From Actinomycetospora endophytica (lineage in GTDB: Bacteria > Actinomycetota > Actinomycetes > Mycobacteriales > Pseudonocardiaceae): a stretch of 64,000 nt of DNA. The notes under the pieces were generated by a model. That model searched no databases. It was given only the letters and a program-made list of their open reading frames with translations, and had not been told where the DNA came from. Where the stretch lies: assembly GCF_021026375.1 (NCBI RefSeq), contig NZ_JAJNDB010000001.1, forward strand, positions 682,001 through 746,000. Reading direction: 5' to 3'. The number at the start of each line of letters is the position of its first letter. Position 1 is the stretch's first letter. Shown here one piece after another: positions 1-64,000 of this stretch. The translations under genes and the position numbers were made by a program.

Positions 1-1
1 C

Positions 2-199
2 GGGCAGTTGACCCAGCCGCCCACCGGCCAGACCGTCGGCGACTTCGCCACCCCCACCCCGTCACCGGCGGCCGGGGCGAGCGCCGACACCGCCTCGCCG
101 GCCACCGGCACGACGAACTGGGAGACCCCGGTCGCGATCGGCGCGGTGGTCGTCCTCGGGCTCATCGTGCTGGCGGCCCGGCTCCGCCGCCGCGGGTAG
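2..199 (+). CDS. C-terminal fragment of a membrane-anchored protein (5' end outside window)
   Basis: Only the last 65 or so codons are present; the frame is open to the left edge. The visible part is a Pro/Thr/Ala/Ser-rich linker followed by one hydrophobic segment (VAIGAVVVLGLIVLAARL) and a positively charged end (RLRRRG), the usual form of a C-terminal membrane anchor of an exported actinobacterial protein. In mycobacteria a D-alanyl-D-alanine carboxypeptidase lies close to the yihY-like gene, and such enzymes end this way, so a penicillin-binding carboxypeptidase is a reasonable guess. That rests on context alone; no catalytic part is visible. It ends 12 bases before the convergent neighbour. 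Confidence 0.5.
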   Translation, partial: GQLTQPPTGQTVGDFATPTPSPAAGASADTASPATGTTNWETPVAIGAVVVLGLIVLAARLRRRG

Positions 200-211
200 C
201 GACCGGCCTGG

Positions 212-1270
212 TCAGCGCTTGCCGCGGCGCATCCCGTTGACGCCCACGATGCTGCCGACGACGCCGAGGACGGCCCCGACGCCGAGCAGCCCGGCGGTCG
301 TCCGCGCCCCGGGGGTGCGGCCGACCGTCACCTCCGGCCGGACGATGACGGGTGCCGGCTCGGGGTAGTCGTCGCGCTCGTTCTCCTTGAGCGTGGCCGC
401 CCAGGCGGTGACGAACAGGATGAAGCGGGAGACGAAGTTGGCGAACACCAGCAGCCCGATGATGGGTCCGAACGCGGCGCCGGCGGGCGAGTTCGTGACG
501 CTCGCGATGTAGACCGTCATGACCTGCTGCAGGATCACGAACCCGACCGAGGCGAGGATCGCGGCCCGTCCGGCCGAGCGCAGCGTCACCGGCTCGCGGG
601 GCAACCGGGCGATCACCCAGACGAAGACCAGCCAGTTCGCGCCGAGGGTGATGAGGATGCCCGCGATGGACAGCAGCACCTGCACCCAGACCTGACCGTC
701 GAGACCGAGGGCCTCGGCGATGCCGTGCGAGGCGCCGGTGGCGACGGCGGTGACCGCGAACGACAGGGCGAGGGCCACGAAGAGGCCGATCATCGCGACG
801 AGGTCCCCGCCGTAGCGCTTCAGGATCGCCGGCGGGTCGTCGCGCTGGTCCCACTGCTCGGAGAGCGCCTCACGGAGGTTGCCCATCCAGCCCAGGCCGG
901 AGTAGAGCGCCCCGAGCAGGCCGATGATGCCGACCGCGTTGCGCTGCGCGATCGCCTGCTGGATCACCGAGTTCAGCAGCGCACCGAGCCCGGCGGGGGC
1001 GGCCTGCGTGATGCTGTTCTGGATCTGGGTGAGCAGATCCTGGTTGTTCGCCAGCACGAACGCCGCCGCGGCGAACGCGATCATGAGCAGCGGCACCAGC
1101 GCGAGGATGGAGAAGTACGTGATGGCCGCGGCGTAGTGGTCGCCGTGCTTCTCGGTGTACCGGGTGCCCGCCCGGAGCAGGTGGTCGAGCCAGTGGTGCC
1201 GTTCGCGGATCTGCTCGAGCCTGGTCGGCTCGGACGTCCCGTCGGCGGTGCCGGCGGTGGCTGTCGTCAT
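212..1270 (-). CDS. YihY/virulence factor BrkB family inner membrane protein
   Basis: This 352-aa integral membrane protein starts at an ATG. After a short polar N-terminus comes the family hallmark region with HYAAAITYFSILALVPLL, then about six hydrophobic segments and a basic C-terminal tail (GMRRGKR). The pattern is that of the YihY/BrkB family (E. coli YhjD/YihY), whose members have been linked to transport or LPS export but whose function in actinobacteria is not settled. The gene stands alone and converges on the fragment at the left edge. I am confident of the family but not of any substrate. Confidence 0.9.
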   Translation of the reverse strand: MTTATAGTADGTSEPTRLEQIRERHHWLDHLLRAGTRYTEKHGDHYAAAITYFSILALVPLLMIAFAAAAFVLANNQDLLTQIQNSITQAAPAGLGALLNSVIQQAIAQRNAVGIIGLLGALYSGLGWMGNLREALSEQWDQRDDPPAILKRYGGDLVAMIGLFVALALSFAVTAVATGASHGIAEALGLDGQVWVQVLLSIAGILITLGANWLVFVWVIARLPREPVTLRSAGRAAILASVGFVILQQVMTVYIASVTNSPAGAAFGPIIGLLVFANFVSRFILFVTAWAATLKENERDDYPEPAPVIVRPEVTVGRTPGARTTAGLLGVGAVLGVVGSIVGVNGMRRGKR

Positions 1271-1432
1271 GGCGCGCTCGCCCCTCTCGGTGCCCCCGGG
1301 ACCTCCCGGCGGGCGCTCGTCCCCGACGCGCGCCCGACCGTCGCGGCCCGGGGCGACCCCGGCCCGGGCGAGCGCGCACGGGGAGTAGCTACCCGCCGGA
1401 GCGGGGGATCACGCCAGACGTGGGTCCACCGT

Positions 1433-1474
1433 GTGAGTGGAGTGTGCGGCGATCAGACGCTGATCACCACTCAC
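1433..1474 (-). terminator. Hairpin at the end of the monooxygenase operon
   Basis: An outer 8-bp stem (GTGAGTGG at 1433-1440 with CCACTCAC at 1467-1474) encloses an inner 6-bp stem (GATCAG at 1451 with CTGATC at 1460). It overlaps the last codons of the flavin monooxygenase. There is no T-tract, as is common for actinobacterial terminators, so termination is inferred from position. Confidence 0.45.
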
Positions 1475-2939
1475 GGGCGGTAGGCACGTAGGGCGCCGGG
1501 TCGAAGCGGGCGTTGCGCTCCCGGAACGAGCGCGCCGAGCCCGGCCAGAGCAGGGTCAGCCGACCGCTGACCTCGTCGACGTACCAGCTGCGGCACCCGC
1601 CGGTCAGCCAGACGGTGTCCCGGGCGGCCGCGTCGAGGTCGCGGACGTAGGCCCGCTCGGCGGCGGCCGAGACCTCGAGCGGCCCGCCGGCGCGCGCGAG
1701 GTGGTCCAGCGCGCCGAGCACGTACTCGATCTGCGTCTCGATCATGTAGATCGCGGAGTTGTGCCCGAGGCTCGCGTTCGGACCGTCGAGCACGAACATG
1801 TTGGGGAAGCCGTGCACCGTGGTCGACGCGTAGGCGGTCATCCCGTCCGCCCAGTGCTCGGCCAGGGTGCCGCGCCGGCCGTGCACCCGCGGCGCGTAGG
1901 GCTGGCGCGCGGCGTGGAACCCGGTGGCCAGGACCAGCGCGTCGAGGTCGTACCGCGCGCTGGACGCCGCGACCGCGGTCCGGCCGTCCAGGCGGGCCAG
2001 CGCCGAGTCCTCGAGCGTCACGTCGTCGCGGGCGAGCGCGGGGTAGAGCTCGTCGGAGAGCACGATGCGCTTGCAGCCGATCTCGTAGCCGGGCTCGAGC
2101 CGGGCGCGCAGGTCGGGGTCGTCGACCTGGTCGCGCAGGTGAGCGCGCGCCCGTTCGCGCAGCTCGTCGATCGCCGGCCGGACCCGGCGCCGCGCGTCGA
2201 CGGCCCGCTCGGCGTCGTCGAAGATCTCTTCTCGGAGCGCGCGGGCCGCCTCCGGGTGCTCGGCCAGCCGACGGCGCTCGCCGTGGGTGTACGGGCGGTC
2301 CCCGCGCGGCACCACCCAGGCCGGGGTGCGCTGGAAGACCGTCAGCTGCCCGGCCCGGCCGGCCAGGCGCGGGACGACCTGCGCTGCGGACGCCCCGGTC
2401 CCGACGACCCCGACCCGGGCGCCGGCCAGCGCCACGTCGTCGTCCCAGCGGGATGTGTGCATCACCGGGCCGTCGAAGTCGTCGAGGCCCTCGATGTCGG
2501 GCACGTGCGGCTCGGCGAGCCGGCCCGCGGCGACGACCAGCACCCGGGCCCACCAGGTGCCCGCCGTCGTCGTCACCTCCCAGCGGCCGTCGCGCGCGGA
2601 CCAGCGCGCCCGGCTCATCTCCGCGCCGTAGCGCACGTGCGGCTCGACGCCCTCCTCGACGGCGGCGCGCCGCAGGTAGTCGTGGATCTCCTCGCCGGGC
2701 GCGAACACCCGCGACCAGTCCGGCGCCGGACGGAACGAGTACGAGTACAGGTGCGAGGGGACGTCGCAGGCCACGCCGGGGTAGCGGTTGTCGCGCCAGG
2801 TCCCGCCCACGTCGTCGGCGCGCTCGAGCACGACGAAGTCGGCGTGCCCCCGGCGGGCGAGCCGGATCCCGAGCCCGAGCCCCGCGAAGCCCGCCCCGAC
2901 GATCGCGACGTCGACCTCGGCGCCGGTCCGATCGCTCAC
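1464..2939 (-). CDS. Class B (Baeyer-Villiger type) flavin monooxygenase
   Basis: This 491-aa FAD/NADPH monooxygenase has an N-terminal FAD-binding GAGFAG (residues 15-20), the WRDNRYPGVACD stretch typical of BVMO-like proteins (about 48-59), a degenerate BVMO fingerprint F155-x-G-x3-HT-x2-W165 in which the usual final Pro is Asp, and a second Rossmann motif GVVGTGAS (177-184) for NADPH. Such enzymes insert oxygen into ketones or oxidise heteroatoms; the substrate is unknown. The open frame runs further upstream, but GTG at 2939 is chosen because it overlaps the stop of the CofH-like gene (GTGA). It is the last gene of a five-gene overlapping operon, so it should be co-expressed with the CofG/CofH-like pair and the two-component system. 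Confidence 0.88.
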   Translation of the reverse strand: MSDRTGAEVDVAIVGAGFAGLGLGIRLARRGHADFVVLERADDVGGTWRDNRYPGVACDVPSHLYSYSFRPAPDWSRVFAPGEEIHDYLRRAAVEEGVEPHVRYGAEMSRARWSARDGRWEVTTTAGTWWARVLVVAAGRLAEPHVPDIEGLDDFDGPVMHTSRWDDDVALAGARVGVVGTGASAAQVVPRLAGRAGQLTVFQRTPAWVVPRGDRPYTHGERRRLAEHPEAARALREEIFDDAERAVDARRRVRPAIDELRERARAHLRDQVDDPDLRARLEPGYEIGCKRIVLSDELYPALARDDVTLEDSALARLDGRTAVAASSARYDLDALVLATGFHAARQPYAPRVHGRRGTLAEHWADGMTAYASTTVHGFPNMFVLDGPNASLGHNSAIYMIETQIEYVLGALDHLARAGGPLEVSAAAERAYVRDLDAAARDTVWLTGGCRSWYVDEVSGRLTLLWPGSARSFRERNARFDPAPYVPTAREW

Positions 2940-3997
2940 GGCGACCGGCCCACGGTGACGCGCTCCGCCGGGACGTCGCCGTAGAGCGTGGTCCGCTGGC
3001 GCAGCGGCCGGTCGAGCTCCGCCGCGATCGCGGTCACGTCGTCGACGCCGAGCATCCGCCCCGCCTCCGCGCCGGCGGCCGGATCGAGCGTGCCGTCGAG
3101 CAGCAGCCCGCCAAGGTCGTCGGCGCCGCCGCGCAGGATGTCCAGCACCACGCCGCGGTCGAGCTTCGGCCAGGCCGCCTGGACGTGGTCGATCCGGCCG
3201 TGGAGCAGCAGGCGGGCGACGGCGTGCAGCGCGCGGGTCTCGCGCGGCGAGGCCCCGCGGACCCGGCCCACCAGCGACTCCGGCACGTCCACCAGCGGCA
3301 TCGCGATCAGCTCGGTGAAGCCGCCGGTGCGGTCTTGGATCGCCGCGAGGGCCCGCAGGTGGGCGACCTGCTGGGCCGGGGTCTCGACGTGGCCGTAGAC
3401 GATCGTCGCCGTCGAGCGCAGCCCCACCTCGTGCGCGGTGGTGACCAGCTCGATCCACCGGGCCGCCGGGATGTCGGCGCCGTCGGTGAGCAGCCGGCGG
3501 ACGTCGTCGTCGAGGATCCGCGCCGCCGTGCCGGGCACCGAGCCGAGGCCCGCGTCCCGGGCGGCGGTGAGGAAGTCCTTCGGCGTCCGGCCGCTCCGTT
3601 CAGCCGCCTGCGCCACCTCGGCGGGCCGGAACGCGTGCAGGTGCAGCGGTTGCCGCGCGGTGATCCGGCGGACGAGTTCCAGCGCGGCGTCGGGTCCGGC
3701 GTCCACCGGCACCGGCCCCTGCACGCAGATCTCGGTCGCCCCGAGCTGCCAGGCCTCGTCGACGAGCGCGTCGAGGTGCTCCGGGTCGTGCACCAGGTCG
3801 GGCGAGAGGTTGCGGTTGACGACGACGGACAGCGCGTCGCCCACGGTGTCGCGACGCAGCCCGTCGGCCAGCGCGCACAACGCCTCGAGCTCGTCGCCGT
3901 CCGCGCCGAGCAGTTCGACGTAGCCGTCGTCGGGCAGGCCCGCCGGATCGCGCTCGGCCGCGGACAGCCGGGATCGCACGGCGGCGGGCGCGGTCAC
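2936..3997 (-). CDS. CofH-like protein lacking the radical-SAM Fe-S cysteines
   Basis: This 353-aa protein matches the CofH half of FO synthase (FbiC) along its length: VVNRN (59-63), [14 protein letters not shown] (81-94), [35 protein letters not shown], and QRTTLYG near the C-terminus. In normal CofH, NRN is followed within about ten residues by a CX3CX2C motif that holds the [4Fe-4S] cluster. Here NRN runs into [20 protein letters not shown], so about 30 residues with all three cysteines are missing in frame. The only cysteines are C41 and C91. Several other conserved segments (GGIHP, the APIYL region, NIQVSW) are also altered. It therefore cannot be a standard radical SAM enzyme; a pseudoenzyme partner of CofG or a new activity is possible. 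The GTG start overlaps the cofG stop by 4 nt. Confidence 0.85.
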
Positions 3998-5283
3998 GCC
4001 GATCCCACCCGGTCGCGGCGGCGGGCCAGGCCGTCGTCGTCGGCGAGCGCGGCGACGGCGGGCGCGACGGCGGGGTCGATCCAGCCGCCACCGAGGTGGC
4101 CGTCGCCGAGGTAGCGCGGGTGCACCGTCAGGCGGGGCCGCAGCATGAAGCCTGCGTCGGCGGTGACGCGGGCGAGGTCGTCGAGGCCGGGCCAGGGCCG
4201 CTCCGGGTTGACGTGGTCGGGCGTCACCGGGGAGACGCCGCCCCAGTCGTCGATGCCGGCGCGCAGCAGCAGCTCCTGGTCGTGGTGGGCGCTGTGCTCC
4301 GTGGTCTCGTCACCCAGTTCGCCGGCCAGGTTCGGCGGTGCCTGGACGGTGACGCCGAGCGGCATGACCAGCCGCGCGACCGCCACGGCCGCGACGAACT
4401 CGTCGAACTCCGCGTCCGGCTCGCCGCGCATGGCGGTGTCCGGCTTCGCGCGGAAGTTCTGGACGATGATCTCCTGCAGGTGGCCGTGCTCGTGGGCCAG
4501 GCGGGCGAGCGCGAGCAGCGACTCGGCGCGGTCGCGCAGCGTCTCGCCGATGCCGACGAGAACACCGCTGGTGAACGGGATCCGGGCGCGTCCGGCGTCG
4601 GCCAGCACCTGCAGCCGCACCGCGGGGTCCTTGTCCGGCGACCCGAAGTGCGCCCCGCCGGGCTCGACGAGCAGCGTCGACGTCGACTCCAGCATCATCC
4701 CCATCGACGGCGCGACGGAGCGCAGGGAGGCCAGCTCCGCCGGGCTCATCACCCCGGGGTTGAGGTGCGGCAGCAGCCCCGTCTCGTCGAGCACCGCCTG
4801 CGCGCACGCCCGCACGTAGTCGATGGTGGAGGCGTAGCCGCGGGCGTCGAGCCACTCGTGGGCGGCGCGCCAGCGGTCCTCGGGGCGGTCGCCGAGGGTG
4901 AACAGCACCTCGGTGCAGCCCTGCGCCGCGCCGTCGCGGGCGATGTCGAGGACCTCGTCGATCTCCAGGTAGGCCGTGGGCACGCGTCCGGGCACGGTCG
5001 CGAAGGTGCAGTAGTGGCACCGGTCGCGGCACAGCCGGGTCAGCGGGACGAACACCTTGGGGCTGTAGGTGACGACGCCCGCGCGTCCCTGGCCGGCCAG
5101 GTGCGCGTCGCGACGCGCGCCCGCCCGTGCCAGCAGGTCGTCGAGCTCCGGGCCGCGGGCGGCGAGGAGGGCGACGACGGTGTCGACGTCGGCGCCGGAG
5201 AGGTCGTCCGTCGCGGGGTCGAAGGGCACGCCGCCGTCGGGTGAGGCGCCCCGGCGCGCCGCACCACCGAAGTGATCAGCCAC
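3994..5283 (-). CDS. cofG: CofG-like radical SAM protein (FO synthase subunit 1 homologue)
   Basis: This 429-aa radical SAM protein resembles the N-terminal half of FbiC / CofG, which with CofH makes 7,8-didemethyl-8-hydroxy-5-deazariboflavin (FO), the F420 chromophore. The cluster motif is intact (C85-x3-C89-x2-C92 in [11 protein letters not shown]) and is followed by family blocks such as [53 protein letters not shown] and [20 protein letters not shown]. The start is GTG at 5283, 8 bases inside the end of the kinase gene. Unlike the usual fused actinobacterial fbiC, the CofG part stands alone and its partner has lost its own Fe-S site, so FO synthesis by this pair is doubtful; a complete fbiC elsewhere in the genome is likely. 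Confidence 0.88.
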
Positions 5284-7015
5284 GGCCCGAACGTACGCCC
5301 GGTGCGGCGGGGGCGGCCACGCCTGCGGGGCGCTCCGGCAGCCCCGCCGGCTCCGCGCGCGGCAGCAGCACCGTCGCCGTCGTCCCCTCGTCCGGCGCGC
5401 TGTCGATCGTCACCGTGCCCTCCATCGCCTCCACCAGCCCGCGGACCAGCGCCAGCCCGAGCCCGGTGCCGCCGCCGGAGTCGTCGCCCTCACCGCCGCC
5501 GAGCTGCGCGAACGGCTCGAACAGCCGGTCGGTCAGGCCGGCCGGGATGCCCGGCCCGCCGTCGCGGACCCGCACCGCGGCGCCGTCGTCCTGGTCCTCC
5601 CCGGTGACCTGCACCCAGCCGTCGACGTGGTTGTGCCGCACCCCGTTCGTGACGAGGTTGATCAGCACCTGGCGCACGCGCCGGGGGTCCGCGCAGGCGG
5701 TCGGTCCGCCGCTCGGCGCCAGGTCCGTGCCGAGCCGGATCCCGCGCTTGGCGGCGACCGGCTCGAGCAGGTCGAGCACCTCGTGGACCAGCTCCGCGAG
5801 GTCCACCGTCGCCGGCGCCAGCGGCAGCGCCCGCGCCTCGAGCCGGGCGAGGTCGAGCACGTCGCCGACCAGGTCGAGCACGTGGCGCGCGGCGGCGTCG
5901 ATGTGCCCGAGCGCCGCCTCCTGGCGGGTGGGCGGCAGGTCGAGCGTGCCGAGCAGCTCGGAGAACCCGATGATCGCCTGGAGCGGGGTGCGCAGCTCGT
6001 GGCTCAGCGTGGAGAGCAGCTCCGACTTCGCGCGGCTCGCGTCCTCGGCGACGCGGGCCGCCAGCTCGGCCTCGCGGCGGGCGATCCGGTCGCGCTGCGC
6101 CGCCCGCCGTGCCGTGACGTCCACGACGTTGAGGCTCACGTAGCGACTGCTCCCGGCCCCGACGACCGACGCGGTGAGCGCCGCCTGCACCACCTGTCCG
6201 TCCCCGCCCAGGAGCTCGACCTCGAGCGGCCCGGCGGGCACCGTCCCGGCCGCGAGGCGCTGCAGCAGCAGGCGCGCCCCCACGCGGTCCTCGGGGCGCA
6301 GCAGGGTGTCGAGGTCCTGGACGAGCAGCTCGGTCGCCGGGTGGCCGACCATCGCCGCGAGCGCCTCGTTGACCTTGAGGAACCGTCCCCCGAGGTCGGT
6401 CAGGGCCATCCCGACGGCGTTGTCCTCGAACGCCCGGCGGAACCGCTCCTCGCTCTCGGCGAGGGCGCCGTAGAGCCGGTCGTGCTCGAGCGCCACGGCG
6501 GCGAGATCGGTGAACCGGGCGACGAGGCGGCGCTCGCGCTCGTCGGGGCAGTGCGGCTCGGCGTGGTAGACCGCGAACGTGCCGAGGACGCCGTCGTGGC
6601 CCCGGATCGGGCTGGACCAGCACGACCCGAGCCCATGGGGCAGCGCGAGGGTGCGGAACCGGTCCCAGCGCACGTCGCGCGCGATGTCGACGGCGATCAC
6701 GGCCTCGTCCCGGTACGCCGCGGTGCCGCAGGACCCGGCGTCGGCGCCGATCGGCATCCCGTCGATCGCCGCGGAGTAGGCGGCGGGCAGTGAGGGGGCC
6801 GCCCCGTGGTGCAGGGTCCCGTGCGTCGGGTCCAGCACCAGCACCGAGCAGCGGCTGCCCGGGATCAGCTCCTCGAGGGCGAGCGTGACGGCGCCGAGCA
6901 CCTCACCGCGCTCGGCGCCCCCGGCCAGCAGTTCGAGCACGCGGTGCTGGCGGTCGAGCAGGCCGGAGGTGTCCGCGAGCTCCAGGTGGCCGCGCGGCTG
7001 CGCGTGGGCGGTCAC
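5276..7015 (-). CDS. Soluble GAF-PAS sensor histidine kinase
   Basis: This 579-aa protein has no membrane segment and so senses a cytoplasmic signal. In order it has a GAF domain (about 30-178, with the [13 protein letters not shown] stretch of this subclass), a PAS domain (about 188-300), a HisKA helix pair with [13 protein letters not shown] (phosphoacceptor His339), and a HATPase_c domain with an N-box ([12 protein letters not shown]), DGGPGIPAG and [11 protein letters not shown]. The GTG start at 7015 overlaps the response regulator stop by 4 nt, and its end overlaps cofG by 8 nt. Its open frame continues far upstream antisense to other genes, but only this part is real. GAF/PAS domains could bind a flavin, deazaflavin or other small ligand; that is speculation. 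Confidence 0.92.
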
Positions 7016-7707
7016 GGGTCGAGCTGGTAGCCGACGCCGCGCACGGTGCGGATGCGCGGGCGGGCGGCCGGGTCGAGGCCGAGCTTCTGGCGGAGGCGGT
7101 GGACGTGCTCGGTGACGGTGGCCTCCCCCTGCCAGCCCTCGCTGCGCCACACCTGGGCGAGCAGCTGGGCCCGGCTGAAGACCTGGCGCGGGTGGGCGAC
7201 GAGGAAGGCCAGCAGGTCGAACTCCCGCGCGGTGAGCTCCACGGGCTCGCCGTCGACGGTGATCTCCCGCGCCACCGTGTCCAGGGCGAGGGGCCCGGAG
7301 TCCACCGGCGGCTCCGGGGACGCCGGCCGGGCCCGCCGCAGCACCGAGCGGACCCGCGCGGCCAGCTCGCCGGGAGAGAACGGCTTGACGAGGTAGTCGT
7401 CGGCGCCGAGATCGAGCCCGACGATGCGGTCGGTCTCGCCGCTGCGCCCGGAGAGCACGATCACCGGGAGCGTCTCGGTGGCGGCGGCGGTGCGCACCTT
7501 GCGCAGCACGTCGAGGCCCCCGACGCCGGGCATGGTCAGGTCGAGCACGACGAGGTCCGGCCGGTCGACGTCGATCGCGGTGAGGGCCTCGGCGCCGTCG
7601 CCGGCCTGGTCGACGGCGAACCCGTCGGACTCCAGCTGCCAGGACGCGAGGGTGCGCACGGCCTCGTCGTCGTCGACGACGAGCACCCGCGGTGCGCTCG
7701 GGTCCAC
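7012..7707 (-). CDS. OmpR/PhoB-type response regulator
   Basis: This 231-aa transcription factor has a receiver domain with the acidic pocket VVDDD (10-14), phosphoacceptor Asp56 (VVLDLTMPG) and Lys108 (DYLVKPF), followed by a winged-helix DNA-binding domain (about 135-231, with VELTAREFDLLAFLV and [11 protein letters not shown]). GTG at 7707 is chosen because a GGAGGGAGGG purine run sits about ten bases upstream; the longer frame start adds only unrelated residues. It is the first gene of the operon RR, kinase, cofG, cofH-like, monooxygenase. It probably acts at the GTTG repeats in the intergenic region just upstream. Confidence 0.93.
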   Translation of the reverse strand: MDPSAPRVLVVDDDEAVRTLASWQLESDGFAVDQAGDGAEALTAIDVDRPDLVVLDLTMPGVGGLDVLRKVRTAAATETLPVIVLSGRSGETDRIVGLDLGADDYLVKPFSPGELAARVRSVLRRARPASPEPPVDSGPLALDTVAREITVDGEPVELTAREFDLLAFLVAHPRQVFSRAQLLAQVWRSEGWQGEATVTEHVHRLRQKLGLDPAARPRIRTVRGVGYQLDP

Positions 7708-7789
7708 TCCGACCCCCTCCCTCCGTCGGTGCCGATCGTGCCCACCCGGTGACGGGCCCCACAAGGCCGGGGTCGGCCGGCGACCGTGC

Positions 7790-7815
7790 GTTGTGACCCT
7801 GTTGAGAAAGCGTTG
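7790..7815. promoter_or_regulatory. Three GTTG direct repeats at exact 11-bp spacing (candidate response-regulator box)
   Basis: GTTG occurs at 7790, 7801 and 7812, that is one helical turn apart, in the 286-bp divergent gap between the response regulator operon (start 7707) and the LLM oxidoreductase (start 7994). The first and third copies share GCGTTGT. Tandem repeats at 11-bp period are how OmpR/PhoB regulators usually bind, so autoregulation and control of the divergent gene are inferred. Confidence 0.5.
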
Positions 7816-7993
7816 TCCGCGCTGTGAGGCGGGTCACCCAAGGTGGGCCCGTGCCCGCAGCGATGCTCGCCCGCCCCGCGGACGCGCGCGCGTCCGTGGC
7901 GGGTCGGCGCGCCGCGGCGTTGCCCGAGCGCCCGGACGGCCACACTCCCGGTCGTCCCGTCGCCACCCACGCACCCACAGGAGGCCCTCTCCC

Positions 7994-8986
7994 ATGAAGC
8001 TCGCGCTGTACCTCCCGAACTTCCGGACCGAGGTGACGATCAAGGAACTCGAGGATCTCACCGACCTCGCCGAGGAGCTCGACTTCGACTCCGTCTGGAC
8101 GCTCGACCGGATCGTCGTCCCGGAGGCGTCGGACCACGAGGGGCTCCAGCACTCGTTCGGCATGATGGACGGCCTGCCCAACGCCCTCCCGGTGGCGTCG
8201 CGGGGCGGCTGGTTCCAGGGCTTCCCGCTGATCCCGTGGCTCGCGGCGAAGACCTCGAAGGTCCGCATCGGCATGAGCATCATCGACACGCCGTTCCGTG
8301 CGCCCGGCGTGCTCGCCGCCGAGCTCGCCACGATCGACCACCTGTCGAACGGCCGGCTCAACGTCGGCGTCGGCTCCGGCTGGATGCCCGAGGAGTTCGC
8401 CGCCGCGAGCGCCGCGCACATCTTCCCCAAGCGGCACAAGCACGTGCGTGAGTCGATCGAGGTCATGCAGGGCGTCTGGGGTAACGACCTCTTCGAGTAC
8501 CACGGCGAGTTCGCCGACTTCGACCTCTGCGGGTTCGGCGCGAAGCCGCTCCAGCAGCCGCGCCCGCCGATCTTCATGAGCGGGCTCAAGGACCCGCTGC
8601 GCTCGGCGAAGCGCATCACGAAGTACGACCTCGACGGCTGGATCGGCATCCAGGACTCGCCGGCCAAGCTCGGGAAGTGGCTCACGGCCATCGACGAGCA
8701 GTTCGAGGAGATCGGGAGCCCGAAGCGCTCGAAGGACCTCGAGATCTCCAGCATGATCTGGACGGTCATCACCGACGAGGAGACCGACCAGACCGACAAC
8801 GGCGTCCCGTCCAACCTGCTGGTGGGCACCGAGAAGCAGGTCACCGACCGTCTCAAGGCCTACAAGGAGGCCGGGATGACGATGCCGATGATCTGGCCGC
8901 CGTTCACCGACGTGCCGGTGTCGAAGACGCTCGACGACCTCAAGCGGATCAAGAACGACATCATGCCGAAGGTCGAGGCCAGCTGA
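7994..8986 (+). CDS. LLM-class (luciferase-like) F420-dependent oxidoreductase
   Basis: This 330-aa protein has the luciferase-like TIM-barrel pattern: N-terminal LALYLPNF, EELDFDSVWTLDRIV, an ATIDHLSNGRLNVGVGSGW block that is diagnostic of the LLM family, PRPPIFMSG, and a late LLVGTEKQVTDRL. Members in actinobacteria mostly use F420, a few use FMN; the cofactor cannot be settled from sequence alone. ATG at 7994 is preceded by a perfect AGGAGG (7979-7984) at 9-nt spacing. It is divergent from the two-component/CofG/CofH-like operon and shares its intergenic region, suggesting common regulation. A 17-bp hairpin follows the gene. Confidence 0.88.
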   Translation: MKLALYLPNFRTEVTIKELEDLTDLAEELDFDSVWTLDRIVVPEASDHEGLQHSFGMMDGLPNALPVASRGGWFQGFPLIPWLAAKTSKVRIGMSIIDTPFRAPGVLAAELATIDHLSNGRLNVGVGSGWMPEEFAAASAAHIFPKRHKHVRESIEVMQGVWGNDLFEYHGEFADFDLCGFGAKPLQQPRPPIFMSGLKDPLRSAKRITKYDLDGWIGIQDSPAKLGKWLTAIDEQFEEIGSPKRSKDLEISSMIWTVITDEETDQTDNGVPSNLLVGTEKQVTDRLKAYKEAGMTMPMIWPPFTDVPVSKTLDDLKRIKNDIMPKVEAS

Positions 8987-9002
8987 CCTCCGCGCAGGCC
9001 TG

Positions 9003-9044
9003 ACGCCCGTCCGACGACGCGCTCCCCCGTCGTCGGGCGGGCGT
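9003..9044 (+). terminator. 17-bp hairpin after the LLM oxidoreductase
   Basis: ACGCCCGTCCGACGACG at 9003-9019 pairs with 9028-9044 with a single G-U wobble and an 8-nt loop, followed by TTGTCGT. It lies 17 bases past the stop codon and just before the MFS gene, which fits a terminator. Confidence 0.75.
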
Positions 9045-9069
9045 TGTCGTGTGCTGGCAGCCTCGCCGG

Positions 9070-10248
9070 GTGGCCCGGCTGCTTCCCGACGCGCGCGGGC
9101 GGGCCCTGGCCGCGCTGTGCGTCACCGAGATCTCGAGCTGGGGGACGCTCTACTACGCCTTCCCGGTGCTGCTCGGCCCGATCACCGCGGACACCGGGTG
9201 GTCGGCGACGGCGGCCGTGGGCGCGTTCTCGACGGGGGCGGTGGTCTCCGCCGGGACCGGCATCCTGGTGGGACGGCTGATCGACTCCTACGGCCCGCGA
9301 CCGGTGATGACGACCGGGTCGGTGCTCGGCGTCCTCGCGCTGCTCGCGGTGTCGGCGGCCCCGTCGCTGCCGTGGTTCTACCTCGCGTGGGCGCTGGGTG
9401 GCGTGGCGCAGGCGGCGACGTTCTATCCGCCGGCGTTCGCGGCGATCACCCGCTGGTACGGCGAGGCGCGGCTGCGGGCGCTGACGACGGTGACGCTGGT
9501 GGCGGGGTTCGCGTCGACGGTGTTCGCGCCGCTGACGGCGTTCCTGGTGGGGCACCTGTCGTGGCGGGGCAGCTACGTCGTGCTCGCGGTGGTGTTCGGG
9601 GTCGTGACGATCCCGCTGCACCTGTTCCTGCTGACCCCGCCGTGGTCGCGGTCGTCGGGCGGTTCCGGTCCGTCGGCCGAGGAGGCCGAGCGCGCCCGGT
9701 CGGTGGTCCGCTCGGGGCGGTTCGTTGTGCTGGCCGTGGTCATGACGGTGGCCGGGTTCGGGCTCTATGCGGCGACGATCAACGTGGTGCCGCTGCTGGT
9801 CTCGCGTGGGGCCCCGCTGTCGACCGCGGCGCTCGGCCTCGGGCTGGTCGGGGTCGGTCAGGTGTCCGGGCGACTGGTGTTCGGGCCGCTGTGCCGGGCG
9901 ACCACGCCGGGCGGGCGGGTGACGCTGGTGATCGTGGTGGGCGGGATGTGCGTCGTGCTGCTGGGGCTGCTGCCCGGACCGGTGGGGGTGTTGATCGCGG
10001 TCGGGATCGCGGCGGGGGCGGCGCGGGGGCTGCACACGCTGCTGCAGGCGTCGGCGGTGTCGGACCGGTGGGGGACCGCGTCGTTCGGGCGGATCAACGG
10101 GGTGTTCTCCGCGCCGTTGACGGTGGCCGTGGCGCCGGCTCCCGCGGGCGGAGTGGTCCTGGCCGGGCTGGTGGGCGGGTTCGGGACGGCGTTCGTGGTG
10201 CTGGGGGCGGTGGCGGTGGTGGCCGGGGTGGTGGCGCTGCGGTTGTAG
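9070..10248 (+). CDS. MFS transporter (monocarboxylate/oxalate-formate type)
   Basis: This major facilitator protein of about 392 aa has roughly twelve hydrophobic segments in two halves separated by a polar loop (SRSSGGSGPSAEEAERARS). Segments such as EISSWGTLYYAFPVLLGPI and GGVAQAATFYPPAFAAITRW resemble MCT/OFA-type carriers of monocarboxylates. The frame also allows GTG at 9049; GTG at 9070 is preferred because the protein then begins directly at the amphipathic VARLLPDARGRALAAL, but neither start has a good ribosome binding site. The substrate is unknown. It follows a strong terminator and is itself followed by a palindromic element. Confidence 0.82.
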   Translation: MARLLPDARGRALAALCVTEISSWGTLYYAFPVLLGPITADTGWSATAAVGAFSTGAVVSAGTGILVGRLIDSYGPRPVMTTGSVLGVLALLAVSAAPSLPWFYLAWALGGVAQAATFYPPAFAAITRWYGEARLRALTTVTLVAGFASTVFAPLTAFLVGHLSWRGSYVVLAVVFGVVTIPLHLFLLTPPWSRSSGGSGPSAEEAERARSVVRSGRFVVLAVVMTVAGFGLYAATINVVPLLVSRGAPLSTAALGLGLVGVGQVSGRLVFGPLCRATTPGGRVTLVIVVGGMCVVLLGLLPGPVGVLIAVGIAAGAARGLHTLLQASAVSDRWGTASFGRINGVFSAPLTVAVAPAPAGGVVLAGLVGGFGTAFVVLGAVAVVAGVVALRL

Positions 10249-10262
10249 CTGGGGCCCCTGGC

Positions 10263-10317
10263 GAGGGGACGCTCATGCACGCGTTCCGGGCGCATCCGCG
10301 TGCATGAGCGTCTCCTC
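10263..10317. repeat. 55-bp palindromic element, copy 1 (perfect 16-bp stem core)
   Basis: GACGCTCATGCACGCG at 10268-10283 is the exact reverse complement of 10297-10312, with a 13-nt loop; the stem extends to 21 bp with one G-U. A second copy, 51 of 55 bases identical including the whole loop, lies at 11252-11306, so the pair brackets the DUF559-like gene. It may serve as a terminator for the MFS gene. Confidence 0.85.
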
Positions 10318-10325
10318 GGCGAAAG

Positions 10326-11246
10326 ATGGAGCCGTTCGGGTCCGGGGCGCGTCGAAGCCCCATGGCGAGCGACGAGTGGCCGACCGACCGCCCTTTCCGG
10401 GGCTCCGAGGCAGTGCGGGCCGGACGGGTGACCTGGCGGGTGCTCCAGGGCCCCGGATTCCGGCGCATGGCGCACGACACGTACGTCGCGTCCGCGGTAC
10501 CCGACTCGACGTTCCTCGCGATCCGGACGGCCGCGGAATGGGGCGGGCCGTCCGCGGTCGTGACCGGCTGGTCCGCGTGTCGATGGTGGGGGTGCGAGGT
10601 ACTCCCCCGCCCCGAGCCCCCGGTCGAGATCGCGGTGACCGACCGCAGGCAGAGCCCACCGCCGGGATGCCGGGTCCGGCGCGCTCCGGTGAGGGACGCC
10701 GACGTCGTCGAGCGCGACGGTCTTCGCGTGTCCACCCCGCTGCGCGCCGCCTACGACCTCGCTCGGCTGGCCGGCCGCGAGGACGCGGTGATCGCAGCGG
10801 ATGCGCTCGCCCGGGTCGGGCGGTTCGACGGCGCCGAACTGGAGCGGTTCGCGGTCGCGCTGGGGACGGCGCGGGGCTGCCGCAACGTCCCGACGGTCGC
10901 GCGGCTGCTCGATCCCCGCTCGGAATCCCCCATGGAGACCCGGATCCGCCTCGTCGTCCTGCGGGCGGGCTTCCCGCCCCCGGTGTCCCAGCACGAGGTG
11001 TGGGACGGACCGTGGCTCGTGGCCCGCCTCGACCTCGCGTGGCCCGCGTGGAAGGTGGCGCTCGAGTACGACGGACAGGACCACGCCCTCGAGGACCGGC
11101 GAGGCCGCGACGTGGAACGGATCGACGAGCTCACAGCGCTGGGGTGGGTGGTCATCACCGTCACCGCGCGCCAGTACTTCCGGACGCCGCGGTGGATCGA
11201 GCGGCGGGTTCGCGAGGAGCTCACCGCCCGGGGTGCTCAGCTCTGA
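10326..11246 (+). CDS. AbiEi-like / DUF559 endonuclease-fold protein
   Basis: This 306-aa protein has an N-terminal region like the AbiEi antitoxin family (VTWRVLQGPGFRRMAHDTYV and a winged-helix-type stretch) and a C-terminal DUF559 (Vsr-like, PD-(D/E)XK fold) domain: ESPMETRIR, RLDLAWPAWKVALEYDGQDH and ITVTARQY carry the E, D and E-Y-D positions expected of that nuclease fold. Such orphan proteins are abundant in actinobacteria and their role is unknown; no cognate AbiEii toxin is adjacent. The start is uncertain: ATG 10326 is taken, ATG 10362 is possible. Bracketing by two nearly identical palindromes is unusual and could mark a mobile cassette. Confidence 0.8.
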   Translation: MEPFGSGARRSPMASDEWPTDRPFRGSEAVRAGRVTWRVLQGPGFRRMAHDTYVASAVPDSTFLAIRTAAEWGGPSAVVTGWSACRWWGCEVLPRPEPPVEIAVTDRRQSPPPGCRVRRAPVRDADVVERDGLRVSTPLRAAYDLARLAGREDAVIAADALARVGRFDGAELERFAVALGTARGCRNVPTVARLLDPRSESPMETRIRLVVLRAGFPPPVSQHEVWDGPWLVARLDLAWPAWKVALEYDGQDHALEDRRGRDVERIDELTALGWVVITVTARQYFRTPRWIERRVREELTARGAQL

Positions 11247-11251
11247 TCACC

Positions 11252-11306
11252 GAGGAGATGCGCATGCACGCGTTCCGGGCGCATCCGCGTGCACGAGCGT
11301 CTCCTC
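11252..11306. repeat. 55-bp palindromic element, copy 2
   Basis: It matches the element at 10263-10317 at 51 of 55 positions in direct orientation. The 13-nt loop is identical; the 21-bp stem has one mismatch and two wobbles. It sits between convergent genes (DUF559-like and xanthine dehydrogenase), so bidirectional termination is a plausible present role. Confidence 0.85.
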
Positions 11307-11320
11307 GACGGGTCAATGGG

Positions 11321-14017
11321 TCAGACGTCCTGGCAGAGCGCCCACACCCGGTCCCGCGTCATCGGCAGGCGACGGGGCCGGGCGCCGACCGCGTCCCGGA
11401 TGGCGTTGGCGATCGCCGGGGCGACCGGGTTGTACGGCGACTCGCTCATCGACTTCGCCCCGAACGGCCCGAGGGTGTCGACGGTGTCGGCGAAGAAGAC
11501 CTGGGTCGCGGGCACGTCGGCGTACTGGGGCAGGTGGTAGTCGCGCAGCACCCGGGTGGTGACCCGCCCCGCGTCGTCGAGCCGGATCTCCTCGTACAGC
11601 GCGGTCCCGATCCCCTGGGCCACCCCGCCCTCGACCTGCCCCCGGCACTGCTGCGGGTTGACGACGACCCCCGCGTCGGCCGCGTGCACCGAGCGCAGGA
11701 TGCGGACCTCGCCGGTCGCGGTGTCCACGGCCACCCGGACGGCGTGCACGTTGAACGCCACCGAGCGGGGGCTGCCCTCGTGCCGGCCCTCGCCCCGCGC
11801 CCCCGCGAGGTCGGCCAGCCCGACGAACGCCCCACCCGAGCCGTGCACCCCGTCCGGGCCGAGCACGCACTCCTCCGATCCCTGCCCCAGCCGCGCCGCC
11901 GCCTTGCCCCGTAGCTCGGAAGCCAGCGCTGACGCCGCCCGCGCCACAGCAGTCCCCGCCACCACGGTCCCCGTCGAGCCGAACGCGCCGGTGTCCACGC
12001 CCACGCCGTCGGTGTCCGCGCCGGTCACGACGACGCGGTCGAGCCGGGCCGACAGCGCGGTCGCCGCGATCTGGGCGTGCACCGTGGCGGTGCCGTTGCC
12101 GAACTCGGCGGTGCCGACCCGCACCCGGTAGGACCCGTCCGGCTCCACGGTCACGCTCGCCTCGGAGCGGTGTCCCCGTGGTGGGATCGTCGCGATCATC
12201 GCGGCGGCCATCCCCTCCCCGACCCGCCACGACGGACCGTCCGGCGCCGGATCACCGGACTGACGCAAAGCCTGCTGGGCCAGGTCGAGGCACTCCGGCA
12301 GGCCGTCGGAGCCGAACTGCAGGTCGTCGGGATGGTCGGCCGGGGCCGCGGAGGCGATGAAATCGTCGCCGGGCCGGACCGCGGTGCGCCGACGCAGGTC
12401 GAACGGATCGATGCCGAGCTCGCGGGCCAGGTCGTCGAGCGCCGACTCCACCGCGAACTGCACCTGGCCGAGCCCGTAGCCACGGAACGCGCCCGACGGC
12501 GGCGTCGTCGTGTACACCGCCTCGGCGTCGACGCGCTTGTTCGGGCAGCGGTAGAGCGCCATCGACTCGTGGCAGCCGTGGAACATCACGCCCGGCGAGT
12601 GGTTGCCGTACGCGCCGGCGTCCGACAGCACGTCGATCGCCAGCGCGGTGAGCGAGCCGTCGGGCCGCGCGCCGACCCGCACCGACACCCGCATCGGGTG
12701 CCGCGTCGGGGTCGCGGTGAGCGACTCGGTCCGGGTGAGCTCCCACTGCACCGGCCGGCCGGTCGCGAGGGCGGCCAGGGCGGTGAGGTCCTCGGTGAGC
12801 AGCTCCTGCTTCGACCCGAACCCACCGCCGACCCGCGCCGAGTACACCCGCACCCCGTCGCGCTCCCGGCCCAGGAGCCGGGCGAGCTCGTCGCGCACGA
12901 GGAACGGCACCTGCGTCGACGTCCGGACCACGACCCGGCCGTCGGTGTCCACCCACGCACGGCTCGCGTGCGTCTCCAGCGACGACGGCGACACCCGCCC
13001 GGTGCGCCAGGTCCCGCCGACGACCGCGCCGCCCGACGACCGCGCCTCGGCCAGCCCCGCCTCGACGTCGCCCACTCCTTCGTGGATGGCGGCGACGACG
13101 TTGCGCGCCGGGTCGGCGATGCGCGACGCCGGCCCCTTGTCGCCGTGGATCGCCACCGACCCCGACGCGGCCTCGACGTCGAGCACCGCCGGGAGCGGCT
13201 CGTAGGAGACGACGACGGCGCGGGCGCCTGCTTCGGCGGCTGCGGGATCGGTCCCGACGACCGCGGCGACGCGCTGGCCGTGGAACCGGACGACGTCGTC
13301 GAGGATGCGGGTGTCGTCGGGATCGTCGAGGCGGTTCTCGTGCCGGGCGGTGGAGAAGAGCGTGGTCGGGACGTTCTCGTGGGTGAGCACCGCCAGCACG
13401 CCGGGCATCGCGAGCGCCGCCGCGGTGTCGATCCCGGTGATCCGCGCGTGGGCGTGCGGACTGCGCACGACGACGAGGTGGGCCAGATCGTCCGGCGTCG
13501 GACCATCCAGGGTGTAGAGCTCCGCGCCGCGCACGATCCGGGCCGAGGCGGGCGCCGCGGCAGGGGTCCCGACGGCGGGCCCGGCCGCGTGCCGCGCCGT
13601 GTTCGCCCGGCCGTCGAGCGCGTCGGCGATCGCGCGGTAGCCGGTGCAGCGGCAGAGGTTGCCCTGCAGCGTGCGCGCTCGGGCGGCGGGGTCGGCGAGC
13701 CGGTCGGCGAACGCGCTCGCCGTCGTCACCATCCCCGGGGTGCAGAATCCGCACTGGAACCCGGCGGCCGCGACGAACCGTTCCCCGACCTCGTCGGGCA
13801 CGCCGGCCGCCGTCGTCACGGCCGAGCCGAGAGCGCGCACCGCCGGGTACAGGCACGAGTGCACCGGCACGTCGTCGACGAGGACCGTGCAGGCGCCGCA
13901 GTCCCCCGCGTCGCAGCCCTTCTTCACCGCGTGGTGACCGTGATCGCGCAGGTAGGTCCGCAGGCACTGACCGGGCCGGGGCTCCGCGGGCAGCGGGACG
14001 CCGTCGACGCTGGTCAC
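11321..14017 (-). CDS. Xanthine dehydrogenase, fused 2Fe-2S and molybdopterin subunit
   Basis: This 898-aa protein joins the two [2Fe-2S] domains (C35, C40, C43, C55; then C89, C92, C122, C124 in QCGFCTPG and LCRCTGY) to the large molybdopterin domain (GAELYTLDG, VGGGFGSKQE, GAFRGYGLGQVQF, AEFGNGTATVHAQIA and the C-terminal GAKSMSESPYNPVAPAIA whose Glu is the expected catalytic base). FAD is on the separate neighbouring subunit. With guanine deaminase and the FAD subunit in the same operon, oxidation of hypoxanthine/xanthine to urate is likely, although aldehyde oxidoreductases share this architecture. GTG at 14017 overlaps the upstream stop (GTGA); the longer frame is antisense noise. No XdhC-type maturation protein is in the window. 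Confidence 0.88.
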   Translation of the reverse strand: MTSVDGVPLPAEPRPGQCLRTYLRDHGHHAVKKGCDAGDCGACTVLVDDVPVHSCLYPAVRALGSAVTTAAGVPDEVGERFVAAAGFQCGFCTPGMVTTASAFADRLADPAARARTLQGNLCRCTGYRAIADALDGRANTARHAAGPAVGTPAAAPASARIVRGAELYTLDGPTPDDLAHLVVVRSPHAHARITGIDTAAALAMPGVLAVLTHENVPTTLFSTARHENRLDDPDDTRILDDVVRFHGQRVAAVVGTDPAAAEAGARAVVVSYEPLPAVLDVEAASGSVAIHGDKGPASRIADPARNVVAAIHEGVGDVEAGLAEARSSGGAVVGGTWRTGRVSPSSLETHASRAWVDTDGRVVVRTSTQVPFLVRDELARLLGRERDGVRVYSARVGGGFGSKQELLTEDLTALAALATGRPVQWELTRTESLTATPTRHPMRVSVRVGARPDGSLTALAIDVLSDAGAYGNHSPGVMFHGCHESMALYRCPNKRVDAEAVYTTTPPSGAFRGYGLGQVQFAVESALDDLARELGIDPFDLRRRTAVRPGDDFIASAAPADHPDDLQFGSDGLPECLDLAQQALRQSGDPAPDGPSWRVGEGMAAAMIATIPPRGHRSEASVTVEPDGSYRVRVGTAEFGNGTATVHAQIAATALSARLDRVVVTGADTDGVGVDTGAFGSTGTVVAGTAVARAASALASELRGKAAARLGQGSEECVLGPDGVHGSGGAFVGLADLAGARGEGRHEGSPRSVAFNVHAVRVAVDTATGEVRILRSVHAADAGVVVNPQQCRGQVEGGVAQGIGTALYEEIRLDDAGRVTTRVLRDYHLPQYADVPATQVFFADTVDTLGPFGAKSMSESPYNPVAPAIANAIRDAVGARPRRLPMTRDRVWALCQDV

Positions 14018-14847
14018 CGCAGCTCCGCCCGGATCTCCTCGGCGAGGTGGCGGGACATCGCGTGCCGCCACTCCGGGGTGCCGTGCGGGTCGTCGTACCA
14101 GCCGCCGTGGGTGGCGCCGAGGGCGTCGACGTCGGCCGCGAACCGGTCCGGGGTGGGCAGCGACTCGTAGCGCAGCACCGCCGGACGGGGCACCGCGGCG
14201 GTGACGGCGAGAGTGAAAGCTCCATCGGGGTCGCGACGGCCCGCGATCAGCACCGCGGAGCGCCCGAGCGGGGCGAGCGAGGCCTTGCGCAGCGCCGTCC
14301 GGCCCCGCAGCGCCGTGGCCGGCAGGTGGATCGACCGCAGCACCTCGCCCGCCACCAGCGTGGTCCGCCGGGTCCCGACGACGAGGTCCTCCACGAGTTC
14401 CCGACGCTGCCGGCCGGAGGCGTCCCAGATCGTCGCCACCCCGTCCAGCGCCGCCGCCAGCGTCGTCATCGGCCCGGCCGGCAGCGCGAGACAGACGTTG
14501 CCGCCGACCGTCGCGACGTGCCAGACCTTCCGGGACCCGACCAGCGCCTCGCAGCACCCGGCGAGCAGCGGCAGCGCGGGCCACTGCGGGTACGCGGCGG
14601 GATCGAGGTCGGCGAGCCGGGCGAGCGTGGCGGTGGCGGCGACCGTCAGGCCGTCGTCGGCGGCGGTGATCGGTGTCCACCCGGCGGCGGTGAGGTCGAC
14701 GAGGCCGCGCAGGTGCGGCTGCGGCACCGAGAACAGGAACGTGCCGCCCCCGAGCAGCGCGCGGTCCGGGCCGAGCCCCGGCAGCGCGGCGCGGACCTCG
14801 TCGTCGTCCCGGGGTCGCTCGAGGGCCTCGACGGTGAGCAGATCCAT
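14014..14847 (-). CDS. Xanthine dehydrogenase FAD-binding subunit
   Basis: This protein of about 277 aa carries the FAD-binding pattern of the CO dehydrogenase/XDH medium subunit: ALLGGGTFLFS near the N-terminus and VATVGGNVCLALPAGP in the middle. It should pass electrons from the Fe-S clusters of the fused subunit to its acceptor. ATG 14847 is chosen because a G-rich Shine-Dalgarno-like run ends 6 bases upstream; ATG 14853, two codons earlier, is the alternative. Its stop overlaps the GTG of the catalytic subunit, implying coupled translation and roughly equal amounts. Confidence 0.86.
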   Translation of the reverse strand: MDLLTVEALERPRDDDEVRAALPGLGPDRALLGGGTFLFSVPQPHLRGLVDLTAAGWTPITAADDGLTVAATATLARLADLDPAAYPQWPALPLLAGCCEALVGSRKVWHVATVGGNVCLALPAGPMTTLAAALDGVATIWDASGRQRRELVEDLVVGTRRTTLVAGEVLRSIHLPATALRGRTALRKASLAPLGRSAVLIAGRRDPDGAFTLAVTAAVPRPAVLRYESLPTPDRFAADVDALGATHGGWYDDPHGTPEWRHAMSRHLAEEIRAELR

Positions 14848-14863
14848 CGTCATCCCCCCGCGG

Positions 14864-15343
14864 TCAGTAGTGGACCCGGTCGGTCTTGGCGAGCCAGGCG
14901 TCGAACGGCGCCCGCGGGTCCAGCTCGAGCGTCCCGCCGAGTGCCTCGACGCGCATCGGCCACGTGCCGGGATCGCGGGCGAAGAGCTCGTAGAAGTCGC
15001 GGTCATCGAACCCGCCACGGGCGGCGTCGTGGCGGTCGGCGGCGAACACCACCCGATCGAGCCGGGACCACAGCGACGCCGAGACGCACAGCGGGCAGGG
15101 CTCGCAGCTGGCGTAGAGCACGGCGCCGGCCAGCGAGAAGTCGCCGCGTTCGCGGCACGCGATCCGGATCGCGGTGACCTCGGCGTGCGCGGTCGGGTCC
15201 ACGTCCCGGGTGACGCGGTTCTGCCCGCGGGCGATCACCACCCCGTCGGCCACGATCACCGCGCCGAACGGGCCGCCGCCGTCGGCGACGTTCTGCTGCG
15301 CGAGCGCGACGGCCTCGGCCAGCCAGGTCTCGTCGGCGGTCAC
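14864..15343 (-). CDS. guaD: Guanine deaminase (cytidine deaminase fold)
   Basis: This 159-aa zinc deaminase shows the two CDA-fold signatures: H53-A-E55 (TAHAEVTAIR) for the zinc ligand and proton shuttle, and P-C83-P-L-C86 for the other two ligands. Length and spacing fit the Bacillus GuaD type, which converts guanine to xanthine. The neighbouring xanthine dehydrogenase would take the product on. GTG 15343 overlaps the stop of the upstream oxygenase by 4 nt. A related nucleoside or cytosine-type deaminase cannot be excluded, but context supports guanine. Confidence 0.85.
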   Translation of the reverse strand: MTADETWLAEAVALAQQNVADGGGPFGAVIVADGVVIARGQNRVTRDVDPTAHAEVTAIRIACRERGDFSLAGAVLYASCEPCPLCVSASLWSRLDRVVFAADRHDAARGGFDDRDFYELFARDPGTWPMRVEALGGTLELDPRAPFDAWLAKTDRVHY

Positions 15344-16356
15344 CCGGCACCGCCGGCGGCGTGGACGCGGGCGGCCTCCCGCTCGGCGGCGGCGTTGAGC
15401 GTGCCGCCGCGGCTCCCGGCGAGCTTCGCGGCGAGGTGCTCGCGGATCGTGATCGGCGGGTACGGCTGCGCGAGGTCGAGCGGGAGGGTCCCGACGACGG
15501 CGTCCGGGTCGCCGTCGTGGAAGAAGGCGGCGGACCGGCGTCGCTTCACCCGGCCCTCCTCGACCGGCGGTTTCACCCGGTGCAGCGTGGAGCGCCAGCG
15601 GTCGCCGGTGAGCCGGGCGGTGAGGTCGCCGAGGTTGACCAGCAGCGCGCCGTCGTCGGGCAGGACGTCGTGCCAGCACCCGTCGTCGGGACCCAGCACC
15701 TGCAGGCCGGCGACCCGGTCGGCCCAGAGCACGGTGACGATGCCGTAGTCGGTGTGCTCGCCCATGCCGGTCAGGTCGGCGTTCTCGGGGAGGTCCTGCT
15801 CCTCGAGCGCGTAGTGGTTCATCCGCAGCACCTCGACCGGGTCGCGGGCGAGGCGGGTGAAGGTGTCGGGGGCGACGGCGAGCGCGTCGGCGAACGCCGT
15901 GGTCAAGGTGCGCGCGACCCGCTGGGCCTCGCTGAACCACTGCTGCACCCGGTCGCGGAAGCCCTCGACGTCGGGCCAGACGTTGCCGTCACCGCCGGCG
16001 GCCGGGCCGTCGGCGGCGGTGCCGACGTTGAAGGCCTCGAAGAAGTCGTTCATCCGTGCGGCCTGCTCGACGCCGAGGCTCCGGCTGACCGACTCGGAGC
16101 GGGGCGGGCTGTAGCCGCGGTTGGTGCCGTCGGTGACGATCAGGGCCTTCTTGGCCGCCATCGGGAGGGCGAAGACGTCGTCGAGGGCGGTCGCGAGTCC
16201 GTCGACGGTGTCCTCGGCGATGCCGTGGCCCACGACCTGCACGAACCCGACCGTGCGGCACGCCTCGTCGAGCGCTCTCGCGGTGCGATCGCGGGCCTCG
16301 GGGGCACCGTCGGGGTCGACGTAGGGCGCCAGGTCGACGGTGGGAACGGTGAACAA
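15340..16356 (-). CDS. Isopenicillin N synthase family 2-oxoglutarate/Fe(II) oxygenase
   Basis: This 338-aa protein is of the non-haem iron oxygenase type with a DIOX_N region (VPTVDLAPYV, CRTVGFVQVVGHGI) and the catalytic set H201-x-D203 (GEHTDYG), H259 (STLHRVKPP) and an R-x-S pair (273-275) that would bind 2-oxoglutarate. The start is taken as TTG 16356 because a perfect GGAGGT (16363-16368) sits 6 bases upstream; there is no better ATG/GTG. It is the first gene of the guanine deaminase/xanthine dehydrogenase operon. A role on a purine, such as a hydroxylase acting before or beside xanthine dehydrogenase, is an inference from context only. Confidence 0.83.
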   Translation of the reverse strand: MFTVPTVDLAPYVDPDGAPEARDRTARALDEACRTVGFVQVVGHGIAEDTVDGLATALDDVFALPMAAKKALIVTDGTNRGYSPPRSESVSRSLGVEQAARMNDFFEAFNVGTAADGPAAGGDGNVWPDVEGFRDRVQQWFSEAQRVARTLTTAFADALAVAPDTFTRLARDPVEVLRMNHYALEEQDLPENADLTGMGEHTDYGIVTVLWADRVAGLQVLGPDDGCWHDVLPDDGALLVNLGDLTARLTGDRWRSTLHRVKPPVEEGRVKRRRSAAFFHDGDPDAVVGTLPLDLAQPYPPITIREHLAAKLAGSRGGTLNAAAEREAARVHAAGGAG

Positions 16357-16439
16357 ACGCGGACCTCCGTGGCGGCGGGTGGATCGGGGCGGCCACGGTG
16401 CCGGGGACCGTCCACTGTAGGTCGTGCGCGCGCTCCGTG

Positions 16440-16471
16440 GGGCGGGTCTATCGGAGGGCGGGTCTATCGCA
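16440..16471. repeat. 16-bp tandem duplication over the TetR stop codon
   Basis: GGGCGGGTCTATCGGA at 16440-16455 is repeated at 16456-16471 with one difference. The duplication covers the TAG stop of the TetR gene, so a second in-register TAG lies just downstream. It looks like a recent local slip event without clear function. Confidence 0.7.
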
Positions 16472-17048
16472 GGGCGACGGCGGCGGCGTGCAGCGCGTCG
16501 AGCTCGGCGCGGGCGAGCGCGCCGAACGACTCCGTCCCCTCGCCGTCGCTCCATCGACCGAACCCGCGGTGGAAGGCCTCGACGCCGAGGTCCGCGGCCA
16601 GGCCGGCTTGCGGGTCCGCGACTCCGCGCTCGCGCAGCGCAGCGCCCAGGGCCGCCGCGAGGCCGGCGCGTTTGAAGGCGTCACGCTCGACGAGCTCGTC
16701 GTGCGAGGCCACAACCTGGCGGAGCCGGGCTCCGAACGTGCGCTGCTCGTCGACGAAGCTCGCGGTCACGGTGTCGAGCGCGGCGGCGACGAGCTCGAGC
16801 GGGGTGGCCCCGGCCGGCGCGGTCGCGACTCCCTCGGCGAGCAGCGTGCTGTGGTCGTCCTGCCCGGCGAAGAGCACCTCGCGCTTGTCGCGGAAGTGCC
16901 GGAAGAACGTGGCCTTGCTCAGCCCGGCCCGCGCGGCGATCTGCGCGACGGAGGTGTCGTCGTAGCCCTGCTCCGCGAACAGGTCGATCGCGGCGCGCAC
17001 CAGCCGCATCCTCGGGTTCGGTTCCCAGCGCGCCACGGGACCCGACAC
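16464..17048 (-). CDS. TetR family transcriptional regulator
   Basis: This 194-aa protein has the N-terminal TetR helix-turn-helix (IDLFAEQGYDDTSVAQIAARAGLSKATFFRHF, about residues 21-52) and a helical ligand-binding C-terminal half, as usual for repressors of this family. It is divergent from an SDR-type oxidoreductase. Two near-identical 19-bp palindromes lie in the short gap between the two start codons, so it very probably represses both itself and the oxidoreductase. GTG 17048 is the first start; a GTG four codons later is possible. The ligand is unknown. Confidence 0.9.
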   Translation of the reverse strand: MSGPVARWEPNPRMRLVRAAIDLFAEQGYDDTSVAQIAARAGLSKATFFRHFRDKREVLFAGQDDHSTLLAEGVATAPAGATPLELVAAALDTVTASFVDEQRTFGARLRQVVASHDELVERDAFKRAGLAAALGAALRERGVADPQAGLAADLGVEAFHRGFGRWSDGEGTESFGALARAELDALHAAAVALR

Positions 17049-17052
17049 TAGC

Positions 17053-17071
17053 GATGAGACATGGTCTCGTC
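17053..17071. promoter_or_regulatory. TetR operator, proximal copy
   Basis: GATGAGAC and GTCTCGTC arms flank a 3-bp centre. It differs by two bases from the perfect palindrome at 17085-17103 and lies 5 bp upstream of the TetR start. Twin operators spaced 32 bp centre to centre (about three turns) point to repressor dimers on one face of the DNA. Confidence 0.75.
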
Positions 17072-17084
17072 ACGGTGCTACGGT

Positions 17085-17103
17085 GATGAGACACGGTCTC
17101 ATC
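17085..17103. promoter_or_regulatory. TetR operator, perfect copy
   Basis: GATGAGAC-ACG-GTCTCATC is an exact 8+3+8 palindrome placed 19-37 bases upstream of the SDR start at 17122, where it would overlap the promoter. The binding protein is presumably the adjacent TetR. Confidence 0.78.
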
Positions 17104-17121
17104 GTTGCGGGAGGGTTCCCC

Positions 17122-18006
17122 ATGCGCGTCTTCGTCACCGGCGGTACCGGCACGATCGGCTCCGCGGTCGTGGCCGAACTGCTCGCCCACGGCCACTCCG
17201 TGCTCGCGCTGGCTCGCTCGGACGAGTCCGCGCGGGCCGTCGAGAAGGCCGGCGCCGAGGCACTGCCCGGTCGCGTGGCCGACCTCGACGTCCTGCGGAC
17301 CGGGGCCGCGCAGACCGACGGGGTGATCCACCTGGCGTTCGGATCCGACTACTCGAGCGCCGAGGCGCTGGAGCGGTCGATCGCCGAGGAGGGTGCGGCG
17401 CTCGGGGTGCTGGGTGAGGAACTGGTCGGCAGCGACCGCCCGATCGCGACCGTCTCGGGCACGCCCTGGGTCCCGGGCCGCCCCTCGACCGAGTCCGATC
17501 CGCTGCCGACCGACGGTCCGGTCGGGGGCCGGGGCCGGTCGGTGAACGGTTTGCTCGCGCTGGCCCCGCGGGGGGTGCGCGCCACGGCCGTCCGCATGCC
17601 GCGCACCGTCCACCGCGACGGGCAGGGCGGGTTCGCGGGTCTGCTGGCCGAGCACGCACGGCGCGCGGGTGTGGTGGGCTACCCCGGCGACGGGACGCAG
17701 CGCTGGCCGGCCGTGCACGCCCTCGACGCCGCGGTGCTGTTCCGACTGGCCCTGGAGTCGGCACCGGCGGGGACGTCCTGGCACGCGGTGGCTGATGAGG
17801 GCGATGCGGTCCTCGACATCGCGACGGCCCTCGGGCGCCGGTTGGAACTGCCCGTCGAGTCCCGGCCGGAGGAGGAGTTCGGCCCGTTCGGCCCGATCTT
17901 CGCGATGGACCAGCCGGCCTCCGGGTCCCACACGCGCGAGGCGCTCGGGTGGACGCCGACCCACCCGAGTCTGTTGGAGGACCTGAGGTGCGCTCCGCGC
18001 TCGTGA
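17122..18006 (+). CDS. SDR-family NAD(P)-binding oxidoreductase
   Basis: This 294-aa atypical/extended short-chain dehydrogenase begins with the Rossmann motif VFVTGGTGTIGSAVV and later has VRMPRTVH, RWPAVHALDAAVLFRLALE, HAVADEGDAVLDIA and TREALGWTPT, a pattern typical of NAD-dependent epimerase-like proteins that are often paired with a TetR repressor. No YxxxK catalytic pair is obvious in the usual place. ATG 17122 follows a GGGAGG ribosome binding site; upstream in-frame codons lie inside the operators. The stop codon is within a 42-bp palindrome. Confidence 0.85.
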   Translation: MRVFVTGGTGTIGSAVVAELLAHGHSVLALARSDESARAVEKAGAEALPGRVADLDVLRTGAAQTDGVIHLAFGSDYSSAEALERSIAEEGAALGVLGEELVGSDRPIATVSGTPWVPGRPSTESDPLPTDGPVGGRGRSVNGLLALAPRGVRATAVRMPRTVHRDGQGGFAGLLAEHARRAGVVGYPGDGTQRWPAVHALDAAVLFRLALESAPAGTSWHAVADEGDAVLDIATALGRRLELPVESRPEEEFGPFGPIFAMDQPASGSHTREALGWTPTHPSLLEDLRCAPRS

Positions 18007-18043
18007 GCACTCATTGACGCTATAGCGTCATTGAGTGCTCACG
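18002..18043. terminator. 42-bp near-perfect palindrome between convergent genes
   Basis: The two 21-base halves (18002-18022 and 18023-18043) are reverse complements with one mismatch and no real loop beyond TATA at the centre. It contains the SDR stop codon and ends 14 bp before the stop of the DUF6986 gene, so it probably terminates both. Confidence 0.75.
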
Positions 18044-18057
18044 GGCCCGGAGGGCAC

Positions 18058-19299
18058 CTACTCGTCGATCGCCCCGCACGCCTGACCGCGACGCAGGAAC
18101 CCGACCAGCGCGCGTTCCGTCGCGGGCTCGTCGAGGACCGCACCCGACGCGCCTGCCCGGTACGCGCGTAGGCGGTCCTTGACGGCGTCGAGGCCCTCGC
18201 GATGGAAGGCGATCACGACGGCGAGGCGGGCCGGGATCATCGCCGGGTGCATGTCCCAGCCCTGGGTGATGCCGAGGTCGAGGGCGCGGCGGACGATGCG
18301 GGCCTGGACGCGCCAGGCCGCGAACACCTGGTCCCGGTCGCCGACAGCGAGGATCGCCGACGACCCGTCGCACACCGGAACGCCCGCCGCGGCGCCGGCT
18401 CGCTGCATCGCGAACTTGGCGTCCTCGGCGGCCGGGTGGTCGGCGCGCTGCTGGTCGGGGGCGATGCCGAGGGCGGCGGAGTAGTCGTAGGTGCCGTAGT
18501 GCAGGCCGGCGGCGCGCGCCCCGGCGGCGGCCACCAGCTCGTCGACCCGCTGCGCGCCGCGGGCGGTCTCGATCTGGAGCTCGATCGGCAGCGGCCCGAT
18601 CCCGTGGTGGGCCTCGAGCGCGGCGCACGCCTCGACGAACGATGCCACCTGCTCGGGTGCGGAGATCTTGGGCAGGGTGACGCGCAGCCGGGCCGGGTCG
18701 CCGCCCGCCGTCAGGAACGCGTCGGTGAACCGGGCGAGGGAGCGCAGCCCCCGACGGCGGGTCGCGCGCTCCATGGACTTCACCCGCGGTCCGGCGCGTC
18801 TCGGGGCTCGGGGGCCGTCGAGCATCGCGGCCACGGCGCGGCCGGAGGCGTCGGCGTCGGCGTCCTCCTCGGCATCCGTCCGGTGGCCGTAGCCGTCCTC
18901 GAGGTCGGCGCGGAGGTCGGCGACGGGCTGGGCGGTCAGGGTGCGCGCGACGCGCGGCAGGGCCTCGCGCAGTTCCGCCGGGGTGAGGCCCAGGACGGCG
19001 GGCAGGTCGGGGTCGCCGGCGTAGCGCTCGAGGACCGCCGCCGCCTCGTCGCCCCAGTCGGCGGCGGTGGTGGCGGTTACCTGGTCGGCCGGGAGGTAGC
19101 AGACGTGGACGGGCTCGGGGTCGCGGTCGGCCAGGCGGGCGCGGGCAGCCTCGTCGGCGTCGAGGGCGGCGTCGGTGACGGCGAGTCGGGCGTCGAGCGC
19201 GTCGAGAAACCCGTCGGCAAGACCGGGCGAGGATGTGGAGTTGCTGACGTCGAACGTCAGCGGCGCCGCATCGCTGGCTCTTTCGGCGGGGTCACTCAC
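18058..19299 (-). CDS. DUF6986 HpcH/HpaI aldolase-like protein
   Basis: This 413-aa protein is related to the HpcH/HpaI aldolase and citrate lyase beta superfamily: LRADLEDGYG, VTLPKISAPEQV, IELQIETARG and GLHYGTYDYSAALGI hold the acidic residues (Glu in QIET, Asp in TYDYS) that bind the divalent metal in relatives. It is the last gene of the uricase/allantoinase/allantoicase operon, which has no recognisable ureidoglycolate lyase (AllA), so action on ureidoglycolate or glyoxylate is a reasonable hypothesis. GTG 19299 overlaps the upstream stop. Its N-terminal stretch SDAAPLTFDVSNSTSSP is encoded by a palindromic repeat also present at the start of the preceding gene. Confidence 0.8.
   Translation of the reverse strand: MSDPAERASDAAPLTFDVSNSTSSPGLADGFLDALDARLAVTDAALDADEAARARLADRDPEPVHVCYLPADQVTATTAADWGDEAAAVLERYAGDPDLPAVLGLTPAELREALPRVARTLTAQPVADLRADLEDGYGHRTDAEEDADADASGRAVAAMLDGPRAPRRAGPRVKSMERATRRRGLRSLARFTDAFLTAGGDPARLRVTLPKISAPEQVASFVEACAALEAHHGIGPLPIELQIETARGAQRVDELVAAAGARAAGLHYGTYDYSAALGIAPDQQRADHPAAEDAKFAMQRAGAAAGVPVCDGSSAILAVGDRDQVFAAWRVQARIVRRALDLGITQGWDMHPAMIPARLAVVIAFHREGLDAVKDRLRAYRAGASGAVLDEPATERALVGFLRRGQACGAIDE
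19229..19277. repeat. 49-bp palindrome-bearing repeat, copy A (inside the start of the DUF6986 gene)
   Basis: It is 42 of 49 bases identical to 20656-20704, same orientation. It holds the hairpin GCTGACG/CGTCAGC. In the DUF6986 frame it encodes part of an N-terminal extension that matches the extension of the preceding protein. Confidence 0.75.
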
Positions 19300-20726
19300 C
19301 GGACGAGCCCCTGCAGACGGGTGGCCGCGAGCCGGTGGCGGGCCAGCACGTCGTCGATCCCCGGCGCCGTCACCACGCCGTCCCGCACCACCGGCCGCCC
19401 GGCCACCACGGTGTGCCGCGCGACCGTCGGGCCGCAGCGCAACCACGCGGCCACGGGGTCGGTCAGCGCCCCGGCGAACGCGGGCCCGGTCTGCGGCCAC
19501 ACCGCGAGGTCGGCCACCGCGCCCGGCGTCAGCTGCCCGATCTCACCGTCCCGGCCGAGGCAGCGGGCCCCGTCGCGGGTGGCCATCGTCAGCACCTGCC
19601 GCGCCGACATCCCGGTCGGCCCGCCCCGCACGCGGCCGAGCATCATCGCGTGCCGCGCCTCGACCCACAACGAGGCGATGTCGTTCGACGACGACCCGTC
19701 GCACCCGAGCCCCACCGGCGCCCCGGCCGGGCGGAGGTCGCTCACCGGGCAGATCCGCTCGTTGCCGAGGACCGAGTTCGACGACGGGCAGTGCGCCACC
19801 CCGACGCCCGCCGCGCCGAGCCGGGCGATCTCGCCGTCGTCCGGGAAGAGGCAGTGCGCCACCCACGAGCGGTCGGTGAGCCACCCGACCTCGTCGAACT
19901 GGTCCACCGGCCGCCGCCCGAACGTCTCGAGGCAGTAGGTGTCCTCGTCGGCGTCCTCGGCGAGGTGGGTGTGCAGGCGGACGTCGAGGCGCTCGGCGAG
20001 CTCGGCGGTCCGGGCCATCAACGACGGCGACACGCTGAACGGGGAGCAGGGCGCCAACGCGACTCGGACCATCGCGCCCGGCGAGGGGTCGTGGAAGGCG
20101 GCGACCAGCCGCTCGGAGTCGGCGAGCACCTCGTCGTCGTCCTGCACGACGGAGTCCGGCGGCAGCCCGCCGTCCTTCACCGAACGCGTCATCGAGCCGC
20201 GCGCGGGGTGGAAGCGCATCCCGACCTCGCCGGCCGCCCGGATCTCCGCGCCCCACAGGTCGCCGGCGCCGCGGGGGGCGACGTAGAGATGGTCGGTCGA
20301 CGTCGTCGTGCCGGACAGCGCCAGCTCCGCGAGCCCGACCCACGCCGACAGGTAGGCCGCCTCCTCGTCGATCCCCGCCCACACCGGGTAGAGGCCGGTC
20401 AGCCACTCGAAGAGCGTCCCGTCGGTGACCAGGCAGCGGGTGAGGTTCTGATAGAGGTGGTGATGGGTGTTGACCAGCCCCGGTGTGACGAGGCAGCCGG
20501 TCGCGTCGAGCACCTCGGTCGCCTCGGGCTCGGGGCCGGTGCCGATCGCCGCGATCACGCCGTCCCGGATCGCCACCCAGCCGCCCGCGAGCTCGGTGCC
20601 CGCGTCGTCGCAGGTGGCCAACAGCGTCGCGCCGCGCACCAGCAGGTCGGCCGGTGAGGATGTGGAGTCGCTGACGTCCGGTGTCAGCGACGCCGCATCG
20701 CTGACATCACCCCCTACGGCGTCCAC
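19296..20726 (-). CDS. 8-oxoguanine deaminase (amidohydrolase superfamily)
   Basis: This 476-aa amidohydrolase has the metal and substrate motifs of the 8-oxoguanine deaminase/TrzN branch: HxH in NTHHHLYQNLTR, HTHLAEDADE, AHCLFPDD, CPSSNSVLGN and GCDGSSSNDIASLW. It would convert 8-oxoguanine to urate, feeding the uricase of the same operon. The GTG start at 20726 overlaps the allantoicase stop by 13 bases and gives an N-terminal extension (GGDVSDAASLTPDVSDSTSSP) before the first strand DLLVRGATLL; that extension is encoded by a repeat shared with the next gene. The alternative is initiation at a GTG inside DLLVRG, which would clip the first strand. Confidence 0.87.
   Translation of the reverse strand: MDAVGGDVSDAASLTPDVSDSTSSPADLLVRGATLLATCDDAGTELAGGWVAIRDGVIAAIGTGPEPEATEVLDATGCLVTPGLVNTHHHLYQNLTRCLVTDGTLFEWLTGLYPVWAGIDEEAAYLSAWVGLAELALSGTTTSTDHLYVAPRGAGDLWGAEIRAAGEVGMRFHPARGSMTRSVKDGGLPPDSVVQDDDEVLADSERLVAAFHDPSPGAMVRVALAPCSPFSVSPSLMARTAELAERLDVRLHTHLAEDADEDTYCLETFGRRPVDQFDEVGWLTDRSWVAHCLFPDDGEIARLGAAGVGVAHCPSSNSVLGNERICPVSDLRPAGAPVGLGCDGSSSNDIASLWVEARHAMMLGRVRGGPTGMSARQVLTMATRDGARCLGRDGEIGQLTPGAVADLAVWPQTGPAFAGALTDPVAAWLRCGPTVARHTVVAGRPVVRDGVVTAPGIDDVLARHRLAATRLQGLVR
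20656..20704. repeat. 49-bp palindrome-bearing repeat, copy B (inside the start of the 8-oxoguanine deaminase gene)
   Basis: It contains three alternating copies of TCGCTGAC: TCGCTGAC at the left, GTCAGCGA after 7 bases, and TCGCTGAC again after 7 bases, giving two overlapping hairpins. It matches 19229-19277 at 42 of 49 positions. Confidence 0.75.
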
Positions 20727-22222
20727 AACGACTCGATCCGCAACGCCGTGATCTCCGCGAGCTGCGCGCGCACGACCTCCGCCTCGGTCTCCGGGTCGTG
20801 CCGCAGGCGCTCGTGCAGCAGGGCCAGCATCTCCTCGCCCGACCGGCCCGCGGCGCGCACCAGGTACACGTGGCCGAAGCGCTCCTCGTAGGCGCGGTTG
20901 CCCTCGGCCAGCTCCCGGCGGCCGGCCTCGTCGAGACCCGCCACCCCGACCTGCTCGCGCGCCCCGGCCCCGTCGCTCGGCGCCCCGATCCGCGCGTGGC
21001 CCGCCAGTGCGGTCGCGAGGCCCTTCTCGTCCAGCGCGAGCACGCCCTCCGAGGCCGCGGACACCAGCGCCTCGAGGTCGGCGTACGGCCGGCCCGCGAC
21101 GACGGCCGCCGCCCAGTCCGGGGCCGAGCAGCAGCCGAGCAGCACCTGCTCGGCCACCGCGGCGGGCATCGCCCCGAAGCGACGCATCCCCGCCGCCGCA
21201 GCGGCCTCCGGGGTCGGGCGACCGAACAGCCGCAGCCGCGCGAACCCGCCGTCGGGACGGACCTCGACGCGGACCCGGTCGACGACGAGGCCGTCGTCGA
21301 GCCCGTCGGGGACCCCGAACCAGTGCTCGGCGTCGGGCTGCACGGCGGTCTCCGGGAGCAACTCGAGCTCAGGAGTCCCGGGAGCGACCAACCGGACCGT
21401 CCCGGGCGCGTTGCCGACGAAGTGCGTGGTGTCCACGACCACCTGGTGCACCCGCCCGGCCACCCCGAGGGCGACGTCGACCCAGTCGAACCCGCCCTCC
21501 CGACGGCGACGGGTCTCCCAGCCCTCGCCCATGTCCGCGGCGGTGCCCGGGAGCAGCAGGTTCTCCGGCGGCGAGTAGTGCCGGTTCGAGGCGTCCAGCA
21601 CGCGGCCGCCGGCGGCCAGCGACGCGAGGTCGACGCCGATCCCGCGCCAGCGCCGGACGTCGGGCAGGACCTCACCCAGCACCCGTAGCCGCGCGACGCC
21701 GCCGTCGGGATGGATGCGCAGCCGGACGTGGGTCGCCGCGCGCGGGTGCTCGACGGCCACGATGTGCGCGGTGTTCCCCTGCAGCTCGGTCCCGCACAGC
21801 CGCTCCCAGGGCCCGTCGACGACCTCGTCGGGCGACGGATGCCCCTCGATCCACCGGACGTCGATCTCGGCCGAGGACGGGTGGTTGCCGTCGAAGAACG
21901 CGGTGTCGACGACGACGCGGTGCACGATCCCGGGCAGCCCGAGCCGGATCACCGCCCAGTCGTCGCCCGCCGGGTCCGTCGGCCCGGGACCGTCGCCGAC
22001 CTGGCGACGACGGCGGGTCTCCCAGCCGTCGTAGATCTGGCCCTTGTGCCCGAAGGTGTGCGCGGTGTGGGTCGGGGCGGCGGTCGAGACGAGGTTCTCC
22101 TTCTCGGCGAAGGTCTCGTCGCTGGCGGCGACCACCCCGCCGCCGGCGGCGCGCACCGCCAGGTCCACCCACGCGCCCGACACAGCTGCCCTCCCCGTCG
22201 CTCCGCTCGCCCCAGCGGTCAC
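20714..22222 (-). CDS. Bifunctional allantoicase / OHCU decarboxylase fusion
   Basis: This 502-aa protein has two tandem allantoicase repeats (about 18-185 and 195-335, with the duplicated signatures DETFAEKENL...GWETRRRR and NRHYSPPENLL...GWETRRRR) followed by a complete OHCU decarboxylase domain (about 346-502). The latter has GCCSAPDW, H409 in GHARIG, E423 in REQVG, NRAYEERFGHVYLV and the closing ALRIESLW; H and E are the known catalytic residues of that family. The fused enzyme would make allantoin from OHCU and later cleave allantoate to ureidoglycolate and urea, with the separate allantoinase acting between. GTG 22222 overlaps the allantoinase stop (GTGA); the upstream frame is noise. 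Confidence 0.88.
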   Translation of the reverse strand: MTAGASGATGRAAVSGAWVDLAVRAAGGGVVAASDETFAEKENLVSTAAPTHTAHTFGHKGQIYDGWETRRRRQVGDGPGPTDPAGDDWAVIRLGLPGIVHRVVVDTAFFDGNHPSSAEIDVRWIEGHPSPDEVVDGPWERLCGTELQGNTAHIVAVEHPRAATHVRLRIHPDGGVARLRVLGEVLPDVRRWRGIGVDLASLAAGGRVLDASNRHYSPPENLLLPGTAADMGEGWETRRRREGGFDWVDVALGVAGRVHQVVVDTTHFVGNAPGTVRLVAPGTPELELLPETAVQPDAEHWFGVPDGLDDGLVVDRVRVEVRPDGGFARLRLFGRPTPEAAAAAGMRRFGAMPAAVAEQVLLGCCSAPDWAAAVVAGRPYADLEALVSAASEGVLALDEKGLATALAGHARIGAPSDGAGAREQVGVAGLDEAGRRELAEGNRAYEERFGHVYLVRAAGRSGEEMLALLHERLRHDPETEAEVVRAQLAEITALRIESLWTP

Positions 22223-23598
22223 GTGTTCCCCTTCCGCTCCGGGGCGAGCAGGCGCCCGCTCCCCGCGCCGGGCGACTCCGACCCGCGCAACCACACCCGC
22301 CGGACCGCACCCTGCAGCGCCAGCCCCGCGTACGGCGTCACCGGGTGGCGGTGGTGCAGGACGGCGGGGTCCACCTCGGCCACCTCGTCGGGGGCGAACA
22401 CGACGAGGTCGGCGTCGCGGCCGACGGCGATCGCCCCCTTCGACGACGGCCCCCGGTCCAGTCCGGCCAGGGCCGCGGGGCCGGCCGACATCCAGGCGAC
22501 GAGGTCGTCGAGGGTGTGACCCCGCGCCTGCGCGCCCGACCACACCACGCGCAGCGCGAGCTCCAGCGACGACACCCCACCCCAGGCCTCGCCGAACCCG
22601 CCGTCCTTGAGCTCGGGCGGGCAGGGCGAGTGGTCGGAGACGACGGCCTGCAACCGGCCCGCGGCCAGCGCGCCCCAGAGCAGCTCACGGTTGGACTCCG
22701 AGCGCACCGGCGGGCAGCACTTCCCGGCGGTGCTGGTCATCTCCTCGGACGCCAGCGCCAGGTAGTGCGGGCAGGTCTCCCCGGTGATCGGCACCCCGGA
22801 CGCCCGGGCCGCGCCGATCTCCTCGGCGGCCTCGAACGCGGAGACGTGCAGGACGTGCACGCGTGCACCGGTGCGCGCCGCGATCGACGCGAGCCGCAGT
22901 ACCGCCGTCGTCTCGGCACCGGGCGGACGCGAGGCCAGGAAGGAGCGGTAGTCCGGGCCGGCGGGCGGGGCCTCGCCGAGCACCCCGTCGTCCTCGGCGT
23001 GCACCACGAGCGGCACGTCGAGCTCCGCGCAGGTGCGGGCGGCCAGCTCGAGATCGTCGTGCGAGACCGGCGGGAACTCGGGCACCCCGGAGTCGGTGAG
23101 GAAGCACTTGAACCCGCACACCCCGGCGTCGACGAGCGCGGCCATCCGGTCCGGGTCGACGGCGCCGTCCGGGTCGGGCACGCCGTCGCGCAGCGGCACG
23201 GCGCCGCCCCAGAACGCGACGTCGACGGCGACCTGGTCACGGGCCGCGTCGCGCTTGGTGACCAGCGCGTCGACGTCGACGGTCGGCGGGATCGAGTTCA
23301 GCGGCATGTCGACGAGCGTGGTGATCCCGCCCGCGGCGGCCGCGGCCGTCGCCGTCGCGAACCCCTCCCAGTCGGTGCGGCCGGGCTCGTCGACGTGGAC
23401 GTGGCTGTCGACGAGGCCGGGCAGCAGCGCCTCGTCGTCGGCCAGGTCGACGACGGCGGCACCGTCCGGGGCCGGAGCGTCGATCCCGACGACGTCGGCG
23501 ATCCGGCCGTCGGCGACGACGACGGCGGCGGGTGCGGTCCCGGTGGGCAGCACCGCGCGGCGGGCACGGACGACGAGGGTATGGCGATCGGGCTCCAT
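22219..23598 (-). CDS. allB: Allantoinase
   Basis: This 459-aa cyclic amidohydrolase has the dihydroorotase/allantoinase motifs: LLPGLVDSHVHVDEPGRTDWEGF (HxH metal ligands), GFKCFL with the carboxylatable lysine, VHAEDD, HVLHVS, GETCPHYL and SDHSPCPPELK (final Asp ligand). The last block and the DEPGRTDWEGF stretch are specific for AllB over dihydroorotase. It hydrolyses allantoin to allantoate. It starts at ATG 23598, 40 bases after the uricase stop, and its end overlaps the allantoicase fusion. Confidence 0.93.
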   Translation of the reverse strand: MEPDRHTLVVRARRAVLPTGTAPAAVVVADGRIADVVGIDAPAPDGAAVVDLADDEALLPGLVDSHVHVDEPGRTDWEGFATATAAAAAGGITTLVDMPLNSIPPTVDVDALVTKRDAARDQVAVDVAFWGGAVPLRDGVPDPDGAVDPDRMAALVDAGVCGFKCFLTDSGVPEFPPVSHDDLELAARTCAELDVPLVVHAEDDGVLGEAPPAGPDYRSFLASRPPGAETTAVLRLASIAARTGARVHVLHVSAFEAAEEIGAARASGVPITGETCPHYLALASEEMTSTAGKCCPPVRSESNRELLWGALAAGRLQAVVSDHSPCPPELKDGGFGEAWGGVSSLELALRVVWSGAQARGHTLDDLVAWMSAGPAALAGLDRGPSSKGAIAVGRDADLVVFAPDEVAEVDPAVLHHRHPVTPYAGLALQGAVRRVWLRGSESPGAGSGRLLAPERKGNT

Positions 23599-23638
23599 CG
23601 CCTGGCGAGACTAACGGCTCCCCGTCCGGGACCGACGC

Positions 23639-24550
23639 TCAGCAGAACCCGGCGATCCCGGCCCACGCGGCCTCGTCGGCCGGCAGGTCGTCGCGGGTGA
23701 CCGCCGCCTCGATGAGGCCGTAGGGCCGGTCGGCGGCGTGCCAGACCTCGTTCGGGTTCTCGAGGCCCCAGGGCGAGAGGTCGACGAGGAAGTGGTGCTT
23801 GTTCGGCATCGAGAACCGGATCTCGACGATCTCCGGATGGGTCTCGAGCACGCCCCGGCCCATCGCGTAGAGCGTCTGCTGGAGCGAGTAGCTGTGGGTG
23901 CCGGCGAACCGGTCGAGCAGCACCTGGCGCACCGAGGCGAAGGCCTTGTCCCAGTCGCGCTGGTCGTGGTCGGTGGAGGTGCCGCCGTACCGCCAGCGGG
24001 CCGACACGGCCGTCGCGAGGATGCGGTCGGTGGTCTCGACCAGCGAGGTGTACTCGACCTCCGGGAACCCCCAGAACTCGCTGCCGGTGCTCTTGAGGAC
24101 GGTGAGGTCGGTCAGCCCGGAGATCACCGTCTCGGCGTCCCCGCGCTTGGTGACGACGACGGTGCGGGTCTCGGTGGCCGCGCGGACGAACGCGTGATCG
24201 TGCTCGCCGGGCTCGGACGTCTCGATCCGGCCCCAGCCGTACTGCTCGATCTCCTGGCGCGACCCGGTGACCTGGTCATACTTGTCGACGAAGTTCCGCG
24301 CCATCCGCAGCGCGAACTCCTCGATCGTCGTGATGCCCCCGGTGCGGGCGAGCGCGTAGACGGTGTTCTTCTGCGTGTCGGTCGCGATCACGGCGGCGTT
24401 CGAGCCGGTCAGGTGCGTCTCGCTGAAGTCGCCGAACAGCTGGCTGGTGACGTTGACGTCGGTGATGACGTGCCGCGGCGTCGAGCGGTCCACGTGGACC
24501 AGCCGCACCTCGGCCTTCCCGTACTGGTTGGTGCCCAGGACGATGCCCAC
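23639..24550 (-). CDS. Urate oxidase (factor-independent urate hydroxylase)
   Basis: This 303-aa uricase contains the family signatures TGSNAAVIATDTQKNTVYAL (holding the catalytic Thr and Lys region), TGGITTIEEFALRMARNFVDKY, and HHFLVDLSPWGLENPNEV with the conserved His. It oxidises urate to 5-hydroxyisourate, the substrate of the HIU hydrolase encoded just upstream. Length is normal. Translation starts at GTG 24550, 6 bases after the HIU hydrolase stop, so the two are probably coupled. No cofactor is needed. Confidence 0.94.
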   Translation of the reverse strand: MGIVLGTNQYGKAEVRLVHVDRSTPRHVITDVNVTSQLFGDFSETHLTGSNAAVIATDTQKNTVYALARTGGITTIEEFALRMARNFVDKYDQVTGSRQEIEQYGWGRIETSEPGEHDHAFVRAATETRTVVVTKRGDAETVISGLTDLTVLKSTGSEFWGFPEVEYTSLVETTDRILATAVSARWRYGGTSTDHDQRDWDKAFASVRQVLLDRFAGTHSYSLQQTLYAMGRGVLETHPEIVEIRFSMPNKHHFLVDLSPWGLENPNEVWHAADRPYGLIEAAVTRDDLPADEAAWAGIAGFC

Positions 24551-24556
24551 GCGCGA

Positions 24557-24904
24557 TCAGCTCCCCAGGTAGGTCGTGTGGGAGAACGGTCCGGCGAGCA
24601 CCGGCAGGTGGTAGTGCCGCCGGGCGCCGTCGAGCCGGACGTGCAGCGTGATCCTCGGGTGGAACACGGTGCCGTGCGTCCGGGAGACGTAGCCCTCGAC
24701 GTCGAAGGTCAGCGTCACGTCCCCGGGCGCGAACGGCTCGTCGTTGAGCCGGCCGACCCGGCCGTCGGCGTCCGTGGTGCCGCGCCCGAGCACGGCCTGG
24801 TCGGCGTCACGGACGAGCACGACCGGGATGCCCTCGGCGGGGCGCCCCGCCGCCACGTCGAGCACGTGGGTCGACAGCCGCTCGATCGGCTCGCTCTCGG
24901 GCAA
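24557..24904 (-). CDS. uraH: 5-hydroxyisourate hydrolase (transthyretin-like)
   Basis: This 115-aa protein has the HIU hydrolase signatures LSTHVLDVAAGRPA near the N-terminus, TTDADGRVG and YHLPVLAGPF near the end. The family ends in an active-site tetrapeptide YRGS; here it is YLGS (codons TAC CTG GGG AGC), an Arg to Leu change that could lower activity. It is the first gene of the operon with uricase, allantoinase, allantoicase-OHCU decarboxylase, 8-oxoguanine deaminase and DUF6986. The start is TTG 24904, with an AAGGAG about 11 bases upstream. Confidence 0.88.
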   Translation of the reverse strand: MPESEPIERLSTHVLDVAAGRPAEGIPVVLVRDADQAVLGRGTTDADGRVGRLNDEPFAPGDVTLTFDVEGYVSRTHGTVFHPRITLHVRLDGARRHYHLPVLAGPFSHTTYLGS

Positions 24905-24968
24905 CGGGACCGGTGCTCCTTGTCTCCGACTGGCTCGGGGTCGCGATCGAGTGAAGGCCAGCGATGTT

Positions 24969-24998
24969 GCCCCGCGGTGAACACCTCCACCGCGGGGC
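24969..24998 (-). terminator. Hairpin between the AI-2E gene and the uricase operon
   Basis: GCCCCGCGGTG (24969-24979) pairs perfectly with 24988-24998 over an 8-nt loop. It starts 6 bases after the stop of the AI-2E gene and before the uraH start, fitting a terminator for the upstream minus-strand gene. Confidence 0.7.
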
Positions 24999-25003
24999 GA
25001 GGT

Positions 25004-26296
25004 TCACTCGTTCGCCGCAGTCCGCGGGCCGGTGCCGTCGGACGACCCGGACGGGTCGGTGCCGGCCTCGCCGTCGTCGGGATCCTGGCCGCGGACCCGG
25101 CGCAGCAGCGACCAGGTCGGGCGCGTCGGCTCGGTGGGCGTCTTCGGGTTCGCGCCGCCCGGCACGTCCGACGGGTGCTCCTCGTCCGAGCGCGCCCGGG
25201 CGTCGATCTGCACGTTGATGTAGCGGGCGATCTCCGCCGCGACCGCGACCACGGGCACGGCGAGGAAGGCGCCGACGATCCCGGCGACGCTGGCCCCGCC
25301 GGTCACGGCGAGGATGACGACCGCGGCGTGCAGCCCCAGCCCGCGGCCCTGGACCAGCGGCTGGAGCAGGTTCCCCTCGATCTGCTGCACCGCGAGGATG
25401 AGGATCAGGACGACCAGGGCCTTCGTGAAGCCGCTGGAGACCAGGGCGATCAGTACCGAGAGCGCGCCCGCGGTGAGCGCCCCGACGATCGGGATGAACG
25501 CGCCGAAGAAGGTCAGCACCGCCAGCGGCAGCGCCAGCGGGACGCCGATGATCACCAGCCCGATGCCGATGCAGGCGGCGTCGATGAAGCCGACGATGGC
25601 CTGCGACCGGATGAAGCCGCCGAGGCGGTCCCAGGACCGGGAACCGACCTCCGCGAGGTGGGTGCCGGCCGACGCACCGACCTGGCGGCGCATCCACGGC
25701 AGGAAGCGGTAGCCGTCCTTGACGAACAGGAACGCCAGGACCAGGGCGAGCACGGCGTCGACGAGGCCGTTGGCGATCGTCGTGAGCCCGGTCAGCACGG
25801 TGCCGGCGATCGAGGTCGCGGAGCTCTGCAGCTGGTTGATCGCGCCCTGCACGACCTGGCCGATCTGGGTCTGACCGAGCCCGAACGTCGACGAGAGCCA
25901 GCGCTCGACGTCGTTCAGACCCGCCGTCGCGCCCCCGACGAGCTGCGGCACCTGCGCGACGACCTGCGGGGCGATCAGCGCGATCACCCCGCCGACGACC
26001 GCGAGCGCACCGATGACCACGATCAGCGCGGCGAGCAGCGGCGGGACGCGGTGCATCCGCATCCAGGTGGCCGGCGGCTCGAGGACCGTCGCGATGATCA
26101 GTCCGAGCAGCACCGGTAGCACGATCGACCACAGCTGGCCGATGACGACGCCGATCAGCGAGGCCCCGAGCGCGGTGAGGACCAGGCGCAGGCTCCAGCG
26201 GGCGGTCCACGCGAGGCCGTCGCCGATCAACTTGCCCCGGGTCTCGCGCCGCGCCGGCGGGTTGCCGCCGGGGACGGCGGGGTTCGGCTGCGTCAC
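25004..26296 (-). CDS. AI-2E family transporter (YdiK/PerM-like)
   Basis: This 430-aa membrane protein has about eight hydrophobic segments and the AI-2E exporter family layout: a two-helix hairpin (LPVLLGLIIATVLEPPATWM), a long amphipathic middle (VVQGAINQLQSSATSIAG), and the conserved core LVIIGVPLALPLAVLTFFGAFIPIVGALTAG followed by VVLILILAVQQIEGNLLQPLVQGRGLGLH. Members export autoinducer or ions in other bacteria; the substrate here is unknown. The C-terminus is a charged tail with DPDDGEAGTDPSGSSDGTG. It stands alone between two terminators. Confidence 0.9.
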   Translation of the reverse strand: MTQPNPAVPGGNPPARRETRGKLIGDGLAWTARWSLRLVLTALGASLIGVVIGQLWSIVLPVLLGLIIATVLEPPATWMRMHRVPPLLAALIVVIGALAVVGGVIALIAPQVVAQVPQLVGGATAGLNDVERWLSSTFGLGQTQIGQVVQGAINQLQSSATSIAGTVLTGLTTIANGLVDAVLALVLAFLFVKDGYRFLPWMRRQVGASAGTHLAEVGSRSWDRLGGFIRSQAIVGFIDAACIGIGLVIIGVPLALPLAVLTFFGAFIPIVGALTAGALSVLIALVSSGFTKALVVLILILAVQQIEGNLLQPLVQGRGLGLHAAVVILAVTGGASVAGIVGAFLAVPVVAVAAEIARYINVQIDARARSDEEHPSDVPGGANPKTPTEPTRPTWSLLRRVRGQDPDDGEAGTDPSGSSDGTGPRTAANE

Positions 26297-26368
26297 GTTC
26301 TCGTCCTTTTCGAGGAGCGCCCCGGGGCCGGTCAGCTGCGAGGTGGTCGAGTCGTACCCACCAGCGAT

Positions 26369-26407
26369 CGAAGGGCACCCCCGAATTCTTACCGGGGATG
26401 CCCTTCG
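26369..26407 (-). terminator. Terminator hairpin of icd
   Basis: CGAAGGGCACCCCCG (26369-26383) pairs with 26393-26407 with one mismatch and a 9-nt AT-richer loop. It lies about 20 bases downstream of the isocitrate dehydrogenase stop. Confidence 0.8.
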
Positions 26408-26429
26408 TCGCGTATCGGCCGCCGCTTCC

Positions 26430-27647
26430 TCAGCCGGCCATCGCCTTCTGCAGGCCCGCGTCGAGCGCGTCGAGGAACTCCTGGGTGCTCAGGTACGGCG
26501 CGTCCTTGGACACCAGCAGCGCCAGGTCCTTGGTCATCTGACCGCTCTCGACGGTGTTGATGCAGACGTCCTCGAGCTTCTGGGCGAAGTCGATGAGCGC
26601 GTCGTTGCCGTCCAGCCGGCCGCGCTGGGCGAGCCCGCGGGTCCAGGCGAAGATCGACGCGATCGGGTTCGTCGAGGTCTCCTTGCCCTGCTGGTGCTGA
26701 CGGAAGTGCCGCGTGACCGTGCCGTGGGCGGCCTCGGCCTCGACGGTGCCGTCGGGGGTCATGAGCACCGAGGTCATGAGGCCCAGCGAGCCGAAGCCCT
26801 GCGCGACGATGTCGGACTCGACGTCGCCGTCGTAGTTCTTGCAGGCCCAGACGTAGCCGCCCTCCCACTTGATGGCGGCGGCGACCATGTCGTCGATGAG
26901 GCGGTGCTCGTAGGTGAGCCCGGCCTTCTCGAAGTCGGCCTTGAACTCCGACTCGAAGATCTCCTCGAAGGTGTCGCGGAACATGCCGTCGTACGCCTTG
27001 AGGATGGTGTTCTTCGTCGACATGTAGACCGGGAAGCCGCGGTCGAGGCCGTAGCGCAGCGAGGCGCGGGCGAAGTCGACGATGGACTTCTTGTAGTTGT
27101 ACATCCCCAGCGCGACGCCGCCGTCCTCCGGGAAGTCGGCGACCTTGAACTCCCACGGCTCGGAGCCGTCCGCGGGGGTGTAGGTGATCGTGACCGTGCC
27201 CGGGCCGGGGACCTTGAAGTCCTGGGCGAGGTACTGGTCGGCGTGCGCGTGACGACCGACGACGATCGGCTTCGTCCAGTGCGGGACGTAGCGCGGGATG
27301 TTGGAACAGACGATCGGCTCGCGGAAGATCGTGCCGCCGAGGATGTTGCGGATCGTCCCGTTGGGCGAGCGGTACATCCGCTTGAGGCCGAACTCCTCGA
27401 CCCGGGCCTCGTCGGGAGTGATCGTCGCGCACTTGACGCCGACCCCGTGGCGCTTGATCGCGTTCGCCGCGTCGACCGTGATCTGGTCGTCGGTCTCGTC
27501 GCGCTTCTCGATCCCGAGGTCGTAGTACTCGAGATCGATGTCCAGGTACGGGTGGATCAGCTTGTCCTTGATGAACTGCCAGATGATCCGGGTCATCTCG
27601 TCGCCGTCGAGCTCGACGACGGTGCCCTCTACCTTGATCTTCGCCAC
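26430..27647 (-). CDS. icd: NADP-dependent isocitrate dehydrogenase (homodimeric)
   Basis: This 405-aa enzyme matches the eukaryote-like homodimeric IDH class: [13 protein letters not shown] at the start, [20 protein letters not shown] (substrate loop with the key Ser), [64 protein letters not shown] (metal Asp residues) and AAHGTVTRH (NADP binding). It oxidatively decarboxylates isocitrate in the TCA cycle. The start is GTG 27647 with GAGGAG upstream. It is divergent from the ABC1 kinase gene. Confidence 0.96.
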
Positions 27648-27905
27648 GTCTGCGGGCTCTCCTCTCGCGCCGGGTCACGGCGCCGCACGGACACGGGGGC
27701 GCTCACCGGGGCCGGTTGCGGCGCCCGTGCGCTCCCACTTCGGTCACGCTATCAACGCCTCACCGGGGACGACGGGTCCGCGGGAGTCAGCCGGATCACC
27801 GGTCCAGGGCACCCGGTATCGGCATCCTTCCGGGTGCAGTGACTCTGGCATTCTTCGCATCCGCTGCGGCCACCCGCCCGGCGCGACGCGGAGGTGAGCG
27901 AGCCG

Positions 27906-29273
27906 ATGAGCGACGACCGGACGGACACGGGCGCGACCCGGGGCACCGCGCGACGCACCGGACGGCTGGCGATGCTCCCGCTGGGAGCGGCGGGTCGCTC
28001 GGTCGCGGGGTGGGGCCGCCGGGCCCTGGGCGGCGATCCCGAGGCGCTGAGCCGGGAGGCGCTGGCCCGCAACTCCGACCAGCTCTTCGCCGTGCTCGGC
28101 CAGCTCAAGGGCGGGGCGATGAAGCTCGGCCAGACCCTCGCGGTGTTCGAGACGATGATGCCGGCGGAGGTCGCGGAGCCGTACCGCGAGGCGCTCACCC
28201 GGCTGCAGACCACCGGCGAACCGATGCCCGCCGCGACCGTGCACCGGGTCCTCGCCGAGCAGCTCGGGCGGGGGTGGCGCTCGCGCTTCGCCGCGTTCGA
28301 CGACGAGCCCGCCGGCGTCGCGAGCCTCGGCCAGGTCCACCGGGCGACGTGGGCCGACGGCCGCGACGTCGCCGTGAAGATCCAGTACCCGGGCGCGGAG
28401 GCGGCGCTGCGCTCGGACCTCTCCGTGCTGCGGCGCACGTCCTGGCTGCTGACGCGGCTCCTGCCCGGACTCGACGCCCGGGCCCTGCTCGACGAGATCT
28501 CCGACCGGACGGCCGCGGAGCTCGACTACCGCCGGGAGGCCGACCACCAGCGCGCGCACGCCGCCGCGCTCGCCGGCGATCCCGAGGTGTGCGTCCCGGC
28601 CGTCGTGGCGTCCTCGCCCGCGGTCCTCGTCTCGGAGTGGCTCGACGGCGTCCCGCTCTCGCGCTGGAGCCTGCGGCCGGCGACCGACGCCGACGACCAG
28701 GCCGAGCGGGACCGGGTGGCCGGCGCACTGGTGGAGCTGCTGTTCTCCAGCCCGGCCCGGGTCGGGCTGCTGCACGCCGACCCCCACCCCGGCAACGTGC
28801 TGGTGCTCCGCGACGGCCGGGTCGGGCTCGTCGACTTCGGCGCGGTGGCCGAACTGCCGGACGGCGTGCCGGCCGTCCTCGGACGGCTGATGCGCATGCT
28901 CGCCGACGACGACCCCGGCGTCACGACGGCGGCCCGCGAGGCCGGCTTCCTGACCGGTGAGACCGGGGACGAGGACATCGCCGCCTGGGTCGGCGGCCTG
29001 GCGGATCCGTTGAAGGGCGAGACGTTCCACTTCACCGAGGCGTGGATGCGCCGCCAGGGCCACCGGATCGTGTCGCCGTTCGGCGCGGCCCATCGCGGCA
29101 CCGGTCGCTCGCTGGACCTGCCCGCGCACTGGATGTCGCTGCTGCGGGTGACCGGCGGGTGGATGAGCGTGCTGTCCCGGCTCGACGTGACGGTCCCGGC
29201 GCGCGGCTGCGCCGAGGAGTGGGTGGCCGGGTTCGCGGACCCGGTCAGCGACTCGCCAGCGGCCCGCCGGTGA
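27906..29273 (+). CDS. ABC1/UbiB family atypical kinase
   Basis: This 455-aa protein has the signature of the ABC1 family: the N-terminal KxGQ motif (KLGQ, 73-76), the Ala-rich nucleotide loop (GVASLGQVHRA), VAVKIQYPGAE with the Lys, AAELDYRREADHQRA, LLHADPHPGNVLV and LVDFGAVAEL. Such proteins bind ATP and support quinone biosynthesis or lipid homeostasis in other organisms. ATG 27906 is favoured by a GGAGGTGAG ten bases upstream; GTG 27894 is the alternative. Its last 29 bases overlap the convergent DUF3017 gene. Confidence 0.9.
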   Translation: MSDDRTDTGATRGTARRTGRLAMLPLGAAGRSVAGWGRRALGGDPEALSREALARNSDQLFAVLGQLKGGAMKLGQTLAVFETMMPAEVAEPYREALTRLQTTGEPMPAATVHRVLAEQLGRGWRSRFAAFDDEPAGVASLGQVHRATWADGRDVAVKIQYPGAEAALRSDLSVLRRTSWLLTRLLPGLDARALLDEISDRTAAELDYRREADHQRAHAAALAGDPEVCVPAVVASSPAVLVSEWLDGVPLSRWSLRPATDADDQAERDRVAGALVELLFSSPARVGLLHADPHPGNVLVLRDGRVGLVDFGAVAELPDGVPAVLGRLMRMLADDDPGVTTAAREAGFLTGETGDEDIAAWVGGLADPLKGETFHFTEAWMRRQGHRIVSPFGAAHRGTGRSLDLPAHWMSLLRVTGGWMSVLSRLDVTVPARGCAEEWVAGFADPVSDSPAARR

Positions 29274-29817
29274 TCGTCAGCGACACGAGGATGACGATCA
29301 GGCCGAACAGGGTGTAGGTCAGGACGTCGACCCGGCGGGGACGCACCGCCAGCAGTCCGGCGACGCGGTCGGTCAGCGAGGCCCGCAGCGCCGCGGCGAG
29401 CAGCAGCGCGACCCCCAGCTCCGTCGTGCCCTCGCGCCAGTGCTGCAGCCCGATCCGGACGAACGCGATCGCGACGACCACCAGGACCGCGGTGAGCGGC
29501 GCCTGGGCCCGCACGCGGCGCCCGAGGGCCCGCGCATAGTACGCGGCGGTGCGGGGTTCGCGGGCGTGGCGGCCCGCTCCGGGGCGCCCGCCGTCGGTCT
29601 CCGGGAGCACCGTCGTCGGGAGCGCGCCGGTGGTCGGGCCGGGCTCGGTCGCGGCCGGGCCGGTCGTGGCCGGGCCGCTCGTGGCCAGGCCGCTCGTGGC
29701 CGGGCCGGTCGTGGCCGGGCCGGTCGTGGCCGGGACCGGGTCGGTCGTCGTCGGGCCGGGGTCGGCCGTCGTCGGGCCGGGGTCGGCCGTCGTCGCGGGG
29801 TCGTCCGGGGCCGTCAC
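29245..29817 (-). CDS. DUF3017 membrane protein with Pro/Thr repeat N-terminus
   Basis: This 190-aa protein has a low-complexity N-terminal half made of ATTGP/ADPGP-type repeats, followed by a DUF3017-like domain with three hydrophobic segments (LTAVLVVVAIAFVRIGLQHW, LGVALLLAAALRASL, VLTYTLFGLIVILVSLTI). The gene directly follows folD, as DUF3017 does in mycobacteria (Rv3355c after Rv3356c). GTG 29817 lies 4 bases after the folD stop, so translation is likely coupled. Function is unknown. Its end runs 29 bases into the opposite-strand ABC1 gene. Confidence 0.82.
   Translation of the reverse strand: MTAPDDPATTADPGPTTADPGPTTTDPVPATTGPATTGPATSGLATSGPATTGPAATEPGPTTGALPTTVLPETDGGRPGAGRHAREPRTAAYYARALGRRVRAQAPLTAVLVVVAIAFVRIGLQHWREGTTELGVALLLAAALRASLTDRVAGLLAVRPRRVDVLTYTLFGLIVILVSLTITGGPLASR
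29651..29740. repeat. 15-bp tandem repeats in the DUF3017 gene
   Basis: Six 15-bp units of the type GTGGCCGGGCCGGTC lie head to tail with small variations, encoding (GPATT)n-like pentapeptides. Directly after them a second set of 21-bp units (29741-29800) encodes DPGPTTA. Such arrays vary in copy number by slippage. Confidence 0.85.
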
Positions 29818-29821
29818 ACGA

Positions 29822-30694
29822 TCACTGTCCGCTCCCGAGCAGCGCCTCCGCCCGCTCGACCACGTTGGTCAGCAGCATTGCCCGGGTCATCGGGCCGACG
29901 CCGCCGGGGTTCGGGGCCACGAAGCCGGCGACCTCGCGGACGTCCTCGGCGACGTCACCGAGGATGCCGTCCGGGCCGCGGGAGACGCCGACGTCGAGCA
30001 CCGCGGCACCCGGCTTGACCATGTCCGCCGTGACCATCCCGGGCACCCCGGCGGCGGCGACCACGATGTCCGCGGCCCGGATCTCGTCGGCCACGTCGCG
30101 GGTGCCGGTGTGGCAGAGGGTCGGGGTCGCGTTCTCGCTGCGCCGGGTCAGCAGCAGGCCGAGCGGGCGCCCGACCGTGATGCCACGGCCGAGCACCGCC
30201 ACCTTCGCGCCGTCGAGGGGCACGTCGTAGCGGCGCAGCAGCTCGACGATGCCGCGCGGGGTGCACGGCAGCGGCGCGGGCTCGTTGAGGACCAGCCGGC
30301 CGAGGTTGGTCGGGTGCAGCCCGTCGGCGTCCTTGTCGGGGTCGACCCGCTCGAGCACCGCGTTGGCGTCCAGGCCCTTCGGGAGCGGCAGCTGCACGAT
30401 GTAGCCGGTGCAGGCCGGGTCGGCGTTGAGCTCGTCGACGGCCCGCTCGACGTCGGCCTGGGTGGCGTCGGCGGGCAGGTCACGGCGGATCGACGTGATG
30501 CCCACCTTGGCGCAGTCGCGGTGCTTGGCCCGCACGTACGACTGCGAGCCGGGGTCCTCCCCGACGAGCACCGTCCCCAGGCCCGGGGCACGGCCCGACG
30601 CCGCGAGCTTCGCGACCCGCTCCGTGAGCTCGGCGATGATGGTCGCGAGGGTGGCCTTGCCGTCCAGGATCGTCGCGGTCACGTCGCCCATCAT
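29822..30694 (-). CDS. folD: Bifunctional methylenetetrahydrofolate dehydrogenase/cyclohydrolase
   Basis: This 290-aa enzyme shows the FolD signatures: [25 protein letters not shown] (with the catalytic YxxxK), [56 protein letters not shown] (NADP site) and [15 protein letters not shown]. It interconverts 5,10-methylene- and 10-formyl-tetrahydrofolate, which supplies PurN and PurH. ATG 30694 overlaps the upstream stop (ATGA); ATG 30691 or GTG 30682 are alternatives that trim a few residues. It is part of an overlapping minus-strand run: membrane protein, channel, folD, DUF3017. Confidence 0.94.
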
Positions 30695-32616
30695 CGCGCG
30701 CCGGGTCCGCTCGTGTCCCGGGTGCTTCCCACCGGGGCCGCGCGCGAGCGCGCCAGCACCTCCAGGAGCTCCTCGTCCGGGCCCACGAGGAAGGCCTCGT
30801 CGCCGGCCGCGAAGCGCGTGTCGCGGCGTGGCGGGTGCTCCAGCGGTGCGGTGGGGTGGACGGCCCCGTCGTCGGGCCGGGGCGCGCGGCGCAGCCCGAC
30901 GACCCGGGTGCGCAGCGACAGGTCGCGCATCGCCAGCCCGTCGAGCGCGCTGCCCCGCTCGACCCGCAGCCGGCCGAGCAGGAACGCCTGGCCATGGACC
31001 GGGAACGTCCCCAGCACGTCGAGCCCGAGCGCGGCGCCCACGAACCACGGCGCGGCCAGCTCGACGATCGATCGCACCGACCCGAACCCGAACCGGCGCG
31101 CCACGGTGCGGGCGAGCTCGCGGTCGAACAGCCGCAGCACGACCGGGACGTCCTCGCGGCCCTCGCCGAGCAGGTCGCGCACCGCCAGCCCGGTCTCGAT
31201 GTTCGCCATGTCGTCGCTGGTGGTCACGGCGACCGCGGCCGCCTGCCCGACCCGGGCGTCGCGCAGCGGGGTCGCCGTCGTCGCGTCGCCGAACACCACG
31301 GGGATCCCGAGCGCGCGGGCCCGGGGCAGGTGGCGGTTCGCCGGGTCGGACTCCACGACGACGACGTCGCGGCCCCGGCTCCGCAGGGCCTCGGCCACCG
31401 ACACCCCGACCGCGCCCAGCCCGATGATCACCACGTGGCCCACCGACGCCGACGCCGCGCGCCGCCCGGCGGTGCTCGCGAGGCGACGGCTGATGAGCAT
31501 GTCGGTGAAGTACGCGATGGGGATCGCGGTCGTCACGATCCCGGCGAGCATCAGGAACACCGCCCACAGGCGCAGCCACACCGCCTGCTCGGCGAAGCTG
31601 TAGTCGCCGAAGCCCACGGTGGCGACCGACTCCACCGTGAAGTACAGCGCATCGACCGGGCCGAGTCCGTGGCCGTCGGGGTAGCGGTACCCGAGCGAGA
31701 TCACGACGGTGGAGACCACGAGCAGGCCCACCAGCGCGGCGAGCGCCCAGCGCAGCCCGCGGTCGGACTCCCGGCCGAGGGCGACGGCCGCCGCGACGGT
31801 GCGCTGGAGGGTTCCCGCGCGGCCGTGCGTGGCCTCGGGGTCGTAGCCCCCGCCGCGCCGGGTCCTGGCGCGCCGACGGGGCGCCGCGACGGTGGTCGCC
31901 ACGCCGGCCTCGGCCAGCTCGTCGTCGGTCCCGAGCACCGTCACCCGATCCCCGTCGTCGACCCGCTGGTCGCGGCTCGGGCACAGGTGGGTCGTCCCCT
32001 CGGCCGTCCCGCTGACCGCGAGCGGGGCGAGGTCGCCGTAGAGGGCCCGCAGGGTCGCGGGGGCGCGCGCGGTGGTGGCGGCCGCGACGAACCGGGTCCC
32101 CGCGACGTCGAGCGCGTGGACGGGGCTGCGCAGGCAGGCCTCGACGAGGGCCGGGGTGACGAGCGCGGCGACGTCGAGCACCGCGCCGGGTCCCGGGTCG
32201 TCGGCGACCGCACGCCCGATCGCGGCGTTGCCGAGCGAGGTGACGACCCGGACGTCCGGGTGCCGCTCCCGGACGTGCAGGGCCACGTGGAGGTTGCGCA
32301 GCTCGCCCTGGGCCCCGCCCATGACGCAGACCACCGCCCGGGCGCCCTCCAGCCCGGCCTCGTCGAGGCTGCCGGGCAGCGCGGGGTCGGCCTCGATGAG
32401 CGGCACACCCCAGGTCGCCAGGAGCCGCACGCCGCGACCGTGCTCGCGGGCGTCGTCGACGACCACGACGGGCTCGCCGCGGTGGTGCAGCTGCTCGACG
32501 ATCCGCAGCCCGAGGCCGCCGAGCCCGCAGACGATCACGTGGGTGCGGCGCGCCGGGTCGAGGTTCGTGTCGTCCGGTGTCCTGTCCGTCCGGCGGACGG
32601 GACGGTCAGTGGTCAT
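30691..32616 (-). CDS. Two-TM potassium channel flanked by two RCK (TrkA-N) regions
   Basis: This 641-aa protein begins with an RCK/TrkA-N Rossmann domain ([17 protein letters not shown], 28-43) and a TrkA-C-like segment (to about 240), then a two-TM pore module: TM about 289-309, pore helix with selectivity filter TVGFGD (333-338), TM about 349-370. A second RCK domain follows ([17 protein letters not shown], from 395) with its own TrkA-C part. The filter predicts K+ selectivity. Having an RCK unit both before and after the pore in one chain is unlike the common MthK order. It overlaps the upstream membrane gene by 11 nt and folD by 4 nt. Confidence 0.88.
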
Positions 32617-33172
32617 CGTGGGCGAGCCCGGCGTCGACGCCGGCGACCGTGGCGGCGTAGACGGCGTGCTGGGCGACGCTGACCGTGAGCAGACGCGGCC
32701 CCCACCGCCAGGGCGCGGGGGTCTCGCCGAGGAGCGGGAACAGGCTCAGGGCCATCGTCTGGCACCCGACGAAGAACACCAGACCGGCGGCGGGCTCGCC
32801 CCCGAGTCGGTGTCGCAGCTCCGCGTGGGCGGCGCCCACGGCCGAGCCGTACCCCCAGTGGACCAGCCAGAACAGGGCCCGGCGGCCGCGCGGACCCCGT
32901 GGCGCCCAGCCGGACAGGCGGCGCAGGACGGCGGACGCGGCCACCACGACGTGGTCGGAGTCGTCGTAGTCCAGGATCTCGGTGATATCCCTGGAGGACA
33001 AACCGCGGCGCCTGGCGTGCACCTCGCGATAAGCCCGACCGGAGATCGTCATCGCGGCGGTGCCGGCCGCGCCCGCGAGCACCCCTCCAAGTAGGCGGCG
33101 ACTCACCCGAACGGCCCTGCCCGATCGGGCGGTGATTCGGGGGACGAACAGGACCGGGGCGGAGCGCTCCAT
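32606..33172 (-). CDS. Small membrane protein of unknown function
   Basis: This protein of about 188 aa has three or four hydrophobic segments (LLGGVLAGAAGTAAMTI, ALFWLVHWGYGSAVGAAHA, GLVFFVGCQTMALSLFPLL, LLTVSVAQHAVYAATVAGV). It resembles uncharacterised actinobacterial DUF1440-like proteins only loosely, so no function is given. ATG 33172 is taken; GTG 33106 at the start of the first hydrophobic stretch is possible. It overlaps the channel gene by 11 nt, implying one transcript and perhaps a functional tie to the channel. Confidence 0.7.
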   Translation of the reverse strand: MERSAPVLFVPRITARSGRAVRVSRRLLGGVLAGAAGTAAMTISGRAYREVHARRRGLSSRDITEILDYDDSDHVVVAASAVLRRLSGWAPRGPRGRRALFWLVHWGYGSAVGAAHAELRHRLGGEPAAGLVFFVGCQTMALSLFPLLGETPAPWRWGPRLLTVSVAQHAVYAATVAGVDAGLAHDDH

Positions 33173-33188
33173 GGCTGTTGAGCATGCC

Positions 33189-33200
33189 TGAACCGGTTCA
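33189..33200. promoter_or_regulatory. TGAACCGGTTCA palindrome in divergent gap
   Basis: A perfect 12-bp palindrome lies 17 bases upstream of the membrane-protein start and 156 bases upstream of the acetate transporter. It could be an operator, but it is short and no regulator is adjacent. Confidence 0.3.
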
Positions 33201-33355
33201 CGATCCGTACTGACGGGAGTCGTACCCCTACGGTCGGTCGGTTCCCTGTACCTCGTGCGAGAGATCACACTCACAGGAGTCAGCGGACGCCCCACCTGCC
33301 CAGCCACGACGACGTCGTGCTGGGAGTCCGCCCGAAACGGCACGAAGGAGTGGCG

Positions 33356-34024
33356 ATGACCACAATTGACGAGAGTACCGGGGCTCACGCCGCCGAGGCC
33401 AAGGCCGCGGATCAGGCAGCCGCGGATGCCGCCGCGGCGGCCGCGAACCCCGCGCTGGTCGGCGTCCCGACGTTCGTCATCGGGTCGGTCGCTCTCGGTC
33501 TCTACCTGATCGGGTTCACCGGCTCGTCGACCAACGCGGCGATCGGCATGGTCCCGATCCTGATCCTGTGCACCGGCGTCGGCCAGGTCATCGCGACGGT
33601 CTGGGCGATCCGCACCGGGGCCGGCCCGGTGGCGGCGATCTTCGGGATCTTCGCCGGGTTCTGGCTGAGCTTCTCCGCGCTGGTGCTCGGGCTCGGCCAC
33701 AACTGGTTCGGGGACGCCACCGCGACCGGGGCGGCCACCGCGGCCCAGGAGACGTTCCTGCTCACCTGGCTGATCGGCATCGTCATCCTCACGCTGGCGT
33801 CGCTGCGCCTGCCGTCGGTGTTCACGCTGCTGTTCGTGCTGGTCGACCTCGCACTGCTGCTCGTGCTGCTCGGCACGGCCGCGGGCTCGACGGGTCTGCT
33901 CTTCGGCGGCGGCATCGCGGTCTTCGCGTTCACGCTCGTCGGCGTCTACCTGTTCTTCGACGCGCTGAGCCAGGCGAGCGGCGGCGGCGCACTGCCGCTG
34001 GGGAAGCCGCTGATCGGCGGCTGA
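33356..34024 (+). CDS. Acetate uptake transporter (GPR1/FUN34/YaaH family)
   Basis: This 222-aa protein starts with an Ala-rich polar segment, then the family hallmark NPALVG (the NPA motif) and six hydrophobic helices, including FVIGSVALGLYLIGFTG, MVPILILCTGVGQVIATVWA and GIFAGFWLSFSALVLGL. This matches SatP-like acetate/succinate channels. ATG 33356 has an AAGGAG (33345-33350) at 5-nt spacing. It stands alone, convergent with dnaE2. Confidence 0.88.
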   Translation: MTTIDESTGAHAAEAKAADQAAADAAAAAANPALVGVPTFVIGSVALGLYLIGFTGSSTNAAIGMVPILILCTGVGQVIATVWAIRTGAGPVAAIFGIFAGFWLSFSALVLGLGHNWFGDATATGAATAAQETFLLTWLIGIVILTLASLRLPSVFTLLFVLVDLALLLVLLGTAAGSTGLLFGGGIAVFAFTLVGVYLFFDALSQASGGGALPLGKPLIGG

Positions 34025-34073
34025 TCTCCGCGTGAGGCACCCCTCTCAGTGTTCCAAACGCCTGTCCGGTTCC

Positions 34074-37000
34074 TCACTGGAAGTCCCGGGAACGCGACGG
34101 GACCCTCAGATCGAGCCGTTCCACCCGGTCGGCCACGAGGTTGACCACGCTCGGGGCGTCGTGCGCGCGCTCCACCCTCCCGCGGATCACCAGCGCCGCA
34201 CTCGTGCGCGCGACCACCCGGTGGCGCGCCCAGAGCCCCTCCGAGCACACCACGTTGAGCATCCCGGTCTCGTCCTCGAGGTTGAGGAACGTCGTCCCGC
34301 CCGCGGTCGCCGGACGCTGCCGGTGGGTGACCACCCCGCCGACCTCGATGCGCTCCCCCTCCCCGACCGCCGCGACCCCGGCCACGCTGAAGGCGCCCCG
34401 CTCCTCGAGCGCCGACCGCAGGTGCGTCACGGGGTGGCCGTCCGGGGTCAGGCCCGTCGCCCACACGTCGGCGATGGTCAGCTCCACCGCCGACATCCCC
34501 GGCAGCGCGGGGGCGTCGAGCCCCACCGCGGTCTCCGGCAGCCGGTCGTGGCGCACGCCCGCCCGCACCTCGGCCGTGCCCGCCGCGGCCGCGCCCGCGG
34601 CCCACAGCGCCTCCCGCCGTTCGAGCCCGAAGCAGCCGAGCGCGCCCCCGGTCGCCAGGGCCTCCAGGTGCGCGGTGGTGAGGTCGGCCCGGCGGGCGAG
34701 GTCGGCGGCCCCGGTGAGGGCCCCCTCGTCGCGGGCCGCCACGATCCGCTCCGCGACCTCGTCACCGAGGCCGCGCACCGACGCCAGCCCGAGCCGGACC
34801 GCGACCTTGCCCTCGCTGTCCGGGTGCGACTCCAGATCGGGCTCGGCGCGGCTGCGGGTGACGTCCGGGCCGAGGACCACCACCCCGTGGCGGCGGGCGT
34901 CGGCGACCAGGCTCTGCGGCGAGTAGAAGCCCATCGGCTGGGCGCGCAGCAGGGCCGCACAGAACGCCGCCGGGAAGTAGTACTTGAACCACGCCGAGAC
35001 GTAGACCAGCGACGCGAAGCTGATCGAGTGGCTCTCCGGGAAGCCGAAGTTCGCGAACGCCTTGGTCTTGGCGAAGATCCGGTCGGCCAGCTCACCGGTG
35101 ATCTGGTTCGCCGCCATCCCGGCGTAGAACCGCTCCCGCAGACGCTCGAGCCGCTCCTCCGACCGCTTCGCCGAGAGCGCCCGGCGCAGCTCGTCGGCCT
35201 CCGCGGCGCTGAACCCGGCGACGTCGGTGGCCAGCTGCATGAGCTGCTCCTGGAACAGCGGCACCCCGAGGGTCTTGCGCAGCGCCGGCTCGCAGAGCGG
35301 ATGGTCGTAGACGACCCGCTCCTGTCTGTTCTTCCGCCGGATGTAGGGATGCACCGACCCGCCCTGGATCGGGCCGGGCCGGATGAGCGCGACCTCGACC
35401 ACCAGGTCGTAGAACTCCCGCGGCTTGAGGCGCGGCAACGTGGCCATCTGCGCCCGGGACTCGACCTGGAACACGCCCACCGAGTCGCCCCGCGCGAGCA
35501 TGGCGAAGACCGCGGGATCGGTCGGTTGCAGCTGGTGCAGCTCGATGCGGCGGCCGTGGTGGGCGGCCACGTAGTCGCTCGCGTAGTGCAGCACCGAGAG
35601 CATGCCCAGCCCGAGCAGGTCGAACTTGACCAGGCCGACCGCCGCCGCGTCGTCCTTGTCCCACTGGATGACGCTGCGGTCCTTCATCCGCGCCCACTCC
35701 ACCGGCACCACCTGGTCCACCGGCCGGTCGCAGATGACCATGCCCCCGGAGTGGATGCCGAGGTGGCGGGGGAAGCTCGCGATCTCCTCCGCCAGCGAGG
35801 CGACCGACCGCGGCATCCCCGGGACCTGGTCACCCAGCTCCGCCCCGGGCCCCCAGCGGTCGATGAGCTTGCTCCACGCGTCCTGCTGGCCCTGCGCGAA
35901 GCCGAGCGCCCGGGCGGCGTCGCGGACCGCCGAGCGCGGCCGGTAGGTGATGACGTTGGCGACCTGCGCGGCCCGGTCCCGGCCGTAGCGGTCGTAGACG
36001 TACTGGATGGCCTCCTCCCGACGGTCGGACTCGATGTCGAGGTCGATGTCGGGGTAGCCGTCGCGCTCCGGGGAGAGGAACCGTTCGAAGAGCAGGTCCA
36101 TCTCGACGGCGTCGACGTGGGTGATCTTCAGGGCGAAGCAGACCGCGGAGTTCGCGGCCGAGCCCCGGCCCTGGCAGTAGATGTTCTCGCGACGACAGAA
36201 CTCCACGATGTCGGCGACGATCAGGAAGTAACCGGGGAAGCCCTGCCCCTCGATGATCGCCATCTCGTGGTCGATCACCTCCCACGCCCGCGGGTTGTCC
36301 GCGCGGCCGCCGTAGCGTTCGCGGGCCCCCTGATCGGTGAGGTGGCGCAGCCAGCTCGCCTCGGTCTCCCCCGCCGGGACGTCGAACGGCGGCAGCTCGG
36401 GGGCCAGCAGGGAGAGCTCGAACGCGCACTCCCGCCCGAGCACCGCCGCGTGCGTGACCGCCTCGGGGTGCCGCGCGAACCGGGTGGCCATCTCCGCCCC
36501 GGAGCGCAGGTGCACCGTGCCCGGAGGGAGCCAGCCCTCGGCCTCGTCGAGACTGCGTCGCGCCCGGACCGCCCCCAGCGCGGCGGCCACCCGCGCCCGG
36601 TCCGGCGTGGCGTAGTGCGCGGCCGTGCTCGCGACGGTGGCCAGACCGGCCCGCGCGGCGAGCCCGGCGAGCACGTCGTTGCGCTCGACGTCGACGGGCA
36701 GCCCGTGGTCGGTCAGCTCGACCGCCACCGACTCCGCCCCGAACAGGCCCACCAGACGGTCCAGGGCCCGTGCCGCCGCGTCCGGCCCGCCCGCGTCCAG
36801 GGCCCGCCGCACGTGCCCCTTGCGGCAGCCGGTGAGCACGACGACCTGGTCCCGCAGCGTCGCCGCGGTGCGCTCGAGATCGTGGATCGGGCGGCCCTTC
36901 TCGGCGGCGGGGTCCATCGCGGCCTCGGTGATCGCGTGCGAGATCGCCCGGTAGCCGGCGGGATCCCGGGCCAGGACCAGCAGGTGCTCGCCCTCCGGAT

Positions 37001-37523
37001 CGGCCACCCCGTTCTGCGGAGCGGACAGGCCCAGCGAGAGCTCGGACCCGAAGACCGTGCGGACGTCGAGCTCGCGCGCCGCCTCGGCGAAGCGAACCAC
37101 GCCGTACATGCCGTCGTGGTCGGTGAGCGCGACGGCCTCCAGCCCCAGCCGGTGCGCCTCCTCGACGAGCTCCTCGGGCTGGCTCGCGCCGTCGAGGAAG
37201 CTGTAGGTGGAGTGCGTGTGCAGCTCGGCGAAGGGAACCTTCGGGGGCGCGGCCGTGGCGGCCGTGCCGGCGGGCGGGCGGTACGGCGCGCGGGTGCGGC
37301 TCCAGGCCGGCGAGTCTCCCCCGTCGCCGGGGTGCTCGACGTCGCGCGACGGACGGCGGCGGGCGGGCTCGCGGACCGGGGCGGCGCCCACGTCCGCCGG
37401 GTGGACCGTGCCGGGCCCGTCGACCTCCGGGGCGTCCTTCTCCCGCTGCCCCTTCCGGGGCGGCCTCCCCGCGAGGATCCGCTCCATCTCCGACCAGCTC
37501 ACCGCCGGATTGCCCCAGCCCAT
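34074..37523 (-). CDS. dnaE2: Error-prone DNA polymerase DnaE2
   Basis: This 1149-aa C-family polymerase has an N-terminal PHP domain ([17 protein letters not shown]), the polymerase core with [17 protein letters not shown] and the catalytic acidic run [29 protein letters not shown], and a C-terminal OB-fold ([16 protein letters not shown]). It is DnaE2 rather than replicative DnaE1 by length, by the [17 protein letters not shown] start typical of DnaE2, and by the LexA box 24 bases upstream of ATG 37523. It carries out mutagenic translesion synthesis with ImuB and ImuA'. The frame upstream of 37523 covers the LexA box and is not coding. Confidence 0.95.
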
Positions 37524-37546
37524 CGGACCTCCGCTCTCCCCATGCA

Positions 37547-37562
37547 TCGAACAGGTGTTCGA
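37547..37562. promoter_or_regulatory. LexA (SOS) box upstream of dnaE2
   Basis: TCGAACAGGTGTTCGA is a perfect match to the actinobacterial SOS box TCGAAC-N4-GTTCGA, 24 bases before the dnaE2 start. LexA control of dnaE2 is well established in mycobacteria. Confidence 0.95.
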
Positions 37563-37684
37563 TGAGACGAGAGTAGCGTCGAGGTCCGACACCGTGGCGC
37601 GGATCCGGGGAATCCGCCCGGGCGGGCGACCCGTTCGCACTCCCGGCGATGGACTCCTTGGTCCTGATCTGCTACCACTGCGAC

Positions 37685-38086
37685 ATGCCGACCGTGGTCC
37701 TCGCCCTCCCCACCGACGACCGCGTGCGGGCGCACGCCTTCTACCGGGACGGGCTCGGTCTCACCGCGGTCGGCCCGCCGGGCGACGACGGTGTGCCCGA
37801 GCCGTTGCAGGTCGTGGTCTCGGACGGGTTGCATCTCATGTTCATCCCCCGGGGCGGGTTCGGGTGGGTGACCGGGGACAACGCGGTCGCCGCCCCCGGC
37901 ACCAGCGAGTGCCTGCTGAGCCTCCCCGCGGACGACGACGCCGGGGTCGACGCGGCGCTCGCCCGGGCCGAGGCGGCGGGCGCCACCGTCGTGACCCGCC
38001 CGGCGACGATGCCGTGGGGACACCTCGCGACGTTCGCCGACCCGGACGGCCACCTCTGGCAGGTGATCCACGCGCCCGGCTGGTGA
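37685..38086 (+). CDS. VOC/glyoxalase superfamily protein
   Basis: This 133-aa protein has the vicinal oxygen chelate pattern: [20 protein letters not shown] in the first half and the closing block [17 protein letters not shown], with the usual beta-alpha-beta spacing. Members are metal-dependent lyases, dioxygenases or resistance proteins; which one cannot be said. ATG 37685 is chosen because the pattern begins directly after it; the in-frame ATG at 37649 adds 12 unlikely residues. It lies between the two SOS units but on the other strand, with no LexA box of its own beyond the dnaE2 one 122 bp away. Confidence 0.82.
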
Positions 38087-38202
38087 CCGAGCTGGCTGAC
38101 CCCTCGCGAGAGGCACACCAAGCAGGCGGGAGCGCCCCAGGACATGCCCCCAGTGCCCCTGATCATGCAGGAGCGGCGGCGGCGACGAGACCCGCGCCGG
38201 CC

Positions 38203-39936
38203 TCAGTCGTAGATCCCCTCCACCGTCCAGCGGTCGTCCCGGAGCACCAGCAGCAGGGCCAGGCCCACCGCGTCGGCCGAGGAGGCGGCCGGGTCGGGCG
38301 CCAGGTCGGCCGCCGGGTCGGGGTCGTCGCCGCCGTCGGCCCGGGGACCGTCGTCCGCACCGGTCGTCCCCGCCGCGGGCCAGGAGACCGGGGGGACGCA
38401 CACGACCTGGACGCGCAGGCACCCGGCCGGTGCGTGCGGGTCCCACCACCGGCCCTCCTCCGGCCACGGCCCTCCCCAGGCCCGCACCGGCGCCGTCGGG
38501 CCGTCGTCGAGGGCCACCTGCGCCGGGGCCGCCGAGAGCCCGCCGCGCCGGGCCGCACGGACCGGCCTGCCGGCCGCGTCGAGGACCCGGGCAGCCAGGG
38601 GCGAGGGCGGGACCGTCGACGGCGAGGGAGCCGGCAGGGCCCCCGGCCAGGGCGCCTCCGGGTCGAGCGCCGGGGTGCGTTCGTCCCCCCAGGGCACGGT
38701 GTGGATCCGCTCGCCCGGCCCGCGCCCGCCGCCGGGCACCCCGGTGAGCACCTCCTCGGGACCGAGCAGCCCCTGCACCCGCACCAGGGCACGCCCGGCG
38801 CGCTCGTCGGCGACCCCGGTCTCCCCCCACAGCCCGAGCTGCAGCCGCCCGGCGTCGACCACCTCCTCCGGCACCAGCCGCAGCACGGCCAGCCCCTCAC
38901 CGGAACGGCCCGTCCCCCGCCGCGAGAGCCACCCCTCGAGCTGCCACCGGACACGGTCCGCCGTGGCCGCCGGGGTGAGCGGCTCGGCGCAGCGCCAGGT
39001 GCGGGCGAGCTCGTCGCCGGCCGTCGTCCTGGCCTGCACCCCGAGCCGGGTGCACGCGAGACCGGCGTCGCCCAGAACGGTGTGCAGCCGTTCGGCGAGC
39101 GCCCGGGAGGCGAAGGCGGCGGCGTCGACGCGGTCGACCGGGGGATCGAGCGGTACCTCGACGGTGAGCTCGTCGGGCACGCGGCGCCGCGACGGCGGGC
39201 GCTCGTCCAGGCCCTGCGCGAGCCGGTGGGCGCGGACCGCGGCGGCGTCGAACCGGGAGGCGACATCGGCCGCGGGCAGGCGGGCGAAGTCCCCCAGGGT
39301 GGTCAGCCCCAGGCGCCGGAGCAGCCCGACGAGCTCGGCCCGGGCGGTGGTCCCCGGGACGTCCGCCCCGGCGGTGTCCGGCTCGACCCCCGGCTCCATC
39401 TCGAGCTCGCCGACCGGGCGCGGAGCGAGGAACTCCGCCGACCCACCGACCGGCACGACCACGCTGCGCCGAGCGGCGAGAGCGGCCGCGAACACCCCGT
39501 CGGCCACCCCGACCTGGCACTCCACGCGGGCCCGGGCGGCGACGTGGTCGACGAGGCGCTCGGCGACGGCCTCCTCGCTCCCGAAGTAGCGGGCGGGCCC
39601 GCGCGCCGCGAGCACCACGAGGCCGGGGCGGATCACCTCGACGCCCGGGGTGATCTCCTCCACCGCGGCGGCGACGACCTCGAAGGCCCGCGCGTCACGG
39701 TCGGCGTCACGACCGAGCACCGCGAGGTCGGGGCAGCGGGCCTGGGCCTCCCGCCGTCGCAACCCCCGTCGGATCCCCTGCGCGCGGGCGGTGGCCGAGC
39801 AGGCGACCACCCGGTGAGCCACGAGCACGGCGGCGGGACGGTCGGCCGGGATGCCGGACTCGGCGCAGGCGGCGACGACCGGCCAGTCCGGGCACCACAG
39901 CGCCACCACCCGGATCGGTGGGGCGGACTCGTTCAC
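38203..39936 (-). CDS. imuB: ImuB, Y-family polymerase-like mutasome protein
   Basis: This 577-aa protein resembles Y-family polymerases ([14 protein letters not shown], a [18 protein letters not shown] finger-like block, [27 protein letters not shown] helix-hairpin region) but lacks the usual catalytic acidic motifs, as known for ImuB. The C-terminal extension ending [19 protein letters not shown] is characteristic. ImuB links ImuA' and DnaE2 to the sliding clamp. GTG 39936 overlaps the imuA' stop by 4 nt. It is SOS-induced through the LexA box at 40760. Confidence 0.92.
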
Positions 39937-40742
39937 CCCGTCCTCGCCGACAGGTCGAGCGGGGCCTCCGGAACCACCCCCACGGCGCCCGGGACCTCCA
40001 CCACACGCCCCTCGGGACCGGGGAGCAGCACGTCCTCACGCCGGTCGCGCGCCCGCCCGCGCGCGGCGCAGCGAAGGTGCACCCGACGCGAGCGCAGCCG
40101 GCCCGCCCCGTCACCCAGCAGCCCCGACCAGGTGCCGCCGGTGGCGTGCAGCTCGACGTCCGCGCCCGGCCAGGCCCCGACCGGGACCAGCACCGCGCCC
40201 TTCTGGCGCACCCGCGCGGCGAGGCGCTGGCGATCCCCCGCCCGCCAGGCCGAGGCACCACCGAGCACCACCACGTCCACCCCGTCGACCAGCGCCGCGA
40301 CGACGCTCGCCGGACGGGGACCGGGGCGCGGGACCACCGCGGTGCGCGCCAGGTCCATCCCGGCCTCGTCGGCGGCGGCCAGACCCACCCCCGGCAGCCC
40401 GACCAGCGCACACCACGACCCCGCCCGCGAGGCTTCCGCCAGCAGGGCCGGCAGCAGCGCCGTCGACCCGTGCACCGACACCGTCGACCCGCGCCGCAAC
40501 CCGCCCCACGGCAGCAGACCGGTGAGCGGCCCGGCCACCGGCAGCAGGCTCCGCTCGGTGTCCCGCACCGGCCCCGGATCGGGTTCCGGGGCCGGCGACT
40601 CCTCCTGCGACGACGGGCCGGCGTGCGATGCTGCGGCCCGGACCGCCCGCCCCGGCCCGGAGCGCCCCGGGAGCTCGGAGGCCCGGACGAGCCCCAGCTC
40701 GGAGACGCGCCGGGAGAGCACCTCGTGCGGGGATGCGGCCAT
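39933..40742 (-). CDS. imuA': ImuA', mutasome accessory protein
   Basis: This 269-aa protein is a degenerate RecA/SulA-fold protein: [26 protein letters not shown] occupies the place of a Walker A region without an intact P-loop, followed by [26 protein letters not shown] and VDVVVLGG. This, the overlap with imuB and the LexA box identify it as ImuA' of the mycobacterial-type mutagenesis cassette. It interacts with ImuB. ATG 40742 lies 18 bases after the SOS box. Confidence 0.92.
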
Positions 40743-40759
40743 CGGGACCTCCTCGATCG

Positions 40760-40775
40760 TCGAACACGTGTTCGA
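40760..40775. promoter_or_regulatory. LexA (SOS) box upstream of imuA'-imuB
   Basis: TCGAACACGTGTTCGA is a perfect 16-bp palindrome matching TCGAAC-N4-GTTCGA and sits directly before the imuA' start. Together with the dnaE2 box it places the whole mutasome under SOS control. Confidence 0.96.
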
Positions 40776-40843
40776 ACGAGGAGAACGCTAACCCACCCCA
40801 CCGACAGTGCGCCACGACGAGGTCGGGGCCGGCGGAGTGACGA

Positions 40844-41455
40844 TCAGAACGACGGGACGGCCGCTGCTCCCGGCGCCTGCCCCGTGCCCGAGCCCGGTGC
40901 CTGACCCGCCCCCGGGGCCGGCGCCTGGCCCGTGCCCTGCCCGGTCCCGGTGCCCTGCTGCTGACGGCGCTGCTGGGCGGCCAGGCGGCGCTTCCGGGCG
41001 GCCTGCCCCTTCGCCCCCGCCTTGGCTCCCGCCGCCGTGGTCGCGTGGGCCGCCGCGGCGGGCGGGGTGGAGGCGTCCGCCACGGCGAGGCCCGCCCCGA
41101 AACCGCCCCCGAGCAGCACCAGGCCGGCCAGCGTCGTCGCGGCCCCCACGCGCACCCGCCGCGAGCGCCACCAGCCGTGCCGGGGCGCCCCTGCGGGGGT
41201 CGCCGGGGCCATCACCGTGGCGGGCTGCGTCGGCGGGTCCGTCGGGCCGCCGGACGACGGGTCCGGGGCGACACCCGACGTCGTCGGCTCGTCGTCGTAC
41301 CCACCCCCGTGGGACGCGGCGGCCTCGTCGTCGTACCCGTGCGACCCGTCGTACCCGTGCGACCCGTCGTACCCGTGCGACCCGTCGTACCCGGTCCCGT
41401 ACCAGGGCCCCTCCTCGGCCCCGTGGTGGTCCTCGGGGTCGTGCGGTCCGGTCAC
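40844..41455 (-). CDS. Single-pass membrane protein with GYDGSH repeats
   Basis: This 203-aa protein of unknown function has a charged cytoplasmic N-terminus with three perfect GYDGSH hexapeptide repeats, one membrane helix (VGAATTLAGLVLLGGGFGAGLAV, about residues 104-126), an Ala/Lys-rich coiled segment (AKAGAKGQAARKRRLAAQQRRQQQ) and a low-complexity GTGQ/PAPGAG tail presumably outside. GTG 41455 is preceded by AGGAGG at 9-nt spacing, which decides the start. It is divergent from the sulfatase lipoprotein gene 93 bases away. Nothing identifies a role. Confidence 0.75.
   Translation of the reverse strand: MTGPHDPEDHHGAEEGPWYGTGYDGSHGYDGSHGYDGSHGYDDEAAASHGGGYDDEPTTSGVAPDPSSGGPTDPPTQPATVMAPATPAGAPRHGWWRSRRVRVGAATTLAGLVLLGGGFGAGLAVADASTPPAAAAHATTAAGAKAGAKGQAARKRRLAAQQRRQQQGTGTGQGTGQAPAPGAGQAPGSGTGQAPGAAAVPSF
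41333..41386. repeat. Three perfect 18-bp tandem repeats
   Basis: The unit GTACCCGTGCGACCCGTC is repeated three times without change, with a partial fourth, and encodes GYDGSH in the membrane protein on the minus strand. Perfect identity at DNA level suggests recent expansion. Confidence 0.95.
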
Positions 41456-41547
41456 GGTGGTTCTCCTCCTCGGGCGAGCTGATGCCGACCTGAAGACTCC
41501 GCCCGCCGCGGGGCGCACGGCCACCGTCCGGCACCACCCTTCAGCGG

Positions 41548-43056
41548 GTGATCAGGGAACCGGCCCGGACCGCCCTCGCCGTCGTCACCCTCGCCGTCGC
41601 GCTCGTCGCGACCGGGTGCAGCGCCGGACCCGCCCAGGACCCGGACCCGCCCGAGCTGGCCGGGCCGGCGGGGGTGGCCCCGGCGTCGCAGGCAGGGCAC
41701 CCGAACGTCCTCTTCGTCCTCACCGACGATCTGGACACGAGCCTGCTGCGTTACATGCCCCACGTGCAGCAGCTCGCCGCGCGGGGCGCGAGCTTCGCCG
41801 CCGACGACGACGCCGACACGCTCTGCTGCCCGTCGCGATCGTCGATCTTCACGGGGGCGTTCCCGCACGACACCGGGGTCTTCACCAACTCGGCGCCCGA
41901 CGGCGGGTACGACGTCTTCCACTCCCGGGGCGACGAGGCCGACACCGACGCCGTGGCGCTGCAGAAGGCGGGCTACACGACGGCGATGATGGGCAAGTAC
42001 CTCAACGGCTACCAGCCCACCGACGGGCCGGCACCGGGCTGGAACGAGTGGGACGTCGCCGGGAACGGCTACCCCGAGTTCGACTACGACCTGAACGTCA
42101 ACGGCACGATCGCCCACCACGGGCACGCGGACTCCGACTACATGCCCGACGTGCTCGGGCAGCGCGGTTCGGACTTCATCACCGCGCAGTCGGCGGCGCA
42201 CCGGCCGTTCTTCCTCGAGGTCGCGACGTTCGCCCCGCACGCGCCGTACACGCCGGCCCCCCGCCACTCCCAGGACTTCCCCGGCCTGCAGGCGCCCCGC
42301 GACCCCTCGTTCAACCAACCTGACGCCCCCACCGCGCCCGCCTGGTTGCGTGACCGCACCCCGTTGCGGCCGAAGCAGGTCACCCGTCTGGACAACGGGT
42401 ACCGCAAGCGCGCGCAGGCCTCGGCGTCGGTCGACGACATGCTCGCCGGGCTGGAGGCGGCCCTCGACCGCACGGGACAGACGGCGAACACCCAGATCGT
42501 CTTCAGCTCCGACAACGGCTACCACATGGGCCAGCACGAGCTCTCCGCCGGAAAGCAGACGACGTTCGCGACGGATCTCGTGGTCCCGCTGATCGTGGCG
42601 GGCCCGGGTGTGGTGCACCGGACGATCCCGGAGCGGGTGCAGAACATCGACGTCGCGCCGACGGTCACCGACCTCGCCCACGCGCCACCGCTGCCGATCG
42701 CCGACGGGCGCAGCCTCGTCCCGCTGCTCGCCGGAGCCGATCCCCCCGACTGGCGCAACGCCGCCCTCGTCGAGCACCACGGCCCGAACCTCGCTCCCGA
42801 CGACCCGGACCGCACGCCCGGGAAGTCGGCGGCGAACCCGCCCAGCTACGGGGCGGTCGCGACGGGCAGCGTGACCTACACCGAGTACGCCACCGGCGAG
42901 AAGGAGTACCACGACACGGCGACCGACCCGTACCAACGCGACAACACGGTCGCGACGGTGCCGCCGGAGCGGTTGGCGGCCCTGCACGCGACCCTGACGG
43001 CGTTGGAGAACTGCCACGGGACGGCCGCCTGCTGGGCGGCCGGGCACGTTCGCTGA
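41548..43056 (+). CDS. Sulfatase-like lipoprotein
   Basis: This 502-aa exported protein has a lipoprotein signal peptide with lipobox LVATGC (Cys24), then a type I sulfatase domain: NVLFVLTDDLD with metal Asp residues, and the maturation motif C93-x-P-S-R (CCPSRSS) whose cysteine would be converted to formylglycine. Further blocks are GKYLNGY, VFSSDNGYHMGQH and QNIDVAPTVTDLA. It should cleave sulfate esters (or phosphonates) at the cell surface; the substrate is unknown. It starts at GTG 41548 and converges on purH across a long hairpin. Confidence 0.9.
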   Translation: MIREPARTALAVVTLAVALVATGCSAGPAQDPDPPELAGPAGVAPASQAGHPNVLFVLTDDLDTSLLRYMPHVQQLAARGASFAADDDADTLCCPSRSSIFTGAFPHDTGVFTNSAPDGGYDVFHSRGDEADTDAVALQKAGYTTAMMGKYLNGYQPTDGPAPGWNEWDVAGNGYPEFDYDLNVNGTIAHHGHADSDYMPDVLGQRGSDFITAQSAAHRPFFLEVATFAPHAPYTPAPRHSQDFPGLQAPRDPSFNQPDAPTAPAWLRDRTPLRPKQVTRLDNGYRKRAQASASVDDMLAGLEAALDRTGQTANTQIVFSSDNGYHMGQHELSAGKQTTFATDLVVPLIVAGPGVVHRTIPERVQNIDVAPTVTDLAHAPPLPIADGRSLVPLLAGADPPDWRNAALVEHHGPNLAPDDPDRTPGKSAANPPSYGAVATGSVTYTEYATGEKEYHDTATDPYQRDNTVATVPPERLAALHATLTALENCHGTAACWAAGHVR

Positions 43057-43106
43057 CGCGTGTGCGTGCGTTTCCGTGCTGGGACACGGAAACGCACGCA
43101 CATGCG
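43057..43106. terminator. 22-bp hairpin between sulfatase and purH
   Basis: Bases 43057-43078 pair with 43085-43106 (16 perfect base pairs at the core, TGCGTGCGTTTCCGTG with its complement) over a 6-nt loop. It fills the gap between the two convergent stop codons exactly, indicating bidirectional termination. Confidence 0.88.
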
Positions 43107-45386
43107 CTAGTGCGCGAAGTGCCGCGTCCCCGTCAGGTACATCGCGACGCCGGCCTTCTCGGCGGCCTCGATCGTCTGGTTGTCGCGCACCGACCCGCCG
43201 GGCTGCACGACGGCGGCGATCCCGGCCTCGGCGAGCACCTCGAAGCCGTCCGGGAAGGGGAAGAACGCGTCCGACGCCGCCACCGACCCGCGCACCCGGT
43301 CCCCGGCCCGCGCGACCGCCAGCTTGGCCGAGTCGACCCGGTTGACCTGGCCCATCCCGACCCCGACCGTCGCGCCCTCGTGCGCCAGCAGGATCGCGTT
43401 CGACTTCACCGCCCGGCACGCCCGCCACGCGAACGCCAGGTCGGCCAGCACCTCGTCGGACACGGCGGTGCCGGTGGCGAGCGTCCACGACGACGGGTCG
43501 TCGCCGGGGGCGTCGACGGCGTCGCGCTCCTGGACGAGCACCCCGCCGGAGATCGCCCGCTGCTCGTACGGCGCGGGCGAGAACTGCGCCGTCAGGACCC
43601 GGATGTTCTTCTTGCGCGCCAGCACGTCGAGCGCCCCGTCGGCGTAGGACGGCGCCACGAGCACCTCGGTGAAGATCTCGCCGATCTGCTCCGCCGCGGC
43701 CACCGTCACCTCGCGGTTCACCGCGATGACGCCGCCGAACGCCGACGTCGGGTCGCAGGCGTGGGCCCGGGCGTGGGTGTCGGCGACGTCGTCCCCGACC
43801 GCGATCCCACACGGGTTCGCGTGCTTGATGATCGCGACACAGGCCTGCTCGGAGCCGTGGTCGTGCGCGGCGCGCCAGGCGGCGTCGGCGTCGACGTAGT
43901 TGTTGTAGGACATCTCCTTGCCGTGCAGCTGCACCGAGCCGGCGAGCCCGGACGCGTCCCCGGGGGTGCCGTAGAGCGCGGCGGCCTGGTGCGGGTTCTC
44001 GCCGTAGCGCAGCGACTGGCGCAGCCGGCCCGTCAACCCGGTCCAGTCGGGGAACTCGCCCTCGGGCGGAGGCGTCAGCACCGTGCCCATCCAGGACGCC
44101 ACGGCCACGTCGTACGAGGCGGTGTGCCGGAACGCCTCGGCCGCCAGCCCCTGGCGGTCGGTCCGCGTCACGCCGCCGGCCTGGGCCTCGCTGAGCACCC
44201 ACGCGTAGCGGGTCGGGTCGGTGACGACGGCGACCGACTCGTGGTTCTTCGCCGCCGCCCGGATCATCGCCGGGCCGCCGATGTCGATCTGCTCGACGCA
44301 GTCGTCGGGCGAGGCCCCGGACGCCACGGTCTGGGTGAACGGGTAGAGGTTGACCACGAGCAGGTCGAACGCCTCGATCCCGAGCGTGGCGAGCTGCTCG
44401 ACGTGGGTGGGCAGCCGGGAGTCGGCGAGCAGCCCGGCGTGCACCCGGGGGTGGAGGGTCTTGACGCGGCCGTCGAGGCACTCGGGGAACCCGGTGAGCT
44501 CCTCCACGCGGGTGACCGGCACCCCGGCGTCCGCGATCCGTGAGGCGGTCGAGCCGGTGGAGACGACCTCGACGCCCGCGGCGTGCAGGCCGGTCGCGAG
44601 GTCGAGCAGGCCGGCCTTGTCGAAGACGCTGACCAGCGCGCGTCGGATCGGGCGGCGACCGTCGGTCCCCTGAGCGGCGGGAGCTGTCTGCGGGGCAGCG
44701 GTCACTTCGATCCTCACAGTTCGTCCGGTGATGGTGGCTCCGTGGCGCACCAGGGCGGCCACGGTCTCGACGAGCATGCGGCGCTCCACGACCTTGATCC
44801 GTTCGTGCAGCGTCTCCTGGGTGTCGTCGGGCTCGACGACGACGGCCTGCTGGGCCAGGACCGGCCCGGTGTCGACGCCCGCGTCCACGAGGTGGACGGT
44901 CGCGCCGGTGACCTTGACCCCGTGGGCGAGCGCATCGGCCACCCCGTGCGCGCCCGGGAACGCGGGCAGCAGCGCGGGGTGGGTGTTGACGGTCCGGCCA
45001 CCGAACCGGGCGAGGAAGGCCGGCCCGAGGACCTTCATGAAGCCGGCGGAGACGACGAGGTCGGGGTCGTACGCGGCGACGGCGTCCGCGAGCGCGGTGT
45101 CCCAGGCGGCGCGGTCGACGGTGCCGTCGGCGCCGCGGTGATCTCCCAGGCGGACGACGACGGGTTCGGCCTTCGCCTCGAGCGCGCGGTCGAGGGCGGC
45201 GACGTCCGGGCGGTCGGAGACGACGGCGACGACCTCGACGTCGATCGCCCCGGCCTCGTCGAGCAGGGCCTGCAGCAGGGTGCCGGAGCCGGAGGCGAGG
45301 ACGACGACGCGCGCCGGTGCGCGGACCTCCAGCCGTGTCCCGGCCGGGGTGCGGTCGTGGTCACCCGGGCCCGCGTGCGTGGTCAG
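43107..45386 (-). CDS. purN-purH: PurN-PurH in one continuous frame (GAR transformylase + AICAR transformylase/IMP cyclohydrolase)
   Basis: One open frame without an internal stop encodes PurN (residues 1-227: [56 protein letters not shown]) and then PurH (228-759: [68 protein letters not shown]). In relatives these are separate adjacent genes (Rv0956, Rv0957). Either the protein is fused, or PurH is also started internally at GTG 44705, which has GAGG about 6 bases upstream. The PurN start is odd: a perfect AAGGAG (45393-45398) sits 6 bases before a CTG at 45386 and no ATG/GTG/TTG occurs between it and the first domain strand; GTG 45452 is the next upstream choice. They catalyse three steps of de novo purine synthesis. 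Confidence 0.88.
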
Positions 45387-45398
45387 CGCGATCTCCTT
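45384..45398 (-). promoter_or_regulatory. Ribosome binding site with apparent CTG start of purN
   Basis: AAGGAG at 45398-45393 is followed after 6 bases by CTG (45386-45384), in frame with PurN. A TAGTGT at 45456-45451 could be the -10 element of a promoter, which would put the GTG at 45452 upstream of the transcript and favour the CTG. Confidence 0.5.
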
Positions 45399-45509
45399 GC
45401 CGCCGGTGCACAGACCTGGGCTCCCGGCGTCTCGACGATCCTCGCCGATCACACTAGCCCGCCGCCCGTGACCTGGCCGTGTCGGACTCGACACTCCCGT
45501 CGGCTGCGG

Positions 45510-45570
45510 TGATCAGGAGCACGTGGCGCAGGAATTCGCATCGGAATCCTGCGCCGAGTGCTCATGATCA
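45510..45570 (-). terminator. Long hairpin between perM and purN
   Basis: TGATCA at 45510 and 45565 close a stem of about 28 bp with a few mismatches (inner arms GGCGCAGGA and TCCTGCGCC). It lies 35 bases downstream of the DUF6350 stop and would separate that gene from purN-purH. Confidence 0.75.
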
Positions 45571-45604
45571 TGGAGCGGCCCGGCAAAGCGACCCAGGCGG
45601 GGCC

Positions 45605-47179
45605 TCAGTCGGAGCGTCCGGCCCCGTCACGCTCAGCGGCAGCGCCGTCCTCGTGCTCCGTCGCGTCGTCCTCGTCGTCGGTCCCGTCGGTCACGTCCTC
45701 GGCAGCCGCCTCCTCCTCGGCGCCCGCCGTGTCCTCCGCCCCCGCCGGGTCCCCGACGACGGCCGTCGCCTCGGCCGCCGTCGTCGGCTCCTCCGACGAC
45801 GAGGCGGCACGCTCCCGCCGCGCCGGGGCGCCGGTGGGCGCCGCGAGCAGGGCGACGACGGCGCCGGGCAGCGCGATCCAGCCGAGGACCGCGAGCAGGA
45901 CCCCACCGGCCGGGACGACGACCGGGTCGAACGGTCCCGAGCCGAGGCGCCCGCCGGCGAGGACGGCCGCGACCGCGAGGACGACACCGGCCGTCAGCGC
46001 CGCCATCAGGACCGGGCGCACCCGGACCAGCAGATCCCGACCCGCCCGACCGGAACCGACCGGACCGCGCGACCCCTCGGGCTCTCCCGTCGCCAGCACC
46101 CACCCGACCAGCGACCCGACCGCCAGGGGCACCGCGAACACCAGCCCCGCCCACGTCGGGGGCGGCCCGGTCGGCAGGAGGGCGGCGAGCGGGACCGGCG
46201 GGAGCAGGCCGGGGGTCGCCGAGGTGGGGGAGGCCGCCATCGCGCCGACCTCGTACCCGGGTCCGAGCAGCCAGGACACCGCGGCGGCGGCGGCGTTCGG
46301 CAGGTACGCGGCGTCGAGGAACCAGAGGCCCGCGCCGCTGCCCGCCTGCGGGGCGATCGCGGCGAACGACCGGGCGACGGCGTCCGCCCGAGCGAGCAGC
46401 ACGACGAGCAGCAGCGCCGCCCCGCCGGCCACCAGTCCTGCAGCGGCGCCCAGCCCTGCGCGCACGCCGCGGAGCACCCATCCGGGCAGCGCACGCACCC
46501 CTTCCGGGAGGCCGCACCGCGCCGCGACACCGACCGCTGCGGACACCGCCGCCAGCAGACCCGCGACCAGGCCCGCCGTCCCCGGCGAGGCGTCCGCCGG
46601 GATCGTCGCGGTGTCGGGAGTGAGCAGCGCCGCCGCGAGCACCCCGGCCGCGGCGTGCACGGCCGCGGCCGCCGCGACGACCGGGACGCCCTGCGTGGGC
46701 CAGCGCTCGGACCGGGAGGTCGGCTCGTCCGCCAGCTCCCCGAGCCGGGTCACGCCGCGTCGGGCGAGCGCTCCCACGAGGAAGGCCACCCCGATCGCCG
46801 GAGCCAGCGGCAGCATCCCGAGGGGCGCACCGGAGACCGTCAGCGGAACGAGATGCACCGCCAGCCAGAGCGGCACCCCCGAGCCGAGCGCCTGCCCCAG
46901 ACCGGGGTCACCACCGGGCGAGGTACCCGACGCCGAGGCGGTGATCAGGGCGGCCAGCACGACGACGGCCGCGTAGGTCACCAGCACCGGCACCACGGCG
47001 ACCTGGACGAGCACCCCGAGACGGGGCGACAGGCCACCGGGCCGCCCGGGCCGTGACCGCGTCCGCGATCGGGTGGGGGAGGCCTCGGCCGGGGTCGGGC
47101 CCGCAGCACCGGATGCCGGGGTCCCGGAGGTCGGGGTTCCTGACGACGGGGCGCCTGAGGTCGGGGCCGCTGCGCTCAC
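45605..47179 (-). CDS. DUF6350 membrane protein (PerM-like)
   Basis: This protein of about 524 aa has a low-complexity N-terminus of TPTSGTP repeats, about ten to twelve hydrophobic segments and an acidic C-terminal tail (EEEAAAEDVTDGTDDEDDATEHE). Position directly upstream of purN-purH and downstream of sucCD corresponds to Rv0955 (PerM), an integral membrane protein linked to cell division in mycobacteria. GTG 47179 is chosen because the first membrane helix follows the Thr/Pro linker; GTG 47197 is possible, and neither has a clear ribosome binding site. The match to PerM rests on topology and synteny. Confidence 0.78.
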   Translation of the reverse strand: MSAAAPTSGAPSSGTPTSGTPASGAAGPTPAEASPTRSRTRSRPGRPGGLSPRLGVLVQVAVVPVLVTYAAVVVLAALITASASGTSPGGDPGLGQALGSGVPLWLAVHLVPLTVSGAPLGMLPLAPAIGVAFLVGALARRGVTRLGELADEPTSRSERWPTQGVPVVAAAAAVHAAAGVLAAALLTPDTATIPADASPGTAGLVAGLLAAVSAAVGVAARCGLPEGVRALPGWVLRGVRAGLGAAAGLVAGGAALLLVVLLARADAVARSFAAIAPQAGSGAGLWFLDAAYLPNAAAAAVSWLLGPGYEVGAMAASPTSATPGLLPPVPLAALLPTGPPPTWAGLVFAVPLAVGSLVGWVLATGEPEGSRGPVGSGRAGRDLLVRVRPVLMAALTAGVVLAVAAVLAGGRLGSGPFDPVVVPAGGVLLAVLGWIALPGAVVALLAAPTGAPARRERAASSSEEPTTAAEATAVVGDPAGAEDTAGAEEEAAAEDVTDGTDDEDDATEHEDGAAAERDGAGRSD

Positions 47180-47337
47180 GCGGACCCACGATTCCACCCG
47201 GTGCCGGGCACACCCGGCTGCCACGCCGGGTCGGCCTCAGCCGACCGCTGCCTCCCAGGCCCGGCCCCGTCCCGCTCTCCTGAGGCCGGCCCCGGTCACC
47301 CCTGACGACAGGGCGACCGCCGGCGATCGCCGTGGAC

Positions 47338-50135
<2,798 letters not shown>

Positions 50136-50136
50136 C

Positions 50137-51312
50137 TCACGCACCAGCCTTCGCGGCGAGCTCGGCGGCCTTGGCGGCCGCGTCGTCCATCGTGCCCACC
50201 ACCGTGACCAGCGGGTGGTTCGCCTCGGCGAGGATCCGGCGGCCCTCGTCGACGTTGTTGCCGTCCAGGCGGACGACCAGCGGCTTCGTGGCGTCGTCGC
50301 CCAGGATCTTCAGGGCCTCGACGATGCCGTTCGCGACCGCGTCGCAGGCGGTGATCCCGCCGAACACGTTGACGAACACGCTGCGGACGTCGGAGTCACC
50401 GAGGATGACGTCCAGGCCCGCGGCCATGACCTCGGCCGATGCGCCGCCGCCGATGTCGAGGAAGTTGGCGGGCTTCATGCCGCCGTGCGACTCACCGGCG
50501 TAGGCGACGACGTCGAGGGTCGACATGACCAGACCCGCGCCGTTGCCGATGATGCCGACCTGGCCGTCGTCGAGCTTGACGTAGTTCAGGCCCTTGGCCT
50601 TGGCCTTCGCCTCGAGCGGGTTCTCGGTGCGCTCGTCGACCAGCGCCGCGTGCGCCTCGTGGCGGAAGTCCGCGTTCTCGTCGAGCGTGACCTTGCCGTC
50701 GAGGGCGATGATCTTGTCCTGCGGGTCACGGACCAGCGGGTTGACCTCGACCAGCGTGGCGTCCTCGCCGACGAAGGTGTCCCACAGCTTGACGATGACC
50801 TCGGCGGCCTCGTCCGCGACCGCGGCGGGCAGCTTGGCCTTCGTGACGATCTCGTCGGCCTTGGCCTTGTCGACCCCGGCGATCGCGTCGATCGGCACCC
50901 GGGCCAGGGCCTCGGGGCGCTCGACGGCGAGCTCCTCGATCTCCATGCCGCCCTCGGCGGACGCCATGGCGAGGAAGGTGCGGTTGGAGCGGTCGAGCAG
51001 GAAGGAGAAGTAGTACTCCTCCGCGATGTCGCTGGCCTCGGTCACCAGGACGCGGTGCACGACGTGGCCCTTGATGTCGAGGCCGAGGATCTTCTCGGCC
51101 TTCTCCTTGGCCTCGGGCGGGTTCTCGGCGAGCTTGACGCCGCCGGCCTTCCCGCGACCGCCCACCTTCACCTGGGCCTTGACGACGACCGCGCCGCCGA
51201 TCTCACCCGCGGCGGCCTCGGCGTCCGAGGCCGTGTCGACGGTACGGCCCGGCAGGACCGGCACTCCGTGTGCGGCGAAGAGGTCCTTCGCCTGGTACTC
51301 GTACAGGTCCAC
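50137..51312 (-). CDS. sucC: Succinyl-CoA synthetase beta subunit
   Basis: This 391-aa ATP-grasp subunit starts [19 protein letters not shown] and carries [20 protein letters not shown] for nucleotide binding, EVNPLVRD for metal binding and the C-terminal [16 protein letters not shown] and [13 protein letters not shown] blocks of the ligase domain. It starts at GTG 51312 with GGAGGAG about 8 bases upstream. It is the first gene of sucCD, separated from the upstream membrane gene by a hairpin. Confidence 0.97.
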
Positions 51313-51359
51313 TCGTGAACTCCTCCATCACTGACCGGCAGCATCCGTCGGTGGACTCC

Positions 51360-51400
51360 GGCGGCGGTCCCGCCCCGGCGTGGAGCCCCGGGCCGCCGCC
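51360..51400 (-). terminator. Hairpin between the 661-aa membrane protein gene and sucC
   Basis: GGCGGCGGTCC (51360-51370) pairs with GGGCCGCCGCC (51390-51400) with one wobble. In the 214-bp gap it lies downstream of the membrane-protein gene and upstream of sucC, so it may end the former transcript. Confidence 0.55.
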
Positions 51401-51526
51401 TCCAGAGGGCGGCGGACGGCATGGGCCTCGATCGGCGGGACCGAGGGGGACCCTAGCGGCGTGTCGCAGGCCCGGGCGGGGCACCGGGGGCGACCCCCGC
51501 CACACCTGGCGTGACGAGGGCGGACA

Positions 51527-53512
51527 TCACCCGTCGGCGCCACGTGAGTGCCCCGGCCGCTGACCGCCCGACGGTTCCCCTCGTGCGGACGGTGGAGCGA
51601 CGGATGCTGCGGATGGAGCAGGCTCGGGGGACCGGGCGGCCTCGCGGATGCGCATGATCGCCACACCGGCGGCCGCGAGCGTGATGACGAGGCAGGCGAC
51701 GGCGGCCCACGTCCCGATCCCGACGCTCTCGCCCGCCCGGGGCGGGGTCAGGACCAGTGCGGAGAGCCGGACGACGAGCAGCGCACCCGCCGCACCGAGC
51801 AGCGCGAGCGCCCGCGCGGGCCGGGCCCGCGGCGCGAGCAGCGCGGCGATCGCGACGCCGATCACACCGGCGAGCGACCCCCAGGCGGCGGCGCCGGGGT
51901 TCTGCCACGCGCCGCCGGCCGCGTTGGCGGCGAGGGCGTCGCGGGCGAGCGGGCCCCCGAAGCCGGGGACGGCGAGCACGGCGGCGATCGCGGCCATCGG
52001 CAGCATCGTCGGGTCGGGCTCGACGGTGTCGGTGCCGTCGGCGGGCCGCGCCCCGAGCGGAGCCCACCCGCCGGCGACGTCGCGCCGCTCCGAGAACCCG
52101 GCCCCGACGGCGAGCACCGCGGTCAGCGCCGCGAGCACCAGCGCCAGCACGACGGCCCAGCCCCCGGTCCCGACGCCGACCTGGGGCACCGTCGCGCCGG
52201 CCGTGCCCAGGCCCGGGTCGAGCGCGGCGGCGGGCGTGCCGCCCCCGTCGACCCCGGCGAGGACGACGTCGAGGGCCGGTCCGGCGGCGAAGGGCACCGT
52301 CAGCCAGGCGACCGACAGCGTCGGCCGGGCCCGGACCACCACCCGCGGGGTCCCCACGACGACGAGCAGAGCGGGCACGGCGAGCACCGCGGCCGCGGGC
52401 AGCAGCAGGATCCCGGTGCCGGTCACGAACGGGCTCCCCGCGGCGTCCGAGGTGCCGGACAGCGTCGGCAGGAGCGCGCCGAACAGGGCGGCGACCGCAG
52501 TGAGCAGCGCCATCACTCCCGCCGCGCGCGAGCGGATCACCGCGGTCCGCGCGGGCAGACCGATGACGAGCAGGCCGCCGACGACGGCGAGGACGGCACC
52601 CGGCGAGACCGCCAGCCCGTCCCGCGCGAACGAGGCCGCCAGCACCGGGGCGAAGCCGGCGACCAGGCCGGCGCCGAGCGCGGTGTGGACCGCCCGGCGA
52701 ACCCGCATCCCCGTCTCGTCCGCAGCCGTCGACGTCCGTTGCGCCGGGACGTCGTCGCCGGTACCGAACGCGCGGACGCCCGGCAGCAGCGCGACGACCA
52801 CCACGGTCGCGGCGAGCAGGGCGACGCCCACCCCGGCGGGCGCGGGGGTGTCCAGGACGGCGTGCGGCGCGAACCCGGTGCCCGGGCCGGCGACCGAGAA
52901 GGGCGACGCGACCAGCCCGCCGGCCGCCACGAGGGCTCCCGTGACCGGCAGCAGCAGCGAGGCGCCGCGCTGGGTGCCGAACACCGAGCGGCCCGTCACC
53001 CGGGTCAGCGCGACGAGGCCGACCGTCGCGACGACCGTCGCGGCGACGAGGGCCACGTCCGCGGCCACGAGGGCCACGGCGAGCACCGGGGGCAGCGTCG
53101 AGGTGCCGGTGGGCAGGACGTCGGGGCGTGCCGCCGACTCCGGGTCGAGGAGCAGTGTCAGGTCGATGAGCAGCCCGCCCGCGCCGAGCGCCCCGAGCGC
53201 CGCCGGGGCGGCCAGCGACGCGGCTCCCGGGGTCCGCCGTGCCCGTCGGGTGGCGAGTCCGGGGGCCACCGCGGCGACCAGCCCGACCAGCGGCGCGAGC
53301 ACCCCGGCCGCGCGGACCGGCGCACCGAGCGGCCCCGGGGCGATCACGGCGACCGCCACGCGCAGGCCCACCGCGAGGACGACGAGCGCGACGGCGGCCC
53401 ACCACGCCCGGGCGGAGTGCCCCGGTGCCGGGCCGCCGGGCCCGGGCCTGGTCGGGCCGGTCGGAGCGGGACCGGGGGGCCGCGCCCCGGCGTCGGCCGG
53501 AGTAGCCGTCAT
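51527..53512 (-). CDS. Large multi-pass membrane protein of unknown function
   Basis: This protein of 661 aa has a Pro/Gly-rich N-terminus and about 15 hydrophobic segments of Ala, Val, Leu and Gly spread through the chain, ending in a short polar tail. I recognise no transporter or enzyme motif, so it is left unnamed; similar Ala/Val-rich proteins are common next to sucCD in related genomes by my impression only. ATG 53512 is used although no ribosome binding site is evident. It is divergent from the lipase gene. Confidence 0.7.
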   Translation of the reverse strand: MTATPADAGARPPGPAPTGPTRPGPGGPAPGHSARAWWAAVALVVLAVGLRVAVAVIAPGPLGAPVRAAGVLAPLVGLVAAVAPGLATRRARRTPGAASLAAPAALGALGAGGLLIDLTLLLDPESAARPDVLPTGTSTLPPVLAVALVAADVALVAATVVATVGLVALTRVTGRSVFGTQRGASLLLPVTGALVAAGGLVASPFSVAGPGTGFAPHAVLDTPAPAGVGVALLAATVVVVALLPGVRAFGTGDDVPAQRTSTAADETGMRVRRAVHTALGAGLVAGFAPVLAASFARDGLAVSPGAVLAVVGGLLVIGLPARTAVIRSRAAGVMALLTAVAALFGALLPTLSGTSDAAGSPFVTGTGILLLPAAAVLAVPALLVVVGTPRVVVRARPTLSVAWLTVPFAAGPALDVVLAGVDGGGTPAAALDPGLGTAGATVPQVGVGTGGWAVVLALVLAALTAVLAVGAGFSERRDVAGGWAPLGARPADGTDTVEPDPTMLPMAAIAAVLAVPGFGGPLARDALAANAAGGAWQNPGAAAWGSLAGVIGVAIAALLAPRARPARALALLGAAGALLVVRLSALVLTPPRAGESVGIGTWAAVACLVITLAAAGVAIMRIREAARSPEPAPSAASVAPPSARGEPSGGQRPGHSRGADG

Positions 53513-53650
53513 CGGGGGCAGACTAAAGAGGCGCCCGGAGGGTTCGCGCACACACCCGTACCTGCGGCCATCGCCCCTCCGTCGCTGGGGAGAACACCAG
53601 CTTGATCGATCAGTCGACGGGGTCGACGCGACACGCCGGTGAACGTGTCC

Positions 53651-53656
53651 TAACGT
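53651..53656 (+). promoter_or_regulatory. -10 element of a probable leaderless lipase transcript
   Basis: TAACGT ends 7 bases before the ATG at 53664, the spacing expected when transcription starts at the start codon itself; no Shine-Dalgarno sequence is present. Confidence 0.5.
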
Positions 53657-53663
53657 CACTCTC

Positions 53664-54638
53664 ATGGACGTGACCGGGGTCATGTCGCCGACGGAGGCGA
53701 CGGCCGACGAGCTGGACGTGCCGGCGCCCGCGCCGAGCTCGCTCGGGTCGCTGGCCTCGACCGCGTGGAACGGGATCTCCTACGTCGCCCGCACCATGGG
53801 CGTCCCGCGGGGCCTGCGCGGCGTCGCCGTCGAACTCGCCTACACGGCCGTGCACCTGTCGGTCTACCCGTGGGGACTGCTCGACGAGGCGTTGCGTCCC
53901 GGCGGCGTCCACGCGCACCACCGAACCGACACCCTGCCCCCCGGCGAGCGCTCCCGGCTGGTGTCCGACCTCGACGGCTCGGCGACGCCGGTGCTGCTGG
54001 TGCACGGCATCGTCGACAACCGTTCGATCTTCGTGCACCTCGCCCGCGTGCTGCGCCGGCGCGGCCACGGCACCGTCCAGGGCGTCAACTACAGCCCGAT
54101 GACGGCGTTCACCGGGGACATCCGCGCCGCGGCACGGGACCTCGGCGAGCACGTCGAGCGGATGTGCGCCGTCGCCGGGGTGGACCGGGTGCACGTCATC
54201 GGCCACTCGCTCGGCGGGCTCATCGCCCGGTACTACGTGCAGCGCCTCGGCGGGGACGAGCGCGTCGACACGCTGGTCACGCTCGGCACCCCGCACCAGG
54301 GCTCGTACATCGCGCACCTGCTGCCGCCGACCGTCGTGCCCCGTCAGCTCCAGCCCGGCTCGGACCTGCTGACCGAGCTCACCGAGCCGGCGCCCGGGTG
54401 CCGGACGCGGTTCCTCGCGGTCTGGAGCCGCATGGACCAGCTGATCATCCCGCAGCGCAACGCCCGCCTCGAGCACCCCGACCTGCAGGTCACGAACGTC
54501 CGCCTGGGCCACGTCGGGCACATGGCGATGACGATCGACCCCGAGGTCGTGCACCTGGTGACGTGCGCGCTCAGCGGGACCCGGCCGACCCGCGAGCGCG
54601 CCGCCGAGCGGGCCGGGGACGCGGCCGCCGCCGGCTGA
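53664..54638 (+). CDS. Alpha/beta-hydrolase (lipase/esterase)
   Basis: This 324-aa hydrolase has the oxyanion-hole region VLLVHGIVDNRSIF, the nucleophile elbow GHSLGG (Ser), an alpha/beta core with TLGTPHQGSYIAHL, and the late VWSRMDQLI (Asp) and HVGHMAM (His) that complete a triad. It resembles triacylglycerol lipase/PGAP1-like esterases. No signal peptide is seen; the N-terminus has a hydrophobic patch (ELAYTAVHLSVYPWGLL) that may associate with membrane. It is probably leaderless from ATG 53664. Confidence 0.87.
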   Translation: MDVTGVMSPTEATADELDVPAPAPSSLGSLASTAWNGISYVARTMGVPRGLRGVAVELAYTAVHLSVYPWGLLDEALRPGGVHAHHRTDTLPPGERSRLVSDLDGSATPVLLVHGIVDNRSIFVHLARVLRRRGHGTVQGVNYSPMTAFTGDIRAAARDLGEHVERMCAVAGVDRVHVIGHSLGGLIARYYVQRLGGDERVDTLVTLGTPHQGSYIAHLLPPTVVPRQLQPGSDLLTELTEPAPGCRTRFLAVWSRMDQLIIPQRNARLEHPDLQVTNVRLGHVGHMAMTIDPEVVHLVTCALSGTRPTRERAAERAGDAAAAG

Positions 54639-54912
54639 TCCCGGGCTCGCCCGCGCGGGACGTCCCGCTCGTCGCGCGGTTCCCTCCGTCACCCGCGGCG
54701 ACGAATACCGCTCGGCGCGTAGGGAGGTGCGCACGGCGTGTGACCCGGTGAAGTCGTGGTCCGGAGTTTGCCGGAACTTGGGATTCCGTGACACGGTCCG
54801 GTGGTCCAGCATCACGGTGCGGTCACGAACGGCTCACGGATCGACCCCGACGATCCTTCCCCGGCGCCCCCACGCCACGCCGTCCGCGCCCGGCCCCGAC
54901 CCTCGCGGAAGG

Positions 54913-56016
54913 ATGGTCTTGGCGCGTCACAGCTCCCCCCGCCAGACTCCGTTCGCTCCCCCGAGTGCTCCCCGCGGATTCGGCGCCCTCGCCGGGTTCG
55001 GCACTCCCGCCCTCGCCGGCGTGCCCGGCGCCGGCCCCGGCACGTTCGGCGCCAGGCCGCGGTTCCCCGACGGACCGCGGGTCCCCGACGGACCCCGACG
55101 GCCCGTCGCGAACCCCGACGCCGGCCGGACGGCGCACCCCACCGGGGACACCGCGCACTTCGTCGGCGGCTCCGGGCGGGCACCTTCCCTGCCGCCCCGC
55201 TCCCCGGCCGACCTGCGACCCGGGGCGCCGACCGCCGGCCCGGCCCGCGACGACGACCCTCGGGGGACCCGCCGCCAGGGCCCCCTGACCGGCCGGCTCG
55301 CGGTCGCCGCCGTGGCCGCCGGGGCGCTGGCGACGGCGGGTCACAGCCTCGCCACCGGCCTCGACGCGCCGACCGGCGAGACGCGCGCCGACCTCGCCCT
55401 GTCCGCGGCGAACGCTGCCGCCGGCCCGAGCAACCCGACGAGCCCGCAGGGCGCCACCCCCGCCGCCGGAACCGATGCGCTCGACGCCGCCACGACCGGC
55501 GTCATGGCCGTGGCGCCCGCCGCCGACCAGGCATCCGCCCCGCACGCCGCGTCCCTCGCCAAGGCCCACAAGATCGCCGACGACGCCGCCGCGCGTGAGG
55601 CCGCCGCTCGGGCCCCGAAGTTCGTCAAGCCCGCGGAGGGCCGCTTCACCTCGGGCTTCGGCGCCCGCTGGGGCACCTCGCACAAGGGCGTCGACATCGC
55701 GAACGCGATCGGCACCCCGATCGTGGCCGCCGCGGGCGGCACCGTCGTCGACTCCGGCCCGGCCAGCGGGTTCGGGATGTGGGTCCGGGTGCAGCTCGAC
55801 GACGGCACGATCAACGTCTACGGCCACGTGAACCGGTCCTACGTGAAGAAGGGCCAGACGGTGAAGGCGGGCCAGGAGATCGCCGAGATCGGCAACCGCG
55901 GCCAGTCCACCGGCCCCCACCTGCACTTCGAGGTGTGGACCCCGAGCGGCACCAAGATCAACCCGCTGCCGTGGCTGGCGGAGCGGGGCATCTCGCTGGG
56001 CGCCGCGCAGGACTGA
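54913..56016 (+). CDS. M23 family metallopeptidase (membrane-anchored)
   Basis: This protein of about 367 aa has a disordered Pro/Gly-rich N-terminus, one signal-anchor helix (LAVAAVAAGALATAGHSLATG), an Ala-rich helical stretch and a C-terminal LytM/M23 domain: GRFTSGFGARWGTSHKGVDIA and GPHLHFEVW hold the HxxxD and HxH zinc ligands, so it should be an active peptidoglycan endopeptidase. Rv0950c is the positional equivalent. ATG 54913 is used; TTG 54919 has a better-spaced GGAAGG and may be the true start. The open frame further upstream looks non-coding. Confidence 0.87.
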   Translation: MVLARHSSPRQTPFAPPSAPRGFGALAGFGTPALAGVPGAGPGTFGARPRFPDGPRVPDGPRRPVANPDAGRTAHPTGDTAHFVGGSGRAPSLPPRSPADLRPGAPTAGPARDDDPRGTRRQGPLTGRLAVAAVAAGALATAGHSLATGLDAPTGETRADLALSAANAAAGPSNPTSPQGATPAAGTDALDAATTGVMAVAPAADQASAPHAASLAKAHKIADDAAAREAAARAPKFVKPAEGRFTSGFGARWGTSHKGVDIANAIGTPIVAAAGGTVVDSGPASGFGMWVRVQLDDGTINVYGHVNRSYVKKGQTVKAGQEIAEIGNRGQSTGPHLHFEVWTPSGTKINPLPWLAERGISLGAAQD

Positions 56017-56068
56017 GACCGACGCGCGTCACGGTTACGCGGGCCGTGGAGGCGGGCACGCTGGACCT

Positions 56069-57043
56069 ATGAAGTACACGCGATTGGGCCGCACCGAGCT
56101 CGAGGTCTCCCGGATCGCGTTCGGGACCTGGCAGGTCTCGGGCGAGTGGGGCTCCTACGACGTCGACGCCGCGCAGGGCGCGATCCGCCACGCCCGCGAG
56201 CTCGGCGTCAACTTCTTCGACACCGCCCAGGCCTACGGCTTCGGCGAGTCCGAGGAGGTCCTCGCGAACGCCCTGCGCCACGAGCTCGACCACGACCGCG
56301 ACTCCGTGGTGATCGCCACGAAGGGCGGCATCAACCCGGGCACCGACCGGCCCCGTGACTCGAGCCGCGAGTACCTGCGCTCCGGGGTCGAGGCGAGCCT
56401 GCGGGCGATGAAGATCGACCACATCGACCTGTACCAGGTCCACTGGCCGGACGAGCAGACCCCGTTCGCCGACACCGCCGGCTACCTGCAGGAGCTCGTC
56501 GACGAGGGCAAGATCCGCCACGTCGGCGTCTCCAACTTCGACGAGAAGCAGATGGCCGCGTTCGACCTGCGCCGTCCCGTCGAGACCCTCCAGCCCCCGT
56601 ACCACCTGTTCCGCCGGGGTATCGAGTCCGACGTGCTGCCCTACGTGCGCGAGAACGACATCGGCACGCTGGTCTACAGCCCGCTCGGCTCCGGGCTGCT
56701 GACCGGGACGATGGACGAGAGCACGACGTTCGAGGACTCCGACTGGCGCGCCCAGGCCACCGCCTTCCGCGGTGAGACGTTCCGGACGAACCTCGCCGTC
56801 GTCGAGCGCCTGCGCTCGTTCGCCGCGGACAAGGGCATCGAGGTCTCGCAGCTCGCGATCGCCTGGGTGCTCGCCCAGGACGGCATCGACACCGCGATCG
56901 TCGGCGCCCGCTCGCAGCGCAACATCGAGCGCTCGCTCGCCGCGGTCGACGTCGAGCTCGGCCGTGACGACCTCGCCGAGATCGAGAAGATCACCGCCGA
57001 CGGGGTCGAGGTCAGCGGGGCCGCCCCCGAGGGCGTCAGCTGA
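56069..57043 (+). CDS. Aldo/keto reductase
   Basis: This 324-aa NADPH-dependent TIM-barrel reductase begins MKYTRLGRTELEVSRIAFGTW and has NFFDTAQAYGFGESEEVLA with the catalytic Asp and Tyr, IATKGG with the Lys, LYQVHWPD with the His, IRHVGVSNFD and the cofactor-binding end TAIVGARSQRNIERSL. The substrate is unknown; it belongs to the AKR11/YajO-like group by look. ATG 56069 has a GGAGG about 20 bases upstream but little closer. It converges on uvrD1 over a 21-bp hairpin. Confidence 0.92.
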   Translation: MKYTRLGRTELEVSRIAFGTWQVSGEWGSYDVDAAQGAIRHARELGVNFFDTAQAYGFGESEEVLANALRHELDHDRDSVVIATKGGINPGTDRPRDSSREYLRSGVEASLRAMKIDHIDLYQVHWPDEQTPFADTAGYLQELVDEGKIRHVGVSNFDEKQMAAFDLRRPVETLQPPYHLFRRGIESDVLPYVRENDIGTLVYSPLGSGLLTGTMDESTTFEDSDWRAQATAFRGETFRTNLAVVERLRSFAADKGIEVSQLAIAWVLAQDGIDTAIVGARSQRNIERSLAAVDVELGRDDLAEIEKITADGVEVSGAAPEGVS

Positions 57044-57062
57044 CTCGAGGCCCCCGCCGTCG

Positions 57063-57115
57063 GGGACGAACGACTCGTTCGTGGCGTCTACGTGCACGAA
57101 CGGGTCGTTCGTCCC
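57063..57115. terminator. 21-bp hairpin between the reductase and uvrD1
   Basis: GGGACGAACGACTCGTTCGTG (57063-57083 in part) pairs with 57095-57115 with one mismatch over an 11-nt loop, between two convergent stops. The arms themselves contain ACGA/TCGT sub-palindromes. Confidence 0.85.
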
Positions 57116-57140
57116 ACAGGGGGCCGGGCGGCCGCAGGCC

Positions 57141-59666
57141 CTACAGCTTCTGCATCGGCACGCCGCCGATGAGCATCAGACGCACCGTCCCGGCCGACCC
57201 GAAGTCGATGGTCGCCGTCGCCTTCGACCCGACGCCGTCGACGACCGTCACCAGGCCGAGCCCGTACTTGTCGTGACTGACGCGGTCCCCTACCTCGAGG
57301 TGCAGGGTCGGCGCGTTCGAGCCCGACGAGCGCATCGGCGACGGCCGGGACGCGGCGCCCGTGAGGTCGCGGCCCCAGCTACGGCCCGAGCCGAAGCTGG
57401 TCCGCGCGCTGGGGGCCGAGCGCTCGGGACCGCTGCGCCGCCAGTCGACGACGTCGTCGGGCAGCTCGTCGAGGAACCGTGACGGCGGGTTGGCCTGCGG
57501 TTGGCCGAACGCCGAGCGCATCAGCGCCCGGGACACGTAGAGCCGCTGCTGCGCGCGGGTGATCCCGACGTAGGCGAGCCGGCGCTCCTCGGAGAGCTCC
57601 GTGGGGTCGGCCAGCGCCCGCTGGTGCGGGAACACGCCGTCCTCCCAGCCGGTGAGGAACACGACCGGGAACTCGAGGCCCTTCGCGGTGTGCAGCGTCA
57701 TGAGCGTGACGACGCCGTCGCCGCCGTCGGGGATCGAGTCGGCGTCGGCCACCAGCGACACCCGCTCCAGGAACGCCTCGAGCGAGCCCGGCTCGGGCAG
57801 CCCGTCGACGGCCGGCACCACGCCGGCGGGCACCTCGGCCGCGCCGTCGGCCTGGGCCTCCTCCGCGACCGCCGCGGCGGCCCGGGCGTCCCCGACGAAC
57901 TCCCGCGCGACGCTCACCAACTCGGTCAGGTTCTCCAGGCGCGACTGCTCCTGCGGGTCCTCGGAGTTCTCGAGCTCGGCGCGGTAGCCGGTCTTGTCGA
58001 GCACCGCGTCGAGGGTGTCGGCGACCTCCTCGCCGCTCGCGACCCCCTCGGCCAGCGCGTCGAGCATCTCCACGAACTCGGCGATGCTGCGCTGCGAGCG
58101 GGTGGCCAGGCCGTGCACCTCGCCCGCGGCGGCCCGGCGCAGGGCGGCCGCGAAGGTGACGTGCTCGCGCTCCGCGTGGTCGGCCACCACCGACTCCGCG
58201 CGGTCCCCGATGCCGCGCTTGGGCACGTTGAGGATGCGCCGCAGTGAGACGGTGTCCTCGGGGTTGGACAGCACCTTGAGGTAGGCCATCGCGTCGCGGA
58301 CCTCGCGGCGCTCGTAGAACCGGACCCCGCCGACGATCTTGTACGGCATCCCGAGGCGGACGAACACGTCCTCGAAGACCCGGGACTGGGCGTTGGTCCG
58401 GTAGAAGACGGCCACCTCGCCGAAGCGGACCTCGCCGCCGTCGACGAGCCGGTCGATCTCCGCGGCGACGAAGGCGGCCTCGTCGTGCTCGTTGTCGGCG
58501 ACGTAGCCGACGACCTTCTCGCCGTCGCCGGAGTCGGTCCACAGGCGCTTGTCGCGGCGGTCGGAGTTGCGGGCGATCACCCCGTTCGCGGCGGTGAGGA
58601 TCCGCTGGCTGGAGCGGTAGTTCTGCTCCAGCAGGATGGTGCGGGCCTCGGGGTAGTCCCGCTCGAACTCGACGATGTTGCGGATCGTGGCGCCGCGGAA
58701 CGCGTAGATCGACTGGTCGGCGTCGCCGACCACGCACAGCTCGGCCGGCGGGGTCGACCCGTCGTCGGAACCCGACGACAGCGCCCGCACCAGCATGTAC
58801 TGGGCGTGGTTGGTGTCCTGGTACTCGTCGACGAGCACGTGCCGGAAGCGGCGCCGGTAGTGCTCGGCGACGTCGGGGAACCGGGTCAGCAGGTCGACCG
58901 TGCGGGAGATGAGGTCGTCGAAGTCCAGCGAGTTCGAGGACTGCAGCCGCTGCTGGTAGGCCGCGTACACCTCGGCGCAGCGGCGCTCGTAGTCGGTCCC
59001 CGCCGCCTCGGCCGCCGTGATCGGGTCGGTCAGCTCGTTCTTCCACGACGAGATCTGGCCGAGCAGGCCGCGGGGCGGGTAGCGCTTCGGGTCGAGGTCG
59101 AGCTGCTTGGTGATCGTGGCGACGAGCCGCCGGGAGTCGTCCGCGTCGTAGATCGAGAAGGTGCTCGACAGGTCCAGGTGCTTGTACTCGCGGCGCAGGA
59201 TCCGCACGCACATGGAATGGAAGGTCGACACCCACATCGCGTTCGCCCGGCGCCCGACGAGCGCCGCTACCCGCTCCCGCATCTCGGCGGCGGCCTTGTT
59301 GGTGAACGTGATGGCCAGGATCTGCCCGGGGTGCGCGCCGTGGGCGAGCTGCCAGGCGATGCGGTGGGTGAGCACCCGGGTCTTGCCCGACCCGGCGCCC
59401 GCGACGATGAGCAGCGGCGACCCGGAGTGCACGACGGCCTCGCGCTGCTGGGGGTTCATCCCCTCGAGCAGCGACTCCGCCTGCTGCTCGCGGCGGCGAT
59501 CCGGCCGCGGGCGGGCCTCGTCCTCCCGCGACGCCCCCGCGGGGGCCTCCTCGGCACCGGTGCGGCGCAGCGCGGTGGTTCCCGCGGCGCCCGCGAGCCG
59601 TGCCGCCAGCCCGGCCGCCGCGCTGGGCCGGGACGCCCGGGCCGACCCGGTGTCAGTGCTACTCAT
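57141..59666 (-). CDS. uvrD1: ATP-dependent DNA helicase UvrD1/PcrA
   Basis: This 841-aa superfamily 1 helicase has an unusual Ala/Arg-rich N-terminal extension of about 65 residues, then motif Q/I (MNPQQREAV, GAGSGKT at 90-96), II (VDEYQDTN), III (GDADQSIYAFRGA), IV (EQNYRSSQRI), V (TLHTAKGLEF) and VI (EERRLAYVGITRA). The C-terminal Tudor-like module (LEVGDRVSHDKYGLGLVTVV) is the RNA polymerase contact of PcrA/UvrD. It acts in nucleotide excision repair. Rv0949 is the positional equivalent. It starts at ATG 59666, divergent from the chorismate mutase leader. Confidence 0.96.
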   Translation of the reverse strand: MSSTDTGSARASRPSAAAGLAARLAGAAGTTALRRTGAEEAPAGASREDEARPRPDRRREQQAESLLEGMNPQQREAVVHSGSPLLIVAGAGSGKTRVLTHRIAWQLAHGAHPGQILAITFTNKAAAEMRERVAALVGRRANAMWVSTFHSMCVRILRREYKHLDLSSTFSIYDADDSRRLVATITKQLDLDPKRYPPRGLLGQISSWKNELTDPITAAEAAGTDYERRCAEVYAAYQQRLQSSNSLDFDDLISRTVDLLTRFPDVAEHYRRRFRHVLVDEYQDTNHAQYMLVRALSSGSDDGSTPPAELCVVGDADQSIYAFRGATIRNIVEFERDYPEARTILLEQNYRSSQRILTAANGVIARNSDRRDKRLWTDSGDGEKVVGYVADNEHDEAAFVAAEIDRLVDGGEVRFGEVAVFYRTNAQSRVFEDVFVRLGMPYKIVGGVRFYERREVRDAMAYLKVLSNPEDTVSLRRILNVPKRGIGDRAESVVADHAEREHVTFAAALRRAAAGEVHGLATRSQRSIAEFVEMLDALAEGVASGEEVADTLDAVLDKTGYRAELENSEDPQEQSRLENLTELVSVAREFVGDARAAAAVAEEAQADGAAEVPAGVVPAVDGLPEPGSLEAFLERVSLVADADSIPDGGDGVVTLMTLHTAKGLEFPVVFLTGWEDGVFPHQRALADPTELSEERRLAYVGITRAQQRLYVSRALMRSAFGQPQANPPSRFLDELPDDVVDWRRSGPERSAPSARTSFGSGRSWGRDLTGAASRPSPMRSSGSNAPTLHLEVGDRVSHDKYGLGLVTVVDGVGSKATATIDFGSAGTVRLMLIGGVPMQKL

Positions 59667-59710
59667 CGCCTGGTCACGCTACCCGCCACCCCCGACGCTC
59701 CGGGGCCTGT

Positions 59711-59728
59711 CCGGACCACGTGGTCCGG
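59711..59728. promoter_or_regulatory. 18-bp perfect palindrome between uvrD1 and the leader peptide
   Basis: CCGGACCACGTGGTCCGG is a perfect 9+9 palindrome, 45 bases from the uvrD1 start and 55 from the leader start, in the only gap that can hold both promoters. It is a candidate operator for an unidentified regulator. Confidence 0.45.
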
Positions 59729-59769
59729 GAACGCTCCGTCGGGTCGTGGCGTGGGGAGCCGTGCCGGAC

Positions 59770-59775
59770 TACGCT
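59770..59775 (+). promoter_or_regulatory. -10 element of the chorismate mutase leader transcript
   Basis: TACGCT fits TANNNT and ends 7 bases before the leader GTG at 59783, so the transcript probably begins at that GTG (leaderless). No clear -35 is seen. Confidence 0.5.
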
Positions 59776-59782
59776 GCCGTCC

Positions 59783-59848
59783 GTGCACGCGCCGCGGCGA
59801 TTTTTCTACGGGTACCGGATCCCGGTGCCCGTGGTCCGCCGCGACTGA
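59783..59848 (+). CDS. 21-aa Phe/Tyr-rich leader peptide upstream of chorismate mutase
   Basis: The short frame reads MHAPRRFFYGYRIPVPVVRRD and ends at TGA 59846-59848, 93 bases before the chorismate mutase start. Four of five consecutive codons (59801-59815: TTT TTC TAC GGG TAC) call for Phe or Tyr, the end products of the pathway, as in aromatic amino-acid attenuation leaders. The Tyr-Gly-Tyr codons lie in the left arm of an 11-bp hairpin (59808-59818 with 59822-59832, loop ATC), which a stalled ribosome would melt. The GTG sits 7 bases after a TANNNT box, suggesting leaderless translation. Function is inferred; the peptide itself is unlikely to have another role. Confidence 0.65.
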   Translation: MHAPRRFFYGYRIPVPVVRRD

Positions 59849-59864
59849 GTCGCTGCCCACCACC

Positions 59865-59931
59865 CGCCCCGGAGTCCGAGGACCCCGGGGCGTTCTCGTG
59901 CCGGGGTCCGGACGGCTCCGACCCCTCGGAG
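59865..59931 (+). promoter_or_regulatory. Mutually exclusive hairpins before chorismate mutase (candidate attenuator)
   Basis: Hairpin 1: CGCCCCGG 59865-59872 with 59885-59892, followed by TTCTCGT. Hairpin 2: 59874-59888 with 59901-59913, 13 bp with a 2-nt bulge (core GGACCCCGG/CCGGGGTCC); it shares bases with hairpin 1. Hairpin 3: CTCCGA 59916-59921 with TCGGAG 59926-59931, burying the GGAGG ribosome binding site (59928-59932). Alternative 4: GGGGTC 59903-59908 with GACCCC 59920-59925, which needs hairpin 2 open and would free the ribosome binding site. This is read as a translational or transcriptional attenuator. Confidence 0.6.
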
Positions 59932-59941
59932 GACCACCGCC

Positions 59942-60289
59942 GTGACCGACAGCCCGACCTCGACCGACACGACGACCGACCCCGCCGCCCCGGAGAGCGC
60001 CCCCGGGCCCGGCGGCGCCCCGGCCGACCTCACTCCCGCCACCGCGGACGAGATCCCGAATCTGCGGGTCGAGATCGACGCCATCGACGCCGAGATCCTG
60101 CGCCTCGTCAAGCGGCGCACCGAGATCTCCCAGCGCGTCGGCCTCGCCCGGATGAACGCCGGCGGACCGCGGATCGTCTACAACCGCGAGATGCAGGTCC
60201 TCGCCCGGTTCCGGGACCTCGGTGCCGAGGGTCGCGAGCTCGCGATGCTCCTGCTGCGCCTCGGCCGGGGGAAGCTCGGCAGTCGCTGA
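59942..60289 (+). CDS. Chorismate mutase (AroQ-delta type)
   Basis: This 115-aa all-helical mutase has a disordered Thr/Pro/Ala N-terminus and the AroQ core: NLRVEIDAIDAEILRLVKRRTEISQRVG, RIVYNREMQVLARF, and the C-terminal RLGRGKLG that in the M. tuberculosis enzyme (Rv0948c) is needed for activation by DAHP synthase. It converts chorismate to prephenate, the branch point to Phe and Tyr. The GTG start has GGAGG at 9-nt spacing, buried in a hairpin. A leader peptide rich in Phe and Tyr precedes it, so end-product control of expression is predicted. Confidence 0.93.
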   Translation: MTDSPTSTDTTTDPAAPESAPGPGGAPADLTPATADEIPNLRVEIDAIDAEILRLVKRRTEISQRVGLARMNAGGPRIVYNREMQVLARFRDLGAEGRELAMLLLRLGRGKLGSR

Positions 60290-60333
60290 CGGCGGTCGGC
60301 CCGGAACAGACGCCCACCACGCGCCAGAGCTGG

Positions 60334-60339
60334 CATTCT
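60334..60339 (+). promoter_or_regulatory. Possible -10 of a leaderless transcript
   Basis: CATTCT ends 7 bases before the ATG of the 107-aa membrane protein; no Shine-Dalgarno sequence is present. The hexamer is a weak match to TANNNT. Confidence 0.3.
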
Positions 60340-60346
60340 GGACGTC

Positions 60347-60670
60347 ATGGGAACGGTCATCGACCTCATCGCGACCATCGTCGCGATCCTCGGCCTGCTC
60401 GGCGCGGTCGGTTACGGCGGCTACCTGCTGATGCTGCAGTCGGTCGCGAACAAGCGCCCCGGCGCGTCACATCTCGTCGCTGACGCGCGCAAGCGCCTGC
60501 CGGCGGCGGGTGGGCTCACGCTCGGCGCCCTCGTCGCGCTGCTGCTGACGAGCGGCGGCATCGCGCCCGACATTATCGGTCTCCTCCTGGGTGGCGGTAT
60601 CGGACTGGTCTCCGTCAACCAGTTGCAGGCCGCTCGGCGCCGCCTCTCGAACCCCGGGTCGTCGGTCTGA
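60347..60670 (+). CDS. Small two- or three-TM membrane protein of unknown function
   Basis: This 107-aa protein has an N-terminal hydrophobic segment (IDLIATIVAILGLLGAVGYGGYLLML), a short basic loop (NKRPGASHLVADARKRLP), and a second hydrophobic hairpin (LTLGALVALLLTSGGIAPDIIGLLLGGGIGLV) with a basic C-terminus. No family is recognised. ATG 60347 is the first start in a clean frame with coding-like base use. It follows chorismate mutase by 57 bases and may share its transcript. Confidence 0.7.
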   Translation: MGTVIDLIATIVAILGLLGAVGYGGYLLMLQSVANKRPGASHLVADARKRLPAAGGLTLGALVALLLTSGGIAPDIIGLLLGGGIGLVSVNQLQAARRRLSNPGSSV

Positions 60671-60996
60671 GCGGTCCGGACTCGCCCGTCCGGTCGAACT
60701 TGCGCCGGACGAGTGGCGGATTCTGCGACAGGTCGTGACGACGCACGGTCATCGTCCTACTCCGGTGCGTCGCCGAACGGTCGGTGACATGCGGTGAACG
60801 ACCGTCACTCATCCGTGCCCGACTCGTTGAGACCCACGCCACTCGTCCGTGTCGACGCCTGTCCGTACGGCGACGGAAAGCGGTCGATCACCCCATGCGG
60901 CCACTCGGCGGCTGGGCCGGCCGTGCGCTCCCACGTAGACAGTCCCTTCACGAAGCGAGTCGTTCGGCGGGGGCTGACATTTCGGGAGTGGCGACG
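60671..60996. other. 326-bp intergenic region, no gene seen
   Basis: It begins with a weak 6-bp hairpin (CCGGAC 60676-60681 with GTCCGG 60688-60693) that may end the upstream transcript. The rest has lower third-position GC in every frame than the surrounding genes. Two related stretches, CACTCATCCGTG (about 60806) and CACTCGTCCGTG (about 60840), could be a repeated binding site; otherwise nothing is evident. Confidence 0.5.
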
Positions 60997-62805
60997 GTGA
61001 GCATCTCCGCGTCGATGCACGGCCACGGCGAACGTCGTGGCCGGGGCATGAGCGGGTGGGCCGGCCTGACCGGCACCGCGGGGTCCGACGATCCCGTCCT
61101 CCCCCCGCTGCCCGATGCCCCGCACCAGCGCGGCAGGACCGGTCGGCACGTCACCGGGATCGCCGTGTCCGAGCTGGTCCTCCGTGACGACACCGGGTCC
61201 TTCTCCGCCCCCGGCGCCGTGGTCACCTCCGGCGGCCGCATCCGCCGGCACGCCGCCCCGCTGGCCCTGCGCCGGGGCGCCGCCGCGACCCGCGTGACGA
61301 CGGCGGCCGTGCTGGTCGGCGGGACCGCGCTCGGTGTGGTGGGCGCCGTCGTCGGACCGTCCAACCCCCCCGTCGACGACTCCCCGGGCATCGGACCGGA
61401 CGGGACGCCGATCAGCGTCGTCCCGGTGCCGGGCGTCCCCGGCGTGCCCGGCGCCGCGGTGATCGCGAACCCCCTCGTCGTGGCCTTCAGCACGTCGGCG
61501 ACCAGCCTCGGCCTGCCCTCCGGCGGGCCGCTCGGCGGACTGCTCGCCGGCACCACGCCCCGTGCGGGCATCACGTCGCTCCCCGGCACCCCCGCCGCCA
61601 CCGCGCCCGTCCCCGGTCCCGGGGTCGGTGCGGGAGGCGCCACGACGACGCCCGGCGCGGGCGCCGGCGGCGGCACGCCCGTGTCGACGCCCGTGCAGCC
61701 CGTCACGGGCGGGGCCGGTGGCGGCGGGACGGGGACCGGTGGCGGCAGCACGGGCAGCGGTTCGCCCCTGGTGCCGCTCGTCCCGGTCGTCGGCGGCCTC
61801 GTCACCGACACCGGGGACACGCTCGGCTCGGCCCTGCCCGGCCCGGTGGGTGGGCTCGTCACCGGCACGACCGGAACCGTCGGCAGCGTCGTCTCCGGGG
61901 TGCAGACGGGGGTCGTCGCCCCGGTGGGCGCCTCGCTCGGCGGGACGGTGGACGGCCTCGGCACCGTGACCGGCGGGCTCCCGCTGGTCGGCGGCACCAC
62001 CAAGGACCTCACGAACACACTCTCGGACGCCGTCACGATCGTCACCGGCGGCGGGGCAGCACCGTCCGGCCCCGGCGTGGTGGGCACGACCGGGACGCTG
62101 CTGAACGACACCGGCTCCACCGTCGGCGCGCTGGCGCCGCCGGTCGCGAAGCCGGTCCAGACCGTCACCAGCACCGCCGCGGAGTTCCTCGCCCGCACCT
62201 CGCAGTCCGTCACCACGCCCGTCACCGGGGTGGTGACCGACCTCGGGAAGGCGACCGCCGGCGTCCCCGCCGTCGGCCCGACGCTCGAGAAGACGACCGG
62301 GACCGTCAGCGGCCTCGTCGGCACCGTCGTCGACGGTGCGGAGTCGGCGGGCACCGGCTCGACGGGGTCCGGTTCGACGGGCTCGGGGTCGGGTTCGAGA
62401 TCGGCGAAGGCCGCCACGAAGTCCACGTCCTCGAAGGCGTCGACGGGGAGCACGGTCGACTCGACCGTGACGAAGACGGCCGGGACCGTCAGCGGCCTCG
62501 TGGACACCGTCGTGAAGGGCACCGGCGCGAGCAGCTCCTCCTCGAAGTCGTCGGGGTCCTCGGACTCCTCCGGTTCCTCGGCCAGCACGCCGAACGACTC
62601 CGGCTCGCAGAAGTCCTCCTCCGACGCCTCCGGGTCGTCGAAGGACTCGTCCTCCTCGTCGGACTCCTCGAAGAGCTCCTCGGACGGCGACTCGAGCGGC
62701 TCCGGCTCCTCGAGCGGTTCCGACTCGGGCTCGTCGAAGGGCTCCGGTGACCTCGTGGGCGCCGTGTCCAGCACGGCCTCCGGCCTGCTCGGTGGCGGGA
62801 ACTGA
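60997..62805 (+). CDS. Ser-rich surface/membrane protein with repeats
   Basis: This protein of about 602 aa has a polar N-terminus, one membrane helix (RVTTAAVLVGGTALGVVGAVVG, near residue 100), a Pro/Gly/Thr linker, repeated segments of the type GTVSGLVGTVVDG and GTVSGLVDTVVKG and VGGLVTDTGDTLGS, and a C-terminal region of more than 100 residues that is mostly Ser with Lys, Asp and Gly. It is probably anchored in the membrane with the repeats outside. GTG 60997 is chosen for a GGGAG 8 bases upstream; GTG 60988 is possible. Nothing identifies its function. A kinase gene follows. Confidence 0.72.
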   Translation: MSISASMHGHGERRGRGMSGWAGLTGTAGSDDPVLPPLPDAPHQRGRTGRHVTGIAVSELVLRDDTGSFSAPGAVVTSGGRIRRHAAPLALRRGAAATRVTTAAVLVGGTALGVVGAVVGPSNPPVDDSPGIGPDGTPISVVPVPGVPGVPGAAVIANPLVVAFSTSATSLGLPSGGPLGGLLAGTTPRAGITSLPGTPAATAPVPGPGVGAGGATTTPGAGAGGGTPVSTPVQPVTGGAGGGGTGTGGGSTGSGSPLVPLVPVVGGLVTDTGDTLGSALPGPVGGLVTGTTGTVGSVVSGVQTGVVAPVGASLGGTVDGLGTVTGGLPLVGGTTKDLTNTLSDAVTIVTGGGAAPSGPGVVGTTGTLLNDTGSTVGALAPPVAKPVQTVTSTAAEFLARTSQSVTTPVTGVVTDLGKATAGVPAVGPTLEKTTGTVSGLVGTVVDGAESAGTGSTGSGSTGSGSGSRSAKAATKSTSSKASTGSTVDSTVTKTAGTVSGLVDTVVKGTGASSSSSKSSGSSDSSGSSASTPNDSGSQKSSSDASGSSKDSSSSSDSSKSSSDGDSSGSGSSSGSDSGSSKGSGDLVGAVSSTASGLLGGGN

Positions 62806-62927
62806 GACCCGCCGCCGCCCCCGCCGGGACACAGTTCACCCGACCGTGGGATCCCGCCCGTCGTGACCTCTACCCTGATGCCTCGACGGGGCCCGCAGGG
62901 GCCGGGGGCTCGGGCGGAGGGAGGGCG

Positions 62928-64000
62928 GTGACACCTCGTCGCGTCGTCGCCGGGCGGTATCGCCTCGAGGAGCGGATCGGCTCGGGCGCGATGGGGGTGG
63001 TCTGGCGCGGGACCGACGAGCGGCTCGGCCGCGTGGTCGCCGTCAAGCAGGTCTTCCTGAACCAGGGCCTCGACCAGAGCGAGGCCGACGAGGTCCGCCA
63101 GCGCACCCTGCGCGAGGGCCGGATCGCGGCCCGGCTGCAGCACCCCCACGCCATCTCCGTGTTCGACGCCTCCATCGAGGGCGACGAGCCGTGGCTCGTC
63201 ATGGAGTACCTCCCCTCGCGGAGCCTGGCGGCGATGCTCGGCGAGCAGGGCCCGCTCGACCCGCGGCTGGTCGCCCGGATAGGACGCCAGGTCGCCGACG
63301 CCCTCGACGCCGCCCACCAGGCCGGCATCGTGCACCGCGACGTGAAGCCCGGGAACGTCCTCATCGGGGCCGACGGCACCGTCAAGATCACCGACTTCGG
63401 GATCTCGCGGGCCACCGGGGACCTCACGCTGACCCGCACCGGCATGCTCGCCGGAACGCCCGCCTACCTCGCCCCGGAGGTCGCACGCGGCGACGACTCG
63501 ACGTTCGCCTCCGACGTGTTCTCGCTGGGCGCGACGCTGTACGCGGCCGTCGAGGGCGTCCCGCCCTTCGGCTCGGACGACAACGCGCTGGCCCTGCTCC
63601 ACAACGTGGCCGCCGGAGCGGTGAACCCGCCGGTGCAGGCCGGGCCGCTGACGGCGCTGCTCATGCGGCTGCTGCGCGCCGATCCGGGCGAGCGCCCGAC
63701 CCCGGCCGAGGCCCGCCGCGAGCTGGGCCGCATCGCGCACTCGGCCGGCACCGCGTCGACCGCCGGGTGGGCCCGGGCGGACCTCGACGAGGCCGACGCG
63801 CGCATCCCCGACTCCCGGCGCTCCGCCGAGTCGGACTCCGTCGTCCCGGGCGGCCGGGGGCGCTCCTCCGGCCCGCCGCCCGCCACGTGGCGTGGCAGCC
63901 CCTTCGACGTCGAGCCCGCCCCCGCCGACGCGCCCGGCCCGGGCACCCCGCCGCGGACGCCGCCGCCGCAGGCCAACGGCTCGTCGGGCCCCCGCCCGGT
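62928..64000 (+). CDS. Ser/Thr protein kinase (PknB-like), 3' end outside window
   Basis: The first 357 codons are visible. A Hanks-type kinase domain is complete: glycine loop IGSGAMGVVW (17-26), Lys40 (VAVK), Glu in the C-helix (REGR), catalytic loop HRDVKPGN (136-143), DFG (156-158), an activation loop with TLTRTGMLAGTPAYLAPE, and later DVFSLGATLY. After about residue 280 comes a Pro/Gly-rich linker that presumably leads to a membrane helix and an outer domain. GTG 62928 has GGAGGGAGGG just upstream. The Ser-rich protein before it is an obvious candidate substrate, but that is only proximity. Confidence 0.93.
   Translation, partial: MTPRRVVAGRYRLEERIGSGAMGVVWRGTDERLGRVVAVKQVFLNQGLDQSEADEVRQRTLREGRIAARLQHPHAISVFDASIEGDEPWLVMEYLPSRSLAAMLGEQGPLDPRLVARIGRQVADALDAAHQAGIVHRDVKPGNVLIGADGTVKITDFGISRATGDLTLTRTGMLAGTPAYLAPEVARGDDSTFASDVFSLGATLYAAVEGVPPFGSDDNALALLHNVAAGAVNPPVQAGPLTALLMRLLRADPGERPTPAEARRELGRIAHSAGTASTAGWARADLDEADARIPDSRRSAESDSVVPGGRGRSSGPPPATWRGSPFDVEPAPADAPGPGTPPRTPPPQANGSSGPRP

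Follow-up and report, generated by a model that had tools for sequence, protein, structure and literature searches.

The chorismate mutase locus

The window, that is, the whole stretch of 64,000 nucleotides analysed from the Actinomycetospora endophytica genome, contains a gene for a chorismate mutase (CM) of the AroQ type. The CM product was compared to NCBIfam and exceeds the cut-offs of both NF005894 (115.6 bits, cut-off 73) and TIGR01808 (94.8 bits, cut-off 52.15). CM makes a precursor of phenylalanine and tyrosine. The gene is flanked on its 5' side by a divergent helicase gene and on its 3' side by a 107-residue frame (60347-60670) without NCBIfam or Pfam match. In the region between the divergent genes, a short frame containing Phe-Phe-Tyr-Gly-Tyr, already noticed in the preliminary description, ends 93 nt 5' of the CM gene. 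The segments of the corresponding RNA that can pair with each other, within this frame and downstream of it, are listed in Table 1.

Table 1. Features of the chorismate mutase leader region (positions in the window)
Feature	Position	Strand	Remarks
pcrA-like helicase gene	57141-59666	-	divergent; neighbour only
-10-like hexamer TACGCT	59770-59775	+	7 nt 5' of leader GTG; predicted transcription start at or beside 59783
Leader-peptide frame, leaderless-looking	59783-59848	+	GTG to TGA, 21 codons; translation VHAPRRFFYGYRIPVPVVRRD, then stop
Control codons TTT TTC TAC	59801-59809	+	Phe7, Phe8, Tyr9; codons conserved; stalls here are predicted to free the antiterminator segment
Protector hairpin, inside frame	59809-59831	+	CGGGTACCGG (59809-59818) pairs with CCGGTGCCCG (59822-59831)
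Antiterminator segment GGATCCCGG, inside frame	59817-59825	+	pairs with 59869-59877
Terminator-like hairpin	59865-59892	+	arms GCCCCGGAGTCC and GGACCCCGGGGC (59866-59877 / 59880-59891)
Antiterminator partner CCGGAGTCC	59869-59877	+	also part of the terminator left arm
Short, weak U-containing tail GTTCTCGTG	59892-59900	+	after the terminator-like hairpin
Segment CCGGGGTCC	59901-59909	+	able to pair with terminator right arm 59880-59888 after read-through
Shine-Dalgarno hairpin	59916-59932	+	hairpin 59916-59931, GGAGG at 59928-59932; proposed in the preliminary description
Chorismate mutase gene (CM), AroQ type	59942-60289	+	NF005894 / TIGR01808

A leaderless start of the frame is plausible because the promoter-like hexamer stands at a fitting distance from its GTG. 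Among 117 leaders retrieved from various genomes by their Tyr-Gly motif, [TC]ANNNT is found 6-7 nt 5' of an in-frame ATG or GTG in 108 cases, versus 17 of the 1396 other ATG or GTG codons of the same regions, a count which somewhat favours the leaders as several starts are possible per leader and a single one per control position. The leaderless start, although predicted, is well supported. No T-box or other catalogued RNA element was recognized: neither the window nor five related loci gave an Rfam 15 covariance-model match above its gathering score, and positions 59700-60000 gave chance-level matches with E-values of 1.5 and 3.

Distribution of the leader upstream of chorismate mutase genes

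The preliminary description had proposed a Phe/Tyr leader-peptide attenuator in front of CM, to be checked by the conservation of the Phe/Tyr codons and the covariation of the stems in Pseudonocardiaceae. The sensor and the target withstood this comparison: the leader is found before CM in 87 of the 87 Pseudonocardiaceae loci examined, and three helices covary as described in the next section. CM is present in 17 of 18 Actinomycetospora genomes and is preceded by the leader in all 17. Fifteen of these leaders were retrieved by the Tyr-Gly motif and two, where His replaces Tyr, were recognized by eye (FAHGY in L143, on the same contig as L006, and FSHGY in L147, on the same contig as L002). In a family-wide sample, CM scores over the cut-off in 198 of 200 genomes, ten of them Actinomycetospora, and the leader accompanies 70/70 of the loci from other Pseudonocardiaceae examined among the best-scoring CM places listed (30 + 40).

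Beyond this family, the same order includes three other families with the leader (f4, 3/5 loci; f15, 6/6; f16, 3/3). The 36 loci of family f8 are divided, with a leader in 20 of the 21 loci of the Mycobacterium-like genus g53 and in none of the 15 loci of other genera. A set of 54 loci from named organisms includes 34 carriers (L141-L174), of which 31 were retrieved by motif and three (L143, L147 and L160) by eye; Mycolicibacterium palauense (L172) and Nakamurella lactea (L161) are examples. In the remaining 20, mostly from other phyla, no such leader was seen, and L179 and L186 display an unlike frame matching the motif loosely. Within family f8, the genus g98, which has small genomes and may be Corynebacterium, showed no such leader before CM in three loci, one of which has an unlike short frame.

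A number of side observations were made during this survey. Short frames with aromatic codons and unlike the present one precede CM in L053, L068, L072 and L073, from other f8 genera (for instance LAPQFYGWQTDVHVM in L068), and are possibly independent leaders. Some Mycobacterium-like leaders keep the frame while the terminator is lost, as in L060 and L080, which have no terminator left arm, or altered, as in L069, which lacks a matching right arm and was left out of the 98-leader set and of later counts; in L078 no leader was seen. These losses have the appearance of a decay of the switch. Three Actinomycetospora loci (L018, L019 and L020) have a second CM-like gene of 37-40% identity about 16 kb away on the opposite strand. 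The CM match of L033 and L048 (genus g35) contains an in-frame TGA. Finally, L168 (CAJCJE010000173.1) is a contig recorded as Candidatus Melainabacteria whose CM and leader are of the Pseudonocardiaceae type; it is probably mislabelled or a mixed bin.

Covariation of three RNA helices

The helices were studied on an alignment of 84 leaders, drawn from a set of 98 with little redundancy, using 500 shuffles as control in which relatedness is ignored. Hairpin arms were anchored by pattern, as selecting the strongest hairpin automatically yielded a downstream alternative for most Actinomycetospora loci and some loci outside this genus. In this alignment, the antiterminator helix (columns 23-31 with 90-99) displays 91.9% of paired cells and 24 cells changed on both sides, with a covariation score of 0.158 versus 0.094 in the shuffles. 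The corresponding values are 92.3%, 49 cells and 0.171 versus 0.095 for the terminator helix, and 89.4%, 51 cells and 0.147 versus 0.060 for the protector helix. None of the 500 shuffles, relatedness being ignored, was as high for any of the three helices in percentage of paired cells, double-changed cells or covariation score, and sliding the helices by 1-3 columns left at most 67% of the cells paired. When the count is instead made of column pairs in which both sides have changed, shuffles are as high in 6/500 cases for the terminator, 78/500 for the antiterminator and 54/500 for the protector, so that the last two helices are not clearly above the shuffles by this measure.

Individual positions illustrate the nature of these changes. 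Across 36 Pseudonocardiaceae genera, the protector pair 16:33 is A-U in 20, C-G in 8, U-G in 5 and U-A in 2, with unpaired types (U-U, U-C or A-A) in a few genera. RNA pairing thus largely determines the residue following Tyr-Gly. As for the antiterminator, 13 of the 14 Mycobacterium-like rows have G-C or G-U instead of C-G at the pair 28:93, and three of the four f15 rows have G-C instead of C-G at 26:95; the compensatory changes of this helix are family-level and amount to few independent events. The DNA of the frame is itself kept codon by codon, third positions included, typically as CGA TTT TTC TAC GGG NNC CGG ACT CCG GCT CCC GTG.

The arrangement of these elements is that of an attenuator. 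The terminator hairpin and its U-tail are located between the frame and the gene, and the protector hairpin overlaps the control region. The antiterminator excludes the terminator and is predicted to become available when the ribosome stalls on the control codons; once the right arm is present, the terminator is favoured. Both the tail and the antiterminator are weaker in Actinomycetospora, the tail being poor in U in this genus and T-rich in some other families. After the U-tail, a C/G-rich segment reading CGGGGTC or similar is seen in most of the 17 congeners and could pair with the terminator right arm after read-through.

Control codons and stall geometry

The short frame holds codons for the products of the pathway that it would regulate, its translation being predicted. 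In the 117 leaders, the first control codon is Phe without exception and is written TTT in 116; the second is Phe or Tyr in 100. Phe is otherwise encoded by TTC, with 57 TTC and no TTT in six frames of the window and 33 TTC and no TTT in the CM genes of the leader set. Decoding of TTT presumably relies on wobble and is slow.

The consequences of a stall were modelled by folding the nascent RNA of 114 leaders up to the terminator left arm. A stalled ribosome was taken to cover 12 nt beginning with its A site, and the antiterminator was considered formed with at least 5 expected pairs. In this model, stalling at control codon 1 or 2 lets the antiterminator form in 102/114 leaders. The figure is 89/114 for control codon 3 (the Tyr codon), 0/114 for codon 5, just after Tyr-Gly, and 31/114 without ribosome. 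The geometry of the stall thus singles out the conserved Phe-Phe-Tyr. The sensor of the preliminary description, Phe-Phe-Tyr-Gly-Tyr, is accordingly narrowed: Phe7, Phe8 and Tyr9 are workable, while a stall at Tyr11 would block the switch, which leaves that residue free to vary. It is indeed variable among the 117 leaders (Y 48, T 22, N 19, P 9, I 8, C 4, H 4, R 3).

The minimum-energy fold of 59783-59900 contains the protector and the hairpin 59865-59892. When the terminator right arm is included and the ribosome is placed at control codon 1 or 2, the mean number of expected antiterminator pairs is 0.0 in Actinomycetospora, 2.2-2.7 in other Pseudonocardiaceae and 0.0-0.4 elsewhere; the window leader with a stall at Phe7 folds at -46.6 with the terminator. 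Because the terminator is preferred in the presence of its right arm even when the ribosome is stalled, the decision to read through would have to be kinetic. The antiterminator is weakest in the genus of the window: the pair 27:94 is a mismatch (C-A or A-A) in 10 of 10 Actinomycetospora rows, and the duplex is weaker there (-14.5 versus -18.8 kcal/mol).

Related leaders in other genomes

A covariance model built from the leaders was used to search the genome of the window, 296 genomes of the class and 198 genomes chosen phylum-wide. Its own genome gave one strong match, the window locus itself (E 4e-20), and seven weaker ones, two of which match that locus in reverse orientation. L197, the one inspected among the five others, is a tRNA-Pro gene and was dismissed as a candidate second copy. 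Matches at E <=0.01 were obtained in 88 of the class genomes, some of them false, and at E 1e-4 in 13 of the 198 phylum-wide genomes. Besides L197, false matches are L240, L250, L251, L270, located inside a 3-deoxy-D-arabino-heptulosonate 7-phosphate (DAHP) synthase gene, and L271, which precedes neither CM nor DAHP synthase.

Family f33, probably Streptomycetaceae, provided ten matches (E 9e-11 to 2e-9), all before CM, with leaders such as MLTHPTFLFTYGNRPTGCHGRAA, ended by a stop codon. TTT ACC TAT GGC is present in 10/10 of them, and their CM genes contain 10 TAC, no TAT and no Phe codon. Twenty further matches comprise four before CM (L232, L233, L234 and L239), 13 before a class I DAHP synthase and three before neither. 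The identity of the synthase was confirmed with NF006421, over its cut-off in seven of the 13 genes (the seven tested). The related leaders before class I DAHP synthase (L235-L238, L241-L249 and L272) belong to families f31, f43, f52 and f66.

Trp accompanies Phe and Tyr in 11 of the 13 DAHP synthase leaders (FWFWY, WSFWY, LSFWY, FWRFY) and is missing from the core of the other two (STYFY, RFFSY). Since the related DAHP synthase leaders mostly carry Trp too, codon content follows the branch of the pathway. Their cores contain TTT in 13/13 and TAT in 12/13 cases, these codons amounting to 2/71 and 1/68 in the corresponding genes. The f66 locus L272 (MSRSFGFWFFYGGRRPA, then stop, before DAHP synthase) employs TTC and TAC. 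The element was also sought before the class II DAHP synthase of Actinomycetospora (17 loci) and the prephenate dehydratase of the window genome, and none was found in these 18 loci (best E 2.6).

A swap test was performed on duplex energies (kcal/mol) between the frame segment and own or foreign terminator left arms of 12 nt, taking 11 of the 13 DAHP synthase leaders and leaving out f4. Own arms are best in five of eight classes: the non-Actinomycetospora Pseudonocardiaceae (own -18.4, best other -15.4, the near-identical Actinomycetospora arms giving -19.0), f15 (-18.4 versus -16.0), f16 (-14.8 versus -14.2) and two DAHP synthase classes (-18.0 versus -15.6 and -18.9 versus -17.6). They are not best in Actinomycetospora (-14.4, versus up to -16.4 elsewhere), in the Mycobacterium-like set (-13.2 versus -14.4) and in f33 (-15.3 versus -16.3), nor in f4 in an earlier run with 14-nt arms (-12.1 versus -15.2). 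The test therefore supports co-evolution of the two segments in five of the eight classes, with three against.

Proposed mechanism and alternative explanations

The element is most probably a ribosome-mediated transcription attenuator of the classical trp/pheA layout, through which CM expression depends on charged tRNA-Phe and tRNA-Tyr. This interpretation is based on conservation, covariation, codon choice and the position of the control codons; translation of the leader, termination at the hairpin and the response to Phe and Tyr are predictions from these. Transcription would begin at the leader GTG, where a ribosome would start at once without a Shine-Dalgarno site. When Phe-tRNA or Tyr-tRNA is scarce, the ribosome would halt at TTT TTC TAC, cover the 5' arm of the protector and leave 59817-59825 free. 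This free segment would capture the emerging left arm 59869-59877, the terminator would be blocked and the polymerase would read into CM. When both tRNAs are plentiful, the ribosome would reach the stop codon, or leave and let the protector close; the left arm would then be free, hairpin 59865-59892 would form and transcription would stop.

This scheme departs from that of the preliminary description, in which a stall allows hairpin 1 to form and a pairing of 59903-59908 with 59920-59925 exposes the Shine-Dalgarno site. The hairpins on which it was built are all found in the window sequence, namely two strong, mutually exclusive ones (59866-59877 / 59880-59891 and 59880-59888 / 59901-59909) and the Shine-Dalgarno hairpin. 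However, hairpin 1 seemingly corresponds to 59865-59892, a conserved terminator-like element whose formation is prevented by stalling in our model, and the antiterminator partner 59817-59825, inside the frame, had been missed. A translational attenuator, where the stall rearranges the RNA and opens the Shine-Dalgarno hairpin so that control would not act on transcription, or not on transcription alone, is improbable. It would agree with the weak U-tail and with the minimum-energy fold of 59783-59941, made of the protector, hairpin 59880-59909 and the Shine-Dalgarno hairpin 59916-59931 with the terminator absent, a fold which may represent the state after read-through. In all 12 congeners where the Shine-Dalgarno site could be placed (of 15 loci), folding also predicts that it is mostly paired, although its partner varies, and mycobacterial cysteine genes are described as being under translation attenuation (PMC13236596). 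The terminator, protector and antiterminator are nevertheless common to several families, while the Shine-Dalgarno hairpin (CTCCG..CGGAG or longer) is present in 5 of 17 congeners (L001, L003, L010, L143 and L147) and the releasing pair (GGGGTC..GACCCC) in 3 of 17. This hairpin was rejected as the main switch on account of its presence in only those five congeners. The tail following the terminator hairpin is, moreover, T-rich in some relatives, as in GTCTCTTTTG.

Arrest by the nascent peptide R-F-x-Y-G-x-R-T-P-A/V-P-V, which would itself stall the ribosome upon a signal, is very unlikely, even though the motif reaches well past Phe/Tyr and includes a Pro-X-Pro element. Frame-shifted relatives lose R-T-P-A-P-V and terminate as FFYGPGLRRP (L039), FFYGPGLRRPWSA (L091) or FFYGYRIRCP (L110 and L111). 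They all keep the RNA pairing segment, one base shorter in L110 and L111, with antiterminator duplexes of -19.4 in L039 and -12.8 in L110. The tail R-T-P-A-P-V thus looks like the shadow of an RNA pairing, and peptide arrest was rejected on these grounds: it is not the peptide rather than the RNA that is conserved. The residue after Tyr-Gly likewise covaries with the downstream protector base (A-U, U-G, C-G, U-A), and two other families have different tails, GTGSPAAVGRA and GHRDPVSVTAG. The least probable explanation, a promoter or operator of CM or of the divergent helicase gene conserved as DNA only, with a short frame arising by chance, would suit a region located between divergent genes and provided with a promoter-like hexamer, but is largely refuted by covariation, as what is conserved is a reading frame together with RNA helices whose changes compensate. 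In addition, the same element precedes CM in f33, and other families have relatives of it ahead of DAHP synthase.

With regard to the origin of the transcription attenuator, we lean towards a broader view. The window element may well be one branch of a phylum-level family of actinobacterial aromatic attenuators, re-coded to suit the branch of the pathway, with Phe/Tyr codons before CM and Phe/Trp/Tyr codons before DAHP synthase. Codons that are almost forbidden (TTT, in some families also TAT) would serve as sensors and render the ribosome unusually sensitive, and the antiterminator would lie in the frame, so that RNA pairing dictates the tail of the peptide.

Comparison with known systems and significance

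The attenuators of Escherichia coli pheA (pheL) and trp (trpL) rely on protector, antiterminator and terminator helices and, like the leader described here, on leader-peptide codons for the product of the pathway. The likeness considered here is one of layout: the window leader differs by its leaderless-looking start, the joint use of Phe and Tyr, an antiterminator segment inside the coding frame, a near-unused TTT as first control codon and a monofunctional AroQ-type mutase as target. E. coli pheA is described as encoding a chorismate mutase-prephenate dehydratase (PMC11802643). Among actinobacteria, the aroR leader of Corynebacterium glutamicum (Phe-Tyr-Phe) is an aromatic leader like that of the window, as far as the published descriptions allow comparison, but precedes aroF, a DAHP synthase gene, instead of CM; it is reported to respond to Phe limitation and not to Tyr (PMC11802643, PMC4046766). 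The ilvB1 attenuator of Mycobacterium tuberculosis is described as having a regulatory frame, an intrinsic terminator and an antiterminator in a high-GC actinobacterium, and differs in responding to branched-chain amino acids (LVVI codons) rather than Phe/Tyr (PMC13236596). In Streptomyces lividans, eight mostly leaderless leaders before amino-acid genes are listed (two leuL, two trpL, ilvL, alaL, metL and thrL), and that list includes no Phe/Tyr leader (PMC8079986); the words chorismate and phenylalanine are absent from the main text of this article. The word chorismate is also absent from the main texts of PMC4633059, PMC9094748, PMC2965389 and PMC4833913. No description of a CM attenuator was found in the open-licence literature searched, and an earlier one may exist elsewhere.

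According to a survey published in 2005, no RNA regulatory structure was conserved ahead of phenylalanine/tyrosine operons in Actinobacteria (PMC1262725), whereas the present leader occurs in 87/87 of the Pseudonocardiaceae loci examined and has evident relatives in other families. Similar switches thus appear to recur in other actinobacteria. Our results suggest a tuning of chorismate mutase, the branch point towards Phe and Tyr, in a group that includes antibiotic producers. The leader would offer a clean test of how attenuation is sharpened by rare codons where genomes are rich in GC and translation is leaderless, and may constitute a concrete target for the improvement of antibiotic producers.
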